DNA from: Leptolyngbyaceae cyanobacterium M33_DOE_097
Lineage (GTDB): Bacteria; Cyanobacteriota; Cyanobacteriia; Leptolyngbyales; Leptolyngbyaceae
Direction of reading: 5' to 3'
Assembly: GCA_015296075.1 (NCBI GenBank)
Contig: DVDV01000315.1
Location: forward strand, 1 to 51,805
Length of the DNA: 51,805 nucleotides
Positions 1 to 51,805 of the stretch are shown piece by piece. Position 1 is the stretch's first letter; every line of letters begins with the position of its first letter. The notes beneath the pieces were generated by a model. The model had not been told where the DNA came from. It saw only the letters and a program-made list of their open reading frames with translations, and ran no database searches. The position numbers and the translations under genes are program-made.

Positions 1-108
1 GAAACATTTGTACTGAAGTCAGAGCCTCTAAAGGCTTGTGCGCTCAATTTTATGAACGGCAGAATGGGTATTCCAGCCATTGATAGCTGTTCAAAATGAA
101 TATTTTTG

Positions 109-133
109 TGAGAATTATTCTCATACTGAGAAT
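109..133. promoter_or_regulatory. Fur-like operator, three alternating heptamers
   Basis: Positions 109-123 read TGAGAATTATTCTCA, a perfect 7-1-7 inverted repeat. A third heptamer, TGAGAAT, follows at 127-133, so the three half-sites alternate in orientation. The 7-1-7 layout matches the classical Fur consensus (TGATAATNATTATCA) with one change per half-site. It lies about 110 bp upstream of the first gene. Binding by FurA or another Fur-family member is inferred from the sequence only. Confidence 0.55.
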
Positions 134-240
134 TGCTGAGCTTGTCGGTTAAGTTTATTTACCTGTTACTCTGCAAGAGTTGCCTAAATTTTAAAGAAAG
201 GCAATCTAATCAAGACGAAAACTTCTTTGAGGGTTTACCT

Positions 241-510
241 ATGCCCCCTAACTCTAACGTCGAATCCGAGGCCAAAATCACCACACTTTTTTCTCACATC
301 CATTACTTGTTGCTTCAATCATGGAATGAGACAGGCTACGGGCAGATCATAATTGATAGCCAGCGTGGCCGTCGTGGCAAGATTCAGGTCATTATCAGAG
401 GCTCAACCCATTACTCCTGCACGATCACCGATGAGGATGTGCAGCAGATGATGCAGGAGTTTGAGAAATTGCGCTGTTGCCTCAATGGCAACACTCCACC
501 TGTAAAGTAG
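241..510 (+). CDS. Small conserved-looking hypothetical protein (89 aa) behind a Fur-like box
   Basis: This is an 89-residue soluble protein with no signal peptide or membrane segment. I do not recognise the family. The reading frame is open upstream to 133, but the ATG at 241 is preferred because the extra N-terminal residues look like translated leader. The middle of the protein is probably beta-rich (around GRRGKIQVIIRG), followed by an acidic helical segment (around DEDVQQMMQEFEKL) and a tail with two adjacent Cys. A Fur-like operator lies upstream and an intrinsic terminator downstream, so it is probably a single-gene transcript under metal-dependent control. Function unknown; an iron-stress role would be inference only. 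Confidence 0.6.
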   Translation: MPPNSNVESEAKITTLFSHIHYLLLQSWNETGYGQIIIDSQRGRRGKIQVIIRGSTHYSCTITDEDVQQMMQEFEKLRCCLNGNTPPVK

Positions 511-566
511 GCCGCTAGTGACACAATTTAACTTCTACTGTGGTTCTGATGAGTGTGATTCTCACA

Positions 567-612
567 AGCCGGAGACAGGGTTCTATAACCGCTTCTCCGG
601 CTTTGTTGTTTA
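567..612 (+). terminator. Rho-independent terminator
   Basis: A 9-bp perfect stem (AGCCGGAGA at 567-575, TCTCCGGCT at 594-602) encloses an 18-nt loop and is followed by a T-rich run. It lies 57 bp after the stop of the 89-aa gene. Confidence 0.8.
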
Positions 613-683
613 AGTCGATCGCGGTTATGAAGCGACCAGCGACGACACAAGCTTGTTCACCACACTTCACTTAGGAGGAAGAT

Positions 684-971
684 ATGCCTCACATGAACTG
701 CGATCGCGATTGTGACCGCTGTCCGTTTGTGGTCGATCCAAACGACCCCCAACGATATGCCTGCCTCAAATGTGGCAAAGAGTATTCGTTTGAACCCAAC
801 GATTGGTTTGGGGCTGTGGTGATAGTGTTACTGGTAGTGTTACTCACCTACACGTTGTATGGTGAAACGGCTTCCAGACAACAGCGACGACTACGGCGAT
901 CGCTGCTGTTCTCAGAAGCGATTGCGCTTACTGAGCCTCAGCATTCACAAACGAGACTTGCTTGCCATTAA
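684..971 (+). CDS. Zinc-ribbon-like single-pass membrane peptide (95 aa)
   Basis: A clear AGGAGG-type ribosome-binding site sits just upstream of the ATG. The N-terminal third carries two CxxC knuckles (C10/C13 and C27/C30) plus C6, as in a small zinc ribbon. One hydrophobic helix follows at about residues 43-60 (VVIVLLVVLLTYTLYG), then an Arg/Gln-rich cytoplasmic-type tail. The last 44 bases overlap the end of the convergent Rof-like gene, so the final 15 or so residues are shared coding sequence. No specific function can be assigned; a membrane-anchored metal-binding regulator is one possibility. Confidence 0.65.
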   Translation: MPHMNCDRDCDRCPFVVDPNDPQRYACLKCGKEYSFEPNDWFGAVVIVLLVVLLTYTLYGETASRQQRRLRRSLLFSEAIALTEPQHSQTRLACH

Positions 972-1182
972 CAGAAACCAGGCAATCAAGCCGGATCTCA
1001 GTGCCGTCTTCGAGCTTCACAAAGTCAGCATGGTTTGAGGCGTAAACATCAGCAATGCGACTGTTAACGGTTGTAGTTTCGCCTGAGTCGGTTTTGTAGA
1101 CAATCTCACAGGGTTCATGCAGAGTTGCGAGAGATTCTAACTCATCATGAAAGTCACAGGAGACCAGTTGATAGGGATTCAT
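928..1182 (-). CDS. Rof-like protein (Rho-binding antiterminator family, 84 aa)
   Basis: The protein aligns along its length with E. coli Rof (YaeO) as I remember it: the N-terminal Y-Q-x-[IV]-x-C-D segment, the D-x-L-E that follows, the central A-D step and the C-terminal [IL]RLD strand all match. Rof is a small Sm-like beta barrel that binds the Rho hexamer and blocks termination. The ATG at 1182 is chosen because it gives the N-terminus typical of the family. A GTG at 1233 is also open but adds a hydrophobic 17-residue extension. Cyanobacteria generally lack Rho, so the partner here is unclear and another RNA- or protein-binding role is likely. It stands alone and is convergent with the zinc-ribbon gene. 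Confidence 0.65.
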   Translation of the reverse strand: MNPYQLVSCDFHDELESLATLHEPCEIVYKTDSGETTTVNSRIADVYASNHADFVKLEDGTEIRLDCLVSVNGKQVSFVNAEAQ

Positions 1183-1297
1183 AAGCAACAGGGCTAGAAA
1201 TGGACAAAAAGTAAAAAGGAACGTGACTGTCACGCTCCTCTCATCCTATCGTTTGCCTCGCAGGGGGTGAATGCCCCAAAGACATAACCCAAATTGC

Positions 1298-2176
1298 CTA
1301 CTCCAGCAGCTCGATGTAGAAGTTAACGCTGGTTTCAAAACTCGCGCCAGGATCAAGATAAAGCAGGCGATCGCCTGTATTCATTGCATTACGAGGAGCC
1401 GTCCACGGTTCCAAACAATAAAAGTCCTTGCCCTTCAGCGTCCAAAACACCAGGTTGGCGTAGGCGTGGCTAAACTCAAGTTTGAGTCGGGTGCCCTGGT
1501 GGCGATCGACAATGGTTGCTGTATTTTGGCTTAACGTCTGAAAGATTAAGTCCAGTTCGTCGCGCTCCAGGTCAAAGTCGCCCTTAAACGGGTGTACTTC
1601 CTTTGTCTGCTGGTCTTGAAACTCCTCAGATGGAATCTCAAACTCTAGTTTCTGCTTGTCCTGAACTCCAAAATAGGGGTGAAACCCTAAAGCAAATGGC
1701 ATGGGGTGATCATCAGAGTGGTTAATGATCGTTTGCTCGGTGGCAAGCAAGTCTTCATGCAGGGTGTAACGAAACAGTAGCTCAAAGTCAAATGGGTAGA
1801 CCTCGCGCGTTTGCTGGTTACTCTTGAGCCGCAACAAAATGGATGGGCAATCGCCCATGGGCTGCTCAACAACTTGCCAGGGAAGATCACGGGCAAAACC
1901 ATGCTGCTTTAAGGTATAACTCTGCCCGTTATAGGTATAGGTATTGTCTGGTAGATTGCCGCAAATCGGAAATAGAATGGGATTGCCGCCGCGCACACTC
2001 AGGCTGGGGTCAGTAAAACGCTCGTGATCGAGGTAGAAAATATCCTTACCCTGAAATTGCCAACGAGTTAAGATACCGCCGCGAGCAGGAACAATTTCAA
2101 TCGACGAATTTGGTTCAGTGAGGGACAGCACGTAGGTTTCGTACTGGCGCTGTTCACAGGCGATCGCTCCGGACAT
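1298..2176 (-). CDS. Aldose 1-epimerase / glucose-6-phosphate 1-epimerase-like mutarotase
   Basis: This 292-residue protein belongs to the galactose-mutarotase fold, which interconverts alpha and beta anomers of aldoses or hexose-6-phosphates in the cytoplasm. Visible markers are R62 in the RGGNPILFP segment, H92 in KQHGFARD, H166 in GFHPYFG and a C-terminal Glu in LEPWTAPRN. These correspond to the substrate-binding Arg, the catalytic His pair and the catalytic Glu of the family. Length is normal. A Shine-Dalgarno-like AGGAGG (from the complementary bases just 3' of 2176) supports the start. The gene follows the CapA-type gene with a 12-bp gap, so the two are probably cotranscribed. Confidence 0.85.
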   Translation of the reverse strand: MSGAIACEQRQYETYVLSLTEPNSSIEIVPARGGILTRWQFQGKDIFYLDHERFTDPSLSVRGGNPILFPICGNLPDNTYTYNGQSYTLKQHGFARDLPWQVVEQPMGDCPSILLRLKSNQQTREVYPFDFELLFRYTLHEDLLATEQTIINHSDDHPMPFALGFHPYFGVQDKQKLEFEIPSEEFQDQQTKEVHPFKGDFDLERDELDLIFQTLSQNTATIVDRHQGTRLKLEFSHAYANLVFWTLKGKDFYCLEPWTAPRNAMNTGDRLLYLDPGASFETSVNFYIELLE

Positions 2177-2188
2177 GGGCTTTCCTCC

Positions 2189-4375
2189 TTACCATTGCGG
2201 TGCCCCTTGCAATGAAACATCGGGCACCAGATCTGCCCCTACCTTACCAGGTTGTTTCCACTGTTCGGGAGAGGTGTGCCGGGTGCGATCGCTCTGCATC
2301 GGTTGAGAAGTGCTTGTTTGGTCTAAATCAGATTTTTCTGGTTCCGACGCGTCTGGTCGATGCGTTAATTCGATATGTGAATTTTGAGGGGGCGTCTCAG
2401 TTTCACCATCGGGGGCTGGGGCATTGATAGGTTCTGCTGCAGGTTCGCTAGCTGGAGCTTTATCAGCAGGGGTTTGTGGCTCCTGCGAGGGAGTCTGCAT
2501 TGACTCGGTGGTGTCATCCTTGGGTTGGGTGAAGGGCAGCTGGAGTCGCCACTTGGGTTTTTCTTCGGGTTTGGGTAACTGCCAGGTGTCAGGATTGCTC
2601 TTATTAAAGGGAGTGTGATTGGGTGACGTGATGAAGCCATCTCCACCCGGTTGCGCATTTTCAGTTTCAGGAGACTGGCTTGGTGCTGCTTCGGGTGCTT
2701 GCTCGCTTTGACTCTCAGGCGTCGGACTTGGCGTGACAGTCGGTTGCTCAGACGAATTGGGAGTAGTGGGTTCTGGTGCTGGAGTTGACTCTGGTGTCTG
2801 TGGTTGCACGAGCTGCGTAGGAGCCGCATTACTCACCTGTCTTTCTAACACGGTTGAGACAGGCATAGGCTGCTCAAATCGGGCAGAAAGTCCGGTTAAT
2901 CGCTTGAGAATTGCTTCGCCATCGGCAGCAGCTGCAACACGAGCTTGATAATCCCGCACTTGAATCGGCACGAATTCAACTTTCATCTGGCGATCGTTGA
3001 CGGCAACCTTCAAAACAGCGGTGTCGTAGTTGTCGCGAGAGTTGCCACCAAAAATGAAGTTACCCAGTGAATAGGCGATCGGTCGGCCCTTGTAAATTTC
3101 TGCCCCTTGTAGAACATGGGGATGATGCCCCACAACTACGTCAGCGCCTTGATCAATCGTGAAACGAGCAAGTTTGCGTTGCCACTCGGCGGGTTGGCTC
3201 GCTTTTTCTTGACCCCAGTGATAGTTGACGATGATCCAATCCACCTCATTTCGAATCGCCTGAATGTCTTCGGCTATTCGCTGTTCGTCAACGGAGTTGG
3301 TGCCAGCCTTAGTCGAAGTCGCTGCGTATTCTTCGCCGTAGTAGCCCAAAAAGGCAATCCGTTGACCTTTGACATCAACGACTTTGGGACGACGAGCTTC
3401 ATTTAAATCGCGACCAGCTCCAATGCGCATGATGCCAGCACTATCGAGTACGTTGAGTGTCTCGGTAAGGCCCGCTTCTTTAAAGTCCATTGAGTGATTG
3501 TTGGCCAGGGTCACAATGTCTACTCCTCCGGCCTTCAGCACCTCCACCAGTTTTGGATCAGCCTTAAAGGTAAACCGTTTGTTGGGTTGGTTGAGCGTGG
3601 CGCGGGTTAGAGGATTCTCAAGATTGACCATCGCAATATCGGCTTCTCGATAGGCATCAAGCTTGGCAAACGCCCATTCAGGGTCATTGCTAAATCGCCT
3701 TTCGTAGTGTTCTGCGAGGGTGACATCTCCCGAAAACATCATCGTTACATCGGGATCACTGGAATTAGAAATGTCGGTGTGCTGCCGAACGGCAACGGTT
3801 TCAGCGGCGGCTTTAACTTCAACAGGCCGATCGCCCTGTTGGTTGCCAGCAGTCAGAGCATTACTGTTTTCAACGGGGGATTTGACTGAGCCAAATACGC
3901 CACCAACTAGAAACGCTGCTGCTGTAGAACCACTCACCATAATGGTGCGTACGAGTTTTAGGTGCGATCGCTCGCGGGAGGTGCGTTGAATGCGTCGCCG
4001 CAAGTTCGTTGATTGGGTTGCAGGTTGCTGCATTGAGCGGCGTAACCGGACTTGTCGATCCCACAAGATTTGGCGATCGCCTGCAAATCTGGCTCTTAAT
4101 CGCAGAGTCTCGATGCGGGGTGAGCGAATCAACCAGAGCTGGTGGCAGATATAGCGCATGAGGGGATCGCGCCAATGCTCGACCAGTTCAAAATTTTCGG
4201 CAGAGGGATACAACTCAAGTAAGACACGCAGGCGTCCGGCTCGATCGCTGCCGACTAAAGCTCTTATTCCATAAGGCATCAATGCCTGGTTGAGCCACCG
4301 AGCGATCGTCCGAAAATCTCCCGTTCTCGCTACTGGCTTTGCTTTTGTTGTAGCAAGACTCTCCGAGTAGACCAT
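2189..4375 (-). CDS. CapA-family metallophosphatase-like protein with a PST-rich C-terminal tail
   Basis: This is a 728-residue membrane-anchored protein. Residues 20-110 form a domain I do not recognise (tryptophan- and arginine-rich). A membrane helix follows at about 143-163. A CapA/PgsA-type domain (PGA_cap family, calcineurin-like fold) spans about 210-470, with the marker groups FSGDVTL (214-220), NLENP, ANNHSMD (291-297), NYHWG (384-388), GHHPH (416-420) and LGNFIFGG. From about 520 to the end the sequence is low-complexity, rich in Pro, Ser, Thr, Glu and Gln, probably an extended extracytoplasmic linker. CapA proteins take part in poly-gamma-glutamate or capsule export, but no pgsB/pgsC partner is nearby, so the substrate is unknown. 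Confidence 0.8.
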   Translation of the reverse strand: MVYSESLATTKAKPVARTGDFRTIARWLNQALMPYGIRALVGSDRAGRLRVLLELYPSAENFELVEHWRDPLMRYICHQLWLIRSPRIETLRLRARFAGDRQILWDRQVRLRRSMQQPATQSTNLRRRIQRTSRERSHLKLVRTIMVSGSTAAAFLVGGVFGSVKSPVENSNALTAGNQQGDRPVEVKAAAETVAVRQHTDISNSSDPDVTMMFSGDVTLAEHYERRFSNDPEWAFAKLDAYREADIAMVNLENPLTRATLNQPNKRFTFKADPKLVEVLKAGGVDIVTLANNHSMDFKEAGLTETLNVLDSAGIMRIGAGRDLNEARRPKVVDVKGQRIAFLGYYGEEYAATSTKAGTNSVDEQRIAEDIQAIRNEVDWIIVNYHWGQEKASQPAEWQRKLARFTIDQGADVVVGHHPHVLQGAEIYKGRPIAYSLGNFIFGGNSRDNYDTAVLKVAVNDRQMKVEFVPIQVRDYQARVAAAADGEAILKRLTGLSARFEQPMPVSTVLERQVSNAAPTQLVQPQTPESTPAPEPTTPNSSEQPTVTPSPTPESQSEQAPEAAPSQSPETENAQPGGDGFITSPNHTPFNKSNPDTWQLPKPEEKPKWRLQLPFTQPKDDTTESMQTPSQEPQTPADKAPASEPAAEPINAPAPDGETETPPQNSHIELTHRPDASEPEKSDLDQTSTSQPMQSDRTRHTSPEQWKQPGKVGADLVPDVSLQGAPQW

Positions 4376-4843
4376 ACTTTAGCCCTTTATGATTCGACGA
4401 CTCTAAATTGAACAGATGAACTAGAGTCTTCCCCACACTAAAGTGATACTGCAATTTAATCAAACGCGCACACAAATCTTGTGAGAAACAGGAAAACGGC
4501 AACCGCCATCAATTAAATATAAGTACGTTTGTGCTAAAAAGTTGGTTGAAAGAGTTGCTGAAATAATACAAAAATACTGTTTTGATGGTGGATTGCGATC
4601 GCGCGTGTAGCTCACAGTTCGATCGCCTGATGCAGAAGTTCAAAATATTTTTTCTGTGAAAAATTCTGGCTGTTGCCTGAGACTCTGTTTTGATGAGGAT
4701 CAAGAGAGATAGTGTTAACCTGTATCTCTGTCAAGCGGCGTAATTCCCTTGAAATGGCTCAACTCCGACTGAGAAGCATCAGCCTGTGACGTTATACTTA
4801 AGTTTCTAAGAGTAACTTTTCGTGAAAATCTCTTCTCTAACCG
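4376..4843. other. Intergenic region, divergent promoters of the capA-like gene and clpB
   Basis: This 468-bp stretch separates two divergent genes and must carry both promoters. I see no CIRCE element (TTAGCACTC-N9-GAGTGCTAA), no convincing small gene and no RNA gene. A TATACT hexamer at about 4793-4798 is a possible -10 box for clpB, about 45 bp before its ATG. Confidence 0.4.
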
Positions 4844-7498
4844 ATGCAGCCGACGGACCCCAATAAATTTACTGATAAAGCGTGGGAATCAATTGTACAG
4901 GCGCAAGATGTGGTGCGCCGCTATAAGCAGCAGCAGCTAGAGGTTGAGCATTTGCTCGTGAGCCTCCTAGAGCAGCAAGACGGACTGGCACCCAAGCTAC
5001 TTGTCAAAGCGGGTGTTGATTCGCAACGCTTGTTTCAACAAATTGATGAATTTGCTCGTCGGCAGCCCAAGGTCGTTAATACAGACCAGCTCTATCTGGG
5101 GCGACACCTGGATGTGATGCTCGATCGCGCGGAAGAGTTTCGTCAGAGTTGGGGTGACGACTTTATCTCGGTTGAGCACTTTTTACTGGCCTTTGCGACA
5201 GACCCCCGTTTGGGTGCGCGGTTGATGCGGGGCTATGAAGTTGATGCCCGCAAGTTAGAGACGGTGATCAAAGAGGTGCGGGGCAGCCAGAAAGTCACGG
5301 ATCAAAATCCTGAGTCGCGCTACGCTGCTTTAGAGAAGTATGGGCGTGACCTGACCGAGCAGGCCAAAGCGGGCAAGATTGACCCGGTGATTGGGCGCGA
5401 TGAAGAGATTCGGCGGGTGGTGCAGGTGCTCTCACGGCGGACGAAAAATAATCCTGTATTGATTGGGGAGCCGGGGGTGGGTAAAACCGCGATCGCCGAG
5501 GGGTTGGCCCAACGCATCGTGAATGGCGACGTGCCCGAATCACTCAAGAATCGCAAGCTAATTGCCCTAGATATGGGGTCTTTGATTGCCGGAGCTAAGT
5601 ATCGCGGTGATTTTGAAGACCGACTCCGCTCTGTTTTGAAAGAAGTGATGAATTCCGATGGGCAGATTGTGCTGTTTATCGACGAATTGCACACGGTGAT
5701 TGGCACTGGCTCGACGCAAGGGGCGATGGATGCCGGAAACTTGCTGAAACCGATGCTGGCACGGGGTGAGTTGCGCTGTATTGGGGCGACCACGCTGGAT
5801 GAATATCGCAAATATATTGAGAAGGATGCCGCTTTAGAGCGACGCTTTCAACAGGTGTTTGTCGATGAGCCGAGTCCCGAAGACACGATCTCAATCTTGC
5901 GGGGCTTGAAAGAGCGCTACGAAGTTCACCATGGGGTCAAAATTACTGATTCGGCGCTGGTGGCTGCGGCGACGCTTTCTTCGCGCTACATCAGTGATCG
6001 CTTTTTGCCCGATAAGGCGATCGACCTGGTGGATGAAGCGGCGGCTAAGCTCAAGATGGAGATCACCTCGAAACCAGCTGACCTAGAAGCAATTGATCGT
6101 CGCTTGATGCAACTTGAGATGGAGAAGCTCTCGCTCAAGGGTGAAGATCAGTTAGGGGTGCTGACTTCGACACGAGCCTCAAAAGAGCGACTCGATCGCA
6201 TTGAGCAAGAAATTAAGGATCTGGCTGAGAAGCAAGAGAACCTCAACTCTCAATGGCAGACCGAAAAACAGGTGCTCGACAAGATTAAAAACTTGAAAGA
6301 GGAAGAAGACCACCTGCGCGTTCAAATTGAGCAGGCTGAGCGCGACTATGACTTAAACAAAGCGGCGAAACTGCGCTACGAAAGTCTGGAGCGAGTCAGG
6401 AGCGATCGCGAAGCGCAAGAAGCAAAACTTCTGGAAATTCAGGCACGTGGTTCGACGTTGCTGCGAGAACAGGTGACTGAGGCTGATATTGCAGAGATTG
6501 TTGCCCGTTGGACGGGGATTCCGGTTAATCGTCTGCTAGAGTCTGAGCGGCAAAAGCTGCTACAACTCGAAAGCCATTTGCATGAACGGGTGATTGGTCA
6601 GCATGAAGCGGTTGAAGCGGTTGCGGCGGCGATTCGGCGGGCACGAGCGGGGATGAAAGATCCGGCGCGTCCCATTGGTTCGTTTCTGTTTATGGGGCCA
6701 ACAGGGGTCGGTAAAACGGAGTTGGCGCGCGCCCTGGCGCAATTTCTGTTTGACTCAGATGATGCATTAATCCGGCTGGATATGTCGGAGTACATGGAGA
6801 AGCATTCGGTAGCTCGTTTGGTGGGGGCACCTCCGGGCTATGTTGGCTATGAAGAAGGGGGCCAGTTAACCGAAGCTGTGCGCCGGAAGCCTTACTCGGT
6901 GGTGCTGCTGGATGAGGTTGAGAAAGCCCATGCAGATGTGTTTAATATCCTGCTGCAAGTGCTGGATGATGGTCGCATTACCGATTCACAAGGACGCACC
7001 GTTGACTTTCGGAATACGGTGATTGTGATGACCAGTAACATTGGCAGCGATCACATTCTGGATATTTCAGGAGATGATACACGCTACGAAGAAATGCGGA
7101 CACGGGTGATGGAGGCATTACGCAAACACTTCCGACCTGAGTTTCTCAACCGCATTGACGACACCATTCTCTTCCACGCATTAGGACGGGGTGAATTGAG
7201 TGAAATTGTTGGTCTGCAAATTCTGCGGATCGAAGCGTTACTGGCTGACCAAAAGCTGAAGCTAGAGATTACCCCTGCTGCCCGCAACCATATTGCTGAA
7301 ATTGGCTATGACCCAACTTATGGGGCACGTCCATTAAAGCGGGCGATTCAACGAGAACTGCAAAACCCGATCGCCACCAAGATCTTAGAAAACACCTTCC
7401 TTGAAGGCGACACGATTCTGATTGATCTGGTGGATGAGCAACTGGAGTTTCGTAAGAAGGTTGCGCCAACTAACCAACCAACGGCGATCGCATCGTAA
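4844..7498 (+). CDS. clpB: ATP-dependent disaggregase ClpB
   Basis: ClpB is the Hsp104-type hexameric ring that, with DnaK/DnaJ/GrpE, pulls polypeptides out of aggregates after heat stress. The 884-residue length is normal. Order of parts: Clp N-domain repeats (about 1-150); first AAA+ module with Walker A GEPGVGKT at 208-215 and sensor GATTLDEYR; coiled-coil M-domain (about 410-540); second AAA+ module with Walker A GPTGVGKT at 618-625 and pore-loop [10 protein letters not shown]-terminal D2-small domain. The M-domain separates it from ClpA/ClpC. Cyanobacteria usually have two clpB genes; the N-terminus resembles the cyanobacterial ClpB1-type opening ([10 protein letters not shown]), but I cannot settle which paralogue this is. 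It is transcribed alone. Confidence 0.97.
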
Positions 7499-7523
7499 CG
7501 ACTAAAATCACTTGTTTCATTGA

Positions 7524-7554
7524 TGGGCAGGGGCGATCGTCCTTTGCCCATTTT
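7524..7554 (+). terminator. Probable intrinsic terminator of clpB
   Basis: TGGGCA at 7524-7529 pairs with TGCCCA at 7545-7550, and four T follow. The stem is short (6-7 bp) with a 15-nt loop that contains a GCGATCG core, so this is a modest terminator. Confidence 0.55.
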
Positions 7555-7926
7555 GTTGATCGCTATGGCTATGTCCAACGTGGTTTCGCATGGGCGATTA
7601 GTTGAACAAGGTGACCAGACCGCTTATCTAGACCTAACTCTCAATTAGCTTGAATGCTGATTGTTGGGACGGGTTAAGCGGGGAAAGGTTAGAAGATACC
7701 AAAGTAGAGGAGTAAAACTTACTTCTACGCACCTTGAATTGATAGTGTGAATCAACTGAATTTGCTCTGAAATTTGGCAGCAAAATGGCTTAGTTTTTGA
7801 CTGTTTGATCAAACGGCTAAAATTATCTCCTGCTGGAGTTCTATCGGCTGCTATCTATGCTGTTTAGGGTGTTATTAATATAAGTTTACAGGGGAACACT
7901 AGGGCGAGACATCGAACTAGGAAGAT
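7555..7926. other. Intergenic region before the giant kinase gene, with a 12-bp palindrome
   Basis: No gene is visible here. GTTTGATCAAAC at 7803-7814 is a perfect 12-bp palindrome about 113 bp before the ATG of the kinase gene and could be an operator. An AGGAAG Shine-Dalgarno lies just before the ATG at 7927. Confidence 0.35.
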
Positions 7927-10900
7927 ATGGCAGCTACCCAAGCAATTCAACTGAGCGGTTATCAAGTTCTCAAGCGAATTTACTCCAGCACTAAAACCCA
8001 TATTTATCGGGCAGAGCGAGAAACGGATCGGCAGCCTGTCATTATCAAACTTTTGCAAAATGAGTATCCTAGCTTTACTGAGTTAGCGCAATTTCGCAAC
8101 CAGTATACGATCGCCAAAAATCTTGATCTCCCTGAAGTCATTCAGACCTATAGCCTAGAACCTCATGGCAATGGCTATGCCTTAGTGATGGAAGACTTCG
8201 GTGGTGTTTCACTCAAAGCGTTGTTAGCGCAGTGGCAAGCTCAGGATTTATTGGGCACACCAAAGCACCTGAAAGCATTTTTCGACATTGCTGTTCAGGT
8301 CGCCTCTGGGTTGAATGGCTTATATCGCAACCGCATCATTCACAAAGATATTAAGCCTGACAACATTCTGATTCATCTTGAAACTCAGCAGGTAAAGCTG
8401 ATTGACTTTAGTATTGCCTCGTTGCTGCCGAGAGAGGCCCACACCCCTGCCAGCCCAACGGTACTTGAAGGCACACTGGCCTACCTGTCGCCTGAGCAAA
8501 CGGGTCGGATGAATCGCACCGTTGATTACCGTACCGATTTTTACTCGTTGGGTGTCACGTTCTACGAGTTGTTAACAGGCCGTTTGCCGTTTCAATCAGA
8601 GGATTCGATTGAGCTAATTCACTGCCATTTAGCAAAGCAGCCCCCGGCCATTGAGAGCTTAAATCCAGCAATTCCGACTACTTTGGCTGAAATTGTCAAC
8701 AAATTGATGGCCAAAAATGCTGAGGATCGCTATCAAAGCGCATTAGGTCTGAAATATGACCTGGAGCGATGTCAGCAAAAGCTAGCAACCACAGGGGAGA
8801 TCGCCCCGTTTGCGCTGGGTTGTCGGGATGTTTCCGATCGCTTCACGATTTCTGAAAAGCTCTATGGTCGGCAAGTGGATGTAGAGGCGTTGCTGGCAGC
8901 TTACGATCGCATTGCCCAGGGGCGTTCTGAGGCGCTGTTAGTAGCGGGTTTTTCGGGTATTGGCAAGACCGCAATTATCAATGAGGTGCATAAGCCGATC
9001 GCTCAGGGCACCCGCTACGCCCATGCAAAGCAAAGGGGCTACTTTATCAAGGGAAAGTTTGACCAGTTTCAGCGAAATGTACCTTTGTCGGCTATTGTGC
9101 AGGCGTTTCGCGATTTGATTGGGCAACTGTTAAAAGAGAGCCAGGCTCAAATTGACTGCTGGAAGCTCAAGTTATTAGACGCAGTCGGTGAAAATGGTCA
9201 GATTGTAATCGACGTGATTCCTGAAGTTGAGCTGTTGATTGGGAAGCAGTCACCCGTCGCTCCGCTCGATGCGATCGCCACCCAAAATCGGTTGCTCTGG
9301 GTCTTCCAAAAATTTATCCAGGTATTTCCGAGTGCGACGCATCCCCTGGTCATTTTTCTAGATGATCTCCAGTGGGCTGATTCGGCTTCGCTCAATCTGA
9401 TTCAATCGCTCATGAGTGAGTCAGACATGCGTTATTTACTGCTGCTTGGTGCCTACCGTGATAACGAAGTGACTTCGGTGCATCCCTTAATGCAGACCTT
9501 AAGCGAGATTCAAGCGGCCAACACGGTTGTCAACACGATTACTCTGGCACCGCTTAGCCTGCAGGATTTGAATGCGCTGGTTGCTGATACCCTCCACTGC
9601 TCAACCGAAACGGCGTATCCCCTCACTCAGCTCATCTTCACAAAAACAAAGGGAAATCCGTTTTTCAGTAATCAGTTTCTTAAAACGCTGCATGAAAGCG
9701 AGCTAATTACCTTTGACTTCGACGCCGGGATCTGGCAGTGGGATATGGCTCAGGTGCAAGCCCTTTCCCTCACGGATGATGTGGTCGAGTTCATGGCGGC
9801 TCAGCTTCAGAAATTGCCAGAGTCAACGCAAGACATGCTCAAGTTGGCGGCGTGTATTGGCAACCAGTTTGATTTGAAGACGTTAGCAACGGTGTCTTCG
9901 CAATCCCCTACTGAAACAGCCAACCAACTCTGGGAAGCGTTGCAATCGGGGCTTATCTTACCAGGCAGCTCAGGCTATCACCTCTTTCAATCGGATCCGG
10001 CAGCTCCTGAAACCATTGCCTCAAAAGAGCATACTGAATGGGTGACAACGGGGGCAGGCAGCCCAACGATCGCCTATCAATTCTTGCATGACCGAGTTCA
10101 GCAAGCGGCGTATTTGTTGATTCCAGATGCTCAAAAAGCCCTGACCCATCTCAAGATTGGGCGGCTGTTGTTGAAAAAAACATCGCCTCAAGAACGGGAA
10201 GAGAAGATTTTTGAAATTGTTAATCAACTGAACTATGGCGTTGCGCTGATTGAGCAACCAGCCGAGCGCAATGAACTGGCACACCTTAACTTGATTGCCG
10301 CTCAAAAGGCGATCGCGACGACCGCTTACACGATGGCGGCTACCTATGCTACAACGGGCATTCAACTTCTCCCTGGCAATGCTTGGCAACGGCAATATGT
10401 GCTGACTCTCGCTTTGCATGAAGCGGCTGTCACAGCTACGGGTCTGTGTGGCGATTTTGAGCAGATGGAGCAATGCACCGAAACGCTCCTGCAACACGCC
10501 CAAAACCCATTGGATTGTGTGCGCGCCTATGAGACAAAAATTCAAGCCTACACATCGCAAAATCGTTTGTTAGACGCGATCGCGATCGCGCGTCAGGCTT
10601 TAGAGTTGTTTGGCATTCATATTTCTGACGCTCCGCAGCAATCAGAAGTGCAGCACGCTTTTCAAGAGACGGCAAATCACCTGGTCGGAAAGTCAACTGA
10701 GGATTTGCTCAACTTGCCGCTGATGACTGATGCTAAGCAGTTGGCGATCGTGCGGTTGGCTTCCAGCATGGTTCCTCCGGCGTTTATTGCGGCTCCCCAA
10801 CTGTTGCCGCTCGTTGTGTTGCTGCAAGTCAACCTGATGGCTCAAGCTGGAAACACTCCTCTGTCAGCCTTTGTCTATGCCAATTACAGCTTGCTGCTCA

Positions 10901-13509
10901 GCAGTGCCTTGCAGGATGTAGAAGCCGCCGATCGCTTTGGTAAGCTAGCCCTCAACCTGGCGAAAAAATTTAACTCTGAAGAAATTAAAGTTAGAACTTA
11001 CTATGTTCTGGGAGCCTTTATCGTTCACGGTAAAGCACATATTCATGAGACATTGCCGCTGTTGCTTGAAAGTTATCAAAGCGGTCTAGAAACAGGTAAT
11101 TTAGAGTTTGTTGGTTACTCAGCGAAAGAGATCTGTAATCACTCTTACTTGATTGGTCAAAATTTGATCAGTCTTGAGGAGAAGATGCATGCTTACACGC
11201 ATGTTCTGGCCAGTCTCAAGCAAACGACCTGTTTAACCTACTGCCAGCTTTATTGGCAGGCAACTCTAAATTTGTTAGGCAAAGCTGAGAACCCCCTTAA
11301 CTTATCAGGGGAGGCGATGCAAGAGGAGACGATGCTGCCGCTGCTGCAGGCTGCCAATGATATGAGCGGACTGCACTACTTCTACTTGCACAAACTGATT
11401 CTGGCCTACCTGTTTGAGGATTATCAAGCCGCGATCGCCCAGGCAACCACGGCTCAGCAATACCTGTCGGGTGGTAATGGCTTTATTACCCTGCCAACGT
11501 TCTATTTTTACGACTCGTTGTCAGCGCTTGCGGTGATACCAGACCATCTGGCGGATCGGGAGATACTCCTGGCAAGAGTGGCATCTAACCAGGCGCAATT
11601 GCAACGCTGGGCCGACAACGCCCCGATGAATTATCGCCATAAATATGACCTGGTTGAAGCCGAGCGCCACCGGATTATGGGGGATTTTATCACCGCCATG
11701 GAGTATTACGATCTCGCTCTTTCTCTGGCCAGAGAGAACGAGTACCTCAATGATGAAGCGTTGACCAACGAGCTAACCTCAAAGTTCTACCTGCAATGGG
11801 GCAAAGACACCGTTGCTCAGGCGTACTTGACAAGTGCTTACCAGGCTTATGAGCGCTGGGGCGCAAAAGCGAAGCTGAAAGTGCTGGAACAAAACTATCC
11901 AGAGTTATTGATGCCTGTGATCAAGCAAAAACTGCCAAAAGCGATCGAGCGCTTGGTAGAACCACTGCCCATGTACGTGGAGGCTACTCAAAATCAAAAG
12001 ACAACCACGCACTCCAGTAGCATTTCAGAATCGCTTGATTTAGCGACGGTGCTAAAAGCGACGCAGGTATTGTCAGGCGAGATTCAGCTTGAGAAGTTGC
12101 TGACTCGGTTGATGCAGGTTGTGCTTGAGAATGCGGGGGCGCAAACGGGTGCTTTGATGCTGTTTCACGAAGAGGAATTGGTGATTCAGGCTCAGGCAAC
12201 ACGAACTCACACTGAAGTAGGCCAGGAGGCGATCCAAACCACTTCGCTACAGGCCATACCAGTCCATACCAGTCCGGCAGTACCGATTACCTTGATTAAC
12301 TATGTGTCACGGACTCAAAAAACATTAGTGATTGATGACGCGACGACTGAGACTCACTTTGCTGATGACCCTTATTTGAGTCAACATCAACCAAAGTCCG
12401 TTTTGTGTACGCCGTTGCGACGACAGGGAAGACTCGTTGGAGTGCTTTACCTGGAAAATAACTTGACGCGTGGAGCCTTTACCCGCGATCGCTTGCAGGT
12501 TCTCAAGCTGCTGACAACTCAGGCGACTATCTCGTTGGAAAACGCGCTGCTTTATGAAAATTTGGCAGAAGCAAATGAACGTCTGGAAGATTACAACTCG
12601 ACGCTAGAACTGCGAGTGGCAGAACGCACGCAGGAATTGAATCAGAAAACTCAGCATTTAGAGCAGACATTACAAGAGCTACAAAGTACGCAAACTCAGT
12701 TGATCCAAGCTGAGAAAATGTCGAGCTTAGGACAGTTGGTAGCGGGTGTTGCTCACGAAATTAATAATCCTGTGAACTTTATTCATGGCAATTTGGTTCA
12801 TACGAGAAAGTATGTCGAAGATCTGCTTAACGTGATTGCAACCTATCAGACTGAGTATCCGGCTGAGAATGCAGCGGTAGACGCTGTTAAGCAAGAAATT
12901 GAGTTGGATTTTGTGATTGAAGATTTACCGAAAATCATTCACTCGATGCAGGTTGGCAGCGATCGCATCCGCCAGATTGTTTTGGGTCTGCGTAACTTCT
13001 CACGCTTAGATGAGGCGGAAATGAAGCCTGTTGACATTCATGAAGGCATCGACAGTGCTCTCATGATTTTGCAGCATCGGCTCAAAGCTAGACCTGATAC
13101 TCCTTCCATCGAGATTGTCAAAGAATATAGTCAGTTACCCAATGTGGAATGTTATGCGGGGCAGCTCAACCAGGTCTTTATGAATATTTTGAGTAACGCC
13201 ATTGATGCGTTGGATGGCATGAGCGATCGCTCCACCTCCCCGCAAATTTGCATCTCGACCCAACAGCTTAACTCAGAAGCGGTCGAAATTTGTATTGCTG
13301 ACAACGGACAGGGAATGCCCGAAAGCGTGATGCAAAAGATCTTTGACCCATTCTTTACGACCAAGCCGGTTGGTAGTGGCACGGGCTTAGGCTTGTCAAT
13401 TTGCTACCAGATTGTGGTTGATAAGCACGGGGGGCGTTTAAGCTGTGACTCCCAACCCGGACAGGGGACAACATTTAAACTTGAAGTTCCTATAAAAAAT
13501 AAACCGTGA
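7927..13509 (+). CDS. Giant hybrid Ser/Thr kinase - AAA ATPase - TPR-like - GAF - histidine kinase
   Basis: This 1860-residue cytoplasmic sensor joins two kinase types. The Ser/Thr kinase domain (about 10-280) has Lys41, HKDIKPDN with catalytic D141 and a D160-F-S in place of the usual DFG. A STAND/ORC1-type ATPase module follows (about 310-620; Walker A GFSGIGKT at 341-348, Walker [10 protein letters not shown]). Residues of about 750-1350 are helical, TPR-like. A GAF domain spans about 1385-1545 and a coiled coil about 1545-1597. The histidine kinase core has the H-box [10 protein letters not shown] (H1610), N-box, D1792-N-G-Q-G and the GTGLGLS motif near the end. No receiver domain or adjacent response regulator is present, so it is an orphan. 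The architecture matches the cyanobacterial HstK-like family; the signal is unknown. Confidence 0.93.
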
Positions 13510-13605
13510 GGGCGATCGCGGCACTCCTGAATGGATAATGCATCGCTGACGGATAACCTTGGCTCCTATTCCTAGCTAGCGAATTCTTGAACTGGTGTAC
13601 GAACG

Positions 13606-13672
13606 CATAAAACTGGAAGGGCATATCGAACGCCCCTCCAGAATCGATTCAGTCTAAAGCTTGTCTTTAGAC
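13606..13672 (-). terminator. Double-hairpin terminator of the O-methyltransferase gene
   Basis: Reading on the minus strand, a perfect 8-bp hairpin (GTCTAAAG / CTTTAGAC, 13652-13672) begins at the stop codon itself. A second, GC-rich 10-bp hairpin with one G-T wobble (13613-13622 paired with 13632-13641) is followed by TTTT. The second is a good intrinsic terminator. The plus-strand kinase gene ends about 100 bp away, but there is no matching T-run on its side. Confidence 0.7.
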
Positions 13673-14779
13673 GCAAATTCCCTCAATCACACTCACTGGA
13701 GCCGTGGTTGGCACAATGCGAGTCAGTTGAAAGCCAGCTGCTTCAAACAACTTCCGAAACTCTGCCTCAGTCCGTTCACATCCTTCTGGATACATGATCA
13801 TCATGTCAATATCCATCCACTTCGCAAAGTGGAAACTATTGTCTGCGGGAACGACCATTTCAACGACTAGCAGTTTGCCTCCATCTGTAATACTCTGTCG
13901 TACATTTTTGAGAATCTGGATGCATTCTTCATCGTTCCAGTCGTGCAGAATGTGTGACATCATGTAGGCGTCACTTCCGGCTGGAATCGCCTCAAAGAAG
14001 TTGCCTCCCACCGTTTCGCAGCGGTCTAAAACACCTTCTCGCTCCAACAAGGTTTTTGCCGCTTTGACAACATGAGGTTGGTCAAACAACTGGCCTTGAA
14101 TCGTTGGGTTCGCTGCCAAAATTGCGGCAATCAGCGTGCCGTGTCCACCCGCAACGTCCGTAATCTTGGTGATGCCGCTAAAGTCGTAAGCATCGACAAC
14201 AGCGGTGTGGCACGTTTTTGACCAGCCAGTCATCGCATCGTTGTAGAGCTTGCCTGATTCGGGGTGCTGCGCCAAGTAGTCAAAGGTGCTGTTGACCTGG
14301 TAGAGGTGCTCCATCGCAGGTTGCCCGGTTTTAACCACGTTGAGAATGTCTCCCCACGATCGCCAATGCCACTCGTCACTCAACATCATCGATACCGCCC
14401 GTAGTGAGCCTGGTACATCACTCCGCAAATAGTGAGCCATCTCTGTTAAAGCAAACTCTTGAGGCGCAACTTCAACAAAAATGCCGACGCTCGCCAGGGT
14501 TCGCAAAATGCGGTAGAGCTTGGGTGCTTGTGCTTGCGACGTTGCTGCTAACTCGCTGACGTGTTTCGCTCCGTCTTTCAATAAGTCGGCAATGCCTAAA
14601 GATGCTGCCACGTAGATTGATTGGGCAATCCAGGTGCCCCAAATCATTTGGTTAAGTGCCAGTACGGGTGGCAGATCGTTGGGTGCAGTTGTTGGGGTTT
14701 GAGTCGGTTGGTCGAGCGTTCCAACGGGCGAAGGCATGAGTGACTCAAATTGATCAGGTGAAAGTAAGTTGAGGGACAT
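13667..14779 (-). CDS. SAM-dependent O-methyltransferase (acetylserotonin/hydroxyneurosporene-type)
   Basis: This is a class I methyltransferase of the plant-type O-methyltransferase family (PF00891 with an N-terminal dimerisation domain). The dimerisation helices lie at about 40-120, the SAM-binding glycine loop GGHGTL at 211-216, and the catalytic-type HILHDWNDEE at 276-285 supplies H279 as likely base. The length (370) is normal. It would methylate a hydroxyl on a small aromatic, isoprenoid or polyketide substrate that cannot be predicted. An AGGA sits 7 bp before the ATG. No biosynthetic cluster surrounds it. The HO-like gene upstream is on the same strand but about 300 bp away, so it need not be in the same operon. 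Confidence 0.88.
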   Translation of the reverse strand: MSLNLLSPDQFESLMPSPVGTLDQPTQTPTTAPNDLPPVLALNQMIWGTWIAQSIYVAASLGIADLLKDGAKHVSELAATSQAQAPKLYRILRTLASVGIFVEVAPQEFALTEMAHYLRSDVPGSLRAVSMMLSDEWHWRSWGDILNVVKTGQPAMEHLYQVNSTFDYLAQHPESGKLYNDAMTGWSKTCHTAVVDAYDFSGITKITDVAGGHGTLIAAILAANPTIQGQLFDQPHVVKAAKTLLEREGVLDRCETVGGNFFEAIPAGSDAYMMSHILHDWNDEECIQILKNVRQSITDGGKLLVVEMVVPADNSFHFAKWMDIDMMIMYPEGCERTEAEFRKLFEAAGFQLTRIVPTTAPVSVIEGICV

Positions 14780-15078
14780 CGTTTTTCCTATACTAAGTGG
14801 GTTAAGGACTGAGTAATTGAAAACCAGGAACCTTGGGTAAGGGGGAGAAAAAGCAAAACCCTCTGACCAAAGCTCAAAACATTGGGGAGAAATTCAGCGA
14901 AGCAAATTTTCCACACCTGGACTTGCTTGAGCTAAATACTTCGATCACAGGAACGTGGGGCGATGAACCGTGTTATCGATTGAATTGGATGAAAAATTTA
15001 GGGGAGCCGCGCAATATTTATCAAGGAACACAGGGTATGAGACGCAACGGGCGATCGCGCTCATCCATCAACAGGGAA

Positions 15079-16092
15079 TTAACCAACCAGCGACAGCGAT
15101 CGCTCTAAGCTCTGCTCGCGTTCGGGCATGATGACTTTTTCCATCAAGTATTCAATGGTTTGCTGATTTACCCAACCTCGGTCAGAAACAACTTCACCCA
15201 GGCGTTTAGCCGTTTTTTCTTGCTCGTCTAAAGCCCGTTCGAGTTGCTCAGCGGTGAGCAAACCCGCTTCCACCAGATAGGTGCCGAGCCGTTTACCAGA
15301 GCTATTTGGGGCGATCGCTTTCTCATTTGCAGCAGTGAACAAAGGGCGAGGCCGGGGGCTGAGTTGTTTCAGCGCATTAATGTCGGCAGACATAAAGGAT
15401 TTAACTTCACTCGCTTGAGCAACTGTCAACATTACTTCAAAGAAATCAGTAAATAGTTGAAACACGTGCTCTACTTGCTCATAGGCTGCTTCTCTCGCTT
15501 CATCCGATAGTTGCAGAGTTTCAATAAACTCCTCTGTTTCCGATAGACCGAGACTATGGCTAGAGTCAATCGCAAAGTGCAAGTTGCCAAAATACCGATA
15601 TTCGCGATTGGTAATCGCTTGTAACTCGCGAGCCACTTGAGCGGTTGCCGCCAAGAAAATATCGGCAGTTGACTCAACTGCTTCAATGACTACTAACTTT
15701 TGAATTGGACTGGCTTTATAAGTTAGGCGATACAGTTCATAAATCATGTGCCGTGATGACTGCGTTGCATCACTCCAAAGAAACTTCAAAGCATCTGTTA
15801 GATTGAGGACAGTATCCCACTCTAATTTCGCTAAATCTTCTAAAAACCAAATCCAGTGACTATCATCTTCGCGACTATGCTGATTGATAATCAATTGAAT
15901 TGGATCGGTTGAAGGTTCTTCTCGAAAAACGAGTCGGTTTAATTCGCCGAAGCCCATTGTGAATGGCGCAAAACAGGGCGCAAAGGCTAACCGCTGTCTT
16001 GGATCGAGTTGACTATTGCGAAGAAATTCAAAAAATGGATGTTGAGCAAAAGTCTGCTGCCTTTTTGCAATTCGCTCAAGAACGCTTTTCAT
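15079..16092 (-). CDS. Haem-oxygenase-fold protein fused to a C-terminal MshEN/GspE-N-like domain
   Basis: The first 240 or so residues are all-helical and resemble the TenA/PqqC/haem-oxygenase-like superfamily. Potential metal or cofactor ligands cluster as H72, E75, D76 and H79 (QHSREDDSHW), with further acidic and His residues (E137-A-V-E, and YFGNLHFAIDSSH near 170). After a variable linker, residues of about 268-330 form a helical module (RLGTYLVEAGLLTAEQLERA) like the MshEN/GspE-N domain of type II/IV secretion ATPases, a fold known to bind c-di-GMP in some proteins. I recognise this as a cyanobacterial conserved hypothetical with no assigned reaction. The canonical E..E-x6-H diiron pattern is not complete, so oxidase activity is uncertain. 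Confidence 0.7.
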   Translation of the reverse strand: MKSVLERIAKRQQTFAQHPFFEFLRNSQLDPRQRLAFAPCFAPFTMGFGELNRLVFREEPSTDPIQLIINQHSREDDSHWIWFLEDLAKLEWDTVLNLTDALKFLWSDATQSSRHMIYELYRLTYKASPIQKLVVIEAVESTADIFLAATAQVARELQAITNREYRYFGNLHFAIDSSHSLGLSETEEFIETLQLSDEAREAAYEQVEHVFQLFTDFFEVMLTVAQASEVKSFMSADINALKQLSPRPRPLFTAANEKAIAPNSSGKRLGTYLVEAGLLTAEQLERALDEQEKTAKRLGEVVSDRGWVNQQTIEYLMEKVIMPEREQSLERSLSLVG

Positions 16093-16844
16093 GCAAAAAT
16101 CCTCACTTCAATGATTGGGTTGCAACAAAATCTCCACCAAACTGTGATTCAGTTGGTGCAATGCAAGAATCCTTGGCAAAACTGCGGATGCCTAATTAAA
16201 GGCTTTCCGTAAACTTACGAATGCTCACTCGGTGCCAAAGCTGACGGGTTAGAAAACGTACAGCCTTCAAAGATTTTCGGAACATCACTTGCTGCAACAA
16301 TACCCTTCACACTTCCTTGACTCTAGGGCAATATCACTGAAGTGGAAACTAACCGTATAGTTACTTAGATTTGGGGGAATTTTTTTTACTTTGCTGAATT
16401 AATCAGTAAATATATTCAAGCAAAAGGATGAAAATTTAACAATTTTCTATTCTTTGAAAATTAAAATTGCCCTACGGATCTCATTTCTTACCCTTACTTT
16501 TTTCATTCAAATTGCTGTTGCTCTTGCGTAAAGAGCTTGACTTGAATGGCCAAATCTCCACTTTTGTGTAGTAACCAATACATTGAATTCAGGGGCTTAG
16601 GCTGGGCAACCAAAAAATAAGCGAATTGGCTCAAGTGCTTTTTGTTGTTTAAGATAAACAAGTATTAAGTAAAGTTACTGATTATTGCTGAAAAAGATAT
16701 AAAAGTTCTTGTCTCTACTTGCCTTCTACGCACGAGAAACAGCGTGCCATGCTCACCCGCGATCGCGTGCAACTTTAGCTCCACATAGGTTTAACGACAT
16801 GGGGCAGGCATCTAAACAAGTGAATTACAAGGCTGCTGAATGGG
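16093..16844. other. Long AT-rich intergenic region (752 bp)
   Basis: It separates the HO-like gene from the 3' end of mntC, both on the minus strand. It must hold the promoter of the HO-like gene. The open frames I can see have no ribosome-binding site or recognisable composition. I find no strong hairpin, tRNA or repeat. Confidence 0.4.
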
Positions 16845-17822
16845 TTAGGACTTTTGCTCAGGCTGAAATTCGGTGTACTTGCCACCCAGGTTTTCGACGA
16901 TTGCCTTCGTATTCGAAACCATCATTTTGATGTAGGTGTCGCCTGCACTACCGGGTGCGCCAATCGAGTCAGAGTAAAGCTGAGTTTCAGCTAATTTGAC
17001 CTTTGCTTCTTCCGCCACGGTGGAAATTAAACGTGGATTAATCGTTGTCTCGGCAAAGATAGTGGGGACTCCGAGTTTTTTAATGGATTCTGCCAGTTGG
17101 CTGACGGTTTGGGCGCTGGGTTGTTCTTCGGTGCTGATCCCAATCAGGGTGCCAACGACTTCTAAACCGTAGGTTTTGGCATAATACTGAAACGCGTCGT
17201 GGGTGGTGATTAGCCGCCGTTGTGATGCAGGAATTGTTTGAATTTGCTCCGTAATCCAGCGATCGAGTTGGCGCAATTCCTGGATGTATTGCTCGGCATT
17301 TTTGGTAAACCGTTCGCGGTGTTCGGGTGCCAGTTGAATTAACTCATCTCGCAGGCGCTCCACCATTTGGATCGTGTTTTGAACGCTGCCCCAAACGTGG
17401 GGGTCGGGCACCTTACCCTGCTGCTCTTTCTCTAGCTCTAAGGGGGTGACGACTTCGCCCACCGCAACTTTCCGCGCTTTGCCCCCAATCGAATTCATCA
17501 TGCGAATCAGGTTGGGTTCAAGGTTGTAGCCGTTGTAGAGAATCAGGTCGGCGGTTTCTAGAGCGCGACTGTCAGCGGGAACAGGTTCATAAATATGCGG
17601 GTCGTCGCCGGGGTTCAGAATGCCAGTCAGGTCAACTGTGTCTTCAGCGATTTGCTCCGTCCAGTCAGCGATCATGGTGCTGGTTGAGACAACATTGGGT
17701 TTGTCGTCGTTGTCTGTCTGAGAATTTTGAGGTGACTGGCAACCGCTTAACCAAACACCCGCCAGCAGGATTGCGACCGTAGCCCAACGGTTGAGCCGAG
17801 ACTGATAAGCCCATACACTCAT
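16845..17822 (-). CDS. mntC: Metal ABC transporter substrate-binding lipoprotein, probably Mn(II) (MntC)
   Basis: This is a cluster A-I solute-binding protein, lipidated at C28 (LSGC lipobox after a hydrophobic signal peptide) and held at the outer face of the plasma membrane. The four metal ligands of the family are visible: H76 (DDPHIYEP), H142 (DPHVWG), E258 (IFAETT) and D285 (LYSDSIG). The absence of the His-rich loop typical of ZnuA favours manganese. It delivers Mn to the MntAB permease, needed for the photosystem II Mn cluster. The gene is divergent from mntA, unlike the collinear mntCAB operon of Synechocystis; the shared intergenic region carries phased repeats. Confidence 0.88.
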   Translation of the reverse strand: MSVWAYQSRLNRWATVAILLAGVWLSGCQSPQNSQTDNDDKPNVVSTSTMIADWTEQIAEDTVDLTGILNPGDDPHIYEPVPADSRALETADLILYNGYNLEPNLIRMMNSIGGKARKVAVGEVVTPLELEKEQQGKVPDPHVWGSVQNTIQMVERLRDELIQLAPEHRERFTKNAEQYIQELRQLDRWITEQIQTIPASQRRLITTHDAFQYYAKTYGLEVVGTLIGISTEEQPSAQTVSQLAESIKKLGVPTIFAETTINPRLISTVAEEAKVKLAETQLYSDSIGAPGSAGDTYIKMMVSNTKAIVENLGGKYTEFQPEQKS

Positions 17823-17833
17823 GACCTGTACCC

Positions 17834-17888
17834 TTTCATTTTCATTTCATTTTTAGGCTACAATACTTTCATAATTGTTTCATTTTCT
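17834..17888. promoter_or_regulatory. Phased TTTCAT direct-repeat operator between mntC and mntAB
   Basis: Four 11-bp units beginning with TTTCAT start at 17834, 17845, 17867 and 17878. The unit between the pairs (17856-17866, GGCTACAATAC) lacks the hexamer but keeps the phase and includes TACAAT, a possible -10 box. An extra out-of-phase TTTCAT starts at 17840. Direct repeats one helical turn apart are typical sites for OmpR/PhoB-family response regulators. Cyanobacterial Mn uptake genes are repressed by such a regulator, ManR, through the ManS kinase. That this is the ManR site is inference. Confidence 0.65.
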
Positions 17889-17998
17889 ATTCCTATTGAT
17901 CACTTCCTAAATAGGGATGGATTTTGCCGTTAAAGGCATCACGCTAGGGTTAGCCTGGTCGCCTTGAACTGGTTGTGACTGAGCCAAAGGAGTCTTGT

Positions 17999-18739
17999 AT
18001 GTCGGCGAATGCAGCGATCGCGGTCGAGTATCTAAATGTGAATTATCGAAGTGTGCAGGCACTCCGAAACATTAACTTTGCGATTGAACCGGGGCAGTTA
18101 ATTGGCGTGTTTGGCCCCAATGGCGCGGGTAAAAGCACTCTGGTAAAGGCGATGTTGGGGTTGATTCCAGTAGTGACGGGCAAGGTTTATTTTGGCGATC
18201 GTCCCCTGACAGCCCAACTTGACCGGACAGCCTATGTGCCGCAGCGATCGCAGATTGATTGGACATTTCCCGCTACAGTTTGGGATGTCGTGCTGATGGG
18301 TCGCGTGCAAAAAACGGGGTGGTTTAATCGGTTTTCGGCAACCAGCAAGCGAGTCGCTGCCGAAGCCTTAGAGCGCGTGGGCATGGCTGAGTTTTGCGAT
18401 CGCCGGATTGGGGCGCTTTCGGGTGGTCAGCAACAACGGGTCTTTTTGGCGCGGGCGTTGGCGCAAGAAGCGGACTTTTTCTTCTTTGATGAGCCGTTTG
18501 TTGGGGTCGATCAAAAGACCGAAGAAATTCTATTTCGGATTTTTGGCGAACTGGCGGATGCAGGAAAAACGGTGATGGTAGTGAACCACGATCTAGGGGA
18601 GTCTACAACAAACTTTGATCGGCTGTTGCTGCTCAATCGTGAGTTGATTGCAATTGGCACGCCTGAACAGGTATTTACCACTGAGAACATGACGCGTGCT
18701 TACGGTGGGCATGTTAATTTCTTCTCGGCGGCGGCTTAA
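17999..18739 (+). CDS. mntA: Metal (Mn) ABC transporter ATP-binding protein MntA
   Basis: This is the nucleotide-binding subunit of the Mn importer. It shows Walker A GPNGAGKST (39-47), Q-loop PQRSQIDW, signature LSGGQQQR (about 139-146), Walker B with DEP (164-166) and the switch His in VVNHD. The ATG at 17999 is chosen because AAAGGAG lies 6 bp upstream; an in-frame GTG at 17975 would put that site inside the gene. mntB follows after 42 bp. Length (246) is standard. Confidence 0.92.
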   Translation: MSANAAIAVEYLNVNYRSVQALRNINFAIEPGQLIGVFGPNGAGKSTLVKAMLGLIPVVTGKVYFGDRPLTAQLDRTAYVPQRSQIDWTFPATVWDVVLMGRVQKTGWFNRFSATSKRVAAEALERVGMAEFCDRRIGALSGGQQQRVFLARALAQEADFFFFDEPFVGVDQKTEEILFRIFGELADAGKTVMVVNHDLGESTTNFDRLLLLNRELIAIGTPEQVFTTENMTRAYGGHVNFFSAAA

Positions 18740-18781
18740 GCTTCAGAGATTACGTCCCCTTTTAGTGAAAGCACTTGTTCT

Positions 18782-19681
18782 ATGTTGGATTGGTTACTTG
18801 AGCCTTTGCAGTACGCCTTCATGCAGCGATCGCTGGTGGTGGCGATTACCGTTGGCATTATTTGCTCGGTCGTGGGTAGCTATTTGATGGTGCAGCGCTT
18901 AGCGTTGTTGGGGGATGCCATTAGCCATTCGCTCTTACCAGGTTTGGCGATCGCCTTTGCGATAGGTGCCAACATTTTTGTCGGTGCCTTTATTGCAGGT
19001 GTGATTAGCACGGTCATCATCGCCTGGATTCATACGCGATCGCCGATAAAAGAAGATGCTGCAATGGGCATCGTTTTTTCTGCCTTTTTTGCGTTGGGCG
19101 TTACTCTGATTACCGTTATCCAAAAAGATAACAAGATTGATCTCAACCACTTTCTATTTGGCAATATTTTAGGCGTCACCTCCGAAGAAGTGCGTGATAC
19201 GGCCATCATTGCTGTGCTTGTGCTTTTAAGCGTCTTTCTTTTGTACAAAGAACTGTTATTTTATAGCTTCGATAGTTTAGGCGCACAGGCCGCAGGGTTG
19301 CCAGTCCATCTGCTCAACTCTGGGTTGATGATTTTGATTGCATTGACCGTTGTTGCCAGCATGAAAGCGGTTGGAGTTATTTTAGTGCTGTCATTGTTGA
19401 TTACGCCGGGGGCGACAGCTTACCTGCTCGTGCCGCGCCTGCACCAGGTCATGTTGCTGGGGGCTGCGATTGGGGTTGTGTCGAGTGTGAGTGGTATGTA
19501 TCTCAGCTATTACTTCAACTTGCCTTCAGGCCCGGCGATTGTGCTGGTTGTCTCAACCCTCTTTTCCCTGGCGTTTTTGCTGAGTCCGACTTATGGAATT
19601 TTGACCAATCCCCAGGCGCGATCGCAAGACAGTTCACCCTTGTTGCGTGAAATTAGAAGCCTGTTTAAGCGAGGCACTTAG
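18782..19681 (+). CDS. mntB: Metal (Mn) ABC transporter permease MntB
   Basis: This 299-residue integral membrane protein of the ABC-3 family has about eight or nine hydrophobic helices and forms the channel of the Mn importer. Family markers include LLGDAISHSLLPGLA near residue 43 and the LLITPGATAYLL segment near 220. It directly follows mntA and is presumably cotranscribed. Confidence 0.92.
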   Translation: MLDWLLEPLQYAFMQRSLVVAITVGIICSVVGSYLMVQRLALLGDAISHSLLPGLAIAFAIGANIFVGAFIAGVISTVIIAWIHTRSPIKEDAAMGIVFSAFFALGVTLITVIQKDNKIDLNHFLFGNILGVTSEEVRDTAIIAVLVLLSVFLLYKELLFYSFDSLGAQAAGLPVHLLNSGLMILIALTVVASMKAVGVILVLSLLITPGATAYLLVPRLHQVMLLGAAIGVVSSVSGMYLSYYFNLPSGPAIVLVVSTLFSLAFLLSPTYGILTNPQARSQDSSPLLREIRSLFKRGT

Positions 19682-19736
19682 AAGCTGTCGTCAGAGGAAT
19701 TCCTTTCACACTTCTGCTATTCTCTTGGTTCTTTAA

Positions 19737-20621
19737 CTACCCGCCCACAAACTGAAGAATCTGCTCAGCTGTAAACTGCGGCTTTTCTAAGTGGGGAATG
19801 TGGCCGCATTCCGGAACCCAAACGAGCTGGCTAGCGGCGATCTTGGCTGCAAACCGCTGAGCATCTTTGGTTCCTAGAATCTGGTCGTTTTCGCCCCACA
19901 AAATCAGCGTTGGGCAAGTAATTTGACTGATTTTGTCGCTGAGAAAGTTGTAGCCACCGCTTTTAGTAAAAGAAATAATTGTTTCACGCCAGCGATCGCA
20001 CGCGAGATGCAACGAACCGCATAACTCTGCATCGGGGGTGACAAATTTTGGATCATAGTACGCCTTAAAGCTGACTGATCGCCGCACTCGGGGGTTACGC
20101 AAAAACTCGGCTGCCAGGTAGCCTAACGGTGGAATCATGAATCGACTTATGTTGGGGCCTGCGGCAAACCCGGCGCTGTCAATCAGCACAAGTTTATGCA
20201 CCGCTTCTGGGTAGGTCAACGCAAAGTCGATCGCAGCCGCCCCTCCCATTGATGCGGCTACCAGCACCATTGGTTCCCCGATCAAGCTTTTCCAGGTGTA
20301 GTAGAGATGCGTTTTGATCGCGTCAGGCGTGAGATTGGTTTGACGAGGGCGATCGCTAAAGCCAAACCCCAGCAGATCAATCGCCCAGGTTGTGTACCGA
20401 GCCGCTAAGCGGGGAAATAAACGGCGAAACTCTAGCAGAGAGCTGTCAAACCCGTGGAGTAAGACAAGGTTTGGTGTTTGAGTGCCTTGGCGCACGAAGG
20501 CGGTGGTAATCGGTTCTGGCAGGAGCGGCGTTGAGATGGGCGATCGCTCAATCAAGCGAACCAGCTCAATTGATTCTGGCTCAGTCAGTTGAGTTATTGC
20601 AGCGGGCAAAAACTCTGCCAT
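19737..20621 (-). CDS. Alpha/beta hydrolase
   Basis: This is an alpha/beta-hydrolase fold enzyme of 294 residues. The oxyanion-hole motif LLHGFDSS lies near 53-60. The nucleophile elbow is VAASMGGA with S124 (Ala replaces the first Gly of G-x-S-x-G). The acid is likely the Asp in WGENDQIL and the base the His in CGHIPHLEKP. Substrate is unknown. It converges on mntB (55-bp gap) and starts 67 bp downstream of the tRNA gene on the same strand. Confidence 0.85.
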   Translation of the reverse strand: MAEFLPAAITQLTEPESIELVRLIERSPISTPLLPEPITTAFVRQGTQTPNLVLLHGFDSSLLEFRRLFPRLAARYTTWAIDLLGFGFSDRPRQTNLTPDAIKTHLYYTWKSLIGEPMVLVAASMGGAAAIDFALTYPEAVHKLVLIDSAGFAAGPNISRFMIPPLGYLAAEFLRNPRVRRSVSFKAYYDPKFVTPDAELCGSLHLACDRWRETIISFTKSGGYNFLSDKISQITCPTLILWGENDQILGTKDAQRFAAKIAASQLVWVPECGHIPHLEKPQFTAEQILQFVGG

Positions 20622-20688
20622 TGTGCCGTTTCCTTTTTTCTCAAAAAGAAAGCTGCCGATTAAAGCAGCTTCGTTAGATAATTTGAAA

Positions 20689-20762
20689 CGGGCTAGGAGG
20701 GATTCGAACCCCCGACACCGTGGTCCGTAGCCACGTGCTCTAGTCCACTGAGCTACAAGCCC
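20689..20762 (-). tRNA. trnR-ACG: tRNA-Arg (anticodon ACG)
   Basis: Read on the minus strand, a complete cloverleaf is visible: acceptor GGGCTTG/CTAGCCC (one T-T mismatch), D-arm GCTC/GAGC, anticodon stem CGTGG/CCACG around loop CTACGGA giving anticodon ACG, a 5-nt variable loop, and T-arm with TTCGAAT. The total is 74 nt including discriminator G; CCA is not encoded. Confidence 0.95.
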
Positions 20763-20796
20763 TTACAAGATTTATATACTAGCACACGAAACGGCA

Positions 20797-21318
20797 ATGA
20801 CGCAAAAGAATTCTGAGACAAATTTAGAAAATTCTGCTTTGAGCCATCTCAATTCTCAAGGAGAGGCCCAGATGGTCGATGTTTCAGAAAAAAAAGCAAC
20901 GGTGCGCCAAGCGATCGCGCAGGGACGGGTGCGGATGGCAGCAGCTACGATGGCGGCGATCGCCCAGGGCAACACTCCCAAAGGCGATGTACTGGGTACC
21001 GCTAGAATTGCGGGCATTATGGCGGCGAAGCAGACCGCTAACCTGATTCCCCTCTGTCATCCCTTGCCGTTGCAGAAGGTTGAGGTTGAAATCACACCTG
21101 CGCCTGATCTACCGGGATACGTGATTCAAGCGACGGTGAAAACAAAAGCGGAGACAGGGGTTGAAATGGAGGCGCTGACAGCAGTATCGGTCGCGGCTTT
21201 AACCCTGTATGACATGGCGAAAGCGATCGAAAAGTCGATTCAGATTGAGGCGATCTTTTTAGTCAGCAAAACAGGGGGTAAGTCAGGCTCGTATCAACAT
21301 CCATCAGCCGTGGATTGA
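20797..21318 (+). CDS. moaC: Cyclic pyranopterin monophosphate synthase MoaC
   Basis: MoaC works with the radical SAM enzyme MoaA to convert GTP to cyclic pyranopterin monophosphate, the first step of molybdenum cofactor synthesis. Family motifs are obvious: MVDVSEK near residue 26, [15 protein letters not shown] in the middle, [16 protein letters not shown] and the C-terminal KTGGKSG. Length (173) is normal apart from a 20-residue N-terminal extension. No other moa/moe genes are in the window. It is divergent from the tRNA-Arg gene, only 34 bp away; a TATACT hexamer lies in the gap. Confidence 0.96.
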
Positions 21319-21391
21319 CCTGATTTAGCAGAGGGAACACAGGCCACGAAAGCAGCGTCCTTGAGGGAATCCTTGCTATTTAGTTTTGGTT

Positions 21392-22120
21392 ATGTTGAAT
21401 CTTTATCGTTGGCAAACCGGCCCAGCCCTGCTGGTTGCATTTAGCTTCGTGTCAAGCGCGATCGCTCCCCTGACCACCGCTCAGATGGCTTCGGCAAAGC
21501 CTGCCCCCCAGGCGATCGCCCAGCTTTTCCCAGATGATCCCTATCCTCAGCCCTTCCCCGGTGATGAGCCTGAAATCTTTTCGGGTGATGTCCGGCGAAG
21601 TGTAGTGGCAATTCCTGAAGGGACGCGCATCCCGGTGCGATACGAAAAAGCTGAGAAAGTTGTTGTTGCCCGCAACGAAACTTTACCACTAACGCTGGTT
21701 GTCGCTCGTAACATTCGCTCTGCTTCCGGTCAAATGTTGATTCCAGCGGGGAGTGAAGTGCGAGGTGAACTGCAACCAGCCGATGGTGGCTCCCAGTTCA
21801 TTGCAGAAGAGTTGATCTTGACTGACGACACTCGCTACTTCATTGATGCCGCCTCGGATGTGGTAGAAACGACACAAGAAATTCGCCCTGGAATTAATAC
21901 GGGGTCTGTCTTAAAAGGCGCGGCGATCGGGGCTGGAGCCGCAACCATTATTTCAGGGATCACTGGTAAGAAGCGGATCACCCTTGGCAAGATTTTGATT
22001 GGCGCTGGGGTTGGTGCTGCAGGGGGTGCCTTACTTGGTAAGCGGCGCGAAACCGTAGTGGTAATTGAGCCAGACCGCGATCTGGCCTTAACGCTCAATT
22101 CTCGCCTTGCCTTGCAGTAA
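21392..22120 (+). CDS. Secreted or membrane-associated conserved hypothetical protein with glycine-zipper segments
   Basis: This is a protein of about 242 residues with an N-terminal signal peptide. A beta-rich domain follows (about 60-165), starting with VVAIPEGTRIPVRYE and containing an IPAGSEVRGEL motif like TrbI/conjugation-type beta domains. Two Gly/Ala-rich segments (GAAIGAGAATIISG and LIGAGVGAAGGALLG, about 175-220) look like glycine-zipper helices that could insert into a membrane. The ATG at 21392 is preferred over a TTG two codons upstream. Function unknown; it resembles cyanobacterial conserved envelope proteins. A terminator follows. Confidence 0.65.
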   Translation: MLNLYRWQTGPALLVAFSFVSSAIAPLTTAQMASAKPAPQAIAQLFPDDPYPQPFPGDEPEIFSGDVRRSVVAIPEGTRIPVRYEKAEKVVVARNETLPLTLVVARNIRSASGQMLIPAGSEVRGELQPADGGSQFIAEELILTDDTRYFIDAASDVVETTQEIRPGINTGSVLKGAAIGAGAATIISGITGKKRITLGKILIGAGVGAAGGALLGKRRETVVVIEPDRDLALTLNSRLALQ

Positions 22121-22144
22121 GGGGCTGTTTTAAGTCTCAGCGAT

Positions 22145-22194
22145 CGCCCTTTCGGTGTGACATTCGATGAGTCAGGCTGAAAGGGCGGCTTTTA
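22145..22194 (+). terminator. Probable intrinsic terminator
   Basis: CGCCCTTTC (22145-22153) pairs perfectly with GAAAGGGCG (22179-22187) across a 25-nt loop, followed by GCTTTTA. It lies 24 bp after the secreted-protein gene. The loop is long for a terminator. Confidence 0.6.
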
Positions 22195-22315
22195 TGTAGA
22201 AGTCCGCTCTACAAATGGAGGGTGGATCGGGTAGGATCGAGAAAACGTAGCCTCCTTGGCCTGCTAAATCATTAGCCGATAGGATGGCAGTAGAGCTTTT
22301 GCAAATCGGTCTGTC

Positions 22316-22981
22316 ATGCCTTTTAGCGTAAAAGACGAAACGGCTGCACGCACGATCATGTTTCTCTGTGGAGGAACGGCCAGCATCATGCTGCTGAGCT
22401 ACTGGTATGGCGTCTCCTCCCAACCAATAAGGACGGTAGACTCAACCCAACCAGAGCAAACAGCAACGCTTGCGGCGAGCCGCCCAACCCCTAAGACCCA
22501 AGCTGGGTTTTTAGGGTGGCTTACGAGTTTTGGCCGATCCGAACAAGTGCCAAAATCGGGTGAGGCGGTTGCGAGTTCTCTGCCTGCTGTGTCGCCTTTG
22601 CGGTTGGTGGTTGATCTCAGCGATCGCACGGTTTACGTCTATCGCAATGAAGCCAAAATGGCTCAATATCCTCTTGCGGTTGGGCAATCCGGTTGGGAAA
22701 CGCCACTCGGTGAGTTTAAGGTGAACCGAATGAAGCGCAACCCGGTTTGGCGACACCCCATCACCGGAGAGGTGATTCCTTCAGGCGATCGCAATCCGTT
22801 AGGCCGCCATTGGATCGGGTTTACCTCTAATGCCGGGTTTGAAATTGGCTTTCACGGCACCTATCGAGAAGACCTGATTGGGCAAGCGGTTTCTCATGGC
22901 TGCTTGCGGATGCGGAACAAAGATGTTGAAGCTCTTTATCAACAAACAAAAATTGGCACACCCGTTACTGTGCGCCAATAG
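22316..22981 (+). CDS. L,D-transpeptidase (YkuD family)
   Basis: This 221-residue cell-wall enzyme makes or edits 3-3 peptidoglycan cross-links, or attaches proteins, in the periplasm. A membrane anchor or signal helix spans about 12-33, then a linker to about 95, then the YkuD domain (about 98-220). The active site is the SHGCLRM motif with H194 and nucleophile C196; the upstream FHGT supplies the conserved His. It converges on the comFB gene with a 37-bp gap. Confidence 0.93.
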   Translation: MPFSVKDETAARTIMFLCGGTASIMLLSYWYGVSSQPIRTVDSTQPEQTATLAASRPTPKTQAGFLGWLTSFGRSEQVPKSGEAVASSLPAVSPLRLVVDLSDRTVYVYRNEAKMAQYPLAVGQSGWETPLGEFKVNRMKRNPVWRHPITGEVIPSGDRNPLGRHWIGFTSNAGFEIGFHGTYREDLIGQAVSHGCLRMRNKDVEALYQQTKIGTPVTVRQ

Positions 22982-23018
22982 TCCTGATAGTTGAGGTGAT
23001 CTTTGAAAAAACTGAATG

Positions 23019-23570
23019 TTAGTCTCTGCGAGTTGGTTGCGGCTCAAACGAAGGCGCATAAGCTTGCAAGAGAGAGCTGACTTGCGTCAAAATTTCGTCG
23101 CCACTCTTCTTGTTGATGGCTTGCCGCTCTGGGAAAAAGTCGGGATGGTCGAGGCTGCGGGCGATCGCTTCACTTACTTTTTGAGCGATGATGCCCTGTA
23201 ATTCTTCTTTAGCGCGTTGTCGTTGGTAATCAGCTCCTTCTTCGGTTGTGGCGTAGAGGGGGGGGAGGCGATTAAGGGCGTAGGCAGCAATGTCTCCTAA
23301 GTCGAGGGTGCGATCGCTGGTTGCTTCAATTTCGGCTACGCGAGCGATCGCTTCGGTGAGCACCAGTTCTTCCATCACGTTGATGAACTGTTTGCGGGGG
23401 ACAGCCACAACTTCACCAGTCAACAGAGCACCCATGAGGCGATCGAGCGCCATATACTCTTCGATCGACAACTCTGTCGCTGTGTCGCAAATGCGCCCAA
23501 CTTCTGACTCCATAGCTGGGGTCAGGTAGCCATCCTGCAAAGCTTGTTCAACAATTTTTTCAATACTCAT
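23019..23570 (-). CDS. comFB: ComFB-domain protein, probable cyclic-dinucleotide receptor
   Basis: This 183-residue protein has a helical N-terminal segment (about 1-57) and a ComFB domain (late competence protein family, about 58-145) containing FINVMEELVLTEA, the LDLGDIAAYALNRLPPLY core and an E-x2-A-D-Y-Q segment. From published work on cyanobacterial homologues (CdgR of Nostoc/Anabaena and ComFB of Synechocystis), such proteins bind c-di-GMP and influence cell size, natural competence and motility. The N-terminal extension may mediate partner contacts. It stands alone, convergent with the L,D-transpeptidase gene. Confidence 0.88.
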   Translation of the reverse strand: MSIEKIVEQALQDGYLTPAMESEVGRICDTATELSIEEYMALDRLMGALLTGEVVAVPRKQFINVMEELVLTEAIARVAEIEATSDRTLDLGDIAAYALNRLPPLYATTEEGADYQRQRAKEELQGIIAQKVSEAIARSLDHPDFFPERQAINKKSGDEILTQVSSLLQAYAPSFEPQPTRRD

Positions 23571-23701
23571 AATGCCTTCGCTACTTAATCATTAATCGGG
23601 GCTGCTGAAGATTTTGGTGTTCTAGCTGTATCTTTCCCTAGAATTTGTCTGCTGAATCATTTTTAAATGAGATTTCAGATCTGGTAGGAGTTTATGAATG
23701 A

Positions 23702-24577
23702 TTATTCAAATCCTCCTTCACGCCAGGGCACTGGATCCACGGCTAACCCATTGACGTACAGCCCCCAGTGCAAGTGAGGTCCGGTTGCCGTTCCAGTTGA
23801 GCCGATCGCCCCAATAACTTGGCCTGGCTTGACCATCTGCCCTTCTTTTACCAAGATGCGGCTCAAATGCAGGTAAGCAGAAGTGACACCCTGCCCGTGG
23901 TCAATGCCAATAATGTTGCCATTAATTAAGAAGCCATTGCGTTCTAACCCAATCAGGCGCACCACACCCGCAGCTGGTGCAATAACTGGGGAGCCGTACC
24001 CACCAGCGTAGTCAACTCCTCGATGGTAATAGTCTTTGGCTAACACTCCGTTATATTTACGGCGAATTCCATAGGCTCCACTAACGCGTCCCTGATTAGG
24101 ACGTAAAAACTTGCCATTCCAAAATTTTTGCGGGGTAACGAGTTGCTTAAAAGCATTGACTCGCTCAAATTCTGCATCTGAAATGTCGCGATCTTTGCCA
24201 GGGGGCAGCCAAATGGACTGCAACGGAAATTGACGATTTTTCAGGTTGACAGAGAGGGTTTGCGCTTCACCACCAGTCGTTACATCAATCTTGAGGGTGC
24301 CGGGTGAATCAAGAGGAGTGGTTGGTAACAATGCCCGGAAGCGGTTATTGCCCAAATCAAAAGTTTGAAAGACTTGGTTGTTAAGTGTAACAACGGGGGG
24401 CTGCCCAGCAGTTGTATTCTCAGGTTGTACAACGACAGAAAGGGTATCGCCCAATTTTGGATTGGTCGGTGTGATGCGTAATTGCAGAGCATTGGCTTGA
24501 GCCGCGATCGCCCCGATTAAACCACTGATGGCGACACTCAGCACAGGTAATCGAACAAACTTTGATTGCCACTTCAT
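23702..24577 (-). CDS. M23-family (LytM-type) peptidoglycan endopeptidase or amidase activator
   Basis: This 291-residue exported protein has a signal peptide (about 1-30), an N-terminal beta domain (about 31-112) and a C-terminal M23 domain (about 160-285). Zinc ligands appear complete: H185 and D189 (HRGVDYAG), then H268 and H270 (GPHLHWG), with H237 (YLHLS) as catalytic His. It should therefore be an active zinc metallopeptidase cutting peptide cross-bridges of the wall. It is transcribed alone; together with the nearby L,D-transpeptidase it makes this a wall-remodelling neighbourhood. Confidence 0.92.
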   Translation of the reverse strand: MKWQSKFVRLPVLSVAISGLIGAIAAQANALQLRITPTNPKLGDTLSVVVQPENTTAGQPPVVTLNNQVFQTFDLGNNRFRALLPTTPLDSPGTLKIDVTTGGEAQTLSVNLKNRQFPLQSIWLPPGKDRDISDAEFERVNAFKQLVTPQKFWNGKFLRPNQGRVSGAYGIRRKYNGVLAKDYYHRGVDYAGGYGSPVIAPAAGVVRLIGLERNGFLINGNIIGIDHGQGVTSAYLHLSRILVKEGQMVKPGQVIGAIGSTGTATGPHLHWGLYVNGLAVDPVPWREGGFE

Positions 24578-24980
24578 TTAACGACTCTCCTGCACTTTGC
24601 CCAATAGCTTGCGTTCAAATAATCATATAAGGCCACAGAAAGTAAAGCGAACCCGGATATTAATCGCAAATTTTAACGAAATTCAGAATTCGACGCCTGA
24701 TTTCACGACTGCTTTATCAACCAGCATGGAGAGCGCTGAGAAGAGGAACTATCCCCAGGAATTTTCTCCAGTTATATCAAAACTTTTGTTGTGTTCTCAT
24801 GCAAGTTGGATTATTAGAAAACGGTTTTGTCAGGATTTGATGTTGTGACACCGTTTGTTACGGTTGAGTTAAAGCAGCTGTATCGATTGTTGGAGATCGC
24901 GCATCAGTTCCAAATTGCCCGCAAACCCTGAAAAGTTTGTATGCTGAATCTGAGGGATAGAAACATTTATTTAAATTTCC
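24578..24980. other. Intergenic region between divergent M23 peptidase and antiporter genes
   Basis: This 403-bp stretch must contain both divergent promoters. I see no gene, RNA or strong inverted repeat in it. Confidence 0.4.
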
Positions 24981-27317
24981 GTGCAAGAAGATTTTCGACT
25001 GATTGTTGACTTGGTTTCGGTGTTGGCCGCCGCTGCCTGTGGTGGATTGTTAGCTGCCTTGTTAAGACAACCGATTTTATTAGGATATTTAGTCGCTGGG
25101 ATGGTGGTTGGCCCAGCCGGGTTAGGGCTAATCAAAGAATTGGTGCAGGTTGAAACCCTGGCTCAGTTTGGGGTCGCCTTTCTGCTGTTTGCGCTGGGTG
25201 TTGAGTTCTCATTTTCAGAGCTAAATAAAGTCCGAGCGATCAGCTTGGGGGGGGGTGCCATCCAAATTTCCGGCACAATTCTTGTCACCACGCTTGTTGC
25301 TCTAACGGTTGGCTGGGTGACTTCACCCCCCCAAGGCATCTTTTTAGGGGCAATTCTGTCGCTGTCTTCAACGGCTGTTGTCTTAAAGTGCTTGATGGAG
25401 CGCGGCGAGACGAATACGCCTCATGGTCAGGTGATGCTGGGGATGCTGGTGGTGCAAGATCTGGCTTTGGGCCTGATGCTGGCGGTTTTGCCTGCCTTGG
25501 ACAAGCCAGCCGAAGAAATTGGGATTGCGATCGGTTGGGCACTCTTACAAACAGCTTTGATTGCTTTAGGAGCTGTAATCGCCAGTATTTGGGTGATTCC
25601 CCGGTTGTTGCGCTTGCTGGCCCGCACTGAAAGCCGCGAATTGTTCTTGTTGGGAGTGGTTGCTCTCTGTCTGGGTATTGCGCTGTTAACGGAGTACTTG
25701 GGCCTCTCGATCGAGATGGGTGCGTTTGTTGCAGGGTTGATGATCTCTGAAGTAGAGTATGCCGACCAAACGCTGACCTATGTGGAACCGCTGCGCGATA
25801 TTTTTGCCTCGCTGTTCTTTGCGGCGATCGGCATGTTGATCGACCCCGTCTTTCTCTGGAACAATCTGGAGCTGATTTTAGGGCTGGTTACGCTTGCCTT
25901 TATTGGCAAGTTTCTGATTATCACTCCAATCGTGTTGTTATTTCGCTACCCGCTGCGGACGGCAATCACAGCAGGGTTTGGGTTGGCTCAGATTGGAGAA
26001 TTTTCGTTTGTCCTAGCGAGTGAGGGGCAAACGTTGGGGTTGGTGTCGCGTCAGGTTTACCTGTTGATTTTGGGCACGACGGCTGTAACCCTGGTGCTGA
26101 CTCCCTTTGTTTTGCGATTTGTGCCCCAGTTATTTATTTGGGCAGAGGCGGTTCCCTGGCTGAATAAACTGCTGAACCAAACAGATGTCCCACTTGAGAT
26201 CTCTGAGGATTTGCCGCTTAAAGACCATGTCGTGATCTGCGGGTATGGGCGAATTGGCCGCAACATTGTGAAAGTGCTGCGCGACCAAAATTATCCGATT
26301 TTGGTGATTGACCAGTCAGAAGCCCGTGTGCAAGAGTTGCGGGATGCTCAAATCCCCTATATCTATGGCAATGCGGCGAGTCTATACGTTTTGGAAAGGG
26401 CAAGTGTTGAAACTGCCAAAGGGATGGCGATCGCCCTGCCTGACAGCATGAATACGCGCCTCTGCTTAAAGCGATCGCTTGAACTCACTCCTGATTTGGA
26501 TGTTGTGGTGCGAGCAAATCAAGATAAGGACATTGAGCTGCTCTATCAACTGGGTGCTAGAGAAGTGGTGCAACCTGAGTTTGAAGCGAGTTTGGAGTTG
26601 TCATCGCATCTGCTGACCGGACTAGGGTTGCCGTTGCCCATTATTCAGCGGCAGGTGCAGCAGATTCGCGGTTCTCACTACCAGGATTTGCGGACAGAGC
26701 GCACCTCGCAACAAATCTCACGGGAGCTGCAAGAGGCGGCTCAAGCGATGAATAGCCGCTGGTATCCTCTACCAGAAGACTCGCCCTTAGTTGGCATGAC
26801 TTTAGAGGAAACTAACCTTCGACAGTTAACGGGCGTCAGTTTGATGGCAATTAAACGCCCCACTGGTGATGAAATTGATTACCCCGAAGGGAAAGTGATG
26901 TTGCAAGCGAGCGATCGCCTGTTGGTTGTGGGCGAACCAGCCGAACTTGATGCCTTTAACGAGTTAGTCAAAGGTGCAGCCACAATTCCATCTGAGAGTG
27001 CTTCTTGCCAATGGCTGCTGGTGCCTGAGACAAGTGTTGTCGTTGGTAAAACTTTAGCTGAGCTACATATTCACAGCCAGTTTGGGGTGTTAGTGCAAGC
27101 AATTCGACGCGAAGGGAAATTTATTGGCTTTCCGCATGGGGCCAGTGATTTGCAGGCGGGCGATCGCCTCCTGCTGTGTGGTAGTTACTACTCACTGAAC
27201 CAGGCCAGCAAGTGGATCGCGCCGGATGTTTTACCTGATGTTGTGGCTGAGCCAGCGCTAACGGTGAATGCCGTTCCTGCCAGTGGAGATGATGCAACAA
27301 CTCAAAACACAAACTGA
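24981..27317 (+). CDS. Kef/CPA2-type cation:proton antiporter with RCK (TrkA-N/TrkA-C) regulatory domains
   Basis: This 778-residue membrane protein starts with GTG. About 12 or 13 helices (residues 5-390) form a CPA2 exchanger unit. A cytoplasmic TrkA-N Rossmann domain (about 414-530) carries GYGRIG at 421-426 and the acidic end of beta-2 (VIDQ), for NAD(H) or nucleotide binding. Two TrkA-C-like domains follow (about 590-660 and 685-750; each ends in a DRLL-type motif: ASDRLLVVG and AGDRLLLCG). Such proteins move K+ or Na+ against H+ and set cytoplasmic pH and potassium. The second RCK-C copy is an addition to the usual KefB/KefC plan. Confidence 0.9.
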   Translation: MQEDFRLIVDLVSVLAAAACGGLLAALLRQPILLGYLVAGMVVGPAGLGLIKELVQVETLAQFGVAFLLFALGVEFSFSELNKVRAISLGGGAIQISGTILVTTLVALTVGWVTSPPQGIFLGAILSLSSTAVVLKCLMERGETNTPHGQVMLGMLVVQDLALGLMLAVLPALDKPAEEIGIAIGWALLQTALIALGAVIASIWVIPRLLRLLARTESRELFLLGVVALCLGIALLTEYLGLSIEMGAFVAGLMISEVEYADQTLTYVEPLRDIFASLFFAAIGMLIDPVFLWNNLELILGLVTLAFIGKFLIITPIVLLFRYPLRTAITAGFGLAQIGEFSFVLASEGQTLGLVSRQVYLLILGTTAVTLVLTPFVLRFVPQLFIWAEAVPWLNKLLNQTDVPLEISEDLPLKDHVVICGYGRIGRNIVKVLRDQNYPILVIDQSEARVQELRDAQIPYIYGNAASLYVLERASVETAKGMAIALPDSMNTRLCLKRSLELTPDLDVVVRANQDKDIELLYQLGAREVVQPEFEASLELSSHLLTGLGLPLPIIQRQVQQIRGSHYQDLRTERTSQQISRELQEAAQAMNSRWYPLPEDSPLVGMTLEETNLRQLTGVSLMAIKRPTGDEIDYPEGKVMLQASDRLLVVGEPAELDAFNELVKGAATIPSESASCQWLLVPETSVVVGKTLAELHIHSQFGVLVQAIRREGKFIGFPHGASDLQAGDRLLLCGSYYSLNQASKWIAPDVLPDVVAEPALTVNAVPASGDDATTQNTN

Positions 27318-27447
27318 GGCTTGACCGCTTGAGCGTTTGCTCGTCGGCTAACCTGGGTGGGTGAATTGCATTGTTTGACACACTCTGGCAGGCGGATGAT
27401 CAATTTCTGACAAATCTGCCAAAGCGCAAAGCTAATTGCGTGATATT

Positions 27448-27663
27448 TTACATTCTTGGTTTGAGATAGACGATCGCCTGTCGCCAAACGATAGTGATTT
27501 GGTCATACTGGTCAACTAGGCAAATGCAGATGCTATCTTGCCAGCGCACTTTTCCTGCGAGTAGGTCGCCGGTTGATAGTTTCAGTTCAACTTCAGTCCC
27601 TTCTTTGATCAGGGTTTGAATTTGACGAACACTGGGTAGCCCCATTTCAAGTTCCGAAGTCAT
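27448..27663 (-). CDS. hfq: Hfq, cyanobacterial-type short Sm-like protein
   Basis: The 71-residue protein has Sm1 and Sm2 motifs (GLPSVRQIQTLIKEG then EVELKLSTGDLLAGKVRWQD) and a divergent C-terminal strand (TIVWRQAIVYLKPR). The typical proteobacterial KH RNA-contact motif is missing, as in other cyanobacterial Hfq proteins. In Synechocystis, Hfq binds the pilus motor PilB1 and is needed for phototaxis and transformation rather than acting as a general sRNA chaperone. The ATG at 27663 is preferred over an in-frame TTG six codons upstream, in line with family length. It converges on the antiporter gene. Confidence 0.92.
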   Translation of the reverse strand: MTSELEMGLPSVRQIQTLIKEGTEVELKLSTGDLLAGKVRWQDSICICLVDQYDQITIVWRQAIVYLKPRM

Positions 27664-27898
27664 GGCAAAGTTGCTCAACAATTCCCCGTCCAGTTTAGAG
27701 GGAAATCTTTGTCATAGTGAAATAAGAGTCATGACTTGTAAGAAAGTGGCGGCAGCGATGGTTTTTTCTGCTCCAGTTTGTTCAACTTAGGTAGTTGTCT
27801 AAAATGCGATCGCAATTGGCTTCAGGTAAAATCTTCAACTGCTACCGCAAGTCATGCCGCTGACTTTTAGAGCCTGGACATTTTCTTTATCACTTGCT

Positions 27899-28546
27899 AT
27901 GACCTCCATTCGTTCGATTGCAGATTTACGTGTTAATTACAGTCGTCAGCAGCTTCTAGAGACGGATGTTGCATCTGACCCAATTCACCAATTTCAGCGC
28001 TGGTTTGACCAGGCGGTTGAATCAGAAGTCCCAGAACCGAATGCTATGACTCTGGCAACCGCCACCAAAACCGGGATCCCATCGGCACGCATTGTTTTGC
28101 TCAAAGGGCTGGATGAGCAAGGCTTTGTGTTTTACACCAATTACGAAAGCCGCAAAGCTCAAGACTTAGCCGAAAATCCGCAGGCGGCACTGGTGTTTTT
28201 GTGGCATGAGTTAGAGCGACAAGTGCGGGTAGAAGGGGCGATCGAAAAGGTGTCGGATGCCGAAACCACAGCCTATTTTCATAGTCGGCCTTTAAGTAGC
28301 CAAATTGGGGCGTGGGCCTCTGAGCAGAGCCGCGTTATCCCAGATCGGGAAGTGCTGGAGCAGAGCTATCTGAGTCTAGAAGCGAAATACAAAGACCAAG
28401 AAATTCCCCGCCCACCTCACTGGGGTGGTTACCGGGTGAAGCCTTACCAGGTCGAATTTTGGCAGGGTCGTCCCAGTCGTTTGCACGATCGCTTGCGCTA
28501 TCGGTTAGTCGCGCATGAGTGGGTCATTGAGCGGCTGGCTCCGTAG
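27899..28546 (+). CDS. pdxH: Pyridoxamine 5'-phosphate oxidase PdxH
   Basis: This FMN enzyme oxidises pyridoxine- or pyridoxamine-5'-phosphate to pyridoxal phosphate. Motifs include the N-terminal [36 protein letters not shown] (FMN site), [21 protein letters not shown] and the C-terminal [17 protein letters not shown]. The ATG at 27899 gives 215 residues, the usual length; an upstream in-frame ATG at 27854 would add an unrelated hydrophobic stretch. The last 42 bases overlap the convergent Nudix gene. Confidence 0.94.
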
Positions 28547-29017
28547 GAGATTGGGGGCACTAAGCAAGCGGGTTAACTCGTCTAAAAAAGCAATTTGGGC
28601 TTTGATGATGCGCTCTTTGGCGGCTTCAACCTCAAACCAGGCGGCGCGATCGACCTCTGGAAATTCGCGAAACTTCCCAGACCGGGGGGGATATTCCAAC
28701 ACAAAGGTGTTGCTATGTAGGGTTTGGGGGTCGCAATCTCCGGCAAAGGCCCAGGCTGTAATGCGTTTACCGTTGGATTGTTTCACCTCCCCTAGTTCAA
28801 GAAAGTCAGTGGCCGAAACAATCAGGCCCGTTTCTTCTTGAAACTCGCGTTTAGCGGCGGCGAAAGCAGCTTCACCGTTGTTAAACTCCCCTTTCGGAAT
28901 TGACCAACTGGCAAACTCTTTGTTGAACCAGAAAGGCCCTCCCGGATGGACGAGTAGCACTTCAAGCAGACGATTACGCTGCCGATACATCAGCAAACCT
29001 GCGCTTCGCTTAGCCAT
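28505..29017 (-). CDS. Nudix hydrolase
   Basis: This 170-residue protein carries a canonical Nudix box at about residues 43-65 (G43, E48, core REFQEETG with E58, E61 and E62 as Mg ligands). It hydrolyses a nucleoside diphosphate linked to another moiety; the opening (SAGLLMYRQ, then [15 protein letters not shown]) resembles the diadenosine polyphosphate/NTP-type subfamily, but the substrate is not certain. It overlaps the end of pdxH by 42 bp on the opposite strand. Confidence 0.9.
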
Positions 29018-29331
29018 TAACTTTTCCCACAGACATCACAGGTGATCAGTCGGTCATTTAATGCCCTATTAGTCATGCTGAGTGGGGAATGAGTTCCATC
29101 CATTTCAGCCACAGCACGTTTTTAGTGTATGAGTGTTCATCGGTTGAGGCCGATAAGCAACAAATTTAAATAAGCAATTCAATATAGAAGCAGCAAAAGA
29201 ATGTTGCCTTGAGCCGAATTTTTGCCCTTTTTAGATCAAAAAGTCACTTATGCTGGTCAAGGAGAGTATGAGCTAATCCCCTTGATGAAGCAAGCTTTGC
29301 ATACTCTCTTCTATTCTGCGAGCGTAAATTC
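29018..29331 (+). promoter_or_regulatory. Leader region with a stable hairpin upstream of the 39-aa gene
   Basis: This 314-bp stretch has no gene. GAGAGTATG at 29262-29270 pairs perfectly with CATACTCTC at 29300-29308. Inside it, AGCT (29271-29274) can pair with AGCT (29293-29296) across an asymmetric bulge. The hairpin ends 23 nt before the ATG of the small membrane protein, so it would lie in its 5' leader. It lacks a clean T-run, so it may be a regulatory structure rather than a terminator. Confidence 0.45.
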
Positions 29332-29451
29332 ATGGATGAAATTTCAGCGAAGGCAACTGGTAGTTGGCAAGATTGGCTAATGGTGGCGGGGTACGTCGGC
29401 TTTATGCTGTTTGTCGTGTGGCGAGTTTTAATGCCGCGCGGCGACCAGTAG
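29332..29451 (+). CDS. Small single-pass membrane protein (39 aa)
   Basis: The frame encodes a polar N-terminus (MDEISAKATGSWQDW), one hydrophobic helix of about 20 residues (LMVAGYVGFMLFVVW) and a short basic end (RVLMPRGDQ). This layout of acidic start, single helix and positive end is typical of genuine small membrane proteins, for example low-mass subunits of photosynthetic or NDH-1 complexes in cyanobacteria. I cannot match it to a named subunit. The Shine-Dalgarno is weak (GCGAG), but a hairpin leader precedes it and it fills an otherwise empty gap. Confidence 0.5.
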   Translation: MDEISAKATGSWQDWLMVAGYVGFMLFVVWRVLMPRGDQ

Positions 29452-29483
29452 CGATCGCCCGGTTCAAGCGCAATGGCGTTGCT

Positions 29484-30413
29484 TTAATTGCCGATCGCGT
29501 TTTCGGGTTGGCTGTCGGCTACTTTTTCTAAACTGAGGCGCAGGGCTGACAGCGCGAGAATCACTAAAAACATGACTAGCCCAATCGTGCAGGCATAGCT
29601 GATGCGTAGCTCTTGAAACGCCTGCTCATAGAGATAGTAAACGATTGTTTTAGAGGCGTTACGGGGGCCACCCTGCGTCATGATGTAGACTTCTTCAAAC
29701 ACTTTAGTGGCTGAGATTGCCGAAATTACAGCCACCAAGAGCAAGTAAGGACGCATTAACGGAACGGTGATGTCCCAATGGCGTTTAATGCCATCCGACC
29801 CATCGATCGCGGCGGCTTCGTAAAGTTCACCAGGAATCGCCTGCAACCCAGCTAAATAGATCACCATGTAGTAACCTAAGCCTTTCCAGATGGTGACAGC
29901 CATGACGCTAAAGATGGCTAATTTTGGATCGGTAAGCCAGTCAATTTTGGGTAAACCCAGCCAGGTCAGGAGTTGGTTTAGCAAGCCTTTGTCGGCATAA
30001 AGCCATTTCCAGGCGATCCCCGCGACAACCATTGAGATCACAACCGGAACATAGTAGGCAGCCCGAAACCATTGAATGCCCCGTAGCTTTTTGTTGACGA
30101 GAATGGCTAGCCCCAGCGGCAACGTGACCAAAATCGGGACAACGCAGACCAGGTAAAGAAAGGTATTGCGCAGCGTTTGTAAAAAAATCGGGTCGCGGCC
30201 TAACCGTTGAAAGTTTTCTAGCCCAATCCAGACAGGCGGGCGGGTCAGGTTGTAATCGTAGCGGGTGAAACTTAAGTAAAAGGCTTGCAATGCCGGGTAA
30301 AACACCGTCAGCCCCAAGACCACGATCGCGGGCAACAAAAACAGGTAAGGGGTTAAGCGCCGCAGTGTACTGCCCTGATCTTTCTGCCAACTTTTTGCGA
30401 TCGCTCCCCACAT
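29484..30413 (-). CDS. Sugar ABC transporter permease (MalF/UgpA type)
   Basis: This 309-residue membrane protein has six predicted helices and the cytoplasmic EAA loop (ELYEAAAIDG, then W-D-I-T-V-P-L) that docks onto the ATPase. It belongs to the carbohydrate-uptake CUT1 permease family. The N-terminal PYLFLLPAIVVLGLTVFYP segment is typical. No second permease, binding protein or ATPase gene lies next to it, so partners must be encoded elsewhere. Upstream, 15 bp away on the same strand, are two SRPBCC genes, probably in one transcript. Confidence 0.9.
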   Translation of the reverse strand: MWGAIAKSWQKDQGSTLRRLTPYLFLLPAIVVLGLTVFYPALQAFYLSFTRYDYNLTRPPVWIGLENFQRLGRDPIFLQTLRNTFLYLVCVVPILVTLPLGLAILVNKKLRGIQWFRAAYYVPVVISMVVAGIAWKWLYADKGLLNQLLTWLGLPKIDWLTDPKLAIFSVMAVTIWKGLGYYMVIYLAGLQAIPGELYEAAAIDGSDGIKRHWDITVPLMRPYLLLVAVISAISATKVFEEVYIMTQGGPRNASKTIVYYLYEQAFQELRISYACTIGLVMFLVILALSALRLSLEKVADSQPENAIGN

Positions 30414-30428
30414 GCTGCCTACTCTCTC

Positions 30429-30881
30429 CTAGACGGTTGTTTGCGCCTTAATTACGTAGTCTCGAAACCGTTCTAAATCTGCGTTTAGGGTTGATTCTAC
30501 AATGCGCCCAATGAAGAGGTTATCAAGTAACTCGCCCAGAAAACCGGGAATTGAATAGGCGATCGTCATTTTTACCGTCGTCTGGTCGGATCCATGATCA
30601 TAAAAGCGGATTGCAGCCCGGTTGGGTAACCCATCTACTGACTCACACTGCAGCAATTGCTGGGGAATCACTTTCACTCTGCGAGCGAGCCAACTAAATT
30701 CAAGCCCTCCAGCCGCCGCTAGCTTCCAGCGAGACAACTCAGGGTTATCGGGCATCACCTCAACTGACTCAATCCACTTCATCCAATGGGGTAATTGCTC
30801 TAAGTCAGACCAAAGATCCCAAACTAGATGAATGGGAGCATTCACCTCGATTTGAGCAGTATGCTCAAGCCAGTTTGCCAT
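30429..30881 (-). CDS. SRPBCC-fold (polyketide cyclase/dehydrase-like) protein, copy 2
   Basis: This 150-residue START/Bet v1-like helix-grip protein opens with MANWLEHTAQIEVNAP and V-W-D-L-W-S-D-L. It is a close paralogue of the gene immediately upstream (32-bp gap); shared blocks include WMKWIESVEV, ESVDGLPNR and IPGFLGELLDNLFIGR. Such folds hold a hydrophobic ligand (lipid, quinone, pigment or polyketide). Cyanobacterial members are common but largely uncharacterised. Probably cotranscribed with the permease downstream. Confidence 0.85.
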   Translation of the reverse strand: MANWLEHTAQIEVNAPIHLVWDLWSDLEQLPHWMKWIESVEVMPDNPELSRWKLAAAGGLEFSWLARRVKVIPQQLLQCESVDGLPNRAAIRFYDHGSDQTTVKMTIAYSIPGFLGELLDNLFIGRIVESTLNADLERFRDYVIKAQTTV

Positions 30882-30913
30882 TGGTTGACCTCATTACGTC
30901 GGTGCTTTAGTGC

Positions 30914-31363
30914 TTAACCTTGTTGCTTTGCTTGCATGGCGTAATCGCGAAATCGTTCTAAATCGGCTTGCAAGGTAGACTCAACGACTCGCCCAATGAA
31001 CAGATTGTCAAGTAACTCGCCCAAAAAACCGGGGATTGCGTAAGCGACTGACAATTTGACAATACTACCTTCTGCCCCGCGGTCATAAAAGCGAATCGCT
31101 CCCCGATTGGGTAAGCCATCCACCGATTCCCATTGGATGATTTGATTTTGTACGATTTTGAGAATTCGCGACAACCAACTAAACTCAAACCGACCCGTTG
31201 CTAAACGCCATCGAGAAAGCTCAGGATTGTCTTCTAGCACTTCGACTGACTCAATCCATTTCATCCATTTGGGCATCTGCTCCAGGTCAGACCAAAGGCT
31301 CCAAACCAGATCGATGGGGGCATCGATCTCAATTTGAGAAGTATGTTCTAGCCAATTTGCCAT
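30914..31363 (-). CDS. SRPBCC-fold protein, copy 1
   Basis: This is the first gene of the tandem pair, 149 residues from the ATG at 31363; an upstream in-frame non-ATG start would add seven residues. The sequence runs parallel to copy 2 over its whole length, so the pair arose by local duplication. Differences concentrate in the central strands lining the expected cavity (FEFSWLSRILKIVQNQI versus the other copy), which suggests different ligands. Confidence 0.85.
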   Translation of the reverse strand: MANWLEHTSQIEIDAPIDLVWSLWSDLEQMPKWMKWIESVEVLEDNPELSRWRLATGRFEFSWLSRILKIVQNQIIQWESVDGLPNRGAIRFYDRGAEGSIVKLSVAYAIPGFLGELLDNLFIGRVVESTLQADLERFRDYAMQAKQQG

Positions 31364-31914
31364 AGAAAGCTCGCTTTGCACCAAGAGGCAATTGTATTGG
31401 CACTATAGCAAAATGGCTGAATTACTGGTGTTTTGCTTAATGTCAAACCAAACTCAATTGCAGTTGGTAGCCTACAACACAACAAAAACGAAGATATTGA
31501 TTGTTGAGAGAATGTAGTGCTTATTTAGTCACAACATATTAAAGCGATCGCTGGAGTTTCGTATCAAATGTTGCTGATAAATAAGTATGACTTCGACCAA
31601 TCTTAGTAATAGATTTAACCCTTTAGAAGCAAGTAATAACTAGCCTAATCTGAAGGGTTTATCTCTATATGGTAGGTATTAGAAGCCATTTTGTATGGGT
31701 CGATACTGTTCGCAATTTGTTCCCTTAAAACTTTAGGAAAATCCGTATTATTTCGGGTGGGTTTTCCATTTGTTTCGGGGCACTCTTTTGTTTAAGTGAG
31801 GCTTATACTGCTAGATGGTAATAAGAAACTCTACCAATACACTTTAATAAATCCCCTCGACTTTTCTTGTAACCTTTCAGGAAATACCTTAAAGGCACGT
31901 GTAAGTAGAGGTAG
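31364..31914. other. Intergenic region with an 11-bp hairpin
   Basis: No gene is visible in these 551 bp. AACCCTTTAGA at 31617-31627 can pair with TCTGAAGGGTT at 31649-31659 (one wobble) around a 21-nt loop, followed by TTATCT. It could be a weak terminator or a structured RNA element between the divergent SRPBCC and Mo-nitrogenase-family genes. Confidence 0.35.
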
Positions 31915-32325
31915 ATGTTTCAAAGCCTCATCAATATGAGGAAACGGTCCATGAAGCATTTTTACGATACGTCTTCAGCATCTAACGAAGAGAAACTTGT
32001 TTGGGTTTCGTCAGAGGTTGCCTTCCCTTTACCGAGTCAGCCGCTTACCCCTCCAAAACAGTCACGCTTTGCACCCTTACGTCCGCTCCGCAACTGGATG
32101 GATAATCTGGTTGTCGAAGATTCTGAACTGGCTCATCTCATCTGTCGCATGATCCCAGCGCAGTGCCCGTTTGAACGGCGATTTACCCTCCTGGGTCGGA
32201 CGATTCTTTACATTCCCCCACTCTGTAAACTCAATCCACTGTACGAGCAGTTTGTTGGGTTGCGGTTTCGCGCACTTTGTTATCTAGCAGATGTGTGCGG
32301 TGAAGATGTCAGCGAATACTGCTAG
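31915..32325 (+). CDS. Mo-dependent nitrogenase C-terminal family protein (136 aa)
   Basis: Residues of about 57-136 match the family named 'Mo-dependent nitrogenase C-terminus' (PF06967): L-R-N-W-M start, ICRMIPAQCPFER, the IPPLCKLNPLY block and the end LRFRALCYLADVCGEDVSEYC read in overlapping parts. Conserved Cys are C77, C84, C104, C122, C128 and C136. Despite the name, the domain occurs as a free-standing protein in many cyanobacteria and its function is not established. The N-terminal 55 residues are low-complexity and Pro/Ser-rich. No nif genes are in the window, so a role in nitrogen fixation is not shown. Confidence 0.8.
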   Translation: MFQSLINMRKRSMKHFYDTSSASNEEKLVWVSSEVAFPLPSQPLTPPKQSRFAPLRPLRNWMDNLVVEDSELAHLICRMIPAQCPFERRFTLLGRTILYIPPLCKLNPLYEQFVGLRFRALCYLADVCGEDVSEYC

Positions 32326-33550
32326 TGGGCGATCGCCCAATCAATTAGTTCTGATTCCCTACTCTATATGAATTAGGACCTTTTGTTGATGGGAAATCAC
32401 TCTGCCCAGGATTTAGGCTCATCCTCAAGCCTACTTTCCCAGCAGTCTCAGATGACTTGCAAAATGGAAGATGGGTTGTGAAAGGTCTTTAAAGGAAGCC
32501 ATTTCACAATCTAGACAAGATTGCATGGAATAGAAGGTTGATAGCTAGTCAATTAGGGGCGTGACAGATAATTTGGCGCAGCAACCGACCAATTCTAGGA
32601 ACGAAGCGAACTTGTCAAACGCTGCTTAGAAAGTAATTTAAGCCTGCCTATAGCAATTCCTCAGCAAAGTAATCTAGCAGGCTCGGCTCATCCGTTTCTT
32701 TTCAGGCACACTGCCACTTTTTCCTTTGTAAAAAGCGAGTTAGCCAGATCTAAGCACAACAAAAGGGGATTTTAAATTGAATTGAAGAGTTATTCACTCT
32801 TTTATTCTACTTACACGAATACTCTTTATTTTGCAAACAACGTGGGTTTCTACCTCCAGTAAGAGATGGGGCAGGTAATTTAGTTACCTGCCTTTTCATT
32901 TGCACGTGAAACGCAATTTCGAGTTACTAAACTTTGCAAAAAGAGGAGTAATTAAGTTTGGAAATAAGCGGTCGTTGGTACTTTACTTCTACCGCTAGTC
33001 TGCTTGTTTTAAGTCAATTTTGTGTTAGTCTAACGCGGTAAGAAGGCGATCCCCAATGCTTTTAAAGTGAGCGATCGCACGAGTCTAATTGGCTGTAGAG
33101 CGGCATCCGTATCAGGTTAGACCTTGGCAAAGATCTCTTAAAGCTATTACTCTAGAGAGTTGCAATAGCATCAGTAATTATTGGTAAATAATGCGGATAT
33201 CTGAAAAGGTAAACTTTAGTTTCATTGACTTGCTCTATTTTTTACAACTGCTATTCTAGTAATTGAAGCTACTAAGCTTCCCTGGCAGATAAAACAGCCA
33301 AGTAACGTTAACTAAAGAGAGGAAAAGAGCTGTTTGATTAACGTCTGTCTCGCATCGAATAACAGCAGCATCCATATCGAAATTTGATATTTCTTCCACT
33401 TGTTGAGTTGAAAGCTCTGTTACTGATTGATGAACAAATTTGTTCCTCGTTTAGTACATCTTTACTTAAAATAGAGATTAGGGAAGAAATCACTCAAAGA
33501 GTAGAACCCCTGGATGCTGTTGTTATTTTAAAGGGAAGAGGCACACCAGC
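32326..33550. other. Gene-poor region (1.2 kb), AT-rich
   Basis: No convincing protein gene is visible. Short frames (for example one from a TTG at 33384) lack ribosome-binding sites or sensible composition. The only strong element is an orphan terminator at 32870-32896. The region could hold one or more small RNA genes. Confidence 0.4.
32870..32896 (+). terminator. Strong orphan Rho-independent terminator
   Basis: GGCAGGTAA (32870-32878) and TTACCTGCC (32884-32892) form a perfect 9-bp stem with a 5-nt loop, followed at once by TTTT. The nearest upstream gene ends 545 bp earlier, so it probably ends an unannotated non-coding transcript or a long 3' UTR. Confidence 0.8.
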
Positions 33551-34318
33551 ATGGCAATTATTGCTCTCAAAGCCTGGTATCTAGAAGAGTATGAGCCAAT
33601 TAAAGAGCTAGAAAAACGTCCGCATGATTTGCGGCTGAGCAAAAATAGCTTACTAAAGTCGGGTTTGCGGGCTGACTTTTTAGAAGATAGCGAAGTTGTT
33701 AGAAAATCTGCCTGGTTTCAACGGTATTTAGAAGGTGAAGCCGTTGAATTTTATATTGAAGGGAGTGGCGGATACGTTATTTCTAATATTGACCTCTGTA
33801 GCCATGAGATCTATTTTTCAAAACAGGATGTCATGGCTTATTTAGAGCCAATTATTTTCTTGTGTTATCAAACCGAGTTTTCAGAATCTAGCGATCTCTT
33901 GCGCGAAGAGTTGCAAACGATGATTGACTCGTTAAATCAGAAGTCTCGCTTACCTTTGACCTTAAAAGAGTCGCATCGCCTCAGCGAGGGAGCTGCCCGC
34001 TCAAATAGCAATGTGATGAAGTCAATTCGTAAAAGCTTGCTATTTATTGCTGATGGCACCGCGATCGCCCAAACTGAAAACACCCCAATTCAAGCGATCC
34101 CCGACCCGAAAGTGTGCGTGGAGGTTGGCTATGCTCTGCAATGCAAACGCCCCGAACAAATTATTCTGGCGCAGATGGAGCGGAATGATTTTGTGGGGCA
34201 GTTTCCGTTTGACTTGCCAAATCAGAGCCGCATTGTCTTTAAGGATAAATCGCAGCTTCGCAAGACCCTATCAGCTCAAGTAAAACAGCAACTCCAGCGA
34301 TTTAATTTGTTCAGTTAG
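33551..34318 (+). CDS. Conserved cyanobacterial protein with a C-terminal TIR/nucleoside-deoxyribosyltransferase-like region
   Basis: This 255-residue soluble protein has a specific N-terminal part (about 1-95, with RPHDLRLSKNSLLKSGLRAD and FYIEGSGGYVISNIDL). The second half (about 100-255) has the pattern of TIR-like or deoxyribosyltransferase-like Rossmannoid domains: a hydrophobic first strand with LCYQTEFSESSDLLRE, LLFIADGT at 163-170, PDPKVCVEVGYAL (184-196, candidate catalytic E191) and FPFDLPNQSR (218-227). In related families the Glu attacks the N-glycosidic bond of NAD or nucleosides. The assignment rests on motif pattern only. No effector partner or cyclase gene lies beside it. Confidence 0.6.
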   Translation: MAIIALKAWYLEEYEPIKELEKRPHDLRLSKNSLLKSGLRADFLEDSEVVRKSAWFQRYLEGEAVEFYIEGSGGYVISNIDLCSHEIYFSKQDVMAYLEPIIFLCYQTEFSESSDLLREELQTMIDSLNQKSRLPLTLKESHRLSEGAARSNSNVMKSIRKSLLFIADGTAIAQTENTPIQAIPDPKVCVEVGYALQCKRPEQIILAQMERNDFVGQFPFDLPNQSRIVFKDKSQLRKTLSAQVKQQLQRFNLFS

Positions 34319-34615
34319 TTGTGTGTGTGCAGAACTGGCTGTAGTTTTTGGATTGTCTGCGATCGCGGTTGGTCATTAAGACAGGGCGATTGAGTGAGCC
34401 GTTTGCAGAAGCTAAAAATCTGCGATGGTATGGGTTGCCCTGAGCTGGTCTGGGTCACGTCCAATTTGAGAGTTGCCGAGCTACGAGAGTGCTTGGTTGG
34501 CTGCTCAAGCCACTATTTACCGATTCTTTCTTGACTTTTCGCCTAAAAAGAGGGATACATTCCACGCGTTCTAGGGAATAATTGGTGATGTTTATAGGCG
34601 AGAGAGAGAAGCGCT

Positions 34616-34915
34616 ATGACAGGGACGAATCCAGCCGCAACCGGTGAGCAGCGCCGTAGCAAATATGCCCGCACCCCAACGGAGTATGCGGTGCATCTGT
34701 TAATTCAAGGTGGACACCGCGAAGAAGTGCGGTTTCAAACCATTCAAGAGTTTCAGAAGTGGTATAGCGGTGAGTTAGTGCCAAAAGCTAGCTCTGATGA
34801 CTTTATTACGGTGCCTATCAAAAACGTTCAGGGCGAATACATGGTGTTGCGTCCGTCGAGTGTATTGGGCATTCGGGTAGAGCCTGTCTTTAGCTCTAGC
34901 GTTGAGCGTTATTAA
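34616..34915 (+). CDS. Small conserved cyanobacterial hypothetical protein (99 aa)
   Basis: A GAGAGAGAA purine tract precedes the ATG. The protein is soluble, with a beta-alpha-beta-like middle (YAVHLLIQGGHREEVRF, then TIQEFQKWY, then DFITVPIKN and EYMVLRPSSVLGIRVEP) and a conserved-looking SSVERY end. I recognise the type as a cyanobacterial conserved hypothetical, but know of no function. It converges on the ABC-2 permease gene with an 17-bp gap. Confidence 0.65.
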   Translation: MTGTNPAATGEQRRSKYARTPTEYAVHLLIQGGHREEVRFQTIQEFQKWYSGELVPKASSDDFITVPIKNVQGEYMVLRPSSVLGIRVEPVFSSSVERY

Positions 34916-34932
34916 GCCCCGCCTGAGCCGTA

Positions 34933-35712
34933 TCAAAGCTGTTGTTCGGCTTGTAGCATGCGGTGATAAGCGAGCCATCCCCCAGCCATAACCACTGCTG
35001 CGCAGCCGATGAGCACCAGCAGATGTTCTTGCAGATCTGCCAGTAAAGCTCCTTCTGCAACAATTTTGGTCAACGCTTCATTCATGTGGTAGACCGGGTT
35101 GAAGCGAGCAAGCTGGCTCAGGCTGGGAGGAAAAATGCGGGTCGGCACAAATGCCCCACCTAAAATTAAGAGGGGCACCCCAAAGGTTGCCACAAGCGCG
35201 TTCACATCTTCGGTTCGTTTGGCAAACTGGCTACCGAGCAAAAAGCCGACCCCTACGTAAATTAAGACACTTAGCCCAATGACCAGCAGCGCAAGTGGCA
35301 GGGAACCATGTAGGCGTGCCCCAAAACTGGCTGCGATCGCCCCCACTAGCAGGGTTTGCCAGAGGGCAATAGTGGCATGAGCCAAAAAGATACCTAAAAA
35401 GTAAGCCCCACCAGTCAAAGGCGATAGAAATAAGCGGCGTAGGGTACGATGCTCGCGTTCGGCAACCAGCGTTGCGACACTGCCCCCCAGACAGCTAAAA
35501 AACAAGGCGGCTCCCACCAGTGTGGCTGTGCCAGCCCGCTCAAACGCCTGTGCCAGATCCAGATCGGCTTTTGCTCGTTCAGCATAGATCAACCCATTCA
35601 GCAGCAAGACCGCAACCGGAAAAAAGCTCCAAAACAAGAGACTGCGTTTTCTGCGCCACAGCTCTAGCAAGATACGTCGTGCCACAGCAAGAGTTGAGTG
35701 CCAAAGATTCAT
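34933..35712 (-). CDS. ABC-2 type transporter permease
   Basis: This 259-residue protein has about six hydrophobic helices and the ABC-2 family pattern: an N-terminal amphipathic segment, the conserved E-R-E-H-R-T-L-R-R-L-F-L-S-P loop (about 84-97), and GVPLLILGGAFVPTRIFPP before the last helices, as in DrrB/NodJ-like exporters. It should export a lipid, drug or polysaccharide together with an ATPase that is not adjacent. Its start overlaps the stop of the kinase-like gene by ATGA, so translation is coupled. Confidence 0.88.
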   Translation of the reverse strand: MNLWHSTLAVARRILLELWRRKRSLLFWSFFPVAVLLLNGLIYAERAKADLDLAQAFERAGTATLVGAALFFSCLGGSVATLVAEREHRTLRRLFLSPLTGGAYFLGIFLAHATIALWQTLLVGAIAASFGARLHGSLPLALLVIGLSVLIYVGVGFLLGSQFAKRTEDVNALVATFGVPLLILGGAFVPTRIFPPSLSQLARFNPVYHMNEALTKIVAEGALLADLQEHLLVLIGCAAVVMAGGWLAYHRMLQAEQQL

Positions 35713-36635
35713 AACTGCGGTTGACCCAGGGTAAGTGGTTGAACTTCACTGGCTAAAGGGAGTGTGCATTGCAGCCGTTGCTGAAAAGTGGGGCGCTGTG
35801 TGGTGGGTAGCACGGTGGGTTGCAAATCTCCGCCCATTAAATGCAACAAGATTTGGCTTGTGATCAGCCGCATCCCTTCTGAAAGGTCGGCTTTGGCAAC
35901 AGGTGCATCAGCCTGACTGAGTTGCGCTGGCTCTTGCCAGAGATCGGGCGATCGCGGGTCATCAATCCAAATATAGACCTGTTGCGTACCAGGGTCTGCC
36001 TGACAGGAGAGTTGCACCCCCCCTTCGGTAAGCTGGGCGATTGCCGAATCTACCAGAAAGAGCAGCACTTGACGCAAGCGGAGATAATCAGCTTGCACCC
36101 AAATATCTGGTTCGGGTGGCTGAATGATGAGTTTGAGTCGGCGGTTAGCCGCTTGCATGTGAGTGGCTGTTTGAATCTCGGTCAGTAACTCTGCCAGCGA
36201 GATCGCTTCTAACTTGAGCTTGCTGGTGCCGTGTTCTAACCGCGAAATTTCAATTAGCTCATCGAGCAAACGCACCATGTTTAAGGCAGACTCATTAGCC
36301 TGGGTCAAAAACTCGCGTTCCTCTTCAGGGCTATCGCACAAATCTGACAAGATGAGTTGATGCATCCCAATCAATCCGTTGAGCGGCGATCGCAATTCAT
36401 GCGAGGTGCGAGCCAATAGCCCTGCCTTAAACTGGCTCATCTCAGTCGCCATTTGGTAAGCCAGTGCAGTGGCTTGTGTCTGGTTGGCATGGGCTTCAGG
36501 TTGTGGGGCTGGCGGGAGAGGTTTTTCCCCTGACTGGGGAAAAGTGCGTCTCAGAGGTTTTTGCTGGAGGAATCGGGCACCTACCAGACCCAGCCCAATT
36601 CCGATGATTAGCCAGAGAAGATTACTCACGATCAT
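35709..36635 (-). CDS. Histidine kinase-like protein with a degenerate ATPase domain
   Basis: A membrane anchor (about 5-22) and Pro-rich linker lead to a HisKA domain with the H-box RTSHELRSPLNGL (H79). The following HATPase region (about 150-290) is eroded: the N-box Asn position reads DSAIAQ, the D-x-G-x-G loop is replaced by IDDPRSPD and no G-T-G-x-G-L box remains, though MRLITSQILLHLMGGDL keeps the shape of the last helix. It may dimerise with, or accept phosphate from, another kinase, or act as a scaffold. Both ends overlap neighbours by 4 bp (tsaC upstream, ABC-2 permease downstream), giving one coupled operon. Confidence 0.82.
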   Translation of the reverse strand: MIVSNLLWLIIGIGLGLVGARFLQQKPLRRTFPQSGEKPLPPAPQPEAHANQTQATALAYQMATEMSQFKAGLLARTSHELRSPLNGLIGMHQLILSDLCDSPEEEREFLTQANESALNMVRLLDELIEISRLEHGTSKLKLEAISLAELLTEIQTATHMQAANRRLKLIIQPPEPDIWVQADYLRLRQVLLFLVDSAIAQLTEGGVQLSCQADPGTQQVYIWIDDPRSPDLWQEPAQLSQADAPVAKADLSEGMRLITSQILLHLMGGDLQPTVLPTTQRPTFQQRLQCTLPLASEVQPLTLGQPQL

Positions 36636-37252
36636 TCTTCCACTAGAACCGCACCCTGCCGTAAGACCTGCCAGCGATCGCCCATCCAGCGAATCACTGT
36701 AGACGGCATACCTGACCCCAATAATATCGCTTCTAAATTATCAGCAGGCGAGAGTTTTGTAAGTGCCTCAGAAGCGAGCGTTAAGACTTCTGGAAAAGTA
36801 GCTTCAATATCTGGCATGTGCAGCAAAGCAGGTTCACCCGAACGGTTGGCACTTGTAGTTGCAAGCGGCTTTGTGCGTTGGAGAATCGCCCGCGCGATCG
36901 TATGGTCAGGAATGCGCACCCCAATCGTTGAAGGATCCTTGGGATTCATGACAGATGGGACGCGATCGCTGGCTGGCAGCACTAATGTCACCGCCCCCGG
37001 CCAATAGCGATTCATCATTTGTTGCCAAATTACGCGTTCTGCCTCGGAGCCGACCACGTAATCCCAAACTTCATCGACACTGGCCGCCATCAGAATTAAC
37101 GGCTTCTCAGGGCTACGTTGCTTTGCCGCAAAGATTTGCTCGGCAGCGGTTGGGCAAGCAGCCAGGGCAGGCACCGTATCTGTCGGAAAACTTATCAGCG
37201 ATCGCCCAGCACAGACCGCTTCGACCATTTCATCTAAATTGACTTGAGGCAT
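36632..37252 (-). CDS. tsaC: Threonylcarbamoyl-AMP synthase (Sua5/YciO/YrdC family)
   Basis: This 206-residue enzyme makes threonylcarbamoyl-AMP from threonine, bicarbonate and ATP for t6A37 modification of ANN-decoding tRNAs. Family motifs are present: FPTDTVPALAA, KQRSPEKPL (the K-R-x4-P-L signature), WPGAVTLVL, GVRIPDH, TSANRSGEPAL and the C-terminal PSTVI. YciO-type paralogues of unknown role share these, so TsaC is the likeliest but not the only reading. It is first in a run of three overlapping genes. Confidence 0.88.
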   Translation of the reverse strand: MPQVNLDEMVEAVCAGRSLISFPTDTVPALAACPTAAEQIFAAKQRSPEKPLILMAASVDEVWDYVVGSEAERVIWQQMMNRYWPGAVTLVLPASDRVPSVMNPKDPSTIGVRIPDHTIARAILQRTKPLATTSANRSGEPALLHMPDIEATFPEVLTLASEALTKLSPADNLEAILLGSGMPSTVIRWMGDRWQVLRQGAVLVEE

Positions 37253-37419
37253 GAAGTAGCACCACTCACCCTGCTATTTTCTAGCATTCTCAGGACTTAG
37301 CAGCAGCAGATTGATGAAGATACGTTCTACTCGTTCAAGTTCTGTAAGAGCGGTATACCAAATGAACCGAAACCCATCTGATTAAAGAAAAAGCTTGCTT
37401 GCGCCCAATGAATAAATAA

Positions 37420-37433
37420 AGTACAAATGTACT
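37420..37433 (+). promoter_or_regulatory. LexA (SOS) box, cyanobacterial type
   Basis: AGTACAAATGTACT fits the cyanobacterial LexA consensus RGTACNNNDGTWCB at every defined position and is part of a larger palindrome (AAGTACA-AA-TGTACTT, 37419-37434). It overlaps a possible promoter (TTGCTT at 37395, TAAAGT at 37417, 16-bp spacer) 83 bp before the next plus-strand gene. tsaC starts 167 bp away on the other strand. Regulation is inferred. Confidence 0.6.
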
Positions 37434-37515
37434 TAAGTTCTTTGCTGTCTGAGTTTGTTTGTCGGCGGAGAATCAGCCAACAAGCTGCCGAATTCAAAAC
37501 GATGAGAGAAGCCCT

Positions 37516-37929
37516 ATGGACAAGCGATCACCATCATCCTCACTTCACCCGGGTCTGTTTATCGCTGGTTTTGGCCTCGTATTTTGTGTGCTGTGGTTGT
37601 TGGTGGCGATTTTAGGAGCGGTGTTGCCAATTCTTAAAGTTGGTTTGCCACTGGCGATCTCGGTAGGTGTGTGGCAGCATTTGCAAAAGCGACAGCAGCG
37701 GCAGCAAGCCTTGCTAGACCACGCTTTTTACAAACTATTGAAAGAGCATGATGGCTACATCACAACGTTAGAGTTTGCCATGACTGCAAAACTCTCTGGC
37801 GCAGTTGCCCGTCAGTATTTGGACAATCGCGCCAAAGAGTTTTCAGCCCAATTTGGGATTAGTGAGGTCGGCGAAGTGTTTTACATCTTTCCAGTGGTTC
37901 GATCGCACCCGCCGACCCCATTCAACTAG
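37516..37929 (+). CDS. Membrane-anchored conserved hypothetical protein (137 aa) behind a LexA box
   Basis: The ATG at 37516 is preferred over one at 37459, whose extra residues look like leader. Two hydrophobic segments (about 12-32 and 34-52) form a hairpin or one long anchor. They are followed by a charged helix (QHLQKRQQRQQALLDHAFYKLL) read in parts, and a small C-terminal domain (about 75-125) with helix-turn-helix-like spacing: LLKEHDGYITTLEFAMTAKL, then A-R-Q-Y-L-D, then a beta wing (VGEVFYIFP). This looks like a winged-helix module on a membrane anchor, as seen in cyanobacterial conserved hypotheticals. Function unknown. It overlaps the end of the radical SAM gene by 4 bp. Confidence 0.65.
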   Translation: MDKRSPSSSLHPGLFIAGFGLVFCVLWLLVAILGAVLPILKVGLPLAISVGVWQHLQKRQQRQQALLDHAFYKLLKEHDGYITTLEFAMTAKLSGAVARQYLDNRAKEFSAQFGISEVGEVFYIFPVVRSHPPTPFN

Positions 37930-39500
37930 CTGGCGATCGCTTCCAGTTCTTCTGCTTCTTTTGAAAGTTTGGCAGTCTCCTTGAGATAGGCATCGAGTTG
38001 CTGCTCAATCTGGGTTTTCACAATGGTGCGATATTCCAGAAAATGTTCGGCGAGGCCGCAAACCGCAACGTAGTGATCCCACTGGCGAGGGTTGCGCCGC
38101 CAAATGCTGTAAAGGTGATGCCAGAACTTCCAGCGGGTTTTGCGTTTAACGCCTTGCCGCCAGATGATTGTGGCTAGGGCACGCACCGCGACAAAATCGA
38201 TTTTACGCAAGGTTCCGGGGCACTTGGGTTCGCCCAGCTTGAGGAAATACTGGTACGTGCGATCGAGATACTCTACCGGGTCATACAAGCGCCAGAAGGC
38301 ATCAATGTATTCTCTCGCAATTTCTTCAAGCGGACGGGTCGGCACAAAGTTCATCAAAGCGGTCTGGTTGCCGTTGCTGTTGTTGTTGAGCAACCGCCCC
38401 TCTTTCTTGAGTCGATGCCACAAAGCGGTGTCAGGTAGCGCCTGCAACATGCCAAACATCGCCAGAGGAATACCTGTCTGACGCACAAACCGAACAATGC
38501 GATCGCCTGCCCCCGTTTTTTCGCCATCGAAGCCAATGATGAACCCGGCCATTACCCGTAAGCCTGCGCTAGTAATCGCTTCTACCGAGTCGGCCAGTGA
38601 GTCACGTGTATTCTGAAACTTTTGAGTCAGCGTCAGACTGGCTTCGTCCGGCGTTTCAATGCCTAAAAAGACTGCCTTAAAGTTACACTCCACCATCAAA
38701 TCCATCAGTTCTGGATCCTTGGCTAAATCGACCGATGCCTCCGTGTTGAAGTGGAAGGGATAACCGCGCTCAGCCATCCAGGGCTTCAGTTCTTTCAATA
38801 ACAGCTTTACATTGCGCTTGTTACCAATGAAGTTGTCATCGACCATAAACACGGTGCGTCGCCAACCCAATTCATAGAGGCGTTGGAGTTCGGCAAGTAA
38901 TTGCTCTGGTGTTTTGGTGCGGGGTTTGCGTCCGTAAAGCACGATAATGTCGCAAAACTCACATTGAAACGGACAGCCCCGCGAAAACTGCACTGACATG
39001 TTGTCGTAGGCAGTAAAGTCGAGCAGGTCAAATCGGGGGATAGGTGTTGTGGTTACGTCTGGCTTTTCGCCATCGGACCGAAAAGTCCCACTGGTTTCAC
39101 CGCGTTCAACTGCTTCAACAAACATCGGTAGTGTGATTTCGCCTTCATCCAAAATTAAGAAATCGGCTCCAGCGGCTTCGTGGGGCAACGATGTTGCATA
39201 AGGGCCACCAACAGCAACGAGTTTGCCTCGTTGTTTGGCAATTTGAATCTGGGCAATAAAGTCTTCTCTTTGCACGATCATGGCTGACAGAATGACCATG
39301 TCTGCCCATTCCCACTCGGCTTCTGTCACCTCGCGCACATTGTGGTCAACCAGTTTGAATTCCCAGGTTTGTGGCAAGATAGCCGCTACGGTTGCCAAAC
39401 CAAGCGGCGGCAAGAGTGCTTTTCGGTCAACAAGTTCGAGGGCTTTCTCGAATGACCAAAAGCTTTTGGGAAACAATGGATAGAGCAGTAAAACACGCAT
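37926..39500 (-). CDS. B12-binding-domain radical SAM protein (DUF4070 type)
   Basis: The 524-residue enzyme begins with a Rossmann-like cobalamin-binding domain (about 1-140; MRVLLLYPLFPKSFWSFEKA, PPLGLATVAAILP). A radical SAM barrel follows with the 4Fe-4S motif C176-x3-C180-x2-C183 (RGCPFQCEFCD), then a DUF4070-like C-terminal region to about 480 and a helical tail. The ATG at 39500 fits the family start; a longer frame from 39584 adds an unrelated stretch. Relatives include hopanoid 2-methylase HpnP and many uncharacterised cyanobacterial enzymes; the opening is HpnP-like, but the substrate cannot be fixed from sequence. Confidence 0.9.
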   Translation of the reverse strand: MRVLLLYPLFPKSFWSFEKALELVDRKALLPPLGLATVAAILPQTWEFKLVDHNVREVTEAEWEWADMVILSAMIVQREDFIAQIQIAKQRGKLVAVGGPYATSLPHEAAGADFLILDEGEITLPMFVEAVERGETSGTFRSDGEKPDVTTTPIPRFDLLDFTAYDNMSVQFSRGCPFQCEFCDIIVLYGRKPRTKTPEQLLAELQRLYELGWRRTVFMVDDNFIGNKRNVKLLLKELKPWMAERGYPFHFNTEASVDLAKDPELMDLMVECNFKAVFLGIETPDEASLTLTQKFQNTRDSLADSVEAITSAGLRVMAGFIIGFDGEKTGAGDRIVRFVRQTGIPLAMFGMLQALPDTALWHRLKKEGRLLNNNSNGNQTALMNFVPTRPLEEIAREYIDAFWRLYDPVEYLDRTYQYFLKLGEPKCPGTLRKIDFVAVRALATIIWRQGVKRKTRWKFWHHLYSIWRRNPRQWDHYVAVCGLAEHFLEYRTIVKTQIEQQLDAYLKETAKLSKEAEELEAIAS

Positions 39501-39844
39501 GAAGGTACCTGTAATAAAAGCGGGTGAGAAGGAAGCCCATATTGAACCGGAGCGATCTCCGACTAACACGAATTCCGGCCGCATGGCTCACTAGATTCTT
39601 TAAAAGAAAAATTAATAAGCTAAGGGAACACAAGAGGTGATGTCGGAAAAGAATCCGGCTAAATCTGATTGGTAAGGGTATAAAGTCTGTTTGCTAGGAA
39701 GTAATCTCCTTCTAAAGAGGCTCAGTGATGAAGGCAATGCCCACCTTAAGATAGAGGATAGACCTGGACTTCAGTACCACTCATTAGGGAGATTTAACAA
39801 GCTGTAGTGCTGTATTGCTTCTATGAGGCAAATTTGCGCTTGAA
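39501..39844. other. Intergenic region, promoter side of the radical SAM gene
   Basis: This stretch of 344 bp has no visible gene. A short CGGAG-CGAT-CTCCG hairpin lies at 39548-39561 in the presumed leader of the radical SAM gene. No terminator for the plus strand is obvious. Confidence 0.35.
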
Positions 39845-40435
39845 TTACTTCCCTCGGCTACCGTCGGGTAGCTCTGCCCCTTCCAATTTAACGCCAGAAA
39901 GGTTAGCGCCTTGAAGACGTGCTTTTCTTAGTTTGGCTTTGCGTAAGTCAGCGTTGGAGAGATCAGCCCCTCTGAGGTCAGCCAACTCAAGGGTTGCCTC
40001 ACGTAGATCTACATTGGAGAGATTGGCTCCAACTAGCACAGTCTGGTAGAGATAGGCTTTGTTCATTTTAGCCCCAGACAGATTTGCGCCCTCTAGCTTG
40101 ACTAAGGCTAAGTTTGCCTCTTGTAAGTTTGCGTTGCTCAAATCGGCATTATTCATCGAGGATCCCTGTAACCCGGCTAACGCCAGGTTTGCCTCTCGCA
40201 GGATGGCCCCATCTAGGACATAGGCATATAAGCTAGCTCCTGATAGATCGCAGCCAACGCATTCGTTTTTACTGAGTAGCTGCTCTCGGTGGTTTGGATT
40301 TTCAGATAGTGCGATCGCCGAAATTTGCCCGATTAAACCCAGAGTAAGGCTAAATGGATAAATCCACCGAGGCTTAACTCGGCGTAAAGGAGACAAAAAA
40401 CGAGCGATCGCCCGATGTATTTTAATAGGCACCAT
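39845..40435 (-). CDS. Membrane-anchored pentapeptide-repeat protein (195 aa)
   Basis: One N-terminal membrane helix or signal (about 26-45) is followed by CVGCDLSGASL and about 22 pentapeptide repeats of A(D/N)LxX type (for example NADLSNANLQEANLAL). These build a right-handed quadrilateral beta helix, probably extracytoplasmic. The ATG at 40435 is chosen because it overlaps the sugar transferase gene by only 14 bp, a coupling-like arrangement; the frame is open further upstream. Function unknown; it is the last gene of the polysaccharide group. Confidence 0.8.
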   Translation of the reverse strand: MVPIKIHRAIARFLSPLRRVKPRWIYPFSLTLGLIGQISAIALSENPNHREQLLSKNECVGCDLSGASLYAYVLDGAILREANLALAGLQGSSMNNADLSNANLQEANLALVKLEGANLSGAKMNKAYLYQTVLVGANLSNVDLREATLELADLRGADLSNADLRKAKLRKARLQGANLSGVKLEGAELPDGSRGK

Positions 40436-41126
40436 TGTCTTTTGGGAAAAGCACAATACCGATGGTTTTGATGATAATCCACAAATCCATGCCAAGATTG
40501 CGCGCACTCAAATAGTACAGGTCGATTTGAACTCGACGTGGATAAGGAACATCATTGCGCCCTGAGACTTGCCACAAACCTGTGATGCCGGGTCGAATAC
40601 TAAAAACGCGATCGGCATGGGCACCATAGCGCTCAATCTCTTCCTCTACCACAGGACGAGGGCCAACCACGCTCATATCCCCCATAAGGACATTAAAAAA
40701 CTGGGGAAACTCATCTAAGCTTGTTAGTCTAAGAAAGCGCCCGATCCAAGTAATGCGAGGATCTTTTCGCAACTTGCAAGTTGCTTCGTACTCGCGCCGC
40801 AAATGGGGAGAATTTTCTATCAGCTGCACCAACATCTCATCGGCATTACGAACCATTGTCCGAAATTTGATGCAACCAAATGGCTTGAGATCTTTACCAA
40901 CTCGTTCTTGCACGTAAAACACCGGCCCTGGCGAACTGATTGCAATCACCAGAATCAGTAAGAGGTAAATCGGCGCAAAAACGGTTAAAACAACAAGCGA
41001 AAATAGAATATCGAAGGCACGTTTTGAGAGGACTCCATCAAGCGTTCTAAGAAGTCGCGGTAGGATGCCACGCCTCAGGGATGAACGAAGAGTCTTCCTT
41101 GAACCAAGCTGACTTTCTGCAGTCAT
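40422..41126 (-). CDS. Undecaprenyl-phosphate sugar-1-phosphate transferase (exopolysaccharide priming enzyme)
   Basis: This is a short, monotopic-type bacterial sugar transferase (PF02397; 234 aa) that starts repeat-unit synthesis by moving a sugar-1-phosphate onto the lipid carrier. It has one membrane segment (about 38-62) and the catalytic core: KFRTM (about 87-91), LRLTSLDEFPQF, GDMSVVGPRP and PGITGLWQVSGRN. It lacks the N-terminal multi-helix domain of WbaP/WcaJ. The GT4 gene lies upstream (111-bp gap) on the same strand. Confidence 0.93.
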   Translation of the reverse strand: MTAESQLGSRKTLRSSLRRGILPRLLRTLDGVLSKRAFDILFSLVVLTVFAPIYLLLILVIAISSPGPVFYVQERVGKDLKPFGCIKFRTMVRNADEMLVQLIENSPHLRREYEATCKLRKDPRITWIGRFLRLTSLDEFPQFFNVLMGDMSVVGPRPVVEEEIERYGAHADRVFSIRPGITGLWQVSGRNDVPYPRRVQIDLYYLSARNLGMDLWIIIKTIGIVLFPKDNGAY

Positions 41127-41237
41127 TTTACTCCTTCAAACCACACCACACGTCCTCATCATAGAACCAGTGCTTTCATTCTCGATAAAAATACTCGGAA
41201 AATCGCCAAAAAATGGCTTCATATTTTCTTTATATCT

Positions 41238-42497
41238 CTATGAAAGGCGCTGACTCTGCCAAGAATTTCGTTGATTATGAAACTCTTGATAGCAACTTGC
41301 CAAGAACTTAGCATATTGTTCCTGAAAAAACTCAGGGCTGAATGACAAAGCTTGCGATCGCACCACCCCCGGATCAAGCAGGCCCAAATTTTTTTCAAAA
41401 ATTGAAACTGCGTCTACCAAAGCTGCAACCGTTTGTTCTTTAAATAACACTCCAGTACCTTTATCACGATGTTCACGTAAATCCCGGACGGTTTCCGCTG
41501 TTCCTCCTTTACCGAAGGCGATCACCGGAGTGCCACAGGCTTGGGCTTCTACTGGTGTGATACCAAAGTCTTCAAAGGCTGCATATACAAAGGCTTTTGC
41601 CCGTGACATATACGAATCTACAACTGCATCTGGTTGCCAACCCAAAATTTGAATATTAGGACGAGCCAAACGACGAATTTGTTTCATCTCTGGTCCATCT
41701 CCAATTACGATCAGGGGTTTTTTAAGCTGATTAAATGCTTCAACAATTAGGGAAATCTTTTTGTAGCTAACGAGACGAGCGACGGTGAGATAAAAATCTT
41801 CTTTGGCTTCCTGCAACTGAAATCGATGGGTATCAACGGGCGGGTAAATAACTGTGGCCGGACGTCGGTAGTATCGCCAGATGCGCTGGGCAGTGTTGTG
41901 TGAATTGGCAATAAAGTAGTCAACCCGATTGGCGGTTAAAACATCCCACTGGCGCAACTGGTGCAACAGATAGCGGGTCGGGATGCCCAGCAATCCTCTT
42001 CCCATTTTGCTGCTGGCAAGGTACTCAAATGTCATGTCCCAGGCATAGCGCATCGGGGTATGGCAATAGCAGATGTGAAGTTGATGGGGTGCTGTTAAAA
42101 CACCTTTAGCGACTGCATGAGCCGACGAAAGGATCACGTCGTAGGCGCGTAGGTCAAGCTGTTCGATCGCCAACGGTAAAAAAGGAAGGTATTTTTGCAC
42201 GCCGCGCCGCGCTAGAGGAAACTGCTGGAGAAAGGTCGTCCCAATTTTGCGCTTGTAGAGGTAGCTATTGGGGTTGGTTGACTCAAAGTCGATCAGGGCA
42301 TACAGGTCAGCATCCAGGTTGTGAGCTGCAAGGGTTTGCAAAATTTCTTTAACGACTAACTCTGAGCCACCCGTTGCCAGAGGCGTCAACCATTCATGCA
42401 CGAGGGCAATATTAAGGTTGGGCAATTTGCTAGATGCTGGTTGCTGAAGAGTTTGCTCAATCAATCTGCGATCGCCTCCACCTGCTTGTCTTTGCAT
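41238..42497 (-). CDS. Glycosyltransferase family 4 protein
   Basis: This 419-residue GT-B fold enzyme has an N-terminal acceptor domain (about 28-215; ALVHEWLTPLATGGSELV, YCHTPMRYAWD, IANSHNT) and a C-terminal donor domain (about 225-390; YLTVARLVSYKK, VIGDGPE, then EDFGITPVEAQACGTP with the E-x7-E donor-binding pair). The first 27 residues are probably unstructured. It likely adds a sugar to the lipid-linked intermediate started by the neighbouring sugar transferase. Confidence 0.92.
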   Translation of the reverse strand: MQRQAGGGDRRLIEQTLQQPASSKLPNLNIALVHEWLTPLATGGSELVVKEILQTLAAHNLDADLYALIDFESTNPNSYLYKRKIGTTFLQQFPLARRGVQKYLPFLPLAIEQLDLRAYDVILSSAHAVAKGVLTAPHQLHICYCHTPMRYAWDMTFEYLASSKMGRGLLGIPTRYLLHQLRQWDVLTANRVDYFIANSHNTAQRIWRYYRRPATVIYPPVDTHRFQLQEAKEDFYLTVARLVSYKKISLIVEAFNQLKKPLIVIGDGPEMKQIRRLARPNIQILGWQPDAVVDSYMSRAKAFVYAAFEDFGITPVEAQACGTPVIAFGKGGTAETVRDLREHRDKGTGVLFKEQTVAALVDAVSIFEKNLGLLDPGVVRSQALSFSPEFFQEQYAKFLASCYQEFHNQRNSWQSQRLS

Positions 42498-42601
42498 AGT
42501 AGCCCAATCTTGGAGCTTTATCTCTGAGAAGAGGAGGTCGAGATGATTGCCGAGTCAAAGCTGTGAATGTTAGCGTTGAAGCAGCTTAGCCATCTCGAAC
42601 G

Positions 42602-44047
42602 ATGAGAAAGTCTGTTGCCCTAGCTGCTATTGGGTTTGCGATCGCCTTTAGTCTGTGCGCTATTTTAACCCTTCTGGGAATTGATAAATTCTATTACGTA
42701 CAGGCAGGGGGTGAAAAGTTTGCAACTTTTCCTGATGCGCTGGCGCAGTGGGGGGTTGGCCTTAGCTATTTGGCTCTGCACGGAATTTATTTTTACTGGC
42801 TTTTCTTTCAATTACATGCATCGCGCGACCCCTCGTTTCAATTGTGTTTGCGCCGAGGAGCCGGGTTTTTGTTGCTCGCGTTTTTGGCCTACCCGCTTGG
42901 TAATGATATCTATGTTTACCTGCACTCTGGCCTCATTAACCTGGCTGGCGAAAATCCTTATTTGACGCCTGCTGATGCGTTTGTTAGCCCTCTATCACCG
43001 CTGGTTGATTGGGGCCAAACTTCGACTTACGGGCCTTTCTCTCAGTTATTGTTTGCGGGTTCGGCTTTGACCTTAGCGGGGCACGCGATCGCGGCGGTTT
43101 ATGTTTTTAAGCTGTTTTGCCTGGGCTTGCACGTGCTCAACAGCTTTTTAGTTTGGCAACTGCTGGCCAAAGACCATCGAGAACAGTGGACAATGGCCTA
43201 CCTGCTCAACCCACTCTTGCTGATGGAGCAAGTTGGCTCTGCTCACATTGATATTTTGGTGAATACCAGTTTCTTGGTTTTGGCAGGGTTGTTGTTCGCG
43301 CGCTGGTATGCTCTGGTTTGGCTGCCCTTGTGTTTTGGCTTTTTGTCGAAAACGCTGCCACTGATTTGGGTGCCGCTTGTTTTTATCTTTTTAGTCAAGC
43401 AGCGCCGCTGGTGGCAATTGGTCGCCTGTGTCGGGCTGATGGTGCTGCTGTTTGTCGATTTGTCGCTGACCAGCCTGCCGACCCTGACTGCTTGGAAGAG
43501 TTTGTTTAACCCTGGTGTGACTGGGCAATATCGGGCTTCACTGCATGAAATTGTTCGCTTTGGCGTGGACACTGCACAAGCTTTGTTTCCCGCAGCGATT
43601 TCGCCTGTGCAAGAGCGCATCTATTTAGGGATTGTTAGTCAGGTATTAACGGCTGCTTACGTGCTGTTTTACGCTGGGTTTGCGCTGCGAGCCTATCTCC
43701 GCAAGACCTATGACCAGACGCAGTTATTAGAAGATTTGGGCTGGGTCACGCTGGCCTTACTACTATTTGCAACGGCTTGGGTAATGCCGTGGTACAGCTC
43801 GTCTCTGCTGGCGATCTCGGTGATGATTCCTGAGCGTCGCCTGTTTGGTCTAACCTGTCTGGTCTATAGTGTCACTAGCTCTGCCCAATATGCTTTACAA
43901 GAATTGGATGGGCTAAATAGTTTGATTGCGATTGGGTTGCCCTTACTGGTGATTGTTTTTCATAACGTTCATTGGAATTGGCGATCGCCCCAAATGTCAG
44001 GGTTTCATAGTGGGTTGCTACTCCCCTACCGAAAGAATGAGGTTTAG
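42602..44047 (+). CDS. GT-C fold polyprenol-phosphate-dependent mannosyltransferase-like membrane protein
   Basis: The 481-residue protein has about 11 to 13 hydrophobic helices. Its first extracytoplasmic loop holds NDIYVYLHSG (D102-I-Y), followed by ENPYLTPAD; this D-x-Y and NPY pair marks GT-C glycosyltransferases of the DUF2029/GT87-like group, which use polyprenyl-phosphate sugars outside the membrane. It is divergent from the GT4 gene (104-bp gap) and converges on mnmE. A role in surface glycan or glycolipid elongation is inferred. Confidence 0.78.
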   Translation: MRKSVALAAIGFAIAFSLCAILTLLGIDKFYYVQAGGEKFATFPDALAQWGVGLSYLALHGIYFYWLFFQLHASRDPSFQLCLRRGAGFLLLAFLAYPLGNDIYVYLHSGLINLAGENPYLTPADAFVSPLSPLVDWGQTSTYGPFSQLLFAGSALTLAGHAIAAVYVFKLFCLGLHVLNSFLVWQLLAKDHREQWTMAYLLNPLLLMEQVGSAHIDILVNTSFLVLAGLLFARWYALVWLPLCFGFLSKTLPLIWVPLVFIFLVKQRRWWQLVACVGLMVLLFVDLSLTSLPTLTAWKSLFNPGVTGQYRASLHEIVRFGVDTAQALFPAAISPVQERIYLGIVSQVLTAAYVLFYAGFALRAYLRKTYDQTQLLEDLGWVTLALLLFATAWVMPWYSSSLLAISVMIPERRLFGLTCLVYSVTSSAQYALQELDGLNSLIAIGLPLLVIVFHNVHWNWRSPQMSGFHSGLLLPYRKNEV

Positions 44048-44068
44048 GGGCCAGGCTGGTTGACCCGC

Positions 44069-45457
44069 TTATTTGCCAATGCAGAAGCGGCTGAAAATGC
44101 GATCAAGCACTGATTCTGTGACATCTTCTCCCAAGATTTCGCTGAGAGCTTGGATGGCAGTACGCAGGTCAATCGTCCAAAAGTCAAGCGGAAGCTGATT
44201 GGCGATCGTTTCTTGCACTTGTTGAAGCGCAACTTTAGCTGTGCCAAGGGCGGCTGCCTGCCGTTGGTTAATCACAAAGTCGAGGTTGGCTGATTGCACT
44301 TGATTGGCTTTGACTTGAGTGAGAATCGCTTGTTCCAGAGCGTCAATGCCTTGGTTAAGGGCCGCTGCCGTCGCAACAGTAGGCAACGTTACCGTAGCGG
44401 GAATAGGTAGTGGAGACAATGACGCAGGTTGGGGGAGTAAATCGGTTTTGTTAAGTACCAGGATGAGGGGCCGTTGGTTCACTTGCTCGTAGATCGTTTG
44501 GTCAGCCTCAGTCCACCCGGTAGCTGCATCAATTGTGAGTAGGACGAGATCCGCATTTTGCGCAGCACGTCGCGATCGCTCAACCCCAATTTGCTCAACG
44601 GTGTCTTCGGTTTCGCGAATGCCAGCCGTATCTAACACTTGAATTGGAATGCCCCCCACCACCAGATTTGACTCCACGACATCGCGAGTAGTACCGGGCA
44701 GATCGGTGACAATGGCGCGATCGCTGCGGCTCCAGGCATTTAGCAAACTCGACTTACCAACATTGGGACGCCCGACGATCGCCACTTTCAAACCTGTGCG
44801 AATCAACTCACCCTGGTCAGCCGTCTGCAAAATTTGCTCGGTTGTTTTGAGCACCTGAGCCAATTGCGTTTGGATTGTTGCCTCGTCCAGGGGTGGCAAG
44901 TCTTCTTCAAAGTCAATGCGGGCTTCGACTTCTGCCAGGATATCCAGACAGGTTGTTCGCAACTGGCGAATGGGTTCTGCTAGCTTGCCTTGCAGGCTAG
45001 CGAGGGCAAACTGAGCGGCTTGGGGCGATCGCGCCCCCACCAGATCGGCAATGCTTTCAGCCTGGGTCAGGTCAAGTCTGCCATTCAGAAACGCTCGGAG
45101 GGTAAACTCTCCTGGCTGGGCTAGTCTGGCTCCCTGCTCGACGCACAATTGCACCACTTGTTGCACGACAATCATGCCCCCGTGACAGTGAAACTCGACC
45201 ACGTCTTCGCGGGTGTAGGAGCGAGGCGCTTGCATAATCAGCAGCAGAGCTTCGTCGAGGGTGGCGTGTGTGACCGGATGGCGAATAAACCCGTAGAGAA
45301 TGCGATGGCTCTCCCAAATTTGCTGACCCGGTGCAACAAACAGCCGCCGCGCGATCGCCAGCGAGTCTGCCCCAGATAGCCGCACAATGCTGACACTTCC
45401 CTGTTGGGGCACAGTGGCAGTGGCGATCGCGACAATCGTTCCGATATGGCCTGACAT
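44069..45457 (-). CDS. mnmE: tRNA uridine-5-carboxymethylaminomethyl synthesis GTPase MnmE
   Basis: MnmE with MnmG modifies the wobble uridine of several tRNAs. The 462 residues comprise the N-terminal tetrahydrofolate-binding domain (about 1-120), helical domain and inserted G domain: G1 GRPNVGKSS (229-237), G2 PGTTRD, G3 DTAGI (276-280), G4 NKTD. The catalytic C-terminal C459-I-G-K is intact. The ATG at 45457 matches the family start; five more in-frame residues are open upstream. nurA ends 15 bp upstream. Confidence 0.97.
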
Positions 45458-45472
45458 GAAGACGAATCTCAA

Positions 45473-46648
45473 CTAGCGGCGACGGGCTTTGCTCATCATT
45501 TTGCGGGAAAATCGGAGCTTTAGATCTTCCTGGTTGGCCCACTCTTGCAGCAGTCGATAGAAGGTTTGGCGATCTTCCGTCGTCAGTACCGCTGTTTGGT
45601 CAGCTGTTTCAATCGCGTAGGGGTAGCCCTGCCCGATGATAATTTCGCAGCGCACCCAGTCAAGAATCTGCTCGTAACGGTTGCTTTTGACCATCCAGAC
45701 GGGCATCTCTAACCGGACGGGCGCGGCATTGTGGGCTTTGAGGTAGGTAAATGCAATCTGGTTGGCAATCGGGCCGGGATAGTCTGTCAAAATTCCGGGT
45801 CGGCGACAGCGAAACAGGGGCGTGCGATCGCCCCATTGCATATACTTGCCGACCAGCGAGGCATCTACCAGCGACGGGGCTTCTGGCAAGGTCGGACGCA
45901 GACAGCGAAGCAACCCCATCAGGTCACGGGCATAGGAGGTGTCGATGTAAGCGATCAAGGGCACCTGGTAGCGATCGCTCGCTTCGATCAGACGAGAGAC
46001 ACTACGGATGTAGTGTTGGCGCGTTTCAATGTCAAAGGCTTCGGCAAACGTCACCACTAAGGAACCGTCAAAAAAGGCCAGACACGTTTCACAGAAGGCA
46101 TGATCTTCCATGTAGGCGATCAGATGTTCCACTTCCATCTCAAAGCGGCGCATATTGACGCGGCGATCCACAGGTTCACCGCTGTTATTGACCCGCAACT
46201 CGCTGGGCGTCATGATGTCAAACGCGACATCTTTTTGATACTGCCCATCGTCTGTGTGAAAGTTTTCGTACCAACCGACTTGCACCAATGCAATCGGAAT
46301 CGAGATATCCTTACTGGGGTAGATCTGAGAGCCATCGACCGCCATTGTTGCGATATTAGTGATGCGATCGCGGGCCCAGGCCAAACTTTGTTCGCGGTTT
46401 TCCCATTCTTTGCCAAAGGGTTTGACCCAATAACCCCAGTCTCCAAGCGGCTCTAACGGCTCAGCACTGCGTTGTTCAGAGTCGATCCCCTTGAGAGATT
46501 GCAGGATCGTTTCATGGCTGAGACTGGAGATCTCTTGCAGGGCAGTGCGGTAGAGATTTAAGGAGTCGCGGCTGCGGTCGTCAAAAGTGACTAAGTCTTC
46601 ACGCTTTGTTTGCAGCGTGCTCATTACTTGCGACAGCTTCAAGGTCAT
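45473..46648 (-). CDS. nurA: NurA-domain nuclease
   Basis: This 391-residue protein has the NurA 5'-3' exonuclease domain. Motifs around the Mn ligands are MAVDGSQIYP (D105), LAFFDGSLVVTF (D194) and LIAYIDTSYA, with a later H/D-poor C-terminal part. In archaea NurA acts with the HerA translocase in DNA end resection; cyanobacterial members are usually annotated as NurA-domain proteins without experimental data. No herA gene lies nearby. It sits between the HAD gene (57-bp gap) and mnmE (15-bp gap) on the same strand. Confidence 0.85.
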   Translation of the reverse strand: MTLKLSQVMSTLQTKREDLVTFDDRSRDSLNLYRTALQEISSLSHETILQSLKGIDSEQRSAEPLEPLGDWGYWVKPFGKEWENREQSLAWARDRITNIATMAVDGSQIYPSKDISIPIALVQVGWYENFHTDDGQYQKDVAFDIMTPSELRVNNSGEPVDRRVNMRRFEMEVEHLIAYMEDHAFCETCLAFFDGSLVVTFAEAFDIETRQHYIRSVSRLIEASDRYQVPLIAYIDTSYARDLMGLLRCLRPTLPEAPSLVDASLVGKYMQWGDRTPLFRCRRPGILTDYPGPIANQIAFTYLKAHNAAPVRLEMPVWMVKSNRYEQILDWVRCEIIIGQGYPYAIETADQTAVLTTEDRQTFYRLLQEWANQEDLKLRFSRKMMSKARRR

Positions 46649-46705
46649 AGCAGTACGGGTGTTTCAGTCTTGTTAATACAGTACACCCAAACTGCTGAAA
46701 TGCAA

Positions 46706-47389
46706 CTACTCGTTTAAATATTCGGTTTCTTTTCGGCGTAACCAAATGCCTCTTAAACCTGCGGCACGGGCCGCTTGATAGTCTTCATCAAAGCGATCGC
46801 CAATGTGCCAGGCCCATTCGGGTTGGCAGAGATGCTTTTGGAGTGCTGTTTGAAAGATTTGGGCATCCGGTTTTGCCGCACCAACTTCGGTTGAGATAGT
46901 GACGGATGTGAAGAAGTGAGATAACTCCAATGCGTCTAAAACAGCGTATAAACGCGAGTCAAAGTTAGACAAAATCCCCAGTTGAATCTCCATGTCACGC
47001 CAACGCTGGAGGGCTGGTCGCACATCGGGATAAACAAACCAGGGCGCTGTTGTGCTGAAGTGGTGGTAAAGCTGGGCAAAGAAGCCATCAAAATCAGCAA
47101 ACTGGGGCAAAGCTCCAGCTTGTTTGAATGTCGCGATCGCAATCTTCTTCCACCAGTCATACTCTTTTTGTCGGACTGTGATGGGATCAGTGACCCCAAA
47201 TGCGGGAAGACCTGCTGCCTTAAAGCATTGGTAAAATGCTTTATTCAGGGCGATCGGGTCAACTTCGACCCCAACCGATTGAGCGACTTCGCGATAGACG
47301 TGGCCAACACTGCCCTGTACACCAAACAATGTGCCAACAGCGTCTAGAAAAATGACGGTTGGCTTTTCTCGCTTGCGATCGCCTGCCAT
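46706..47389 (-). CDS. HAD-superfamily (REG-2/HDHD3-like) hydrolase-like protein
   Basis: This 227-residue HAD protein has motif I DAVGT (D16 nucleophile), motif II SNFD, motif III KPD and motif IV GDRFDED. The cap domain is inserted at about 25-110. The Asp normally two residues after the nucleophile (D-x-D) is Val18 here, as in REG-2/HDHD3 relatives, so general acid-base catalysis may be altered. Substrate unknown. The pentapeptide gene ends 15 bp upstream, suggesting one transcript. Confidence 0.87.
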   Translation of the reverse strand: MAGDRKREKPTVIFLDAVGTLFGVQGSVGHVYREVAQSVGVEVDPIALNKAFYQCFKAAGLPAFGVTDPITVRQKEYDWWKKIAIATFKQAGALPQFADFDGFFAQLYHHFSTTAPWFVYPDVRPALQRWRDMEIQLGILSNFDSRLYAVLDALELSHFFTSVTISTEVGAAKPDAQIFQTALQKHLCQPEWAWHIGDRFDEDYQAARAAGLRGIWLRRKETEYLNE

Positions 47390-47404
47390 TATGATTTTCT
47401 CGTC

Positions 47405-48256
47405 TTAACTCGAAGCCATATTATCTGGCAGAATCACGCCACGCAAATTAGCTCCATGCAAATTCACTTTTGTCAGGTCAGTTTCGGTCAAATTGGTGCC
47501 GCGTAAATCGGTGCCACTAAAAATGGCTCCATTCAAAATCGTGCCGACTAGCTTAGTCATTGACAGGTTCGCCTCGCTCAAGTTGACGCGGCTTAAGTTG
47601 GCACTGGATAGATCCGCCCCCCGCAAATCGGCTCCCCGCAATTTTGCCCCGCTGAGATTGGCACGGGTTAAATCGGCACTGTTTAACTCGGCTTCACTCA
47701 AAATGGCATCACACAGCGTCGCACCAATTAACACCGTCCAACTCAGATTGGCTCCGCTCAAGTTTGCCTCGCTTAAGTCGCCATTTAAGACAGCCTGACA
47801 CAGATAAGCTCCCCGTAGATTAGCGGCTTTTAGACTGGTTGCTATCAGTTTAGAGCCACACAGATTGGCTCCCCACAAATGCGCGCTGTTAAGATCAGCT
47901 TCGTCGAGTAATGTGTTGCTGAGATTGGCTTTATTTAGAATGGCTTGCGACAACATTGCCCCTTGCAAATTGGCTCCGGTCAGTTGAGCCTCGGTCAAAT
48001 TTGCCCCTTCTAAATTGGCTCGCCGCAGGTTTGCTCCGCTCAAATTGCCTTCTGTCAAATCAGCTTCTGCGAGATGCGCCCCTTCAAGTTTGGCAGCATG
48101 CAAGTTGACGCCCCGCAGATTCGCCCCTCTCAGGTCAGCCCAGCGCAGGTTAATGCCCTTTAAGTTTGCACGGGTGAGATTGACCCCCCACAAACTTACT
48201 TTCTCAAAGTTCCTTTCTCCCTCGGCATATCGCTTTAGGAGTTCACTCGATCGCAT
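47405..48256 (-). CDS. Cytoplasmic pentapeptide-repeat protein (283 aa)
   Basis: After about 25 residues (MRSSELLKRYAEGERNF) almost the whole protein is A(D/N)LxX pentapeptides, about 50 in number, with no signal peptide or membrane helix. The start SELLKRYAEGERNF is typical of the large cyanobacterial group of free pentapeptide proteins. It would fold as a single long right-handed quadrilateral beta helix. Some members mimic DNA and block gyrase, but most cyanobacterial ones have no known role. It is the first gene of a likely operon with the HAD gene. Confidence 0.9.
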   Translation of the reverse strand: MRSSELLKRYAEGERNFEKVSLWGVNLTRANLKGINLRWADLRGANLRGVNLHAAKLEGAHLAEADLTEGNLSGANLRRANLEGANLTEAQLTGANLQGAMLSQAILNKANLSNTLLDEADLNSAHLWGANLCGSKLIATSLKAANLRGAYLCQAVLNGDLSEANLSGANLSWTVLIGATLCDAILSEAELNSADLTRANLSGAKLRGADLRGADLSSANLSRVNLSEANLSMTKLVGTILNGAIFSGTDLRGTNLTETDLTKVNLHGANLRGVILPDNMASS

Positions 48257-48898
48257 TCAAGCTGCCTCTTTTTTTCACCGAATAGAACTGTAGGTGCAAT
48301 CGGGTAGAATCCACGCCTCCCCGTATTTCTAAGTCTAGTGTTCCCAAATTTTTTACGAATTACTGGTAAAGCTTACTACCGCGTTAAAGTAGGAGACACA
48401 ACACCAGGAGAATGAATCGACAAAACAAAGGAGTCATCTACGTAGCAAAAGCGAGTGTTGAACTAGTACTTTCGATCTCGCGTACCTACTCCTGATTGGG
48501 CTGGCAGTCGTTATCTGATCCTGGTTAAGCTTTACACCATTTAACAAATCAAGCTCAACTAACTAAAGTTGCATAAGGCCACATCATCTAATTGGTGAAA
48601 GTTGTAGAGCAGATTGCAGTGAACGAATGAATATGGATGGATGCGGCAGTCAATGATTAAGAATTTCAATCCCATGCAAGTGAGATTGCTATTTGCAATA
48701 TTGGGATGGGCGACTGATAACACGTTTACGATTAATTCCTAATTCGGTATAACGCTTAGACTGTTAAACAGTCCAGAAGGATTAATAACGATTAAAGGAA
48801 CAATGGAACGTGATAAAAGATCTACCAAAAGATAGGTGACAGGTGGTTGGTAAGTAATATATGCGGCTAGATGAATGAAACGATGTTTAAGCATCCTA
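48257..48898. other. Intergenic region with a 15-bp palindrome
   Basis: These 642 bp carry no convincing gene. GACTGTTAAACAGTC (48759-48773) is a perfect 7-1-7 inverted repeat, flanked by imperfect inverted ATTAAT-type arms (about 48731 and 48780). It is about 500 bp upstream of the pentapeptide gene and 125 bp past the 3' end of ndbB. A 27-codon frame at 48412 is not well supported. Confidence 0.4.
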
Positions 48899-50104
48899 CT
48901 ACAGACGTTCCAGCGCAGAAAGTAGGGAATAAAGGGGTTTGACGGCCCAATTTAAACCAACTCGCAGTTGGTGTTCTAGGGTTGGCATGCGATAGAGATA
49001 AAGCAGTTTGCGAATCACCGAGGCTGGCGCACCGTTTAACGTGATCCCCATTGCGGTGATGGTGGCTGTATCAGTGCCCAGAGTCATCATCTCACCCAGG
49101 TGGGTATAGCGGAAAGGTAAGAGGGGTTTGTCTGCGATCACGGCCCAAAGATTCCAGCCTGCATAGTCTGCCTGTTGTAATGCAACCTGGGCAGTGGTTG
49201 GAACTTGCTGACCCTCGGCATCTTTGCAGTCGGCTGCATCACCTAATGCAAAGATTTCTGGATGGTCGATGACCTGCAAGGTTGGAGTGACATAGACCTG
49301 GCCGCGTGGATTCTTCTTAAAGGGCAGTGCTTGAATCACTTCAGCGACTTTCATCCCAACAGTCCACACAATCATATCGACCGGGATTGTATCAGTCGTG
49401 CCTTTGTAAGTGAGATCTAAACTGTCAGACTTGAGGTCAGAGACGGTGGTTTCTAAATCGACCCATACACCACGCGCTTCTAAGGCTTTTTGGGCGGCCT
49501 CCCGGTTATATTCGGTTGCTTGTGCCAGAATGCGATCGCTCATATCAATCAAGCGCACTCGCCCTGCCTCACCCAGCACATCAGCAATCTTGCACGCCAG
49601 TTCAACACCTGTATAACCCGCACCCACGATGGCTACCCGAATTTTCTCTGAGCCGCTATTTTTAAGGGTTTGCAGGCGATCTTTCAAGCGGTAAGCATCG
49701 GTGATCGAGCGAAACTGGTAAGTCACTTCAGAGGCACCAGGAACGATCTCAGTGGGAGTTTCACCCCCAAATGACACGACGAGATAATCGTAAGTCAGCG
49801 TACTACCTCCTTGCAGGTGTACGACTTTCTCTTCTGAATTAATTTCTACAACTTTGCTCTGACAAAATTGAACGCCACTGCCAGCTAACAAATCTTGAAA
49901 CTGAGGTGCGATTTCCCAGGTTTGTAGCTCGTCGCTGATGAGTTCGTATAACAAAGGAAGGAACAGAAAGCGATCGCTCTTATCAACCAAAACAATTTCA
50001 GGTCGATTTTGACTTGTCCAGGGCATCTGGCTAAGCCGCAAAGCAGTGTAAAGACCACCAAATCCACCACCCAGGATACAAATCCGAATTGGTTGCTGAG
50101 TCAT
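48899..50104 (-). CDS. ndbB: Type II NAD(P)H:quinone oxidoreductase, NdbB-like (demethylphylloquinone reductase)
   Basis: This single-subunit flavoprotein has two dinucleotide-binding motifs, GGGFGG near residue 10 for FAD and GAGYTG near 160 for NAD(P)H, and the second FAD motif FALGDAAD. The segments LQTWEIAPQF, TTAQVALQQADY, LGEMMTLGTD and the C-terminal VGLNWAVKPLY agree with Synechocystis NdbB (slr1743) as I remember it. NdbB reduces demethylphylloquinone so it can be methylated in phylloquinone synthesis. The ATG at 50104 is preferred over a start at 50140 that adds 12 unrelated residues. Confidence 0.85.
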   Translation of the reverse strand: MTQQPIRICILGGGFGGLYTALRLSQMPWTSQNRPEIVLVDKSDRFLFLPLLYELISDELQTWEIAPQFQDLLAGSGVQFCQSKVVEINSEEKVVHLQGGSTLTYDYLVVSFGGETPTEIVPGASEVTYQFRSITDAYRLKDRLQTLKNSGSEKIRVAIVGAGYTGVELACKIADVLGEAGRVRLIDMSDRILAQATEYNREAAQKALEARGVWVDLETTVSDLKSDSLDLTYKGTTDTIPVDMIVWTVGMKVAEVIQALPFKKNPRGQVYVTPTLQVIDHPEIFALGDAADCKDAEGQQVPTTAQVALQQADYAGWNLWAVIADKPLLPFRYTHLGEMMTLGTDTATITAMGITLNGAPASVIRKLLYLYRMPTLEHQLRVGLNWAVKPLYSLLSALERL

Positions 50105-50388
50105 AAGATCGTCCGTTCTGGGTTTCCCAACACAGTTCACTTACAGGATAACGCGCTTTCTGTTGGCTTTTAATCAAGCCTAAAAATCATAGGAGGGGGT
50201 TTCTCCCCTGGTTGCACCTGTTCAACCTCGTGATTAGATCAATAAGTGGTTTGGTGGATTCACCGAATCAGTAGATGTTGTTCATCATTCACTTTTCATT
50301 TCAACAATACTGATTTCCGTGATTCAACCCTGGTTTGCCTGTTGCAATTTAGCCATCCTTGTTGTGTAAAGCATCTATCTGACGACCC

Positions 50389-50619
50389 ATGCGGCAATTT
50401 ACTCTTGCTGTCTCGCTTATTGCTCTTTTCGCTTCATTTGCTGAGCCAGCCCAAGCTGGTAAAGAGGGCGTGCCTGGACGACGCACGGGGGGTGGTACCC
50501 GCCTCACCCAGTCGCGTATCAAAGTATCCAAAAAGCCGGTAGCACGGTTTCAGGCATTAACTTTCGCGTCTCGCACCAATTTACCAACATCGCTCAAAAT
50601 TAAAGCTTTATATGGCTAA
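50389..50619 (+). CDS. Small secreted protein (76 aa), possibly a truncated DUF928-like remnant
   Basis: A clear signal peptide (MRQFTLAVSLIALFASFAEPAQA) read in two parts ends at an AQA cleavage site. It is followed by GVPGRRTGGGTR, which resembles the opening motif of cyanobacterial DUF928 proteins (GxPGRREGGGTR). The rest (about 40 residues, basic) does not continue the DUF928 pattern. It is therefore either a short secreted peptide in its own right or the 5' remnant of a decayed gene. A 10-bp inverted repeat (50603-50612 / 50630-50639) spans the stop codon. Confidence 0.45.
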   Translation: MRQFTLAVSLIALFASFAEPAQAGKEGVPGRRTGGGTRLTQSRIKVSKKPVARFQALTFASRTNLPTSLKIKALYG

Positions 50620-51055
50620 TTATTCGCTGTATAAAGCTTACTATCAGAACCAAGATTTTAGATTAAAACTTTCATCGTAGAATCCACAACAAACTCCATC
50701 ACAGCAGCAGAGTTTAGTGGTGACAAGTTTTTTCAAACATGATCGCATTCTGCTCAACGAAGTTTAGTGCAGCGGTCATAAAGCAACAGTAAAAACTGGT
50801 AAACGGGTAAATATAGCGGTAGTCATCTAGGTTAGGATGGGGTGCAGGGGTAGAACCCCTGGCTGAGGGCGCAGCCCCCACAACCCCCTTGATTTTCAAT
50901 GTCCTAAACCAACTGGCGACAGCTATAAATAAAATCCCAGGTGTAGAACCGTCTGTGGTATGGTTTGGCACTGCTAAATCCCTACAATGGGATGACGTTT
51001 ACCTGCAAATCCCTAAACGTGCAAAGCAGAGCTATATTTATTCTTCTAAAGCGAC
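50620..51055. other. Non-coding region between the small secreted gene and the broken PLD gene
   Basis: It contains the 3' arm of the inverted repeat around the preceding stop and the GC-rich palindromic repeat at 50838-50888. I see no gene or RNA. The proximity of an insertion sequence and a broken gene suggests a decaying stretch. Confidence 0.35.
50838..50888. repeat. GC-rich palindromic repeat element (dispersed-repeat type)
   Basis: Two hairpins follow each other: CAGGGG-TAGAA-CCCCTG (50845-50861) and GGCTG-AGGGCG-CAGCC (50861-50876), ending in a C-rich tail. The run 'GGGTGCAGGGGTAGAACCCC' is the kind of element found in many copies between genes in cyanobacterial genomes. It appears once in this window. 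Its base composition differs sharply from the AT-rich surroundings. Confidence 0.55.
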
Positions 51056-51685
51056 TTACCACGTGACTTTCCCATGTAGCTTCTGAAGCTGTTTTGCCTT
51101 GATCCCTGGAATTTGCTGCAAATCTTCGAGCGCGCGGAAGGGACGAATTTGGCGGGCAGAAATGATGCGTTGGGCAAGTTTTTTGCCAACTCCAGGCAGT
51201 GCTTCTAATTCTTTTTGGGTGGCTGTGTTGAGATTCACCAGGTTTGTGAGTTGAGGCGATCGCCCGTTCACTGCGGCTCTGCTCGGGCGGCTAGTTTGCG
51301 ATGCTTGGGGTATGGGTGTAGTCGGACATGCGATCGCATGTTTCCCTGCTTTCTTGCGAATGGCACTGGGTAAGCCCACGATGGCATCGGTGTAGAGCCG
51401 CTCAAACTCCTGTTGGTAATGGGCCGCTACTGTTGGGCTGTAAACAATCAGCACAGTTTCATCGTTGCCACGATTGGCTGCTTCTGTCCAGTTGTGGGAG
51501 CCAGTCATCACAATTTGTCCATCCACAACGCCAAACTTGTGGTGCAAAAGGTCGCCAGGAGGCAGACGTGGCACTCCGACTGAGGTGATGGGTTGCTGCC
51601 AGGGACGGTTTTCGGCTTCTGGGCGACAATCCTCCTGGAGTGTCACACCCAGCATATCCAGAACTTCGCTATAGAACCCATTTGA
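51056..51685 (-). pseudogene. Truncated phospholipase D-like / helix-hairpin-helix (ComEA-type) protein
   Basis: The remaining frame (199 residues from the ATG at 51655; in-frame and protein-like to about 51685) has only the second half of a PLD-type nuclease: the HKD motif H38-x-K40-x4-D45, then GSHNWTEAANRGNDE. It ends with a ComEA-like HhH domain (about 140-198; NLNTATQKELEALPGVG, then IPGIKAKQLQKL). A complete enzyme needs two HKD motifs. The first half is missing; the frame runs back into a TAG that ends a transposase. The protein was probably an exported nuclease or DNA-binding protein and is now inactive unless shortened forms are used. Confidence 0.75.
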
Positions 51686-51688
51686 TAT

Positions 51689-51805
51689 CTATTCATTGGC
51701 TAGGCGCTTGAGCATCAGGCGGATAAAGCAAAGATTGAGTTTCGCGGTCGCATGTGCCAGTGTCCGTTCAAAGTTCTTAACCAAACTTTTGCACCGCTCC
51801 ATCCA
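51689..51805 (-). mobile_element. Insertion sequence: C-terminal end of an IS5-type transposase (cut by window end)
   Basis: Read on the minus strand, 38 codons end in TAG at 51689-51691. The translation has the segments WMERCKSLVKNFERTL, HATAKLNLCFIRL and MLKRLANE. This is the typical C-terminus of IS5-superfamily (DDE) transposases common in cyanobacteria; the E of MER is the usual position of the catalytic Glu neighbourhood. The gene starts outside the window. Its right end must lie at about 51676-51688, abutting the truncated PLD gene. Confidence 0.75.

Follow-up and report, generated by a model that had tools for sequence, protein, structure and literature searches.

Paired TTTCAT repeats bracketing a −10-like element between divergent manganese-type transporter genes of a cyanobacterium: a probable double operator for ManR

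In photosynthesis, the cluster that splits water is limited by how much manganese is supplied. What, then, is the function of a set of evenly phased repeats lying between two divergent, apparently manganese-related transport genes in a cyanobacterium, and which regulator might read them? The locus is found in a 51,805-nucleotide stretch of DNA from Leptolyngbyaceae cyanobacterium M33_DOE_097 (contig DVDV01000315.1), here called the window. An initial annotation of this stretch proposed that two regulator dimers flank a promoter and act on both neighboring genes at once. We examined the element, its relatives in the same order and class, and the regulators that may bind it.

RESULTS

Structure of the element and its flanking genes

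The element occupies 55 bp (17834 to 17888), with TTTCAT at 17834, 17845, 17867, and 17878 in 11-bp steps. It lies in the intergenic region (17823 to 17998) between an mntC-like and an mntA-like gene, which diverge as the initial annotation stated. The features are as follows.

16845 to 17822, minus strand: mntC-like metal-binding lipoprotein gene, PsaA/TroA type
17834 to 17854, plus strand: site 1, two 11-bp units, TTTCATTTTCA TTTCATTTTT, including an out-of-register TTTCAT at 17840
from 17834: unit 1, TTTCATTTTCA
from 17845: unit 2, TTTCATTTTTA
from 17856: middle unit, GGCTACAATAC, containing TACAAT (17859 to 17864)
17859 to 17864, plus strand: −10-like TACAAT for rightward mntAB, 8 bp after site 1
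17860 to 17865, minus strand: overlapping −10-like TATTGT for leftward mntC, which with TACAAT makes TACAATA, of the form TANNNTA
17867 to 17887, plus strand: site 2, two 11-bp units, TTTCATAATTG TTTCATTTTC
from 17867: unit 4 position, TTTCATAATTG
from 17878: unit 5 position, TTTCATTTTCT
17999 to 18739, plus strand: mntA-like ABC ATPase gene, with its ATG at 17999
18782 to 19681, plus strand: mntB-like ABC permease gene

The coordinates bear out two descriptions in the initial annotation, namely, four TTTCAT-headed 11-mers in exact 11-bp register over 55 bp and a missing middle unit that holds a −10-like TACAAT. The fifth TTTCAT, at 17840, is out of this register and was absent from that annotation. 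The element is made up of two sites, each of two 11-bp units, with the form TTTCATWWTYY-TTTCATTWTY, and site 1 starts 11 bp from the mntC start codon. The pair TTTCAT-N5-TTTCAT had two matches in the window, both within the element, versus a mean of 0.01 in 100 dinucleotide shuffles, none of which contained two. The four-unit pattern, with up to three mismatches, matched once in the window and in 0 of 100 shuffles. Across the whole genome of the window (6.96 Mb), the pair had five matches, compared with two for a reversed control.

We then asked how the flanking transporter relates to the known MntCAB of Synechocystis. The window's binding protein scored 170 bits against 4utp, a PsaA-type manganese lipoprotein, versus 140 bits against 4irm, the Synechocystis MntC, so its closest match was not MntC (4irm, 1xvl); the collinear-type MntC of a same-order genome (L244) scored 371 bits against 4irm. 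These scores place the window's transporter outside the orthologues of Synechocystis MntCAB, and its divergent layout is therefore not a rearranged mntCAB. The contrast that the initial annotation drew with the collinear Synechocystis operon thus sets non-orthologous operons side by side. The collinear mntCAB operons of same-order genomes bear the same TTTCAT site. For the three transport proteins, no shown NCBIfam family scored above its curated cutoff (25 of 187 families shown for the ATPase); manganese as the substrate is therefore what we infer from the protein family and the regulon described below.

Conservation in same-order relatives

A match at an E value of 1e-30, paralogues included, was present in 41 of 42 same-order genomes. 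Besides that of the window, 29 loci (L007 to L035, the best per genome) were inspected for layout and repeats. Seven of them (L007, L009, L010, L012, L017, L020, and L024; 58 to 68% identity) are divergent and have at least two TTTCAT pairs, with one-mismatch or extra units among the pairs of L009, L017, and L024. Eleven further divergent loci (L025 to L035; 44 to 51% identity) had no exact TTTCAT pair in their intergenic regions, which instead bear a ATGATAATGATTCTCATT-like element that we take to be Fur-like. These loci, from other genera of the order, share related genes and the divergent layout with the window but not the exact pair, and a regulator swap is possible. In the remaining 11 loci, the flank retrieved with mntC showed no adjacent mntA; L014 among them has a TTTCAT pair, and in the stretch examined, the other 10 had no exact pair at mntC. 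In the comparison of relatives, a check proposed by the initial annotation, the repeats are kept in many relatives that carry these genes, and the pair is absent from L025 to L035. Joint control of mntC and mntAB by the element is plausible, although the 10 loci with no exact pair at mntC speak against it.

Single sites adjoin a small set of gene families

The single-site pattern TTTCATWWTNNTTTCAT had 126 matches, distributed over 42 of 42 same-order genomes (that of the window included), versus one control match. The fetched loci contained 124 sites distinct by their 100-bp flanks, and merging those with identical 12-bp flanks left 119. As many as 109 of these adjoin seven gene groups, 106 placed by script and 3 by hand (L062, L063, and L065, the second sites of mntAB pairs), and 10 matched no target family. 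The target families were picked after the first neighbors had been seen, and 109/119 is therefore a measure of concentration in few families rather than a blind prediction. The script-placed sites adjoin hmx1/2 (n = 34), window-type mntA and/or mntC (n = 27), mntH (n = 19), collinear mntC (n = 14), M48 peptidase genes (n = 6), VWA genes (n = 4), and multicopper oxidase genes (n = 2). Genes of the hmx, mntH, or manganese-type ABC kind account for 97 of the 109 assigned sites. Pfam backs the GDT1, Cu-oxidase, M48, and VWA identities of the neighbors.

Positions 17 to 20 after the pair start, which were not selected by the search, repeat the unit tail, with T at position 17 in 81% and at position 19 in 98% of 106 sites. 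The sites thus have two direct half-sites 11 bp apart with the full unit repeated, an organization of the OmpR/PhoB type.

Several of the neighbors deserve separate mention. At hmx1/hmx2, which encode half-size manganese exchangers of the GDT1 family (L005:1526-2346 and many same-order genomes), we found a single TTTCAT pair, in most cases no more than 30 bp from the start of the longest open reading frame (ORF). Hmx1/2 transcripts of Synechocystis 6803 are reported to be unaltered by manganese excess, and in Synechocystis salina, none of the three site matches was placed at hmx. The M48 (HtpX-like) peptidase gene has the site 43 to 61 bp before its start (L215/L257, L266, and L268), and the gene for a small VWA-domain protein has a doubled pair 19 to 78 bp upstream (L058 and L240). 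A multicopper oxidase gene with a site is followed by a ZIP-like transporter gene (L001:1528-3017 and L261:2813-5049); the product of the latter falls just under the Pfam cutoff for ZIP (34 versus 35.1 bits). The two may form a pair for manganese oxidation and uptake.

Three TTTCAT pairs surround the start of one psbA-like gene (L066/L392; G262:C522:762-1988), and one of the three lies within the longest ORF. The D1 product of this gene differs at most ligands of the manganese cluster, with E, H, S, and L at what we take to be D1 positions 170, 189, 333, and 342. Four sister D1 variants and 25 other psbA genes (one family) had no pair within 500 bp upstream, and we therefore regard this gene as a single case.

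Double sites across the class

The double pair was found in 78 of 388 genomes of the class, and the reversed control gave no matches. All of its places were retrieved, that of G024 being L007. We scored 86 occurrences (L036 to L120), two of which were duplicates, and tallied the neighbors of the 84 distinct loci by hand. Sixty-eight adjoin a manganese-type ABC transporter: 52 of these are divergent mntC/mntAB loci (the window being one), 11 have mntAB without an adjacent mntC, 1 has mntC alone, and 4 have collinear mntC. Ten loci adjoin multicopper oxidase genes and three adjoin mntH; the last three are a VWA gene, the atypical psbA, and a tandem-repeat artifact. The artifact (L038/L120) is a tandem repeat of TTTCATTATAA, beside which no target gene was found; a microsatellite origin was rejected for all other double pairs. 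The suggestion that the repeats should be sought before other manganese genes was well placed, as they do recur there. Inverted double sites also occur, with one pair per strand 45 to 47 bp apart, before mntCAB or mntH (L231/L234, L236, L245, L274, and L275).

The exact register seen in the window, where all four units follow an 11-bp step and the sites are 33 bp apart, is not general, as inter-site steps of 27, 30, 33 to 37, 41 to 46, and 48 bp occur. They group around 34 and 44 bp, values that differ by roughly one helical turn. A representative step of 33 to 36 or 42 to 46 bp was found in 27 of 30 genera, with 27, 30, and 48 bp in the others; the rule for picking representatives hid single steps of 37 and 41 bp. 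The Rayleigh statistic was 0.64 over the 30 genera, a value reached by none of 5,000 random draws, and 0.68 for the medians of 15 family classes split by hand at 39 bp (P = 0.0019 versus uniform). Both spacing classes occur in several families. Periods from 9.5 to 11.5 gave similar values (0.58 to 0.67), so the steps fit any period in this range about equally well.

The core promoter between the sites

A simple sigma-70 scan of the element gave no promoter having both hexamers, and TACAAT is therefore a −10 without a recognizable −35. The −10-like motifs of the two strands overlap as TACAATA (17859 to 17865). For comparison, we used 37 spacers, one to three per genus, picked from 65 manganese-transporter loci. 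Forward −10 matches (at least four of six positions) were present in 31 of the 37, a narrow excess over shuffles (mean, 20.1; maximum, 29). By hand count, 28 of the 37 spacers had their best such match 7 to 12 bp past site 1, with both spacing classes represented. Of the 37 relatives' spacers, 20 had the form TA[CT][AC][ACT]T, chosen post hoc, at 6 to 13 bp past site 1, compared with 2.6 in shuffled ones. Reverse −10 matches at the same threshold were found in 27 of 37 spacers, inside the shuffled range (mean, 20.6; maximum, 30); because they do not exceed the shuffles, they slightly lowered the probability that we give to our reading.

The symmetric form TANNNTA was present in 24 of 37 spacers, versus a mean of 6.2 and a maximum of 14 in 2,000 shuffles. 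It was equally common in loci without a divergent mntC (5/7) and in divergent ones (19/30), so the symmetry is not specific to divergent loci, and shared use of the −10 is therefore something we infer. The idea that two dimers flank a promoter holds insofar as paired sites bracket a −10-like element; the exact register of all four units that accompanied it is not general.

Link to ManR

According to the available text of two reviews and two papers, phosphorylated ManR represses mntCAB of Synechocystis 6803 at sufficient manganese. In the same partial sources, mntCAB is the specific microarray target of ManR, with effects on futABC, exbBD, and tonA seen later by RT-qPCR, and ManS/ManR is described as the only reliably identified manganese regulator of cyanobacteria. 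We found no TTTCAT site printed for ManR in the literature searched, a result of little weight, as the primary ManR paper was outside the search.

In a scan of collinear-type MntC loci (the best 80 among the matches listed, 31 cyanobacterial and 49 others), a pair with at most one mismatch was present within 450 bp upstream of the MntC match in 24 of the 31 cyanobacterial loci (13 exact) versus 0 of the 49 others. The pattern TTTCATNNTNNTYTCAT has three matches in the whole genome of S. salina, a relative of strain 6803, and two of them form a double site before mntCAB, the operon that ManR represses in strain 6803. The third (L424:1501-1517) is located immediately past a kinase gene, itself preceded by a gene for an RppA-like regulator.

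Among 10 OmpR-type regulators of S. salina, only L362 fits the cysteine spacing of ManR (64/152/228, compared with the published 64/154/230), and it was called ManR by this pattern and by elimination. Two other candidates were rejected: L127, considered for its neighboring kinase, has a Synechocystis counterpart (L355) with other cysteines, and L123 matches Rre28 by length and cysteine. Both L127 and L132 are near universal in the order, and presence therefore cannot separate these candidates. The genome of the window has a ManR orthologue (G000:C138:5542-6240), the reciprocal best match to L362 at 59% identity. Of the 42 genomes of the order, 40 had such an orthologue and all 42 had the site. 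Across the class, in genome lists entered by hand, the site was present in 240 and absent from 56 genomes with a ManR match (E value, 1e-66), versus 19 and 73 without one (P about 5e-26). One family, with ManR absent in 64 of 64 genomes and the site absent in 63 of 64, drives most of this co-occurrence, and without it, P is 0.048. Outside this family, the site also occurs in 18 genomes that lack a ManR match at this threshold.

DISCUSSION

The element appears to be a real regulatory site, and the initial interpretation of it was nearly right. Most likely, to judge by these comparisons of sequence, it is a double ManR operator and one of a large conserved family. We think it probable that the 55 bp form a double operator for ManR, of the OmpR/PhoB family, which brackets a nearly symmetric −10 and allows the shared core to be shut at sufficient manganese. 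Each site would bind one ManR dimer head to tail. Site 1 would cover the −35 region of the mntAB promoter, and site 2 would cover its predicted start at about 17871; a leftward start for mntC from the reverse −10 is predicted at about 17853, with site 1 immediately downstream of it. At sufficient manganese, phosphorylated ManR would fill both sites, aided by a preferred rotational phase, and exclude RNA polymerase from the shared core. At low manganese, its release would allow mntC and mntAB to be made together. Which protein binds, whether it represses or activates, where the two transcripts start, and whether binding is cooperative are all predictions here.

Chance or a simple AT-rich repeat has a negligible probability: apart from the tandem repeat of TTTCATTATAA with no target gene beside it, which fits such an origin, it is ruled out by the 126 matches versus 1 control match, the association of 109 of 119 sites with few gene families, and the result of 0/100 shuffles. 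We also consider it very improbable that the motif acts in RNA, with ATGAAA repeats just before start codons tuning translation. The reverse complement of the pair, ATGAAA-N5-ATGAAA, is in most cases no more than 30 bp from where the longest ORF of hmx1 starts, and often so for mntH, the multicopper oxidase gene, and mntC. Before mntAB, however, the site has the other orientation and lies 9 to 305 bp upstream, and collinear mntC genes are preceded by sites in either orientation and by inverted double sites.

The other two alternatives keep the DNA site but change who reads it or with what effect. Another OmpR/PhoB-family regulator, for example, an RppA-like paralogue of ManR, might read the same 11-bp repeats. 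The genome of the window has 23 Trans_reg_C matches, including paralogues 48 to 50% identical to ManR, and such a reader would fit both the 18 genomes in which a site but no ManR match was found and the location of the third S. salina match, near the gene for an RppA-like regulator. We nevertheless regard it as quite unlikely, given that the double site of S. salina precedes mntCAB, the ManR target of strain 6803 in the partial sources cited above, and that the ManR orthologue and the site are found in 40/42 and 42/42 same-order genomes. OmpR-family regulators often activate from −35-type positions, and site 1 could in the same way activate mntAB, with site 2 or other positions repressing. The missing −35 and the distance of 7 to 12 bp from site 1 to the best forward −10 match in 28 of 37 spacers speak for this two-sided action. 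Available review text calls ManR a repressor of Synechocystis mntCAB, however, and for the majority of hmx, mntH, and divergent mntC genes, the start codon is close to the site, a placement suited to blocking; we judge two-sided action to be fairly unlikely.

With ManR as repressor retained as the preferred reading, the sites suggest that the targets of ManR extend beyond the single operon generally assigned to it. A stronger version, which we put forward only tentatively and hold to be somewhat doubtful, is that ManR rules a class-wide manganese regulon and, at mntC/mntAB, clamps one symmetric −10 with two helically phased dimers, switching both strands. This regulon would comprise two non-orthologous ABC importers, an NRAMP transporter, GDT1 exchangers, the multicopper oxidase-ZIP pair, and the M48 peptidase. 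With a site recognizable in sequence, this regulator and its specific target mntCAB are widened into a testable regulon, and manganese control is predicted, in other lineages, for the Hmx exchangers called constitutive in Synechocystis. The element also offers a compact model for the switching of divergent genes from one core promoter.

Comparison with known systems

The closest known system is the ManR-repressed mntCAB promoter of Synechocystis. In S. salina, the same repeat is present as a double site directly before mntC, and the regulators are orthologous. The differences are that the Synechocystis operon is collinear with a true MntC, whereas the window has a PsaA/TroA-type transporter in a divergent layout, and that in the window's order, single sites also mark hmx, mntH, multicopper oxidase, M48 peptidase, and VWA genes. 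The PHO box of PhoB and the PmrA box are tandem repeats of 11-bp half-sites of the OmpR/PhoB family, bound by a dimer head to tail. The window's element is like them in its tandem 11-bp half-sites, whereas the half-site (TTTCAT) and the signal differ and, unlike in those boxes, two double-unit sites bracket one −10. In bidirectional promoters, the A(−11) of each strand can be paired with the T(−7) of the other (PMC10268837 and PMC12825309, available text), and the start points of symmetric ones are usually 18 bp apart (PMC10268837, available text). The starts at 17871 and 17853 in the window are likewise 18 bp apart, although they are predicted, and TANNNTA also occurs in nondivergent loci. 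Compared with these systems, what would be new is a regulon of this breadth and a symmetric core bracketed by the two sites.
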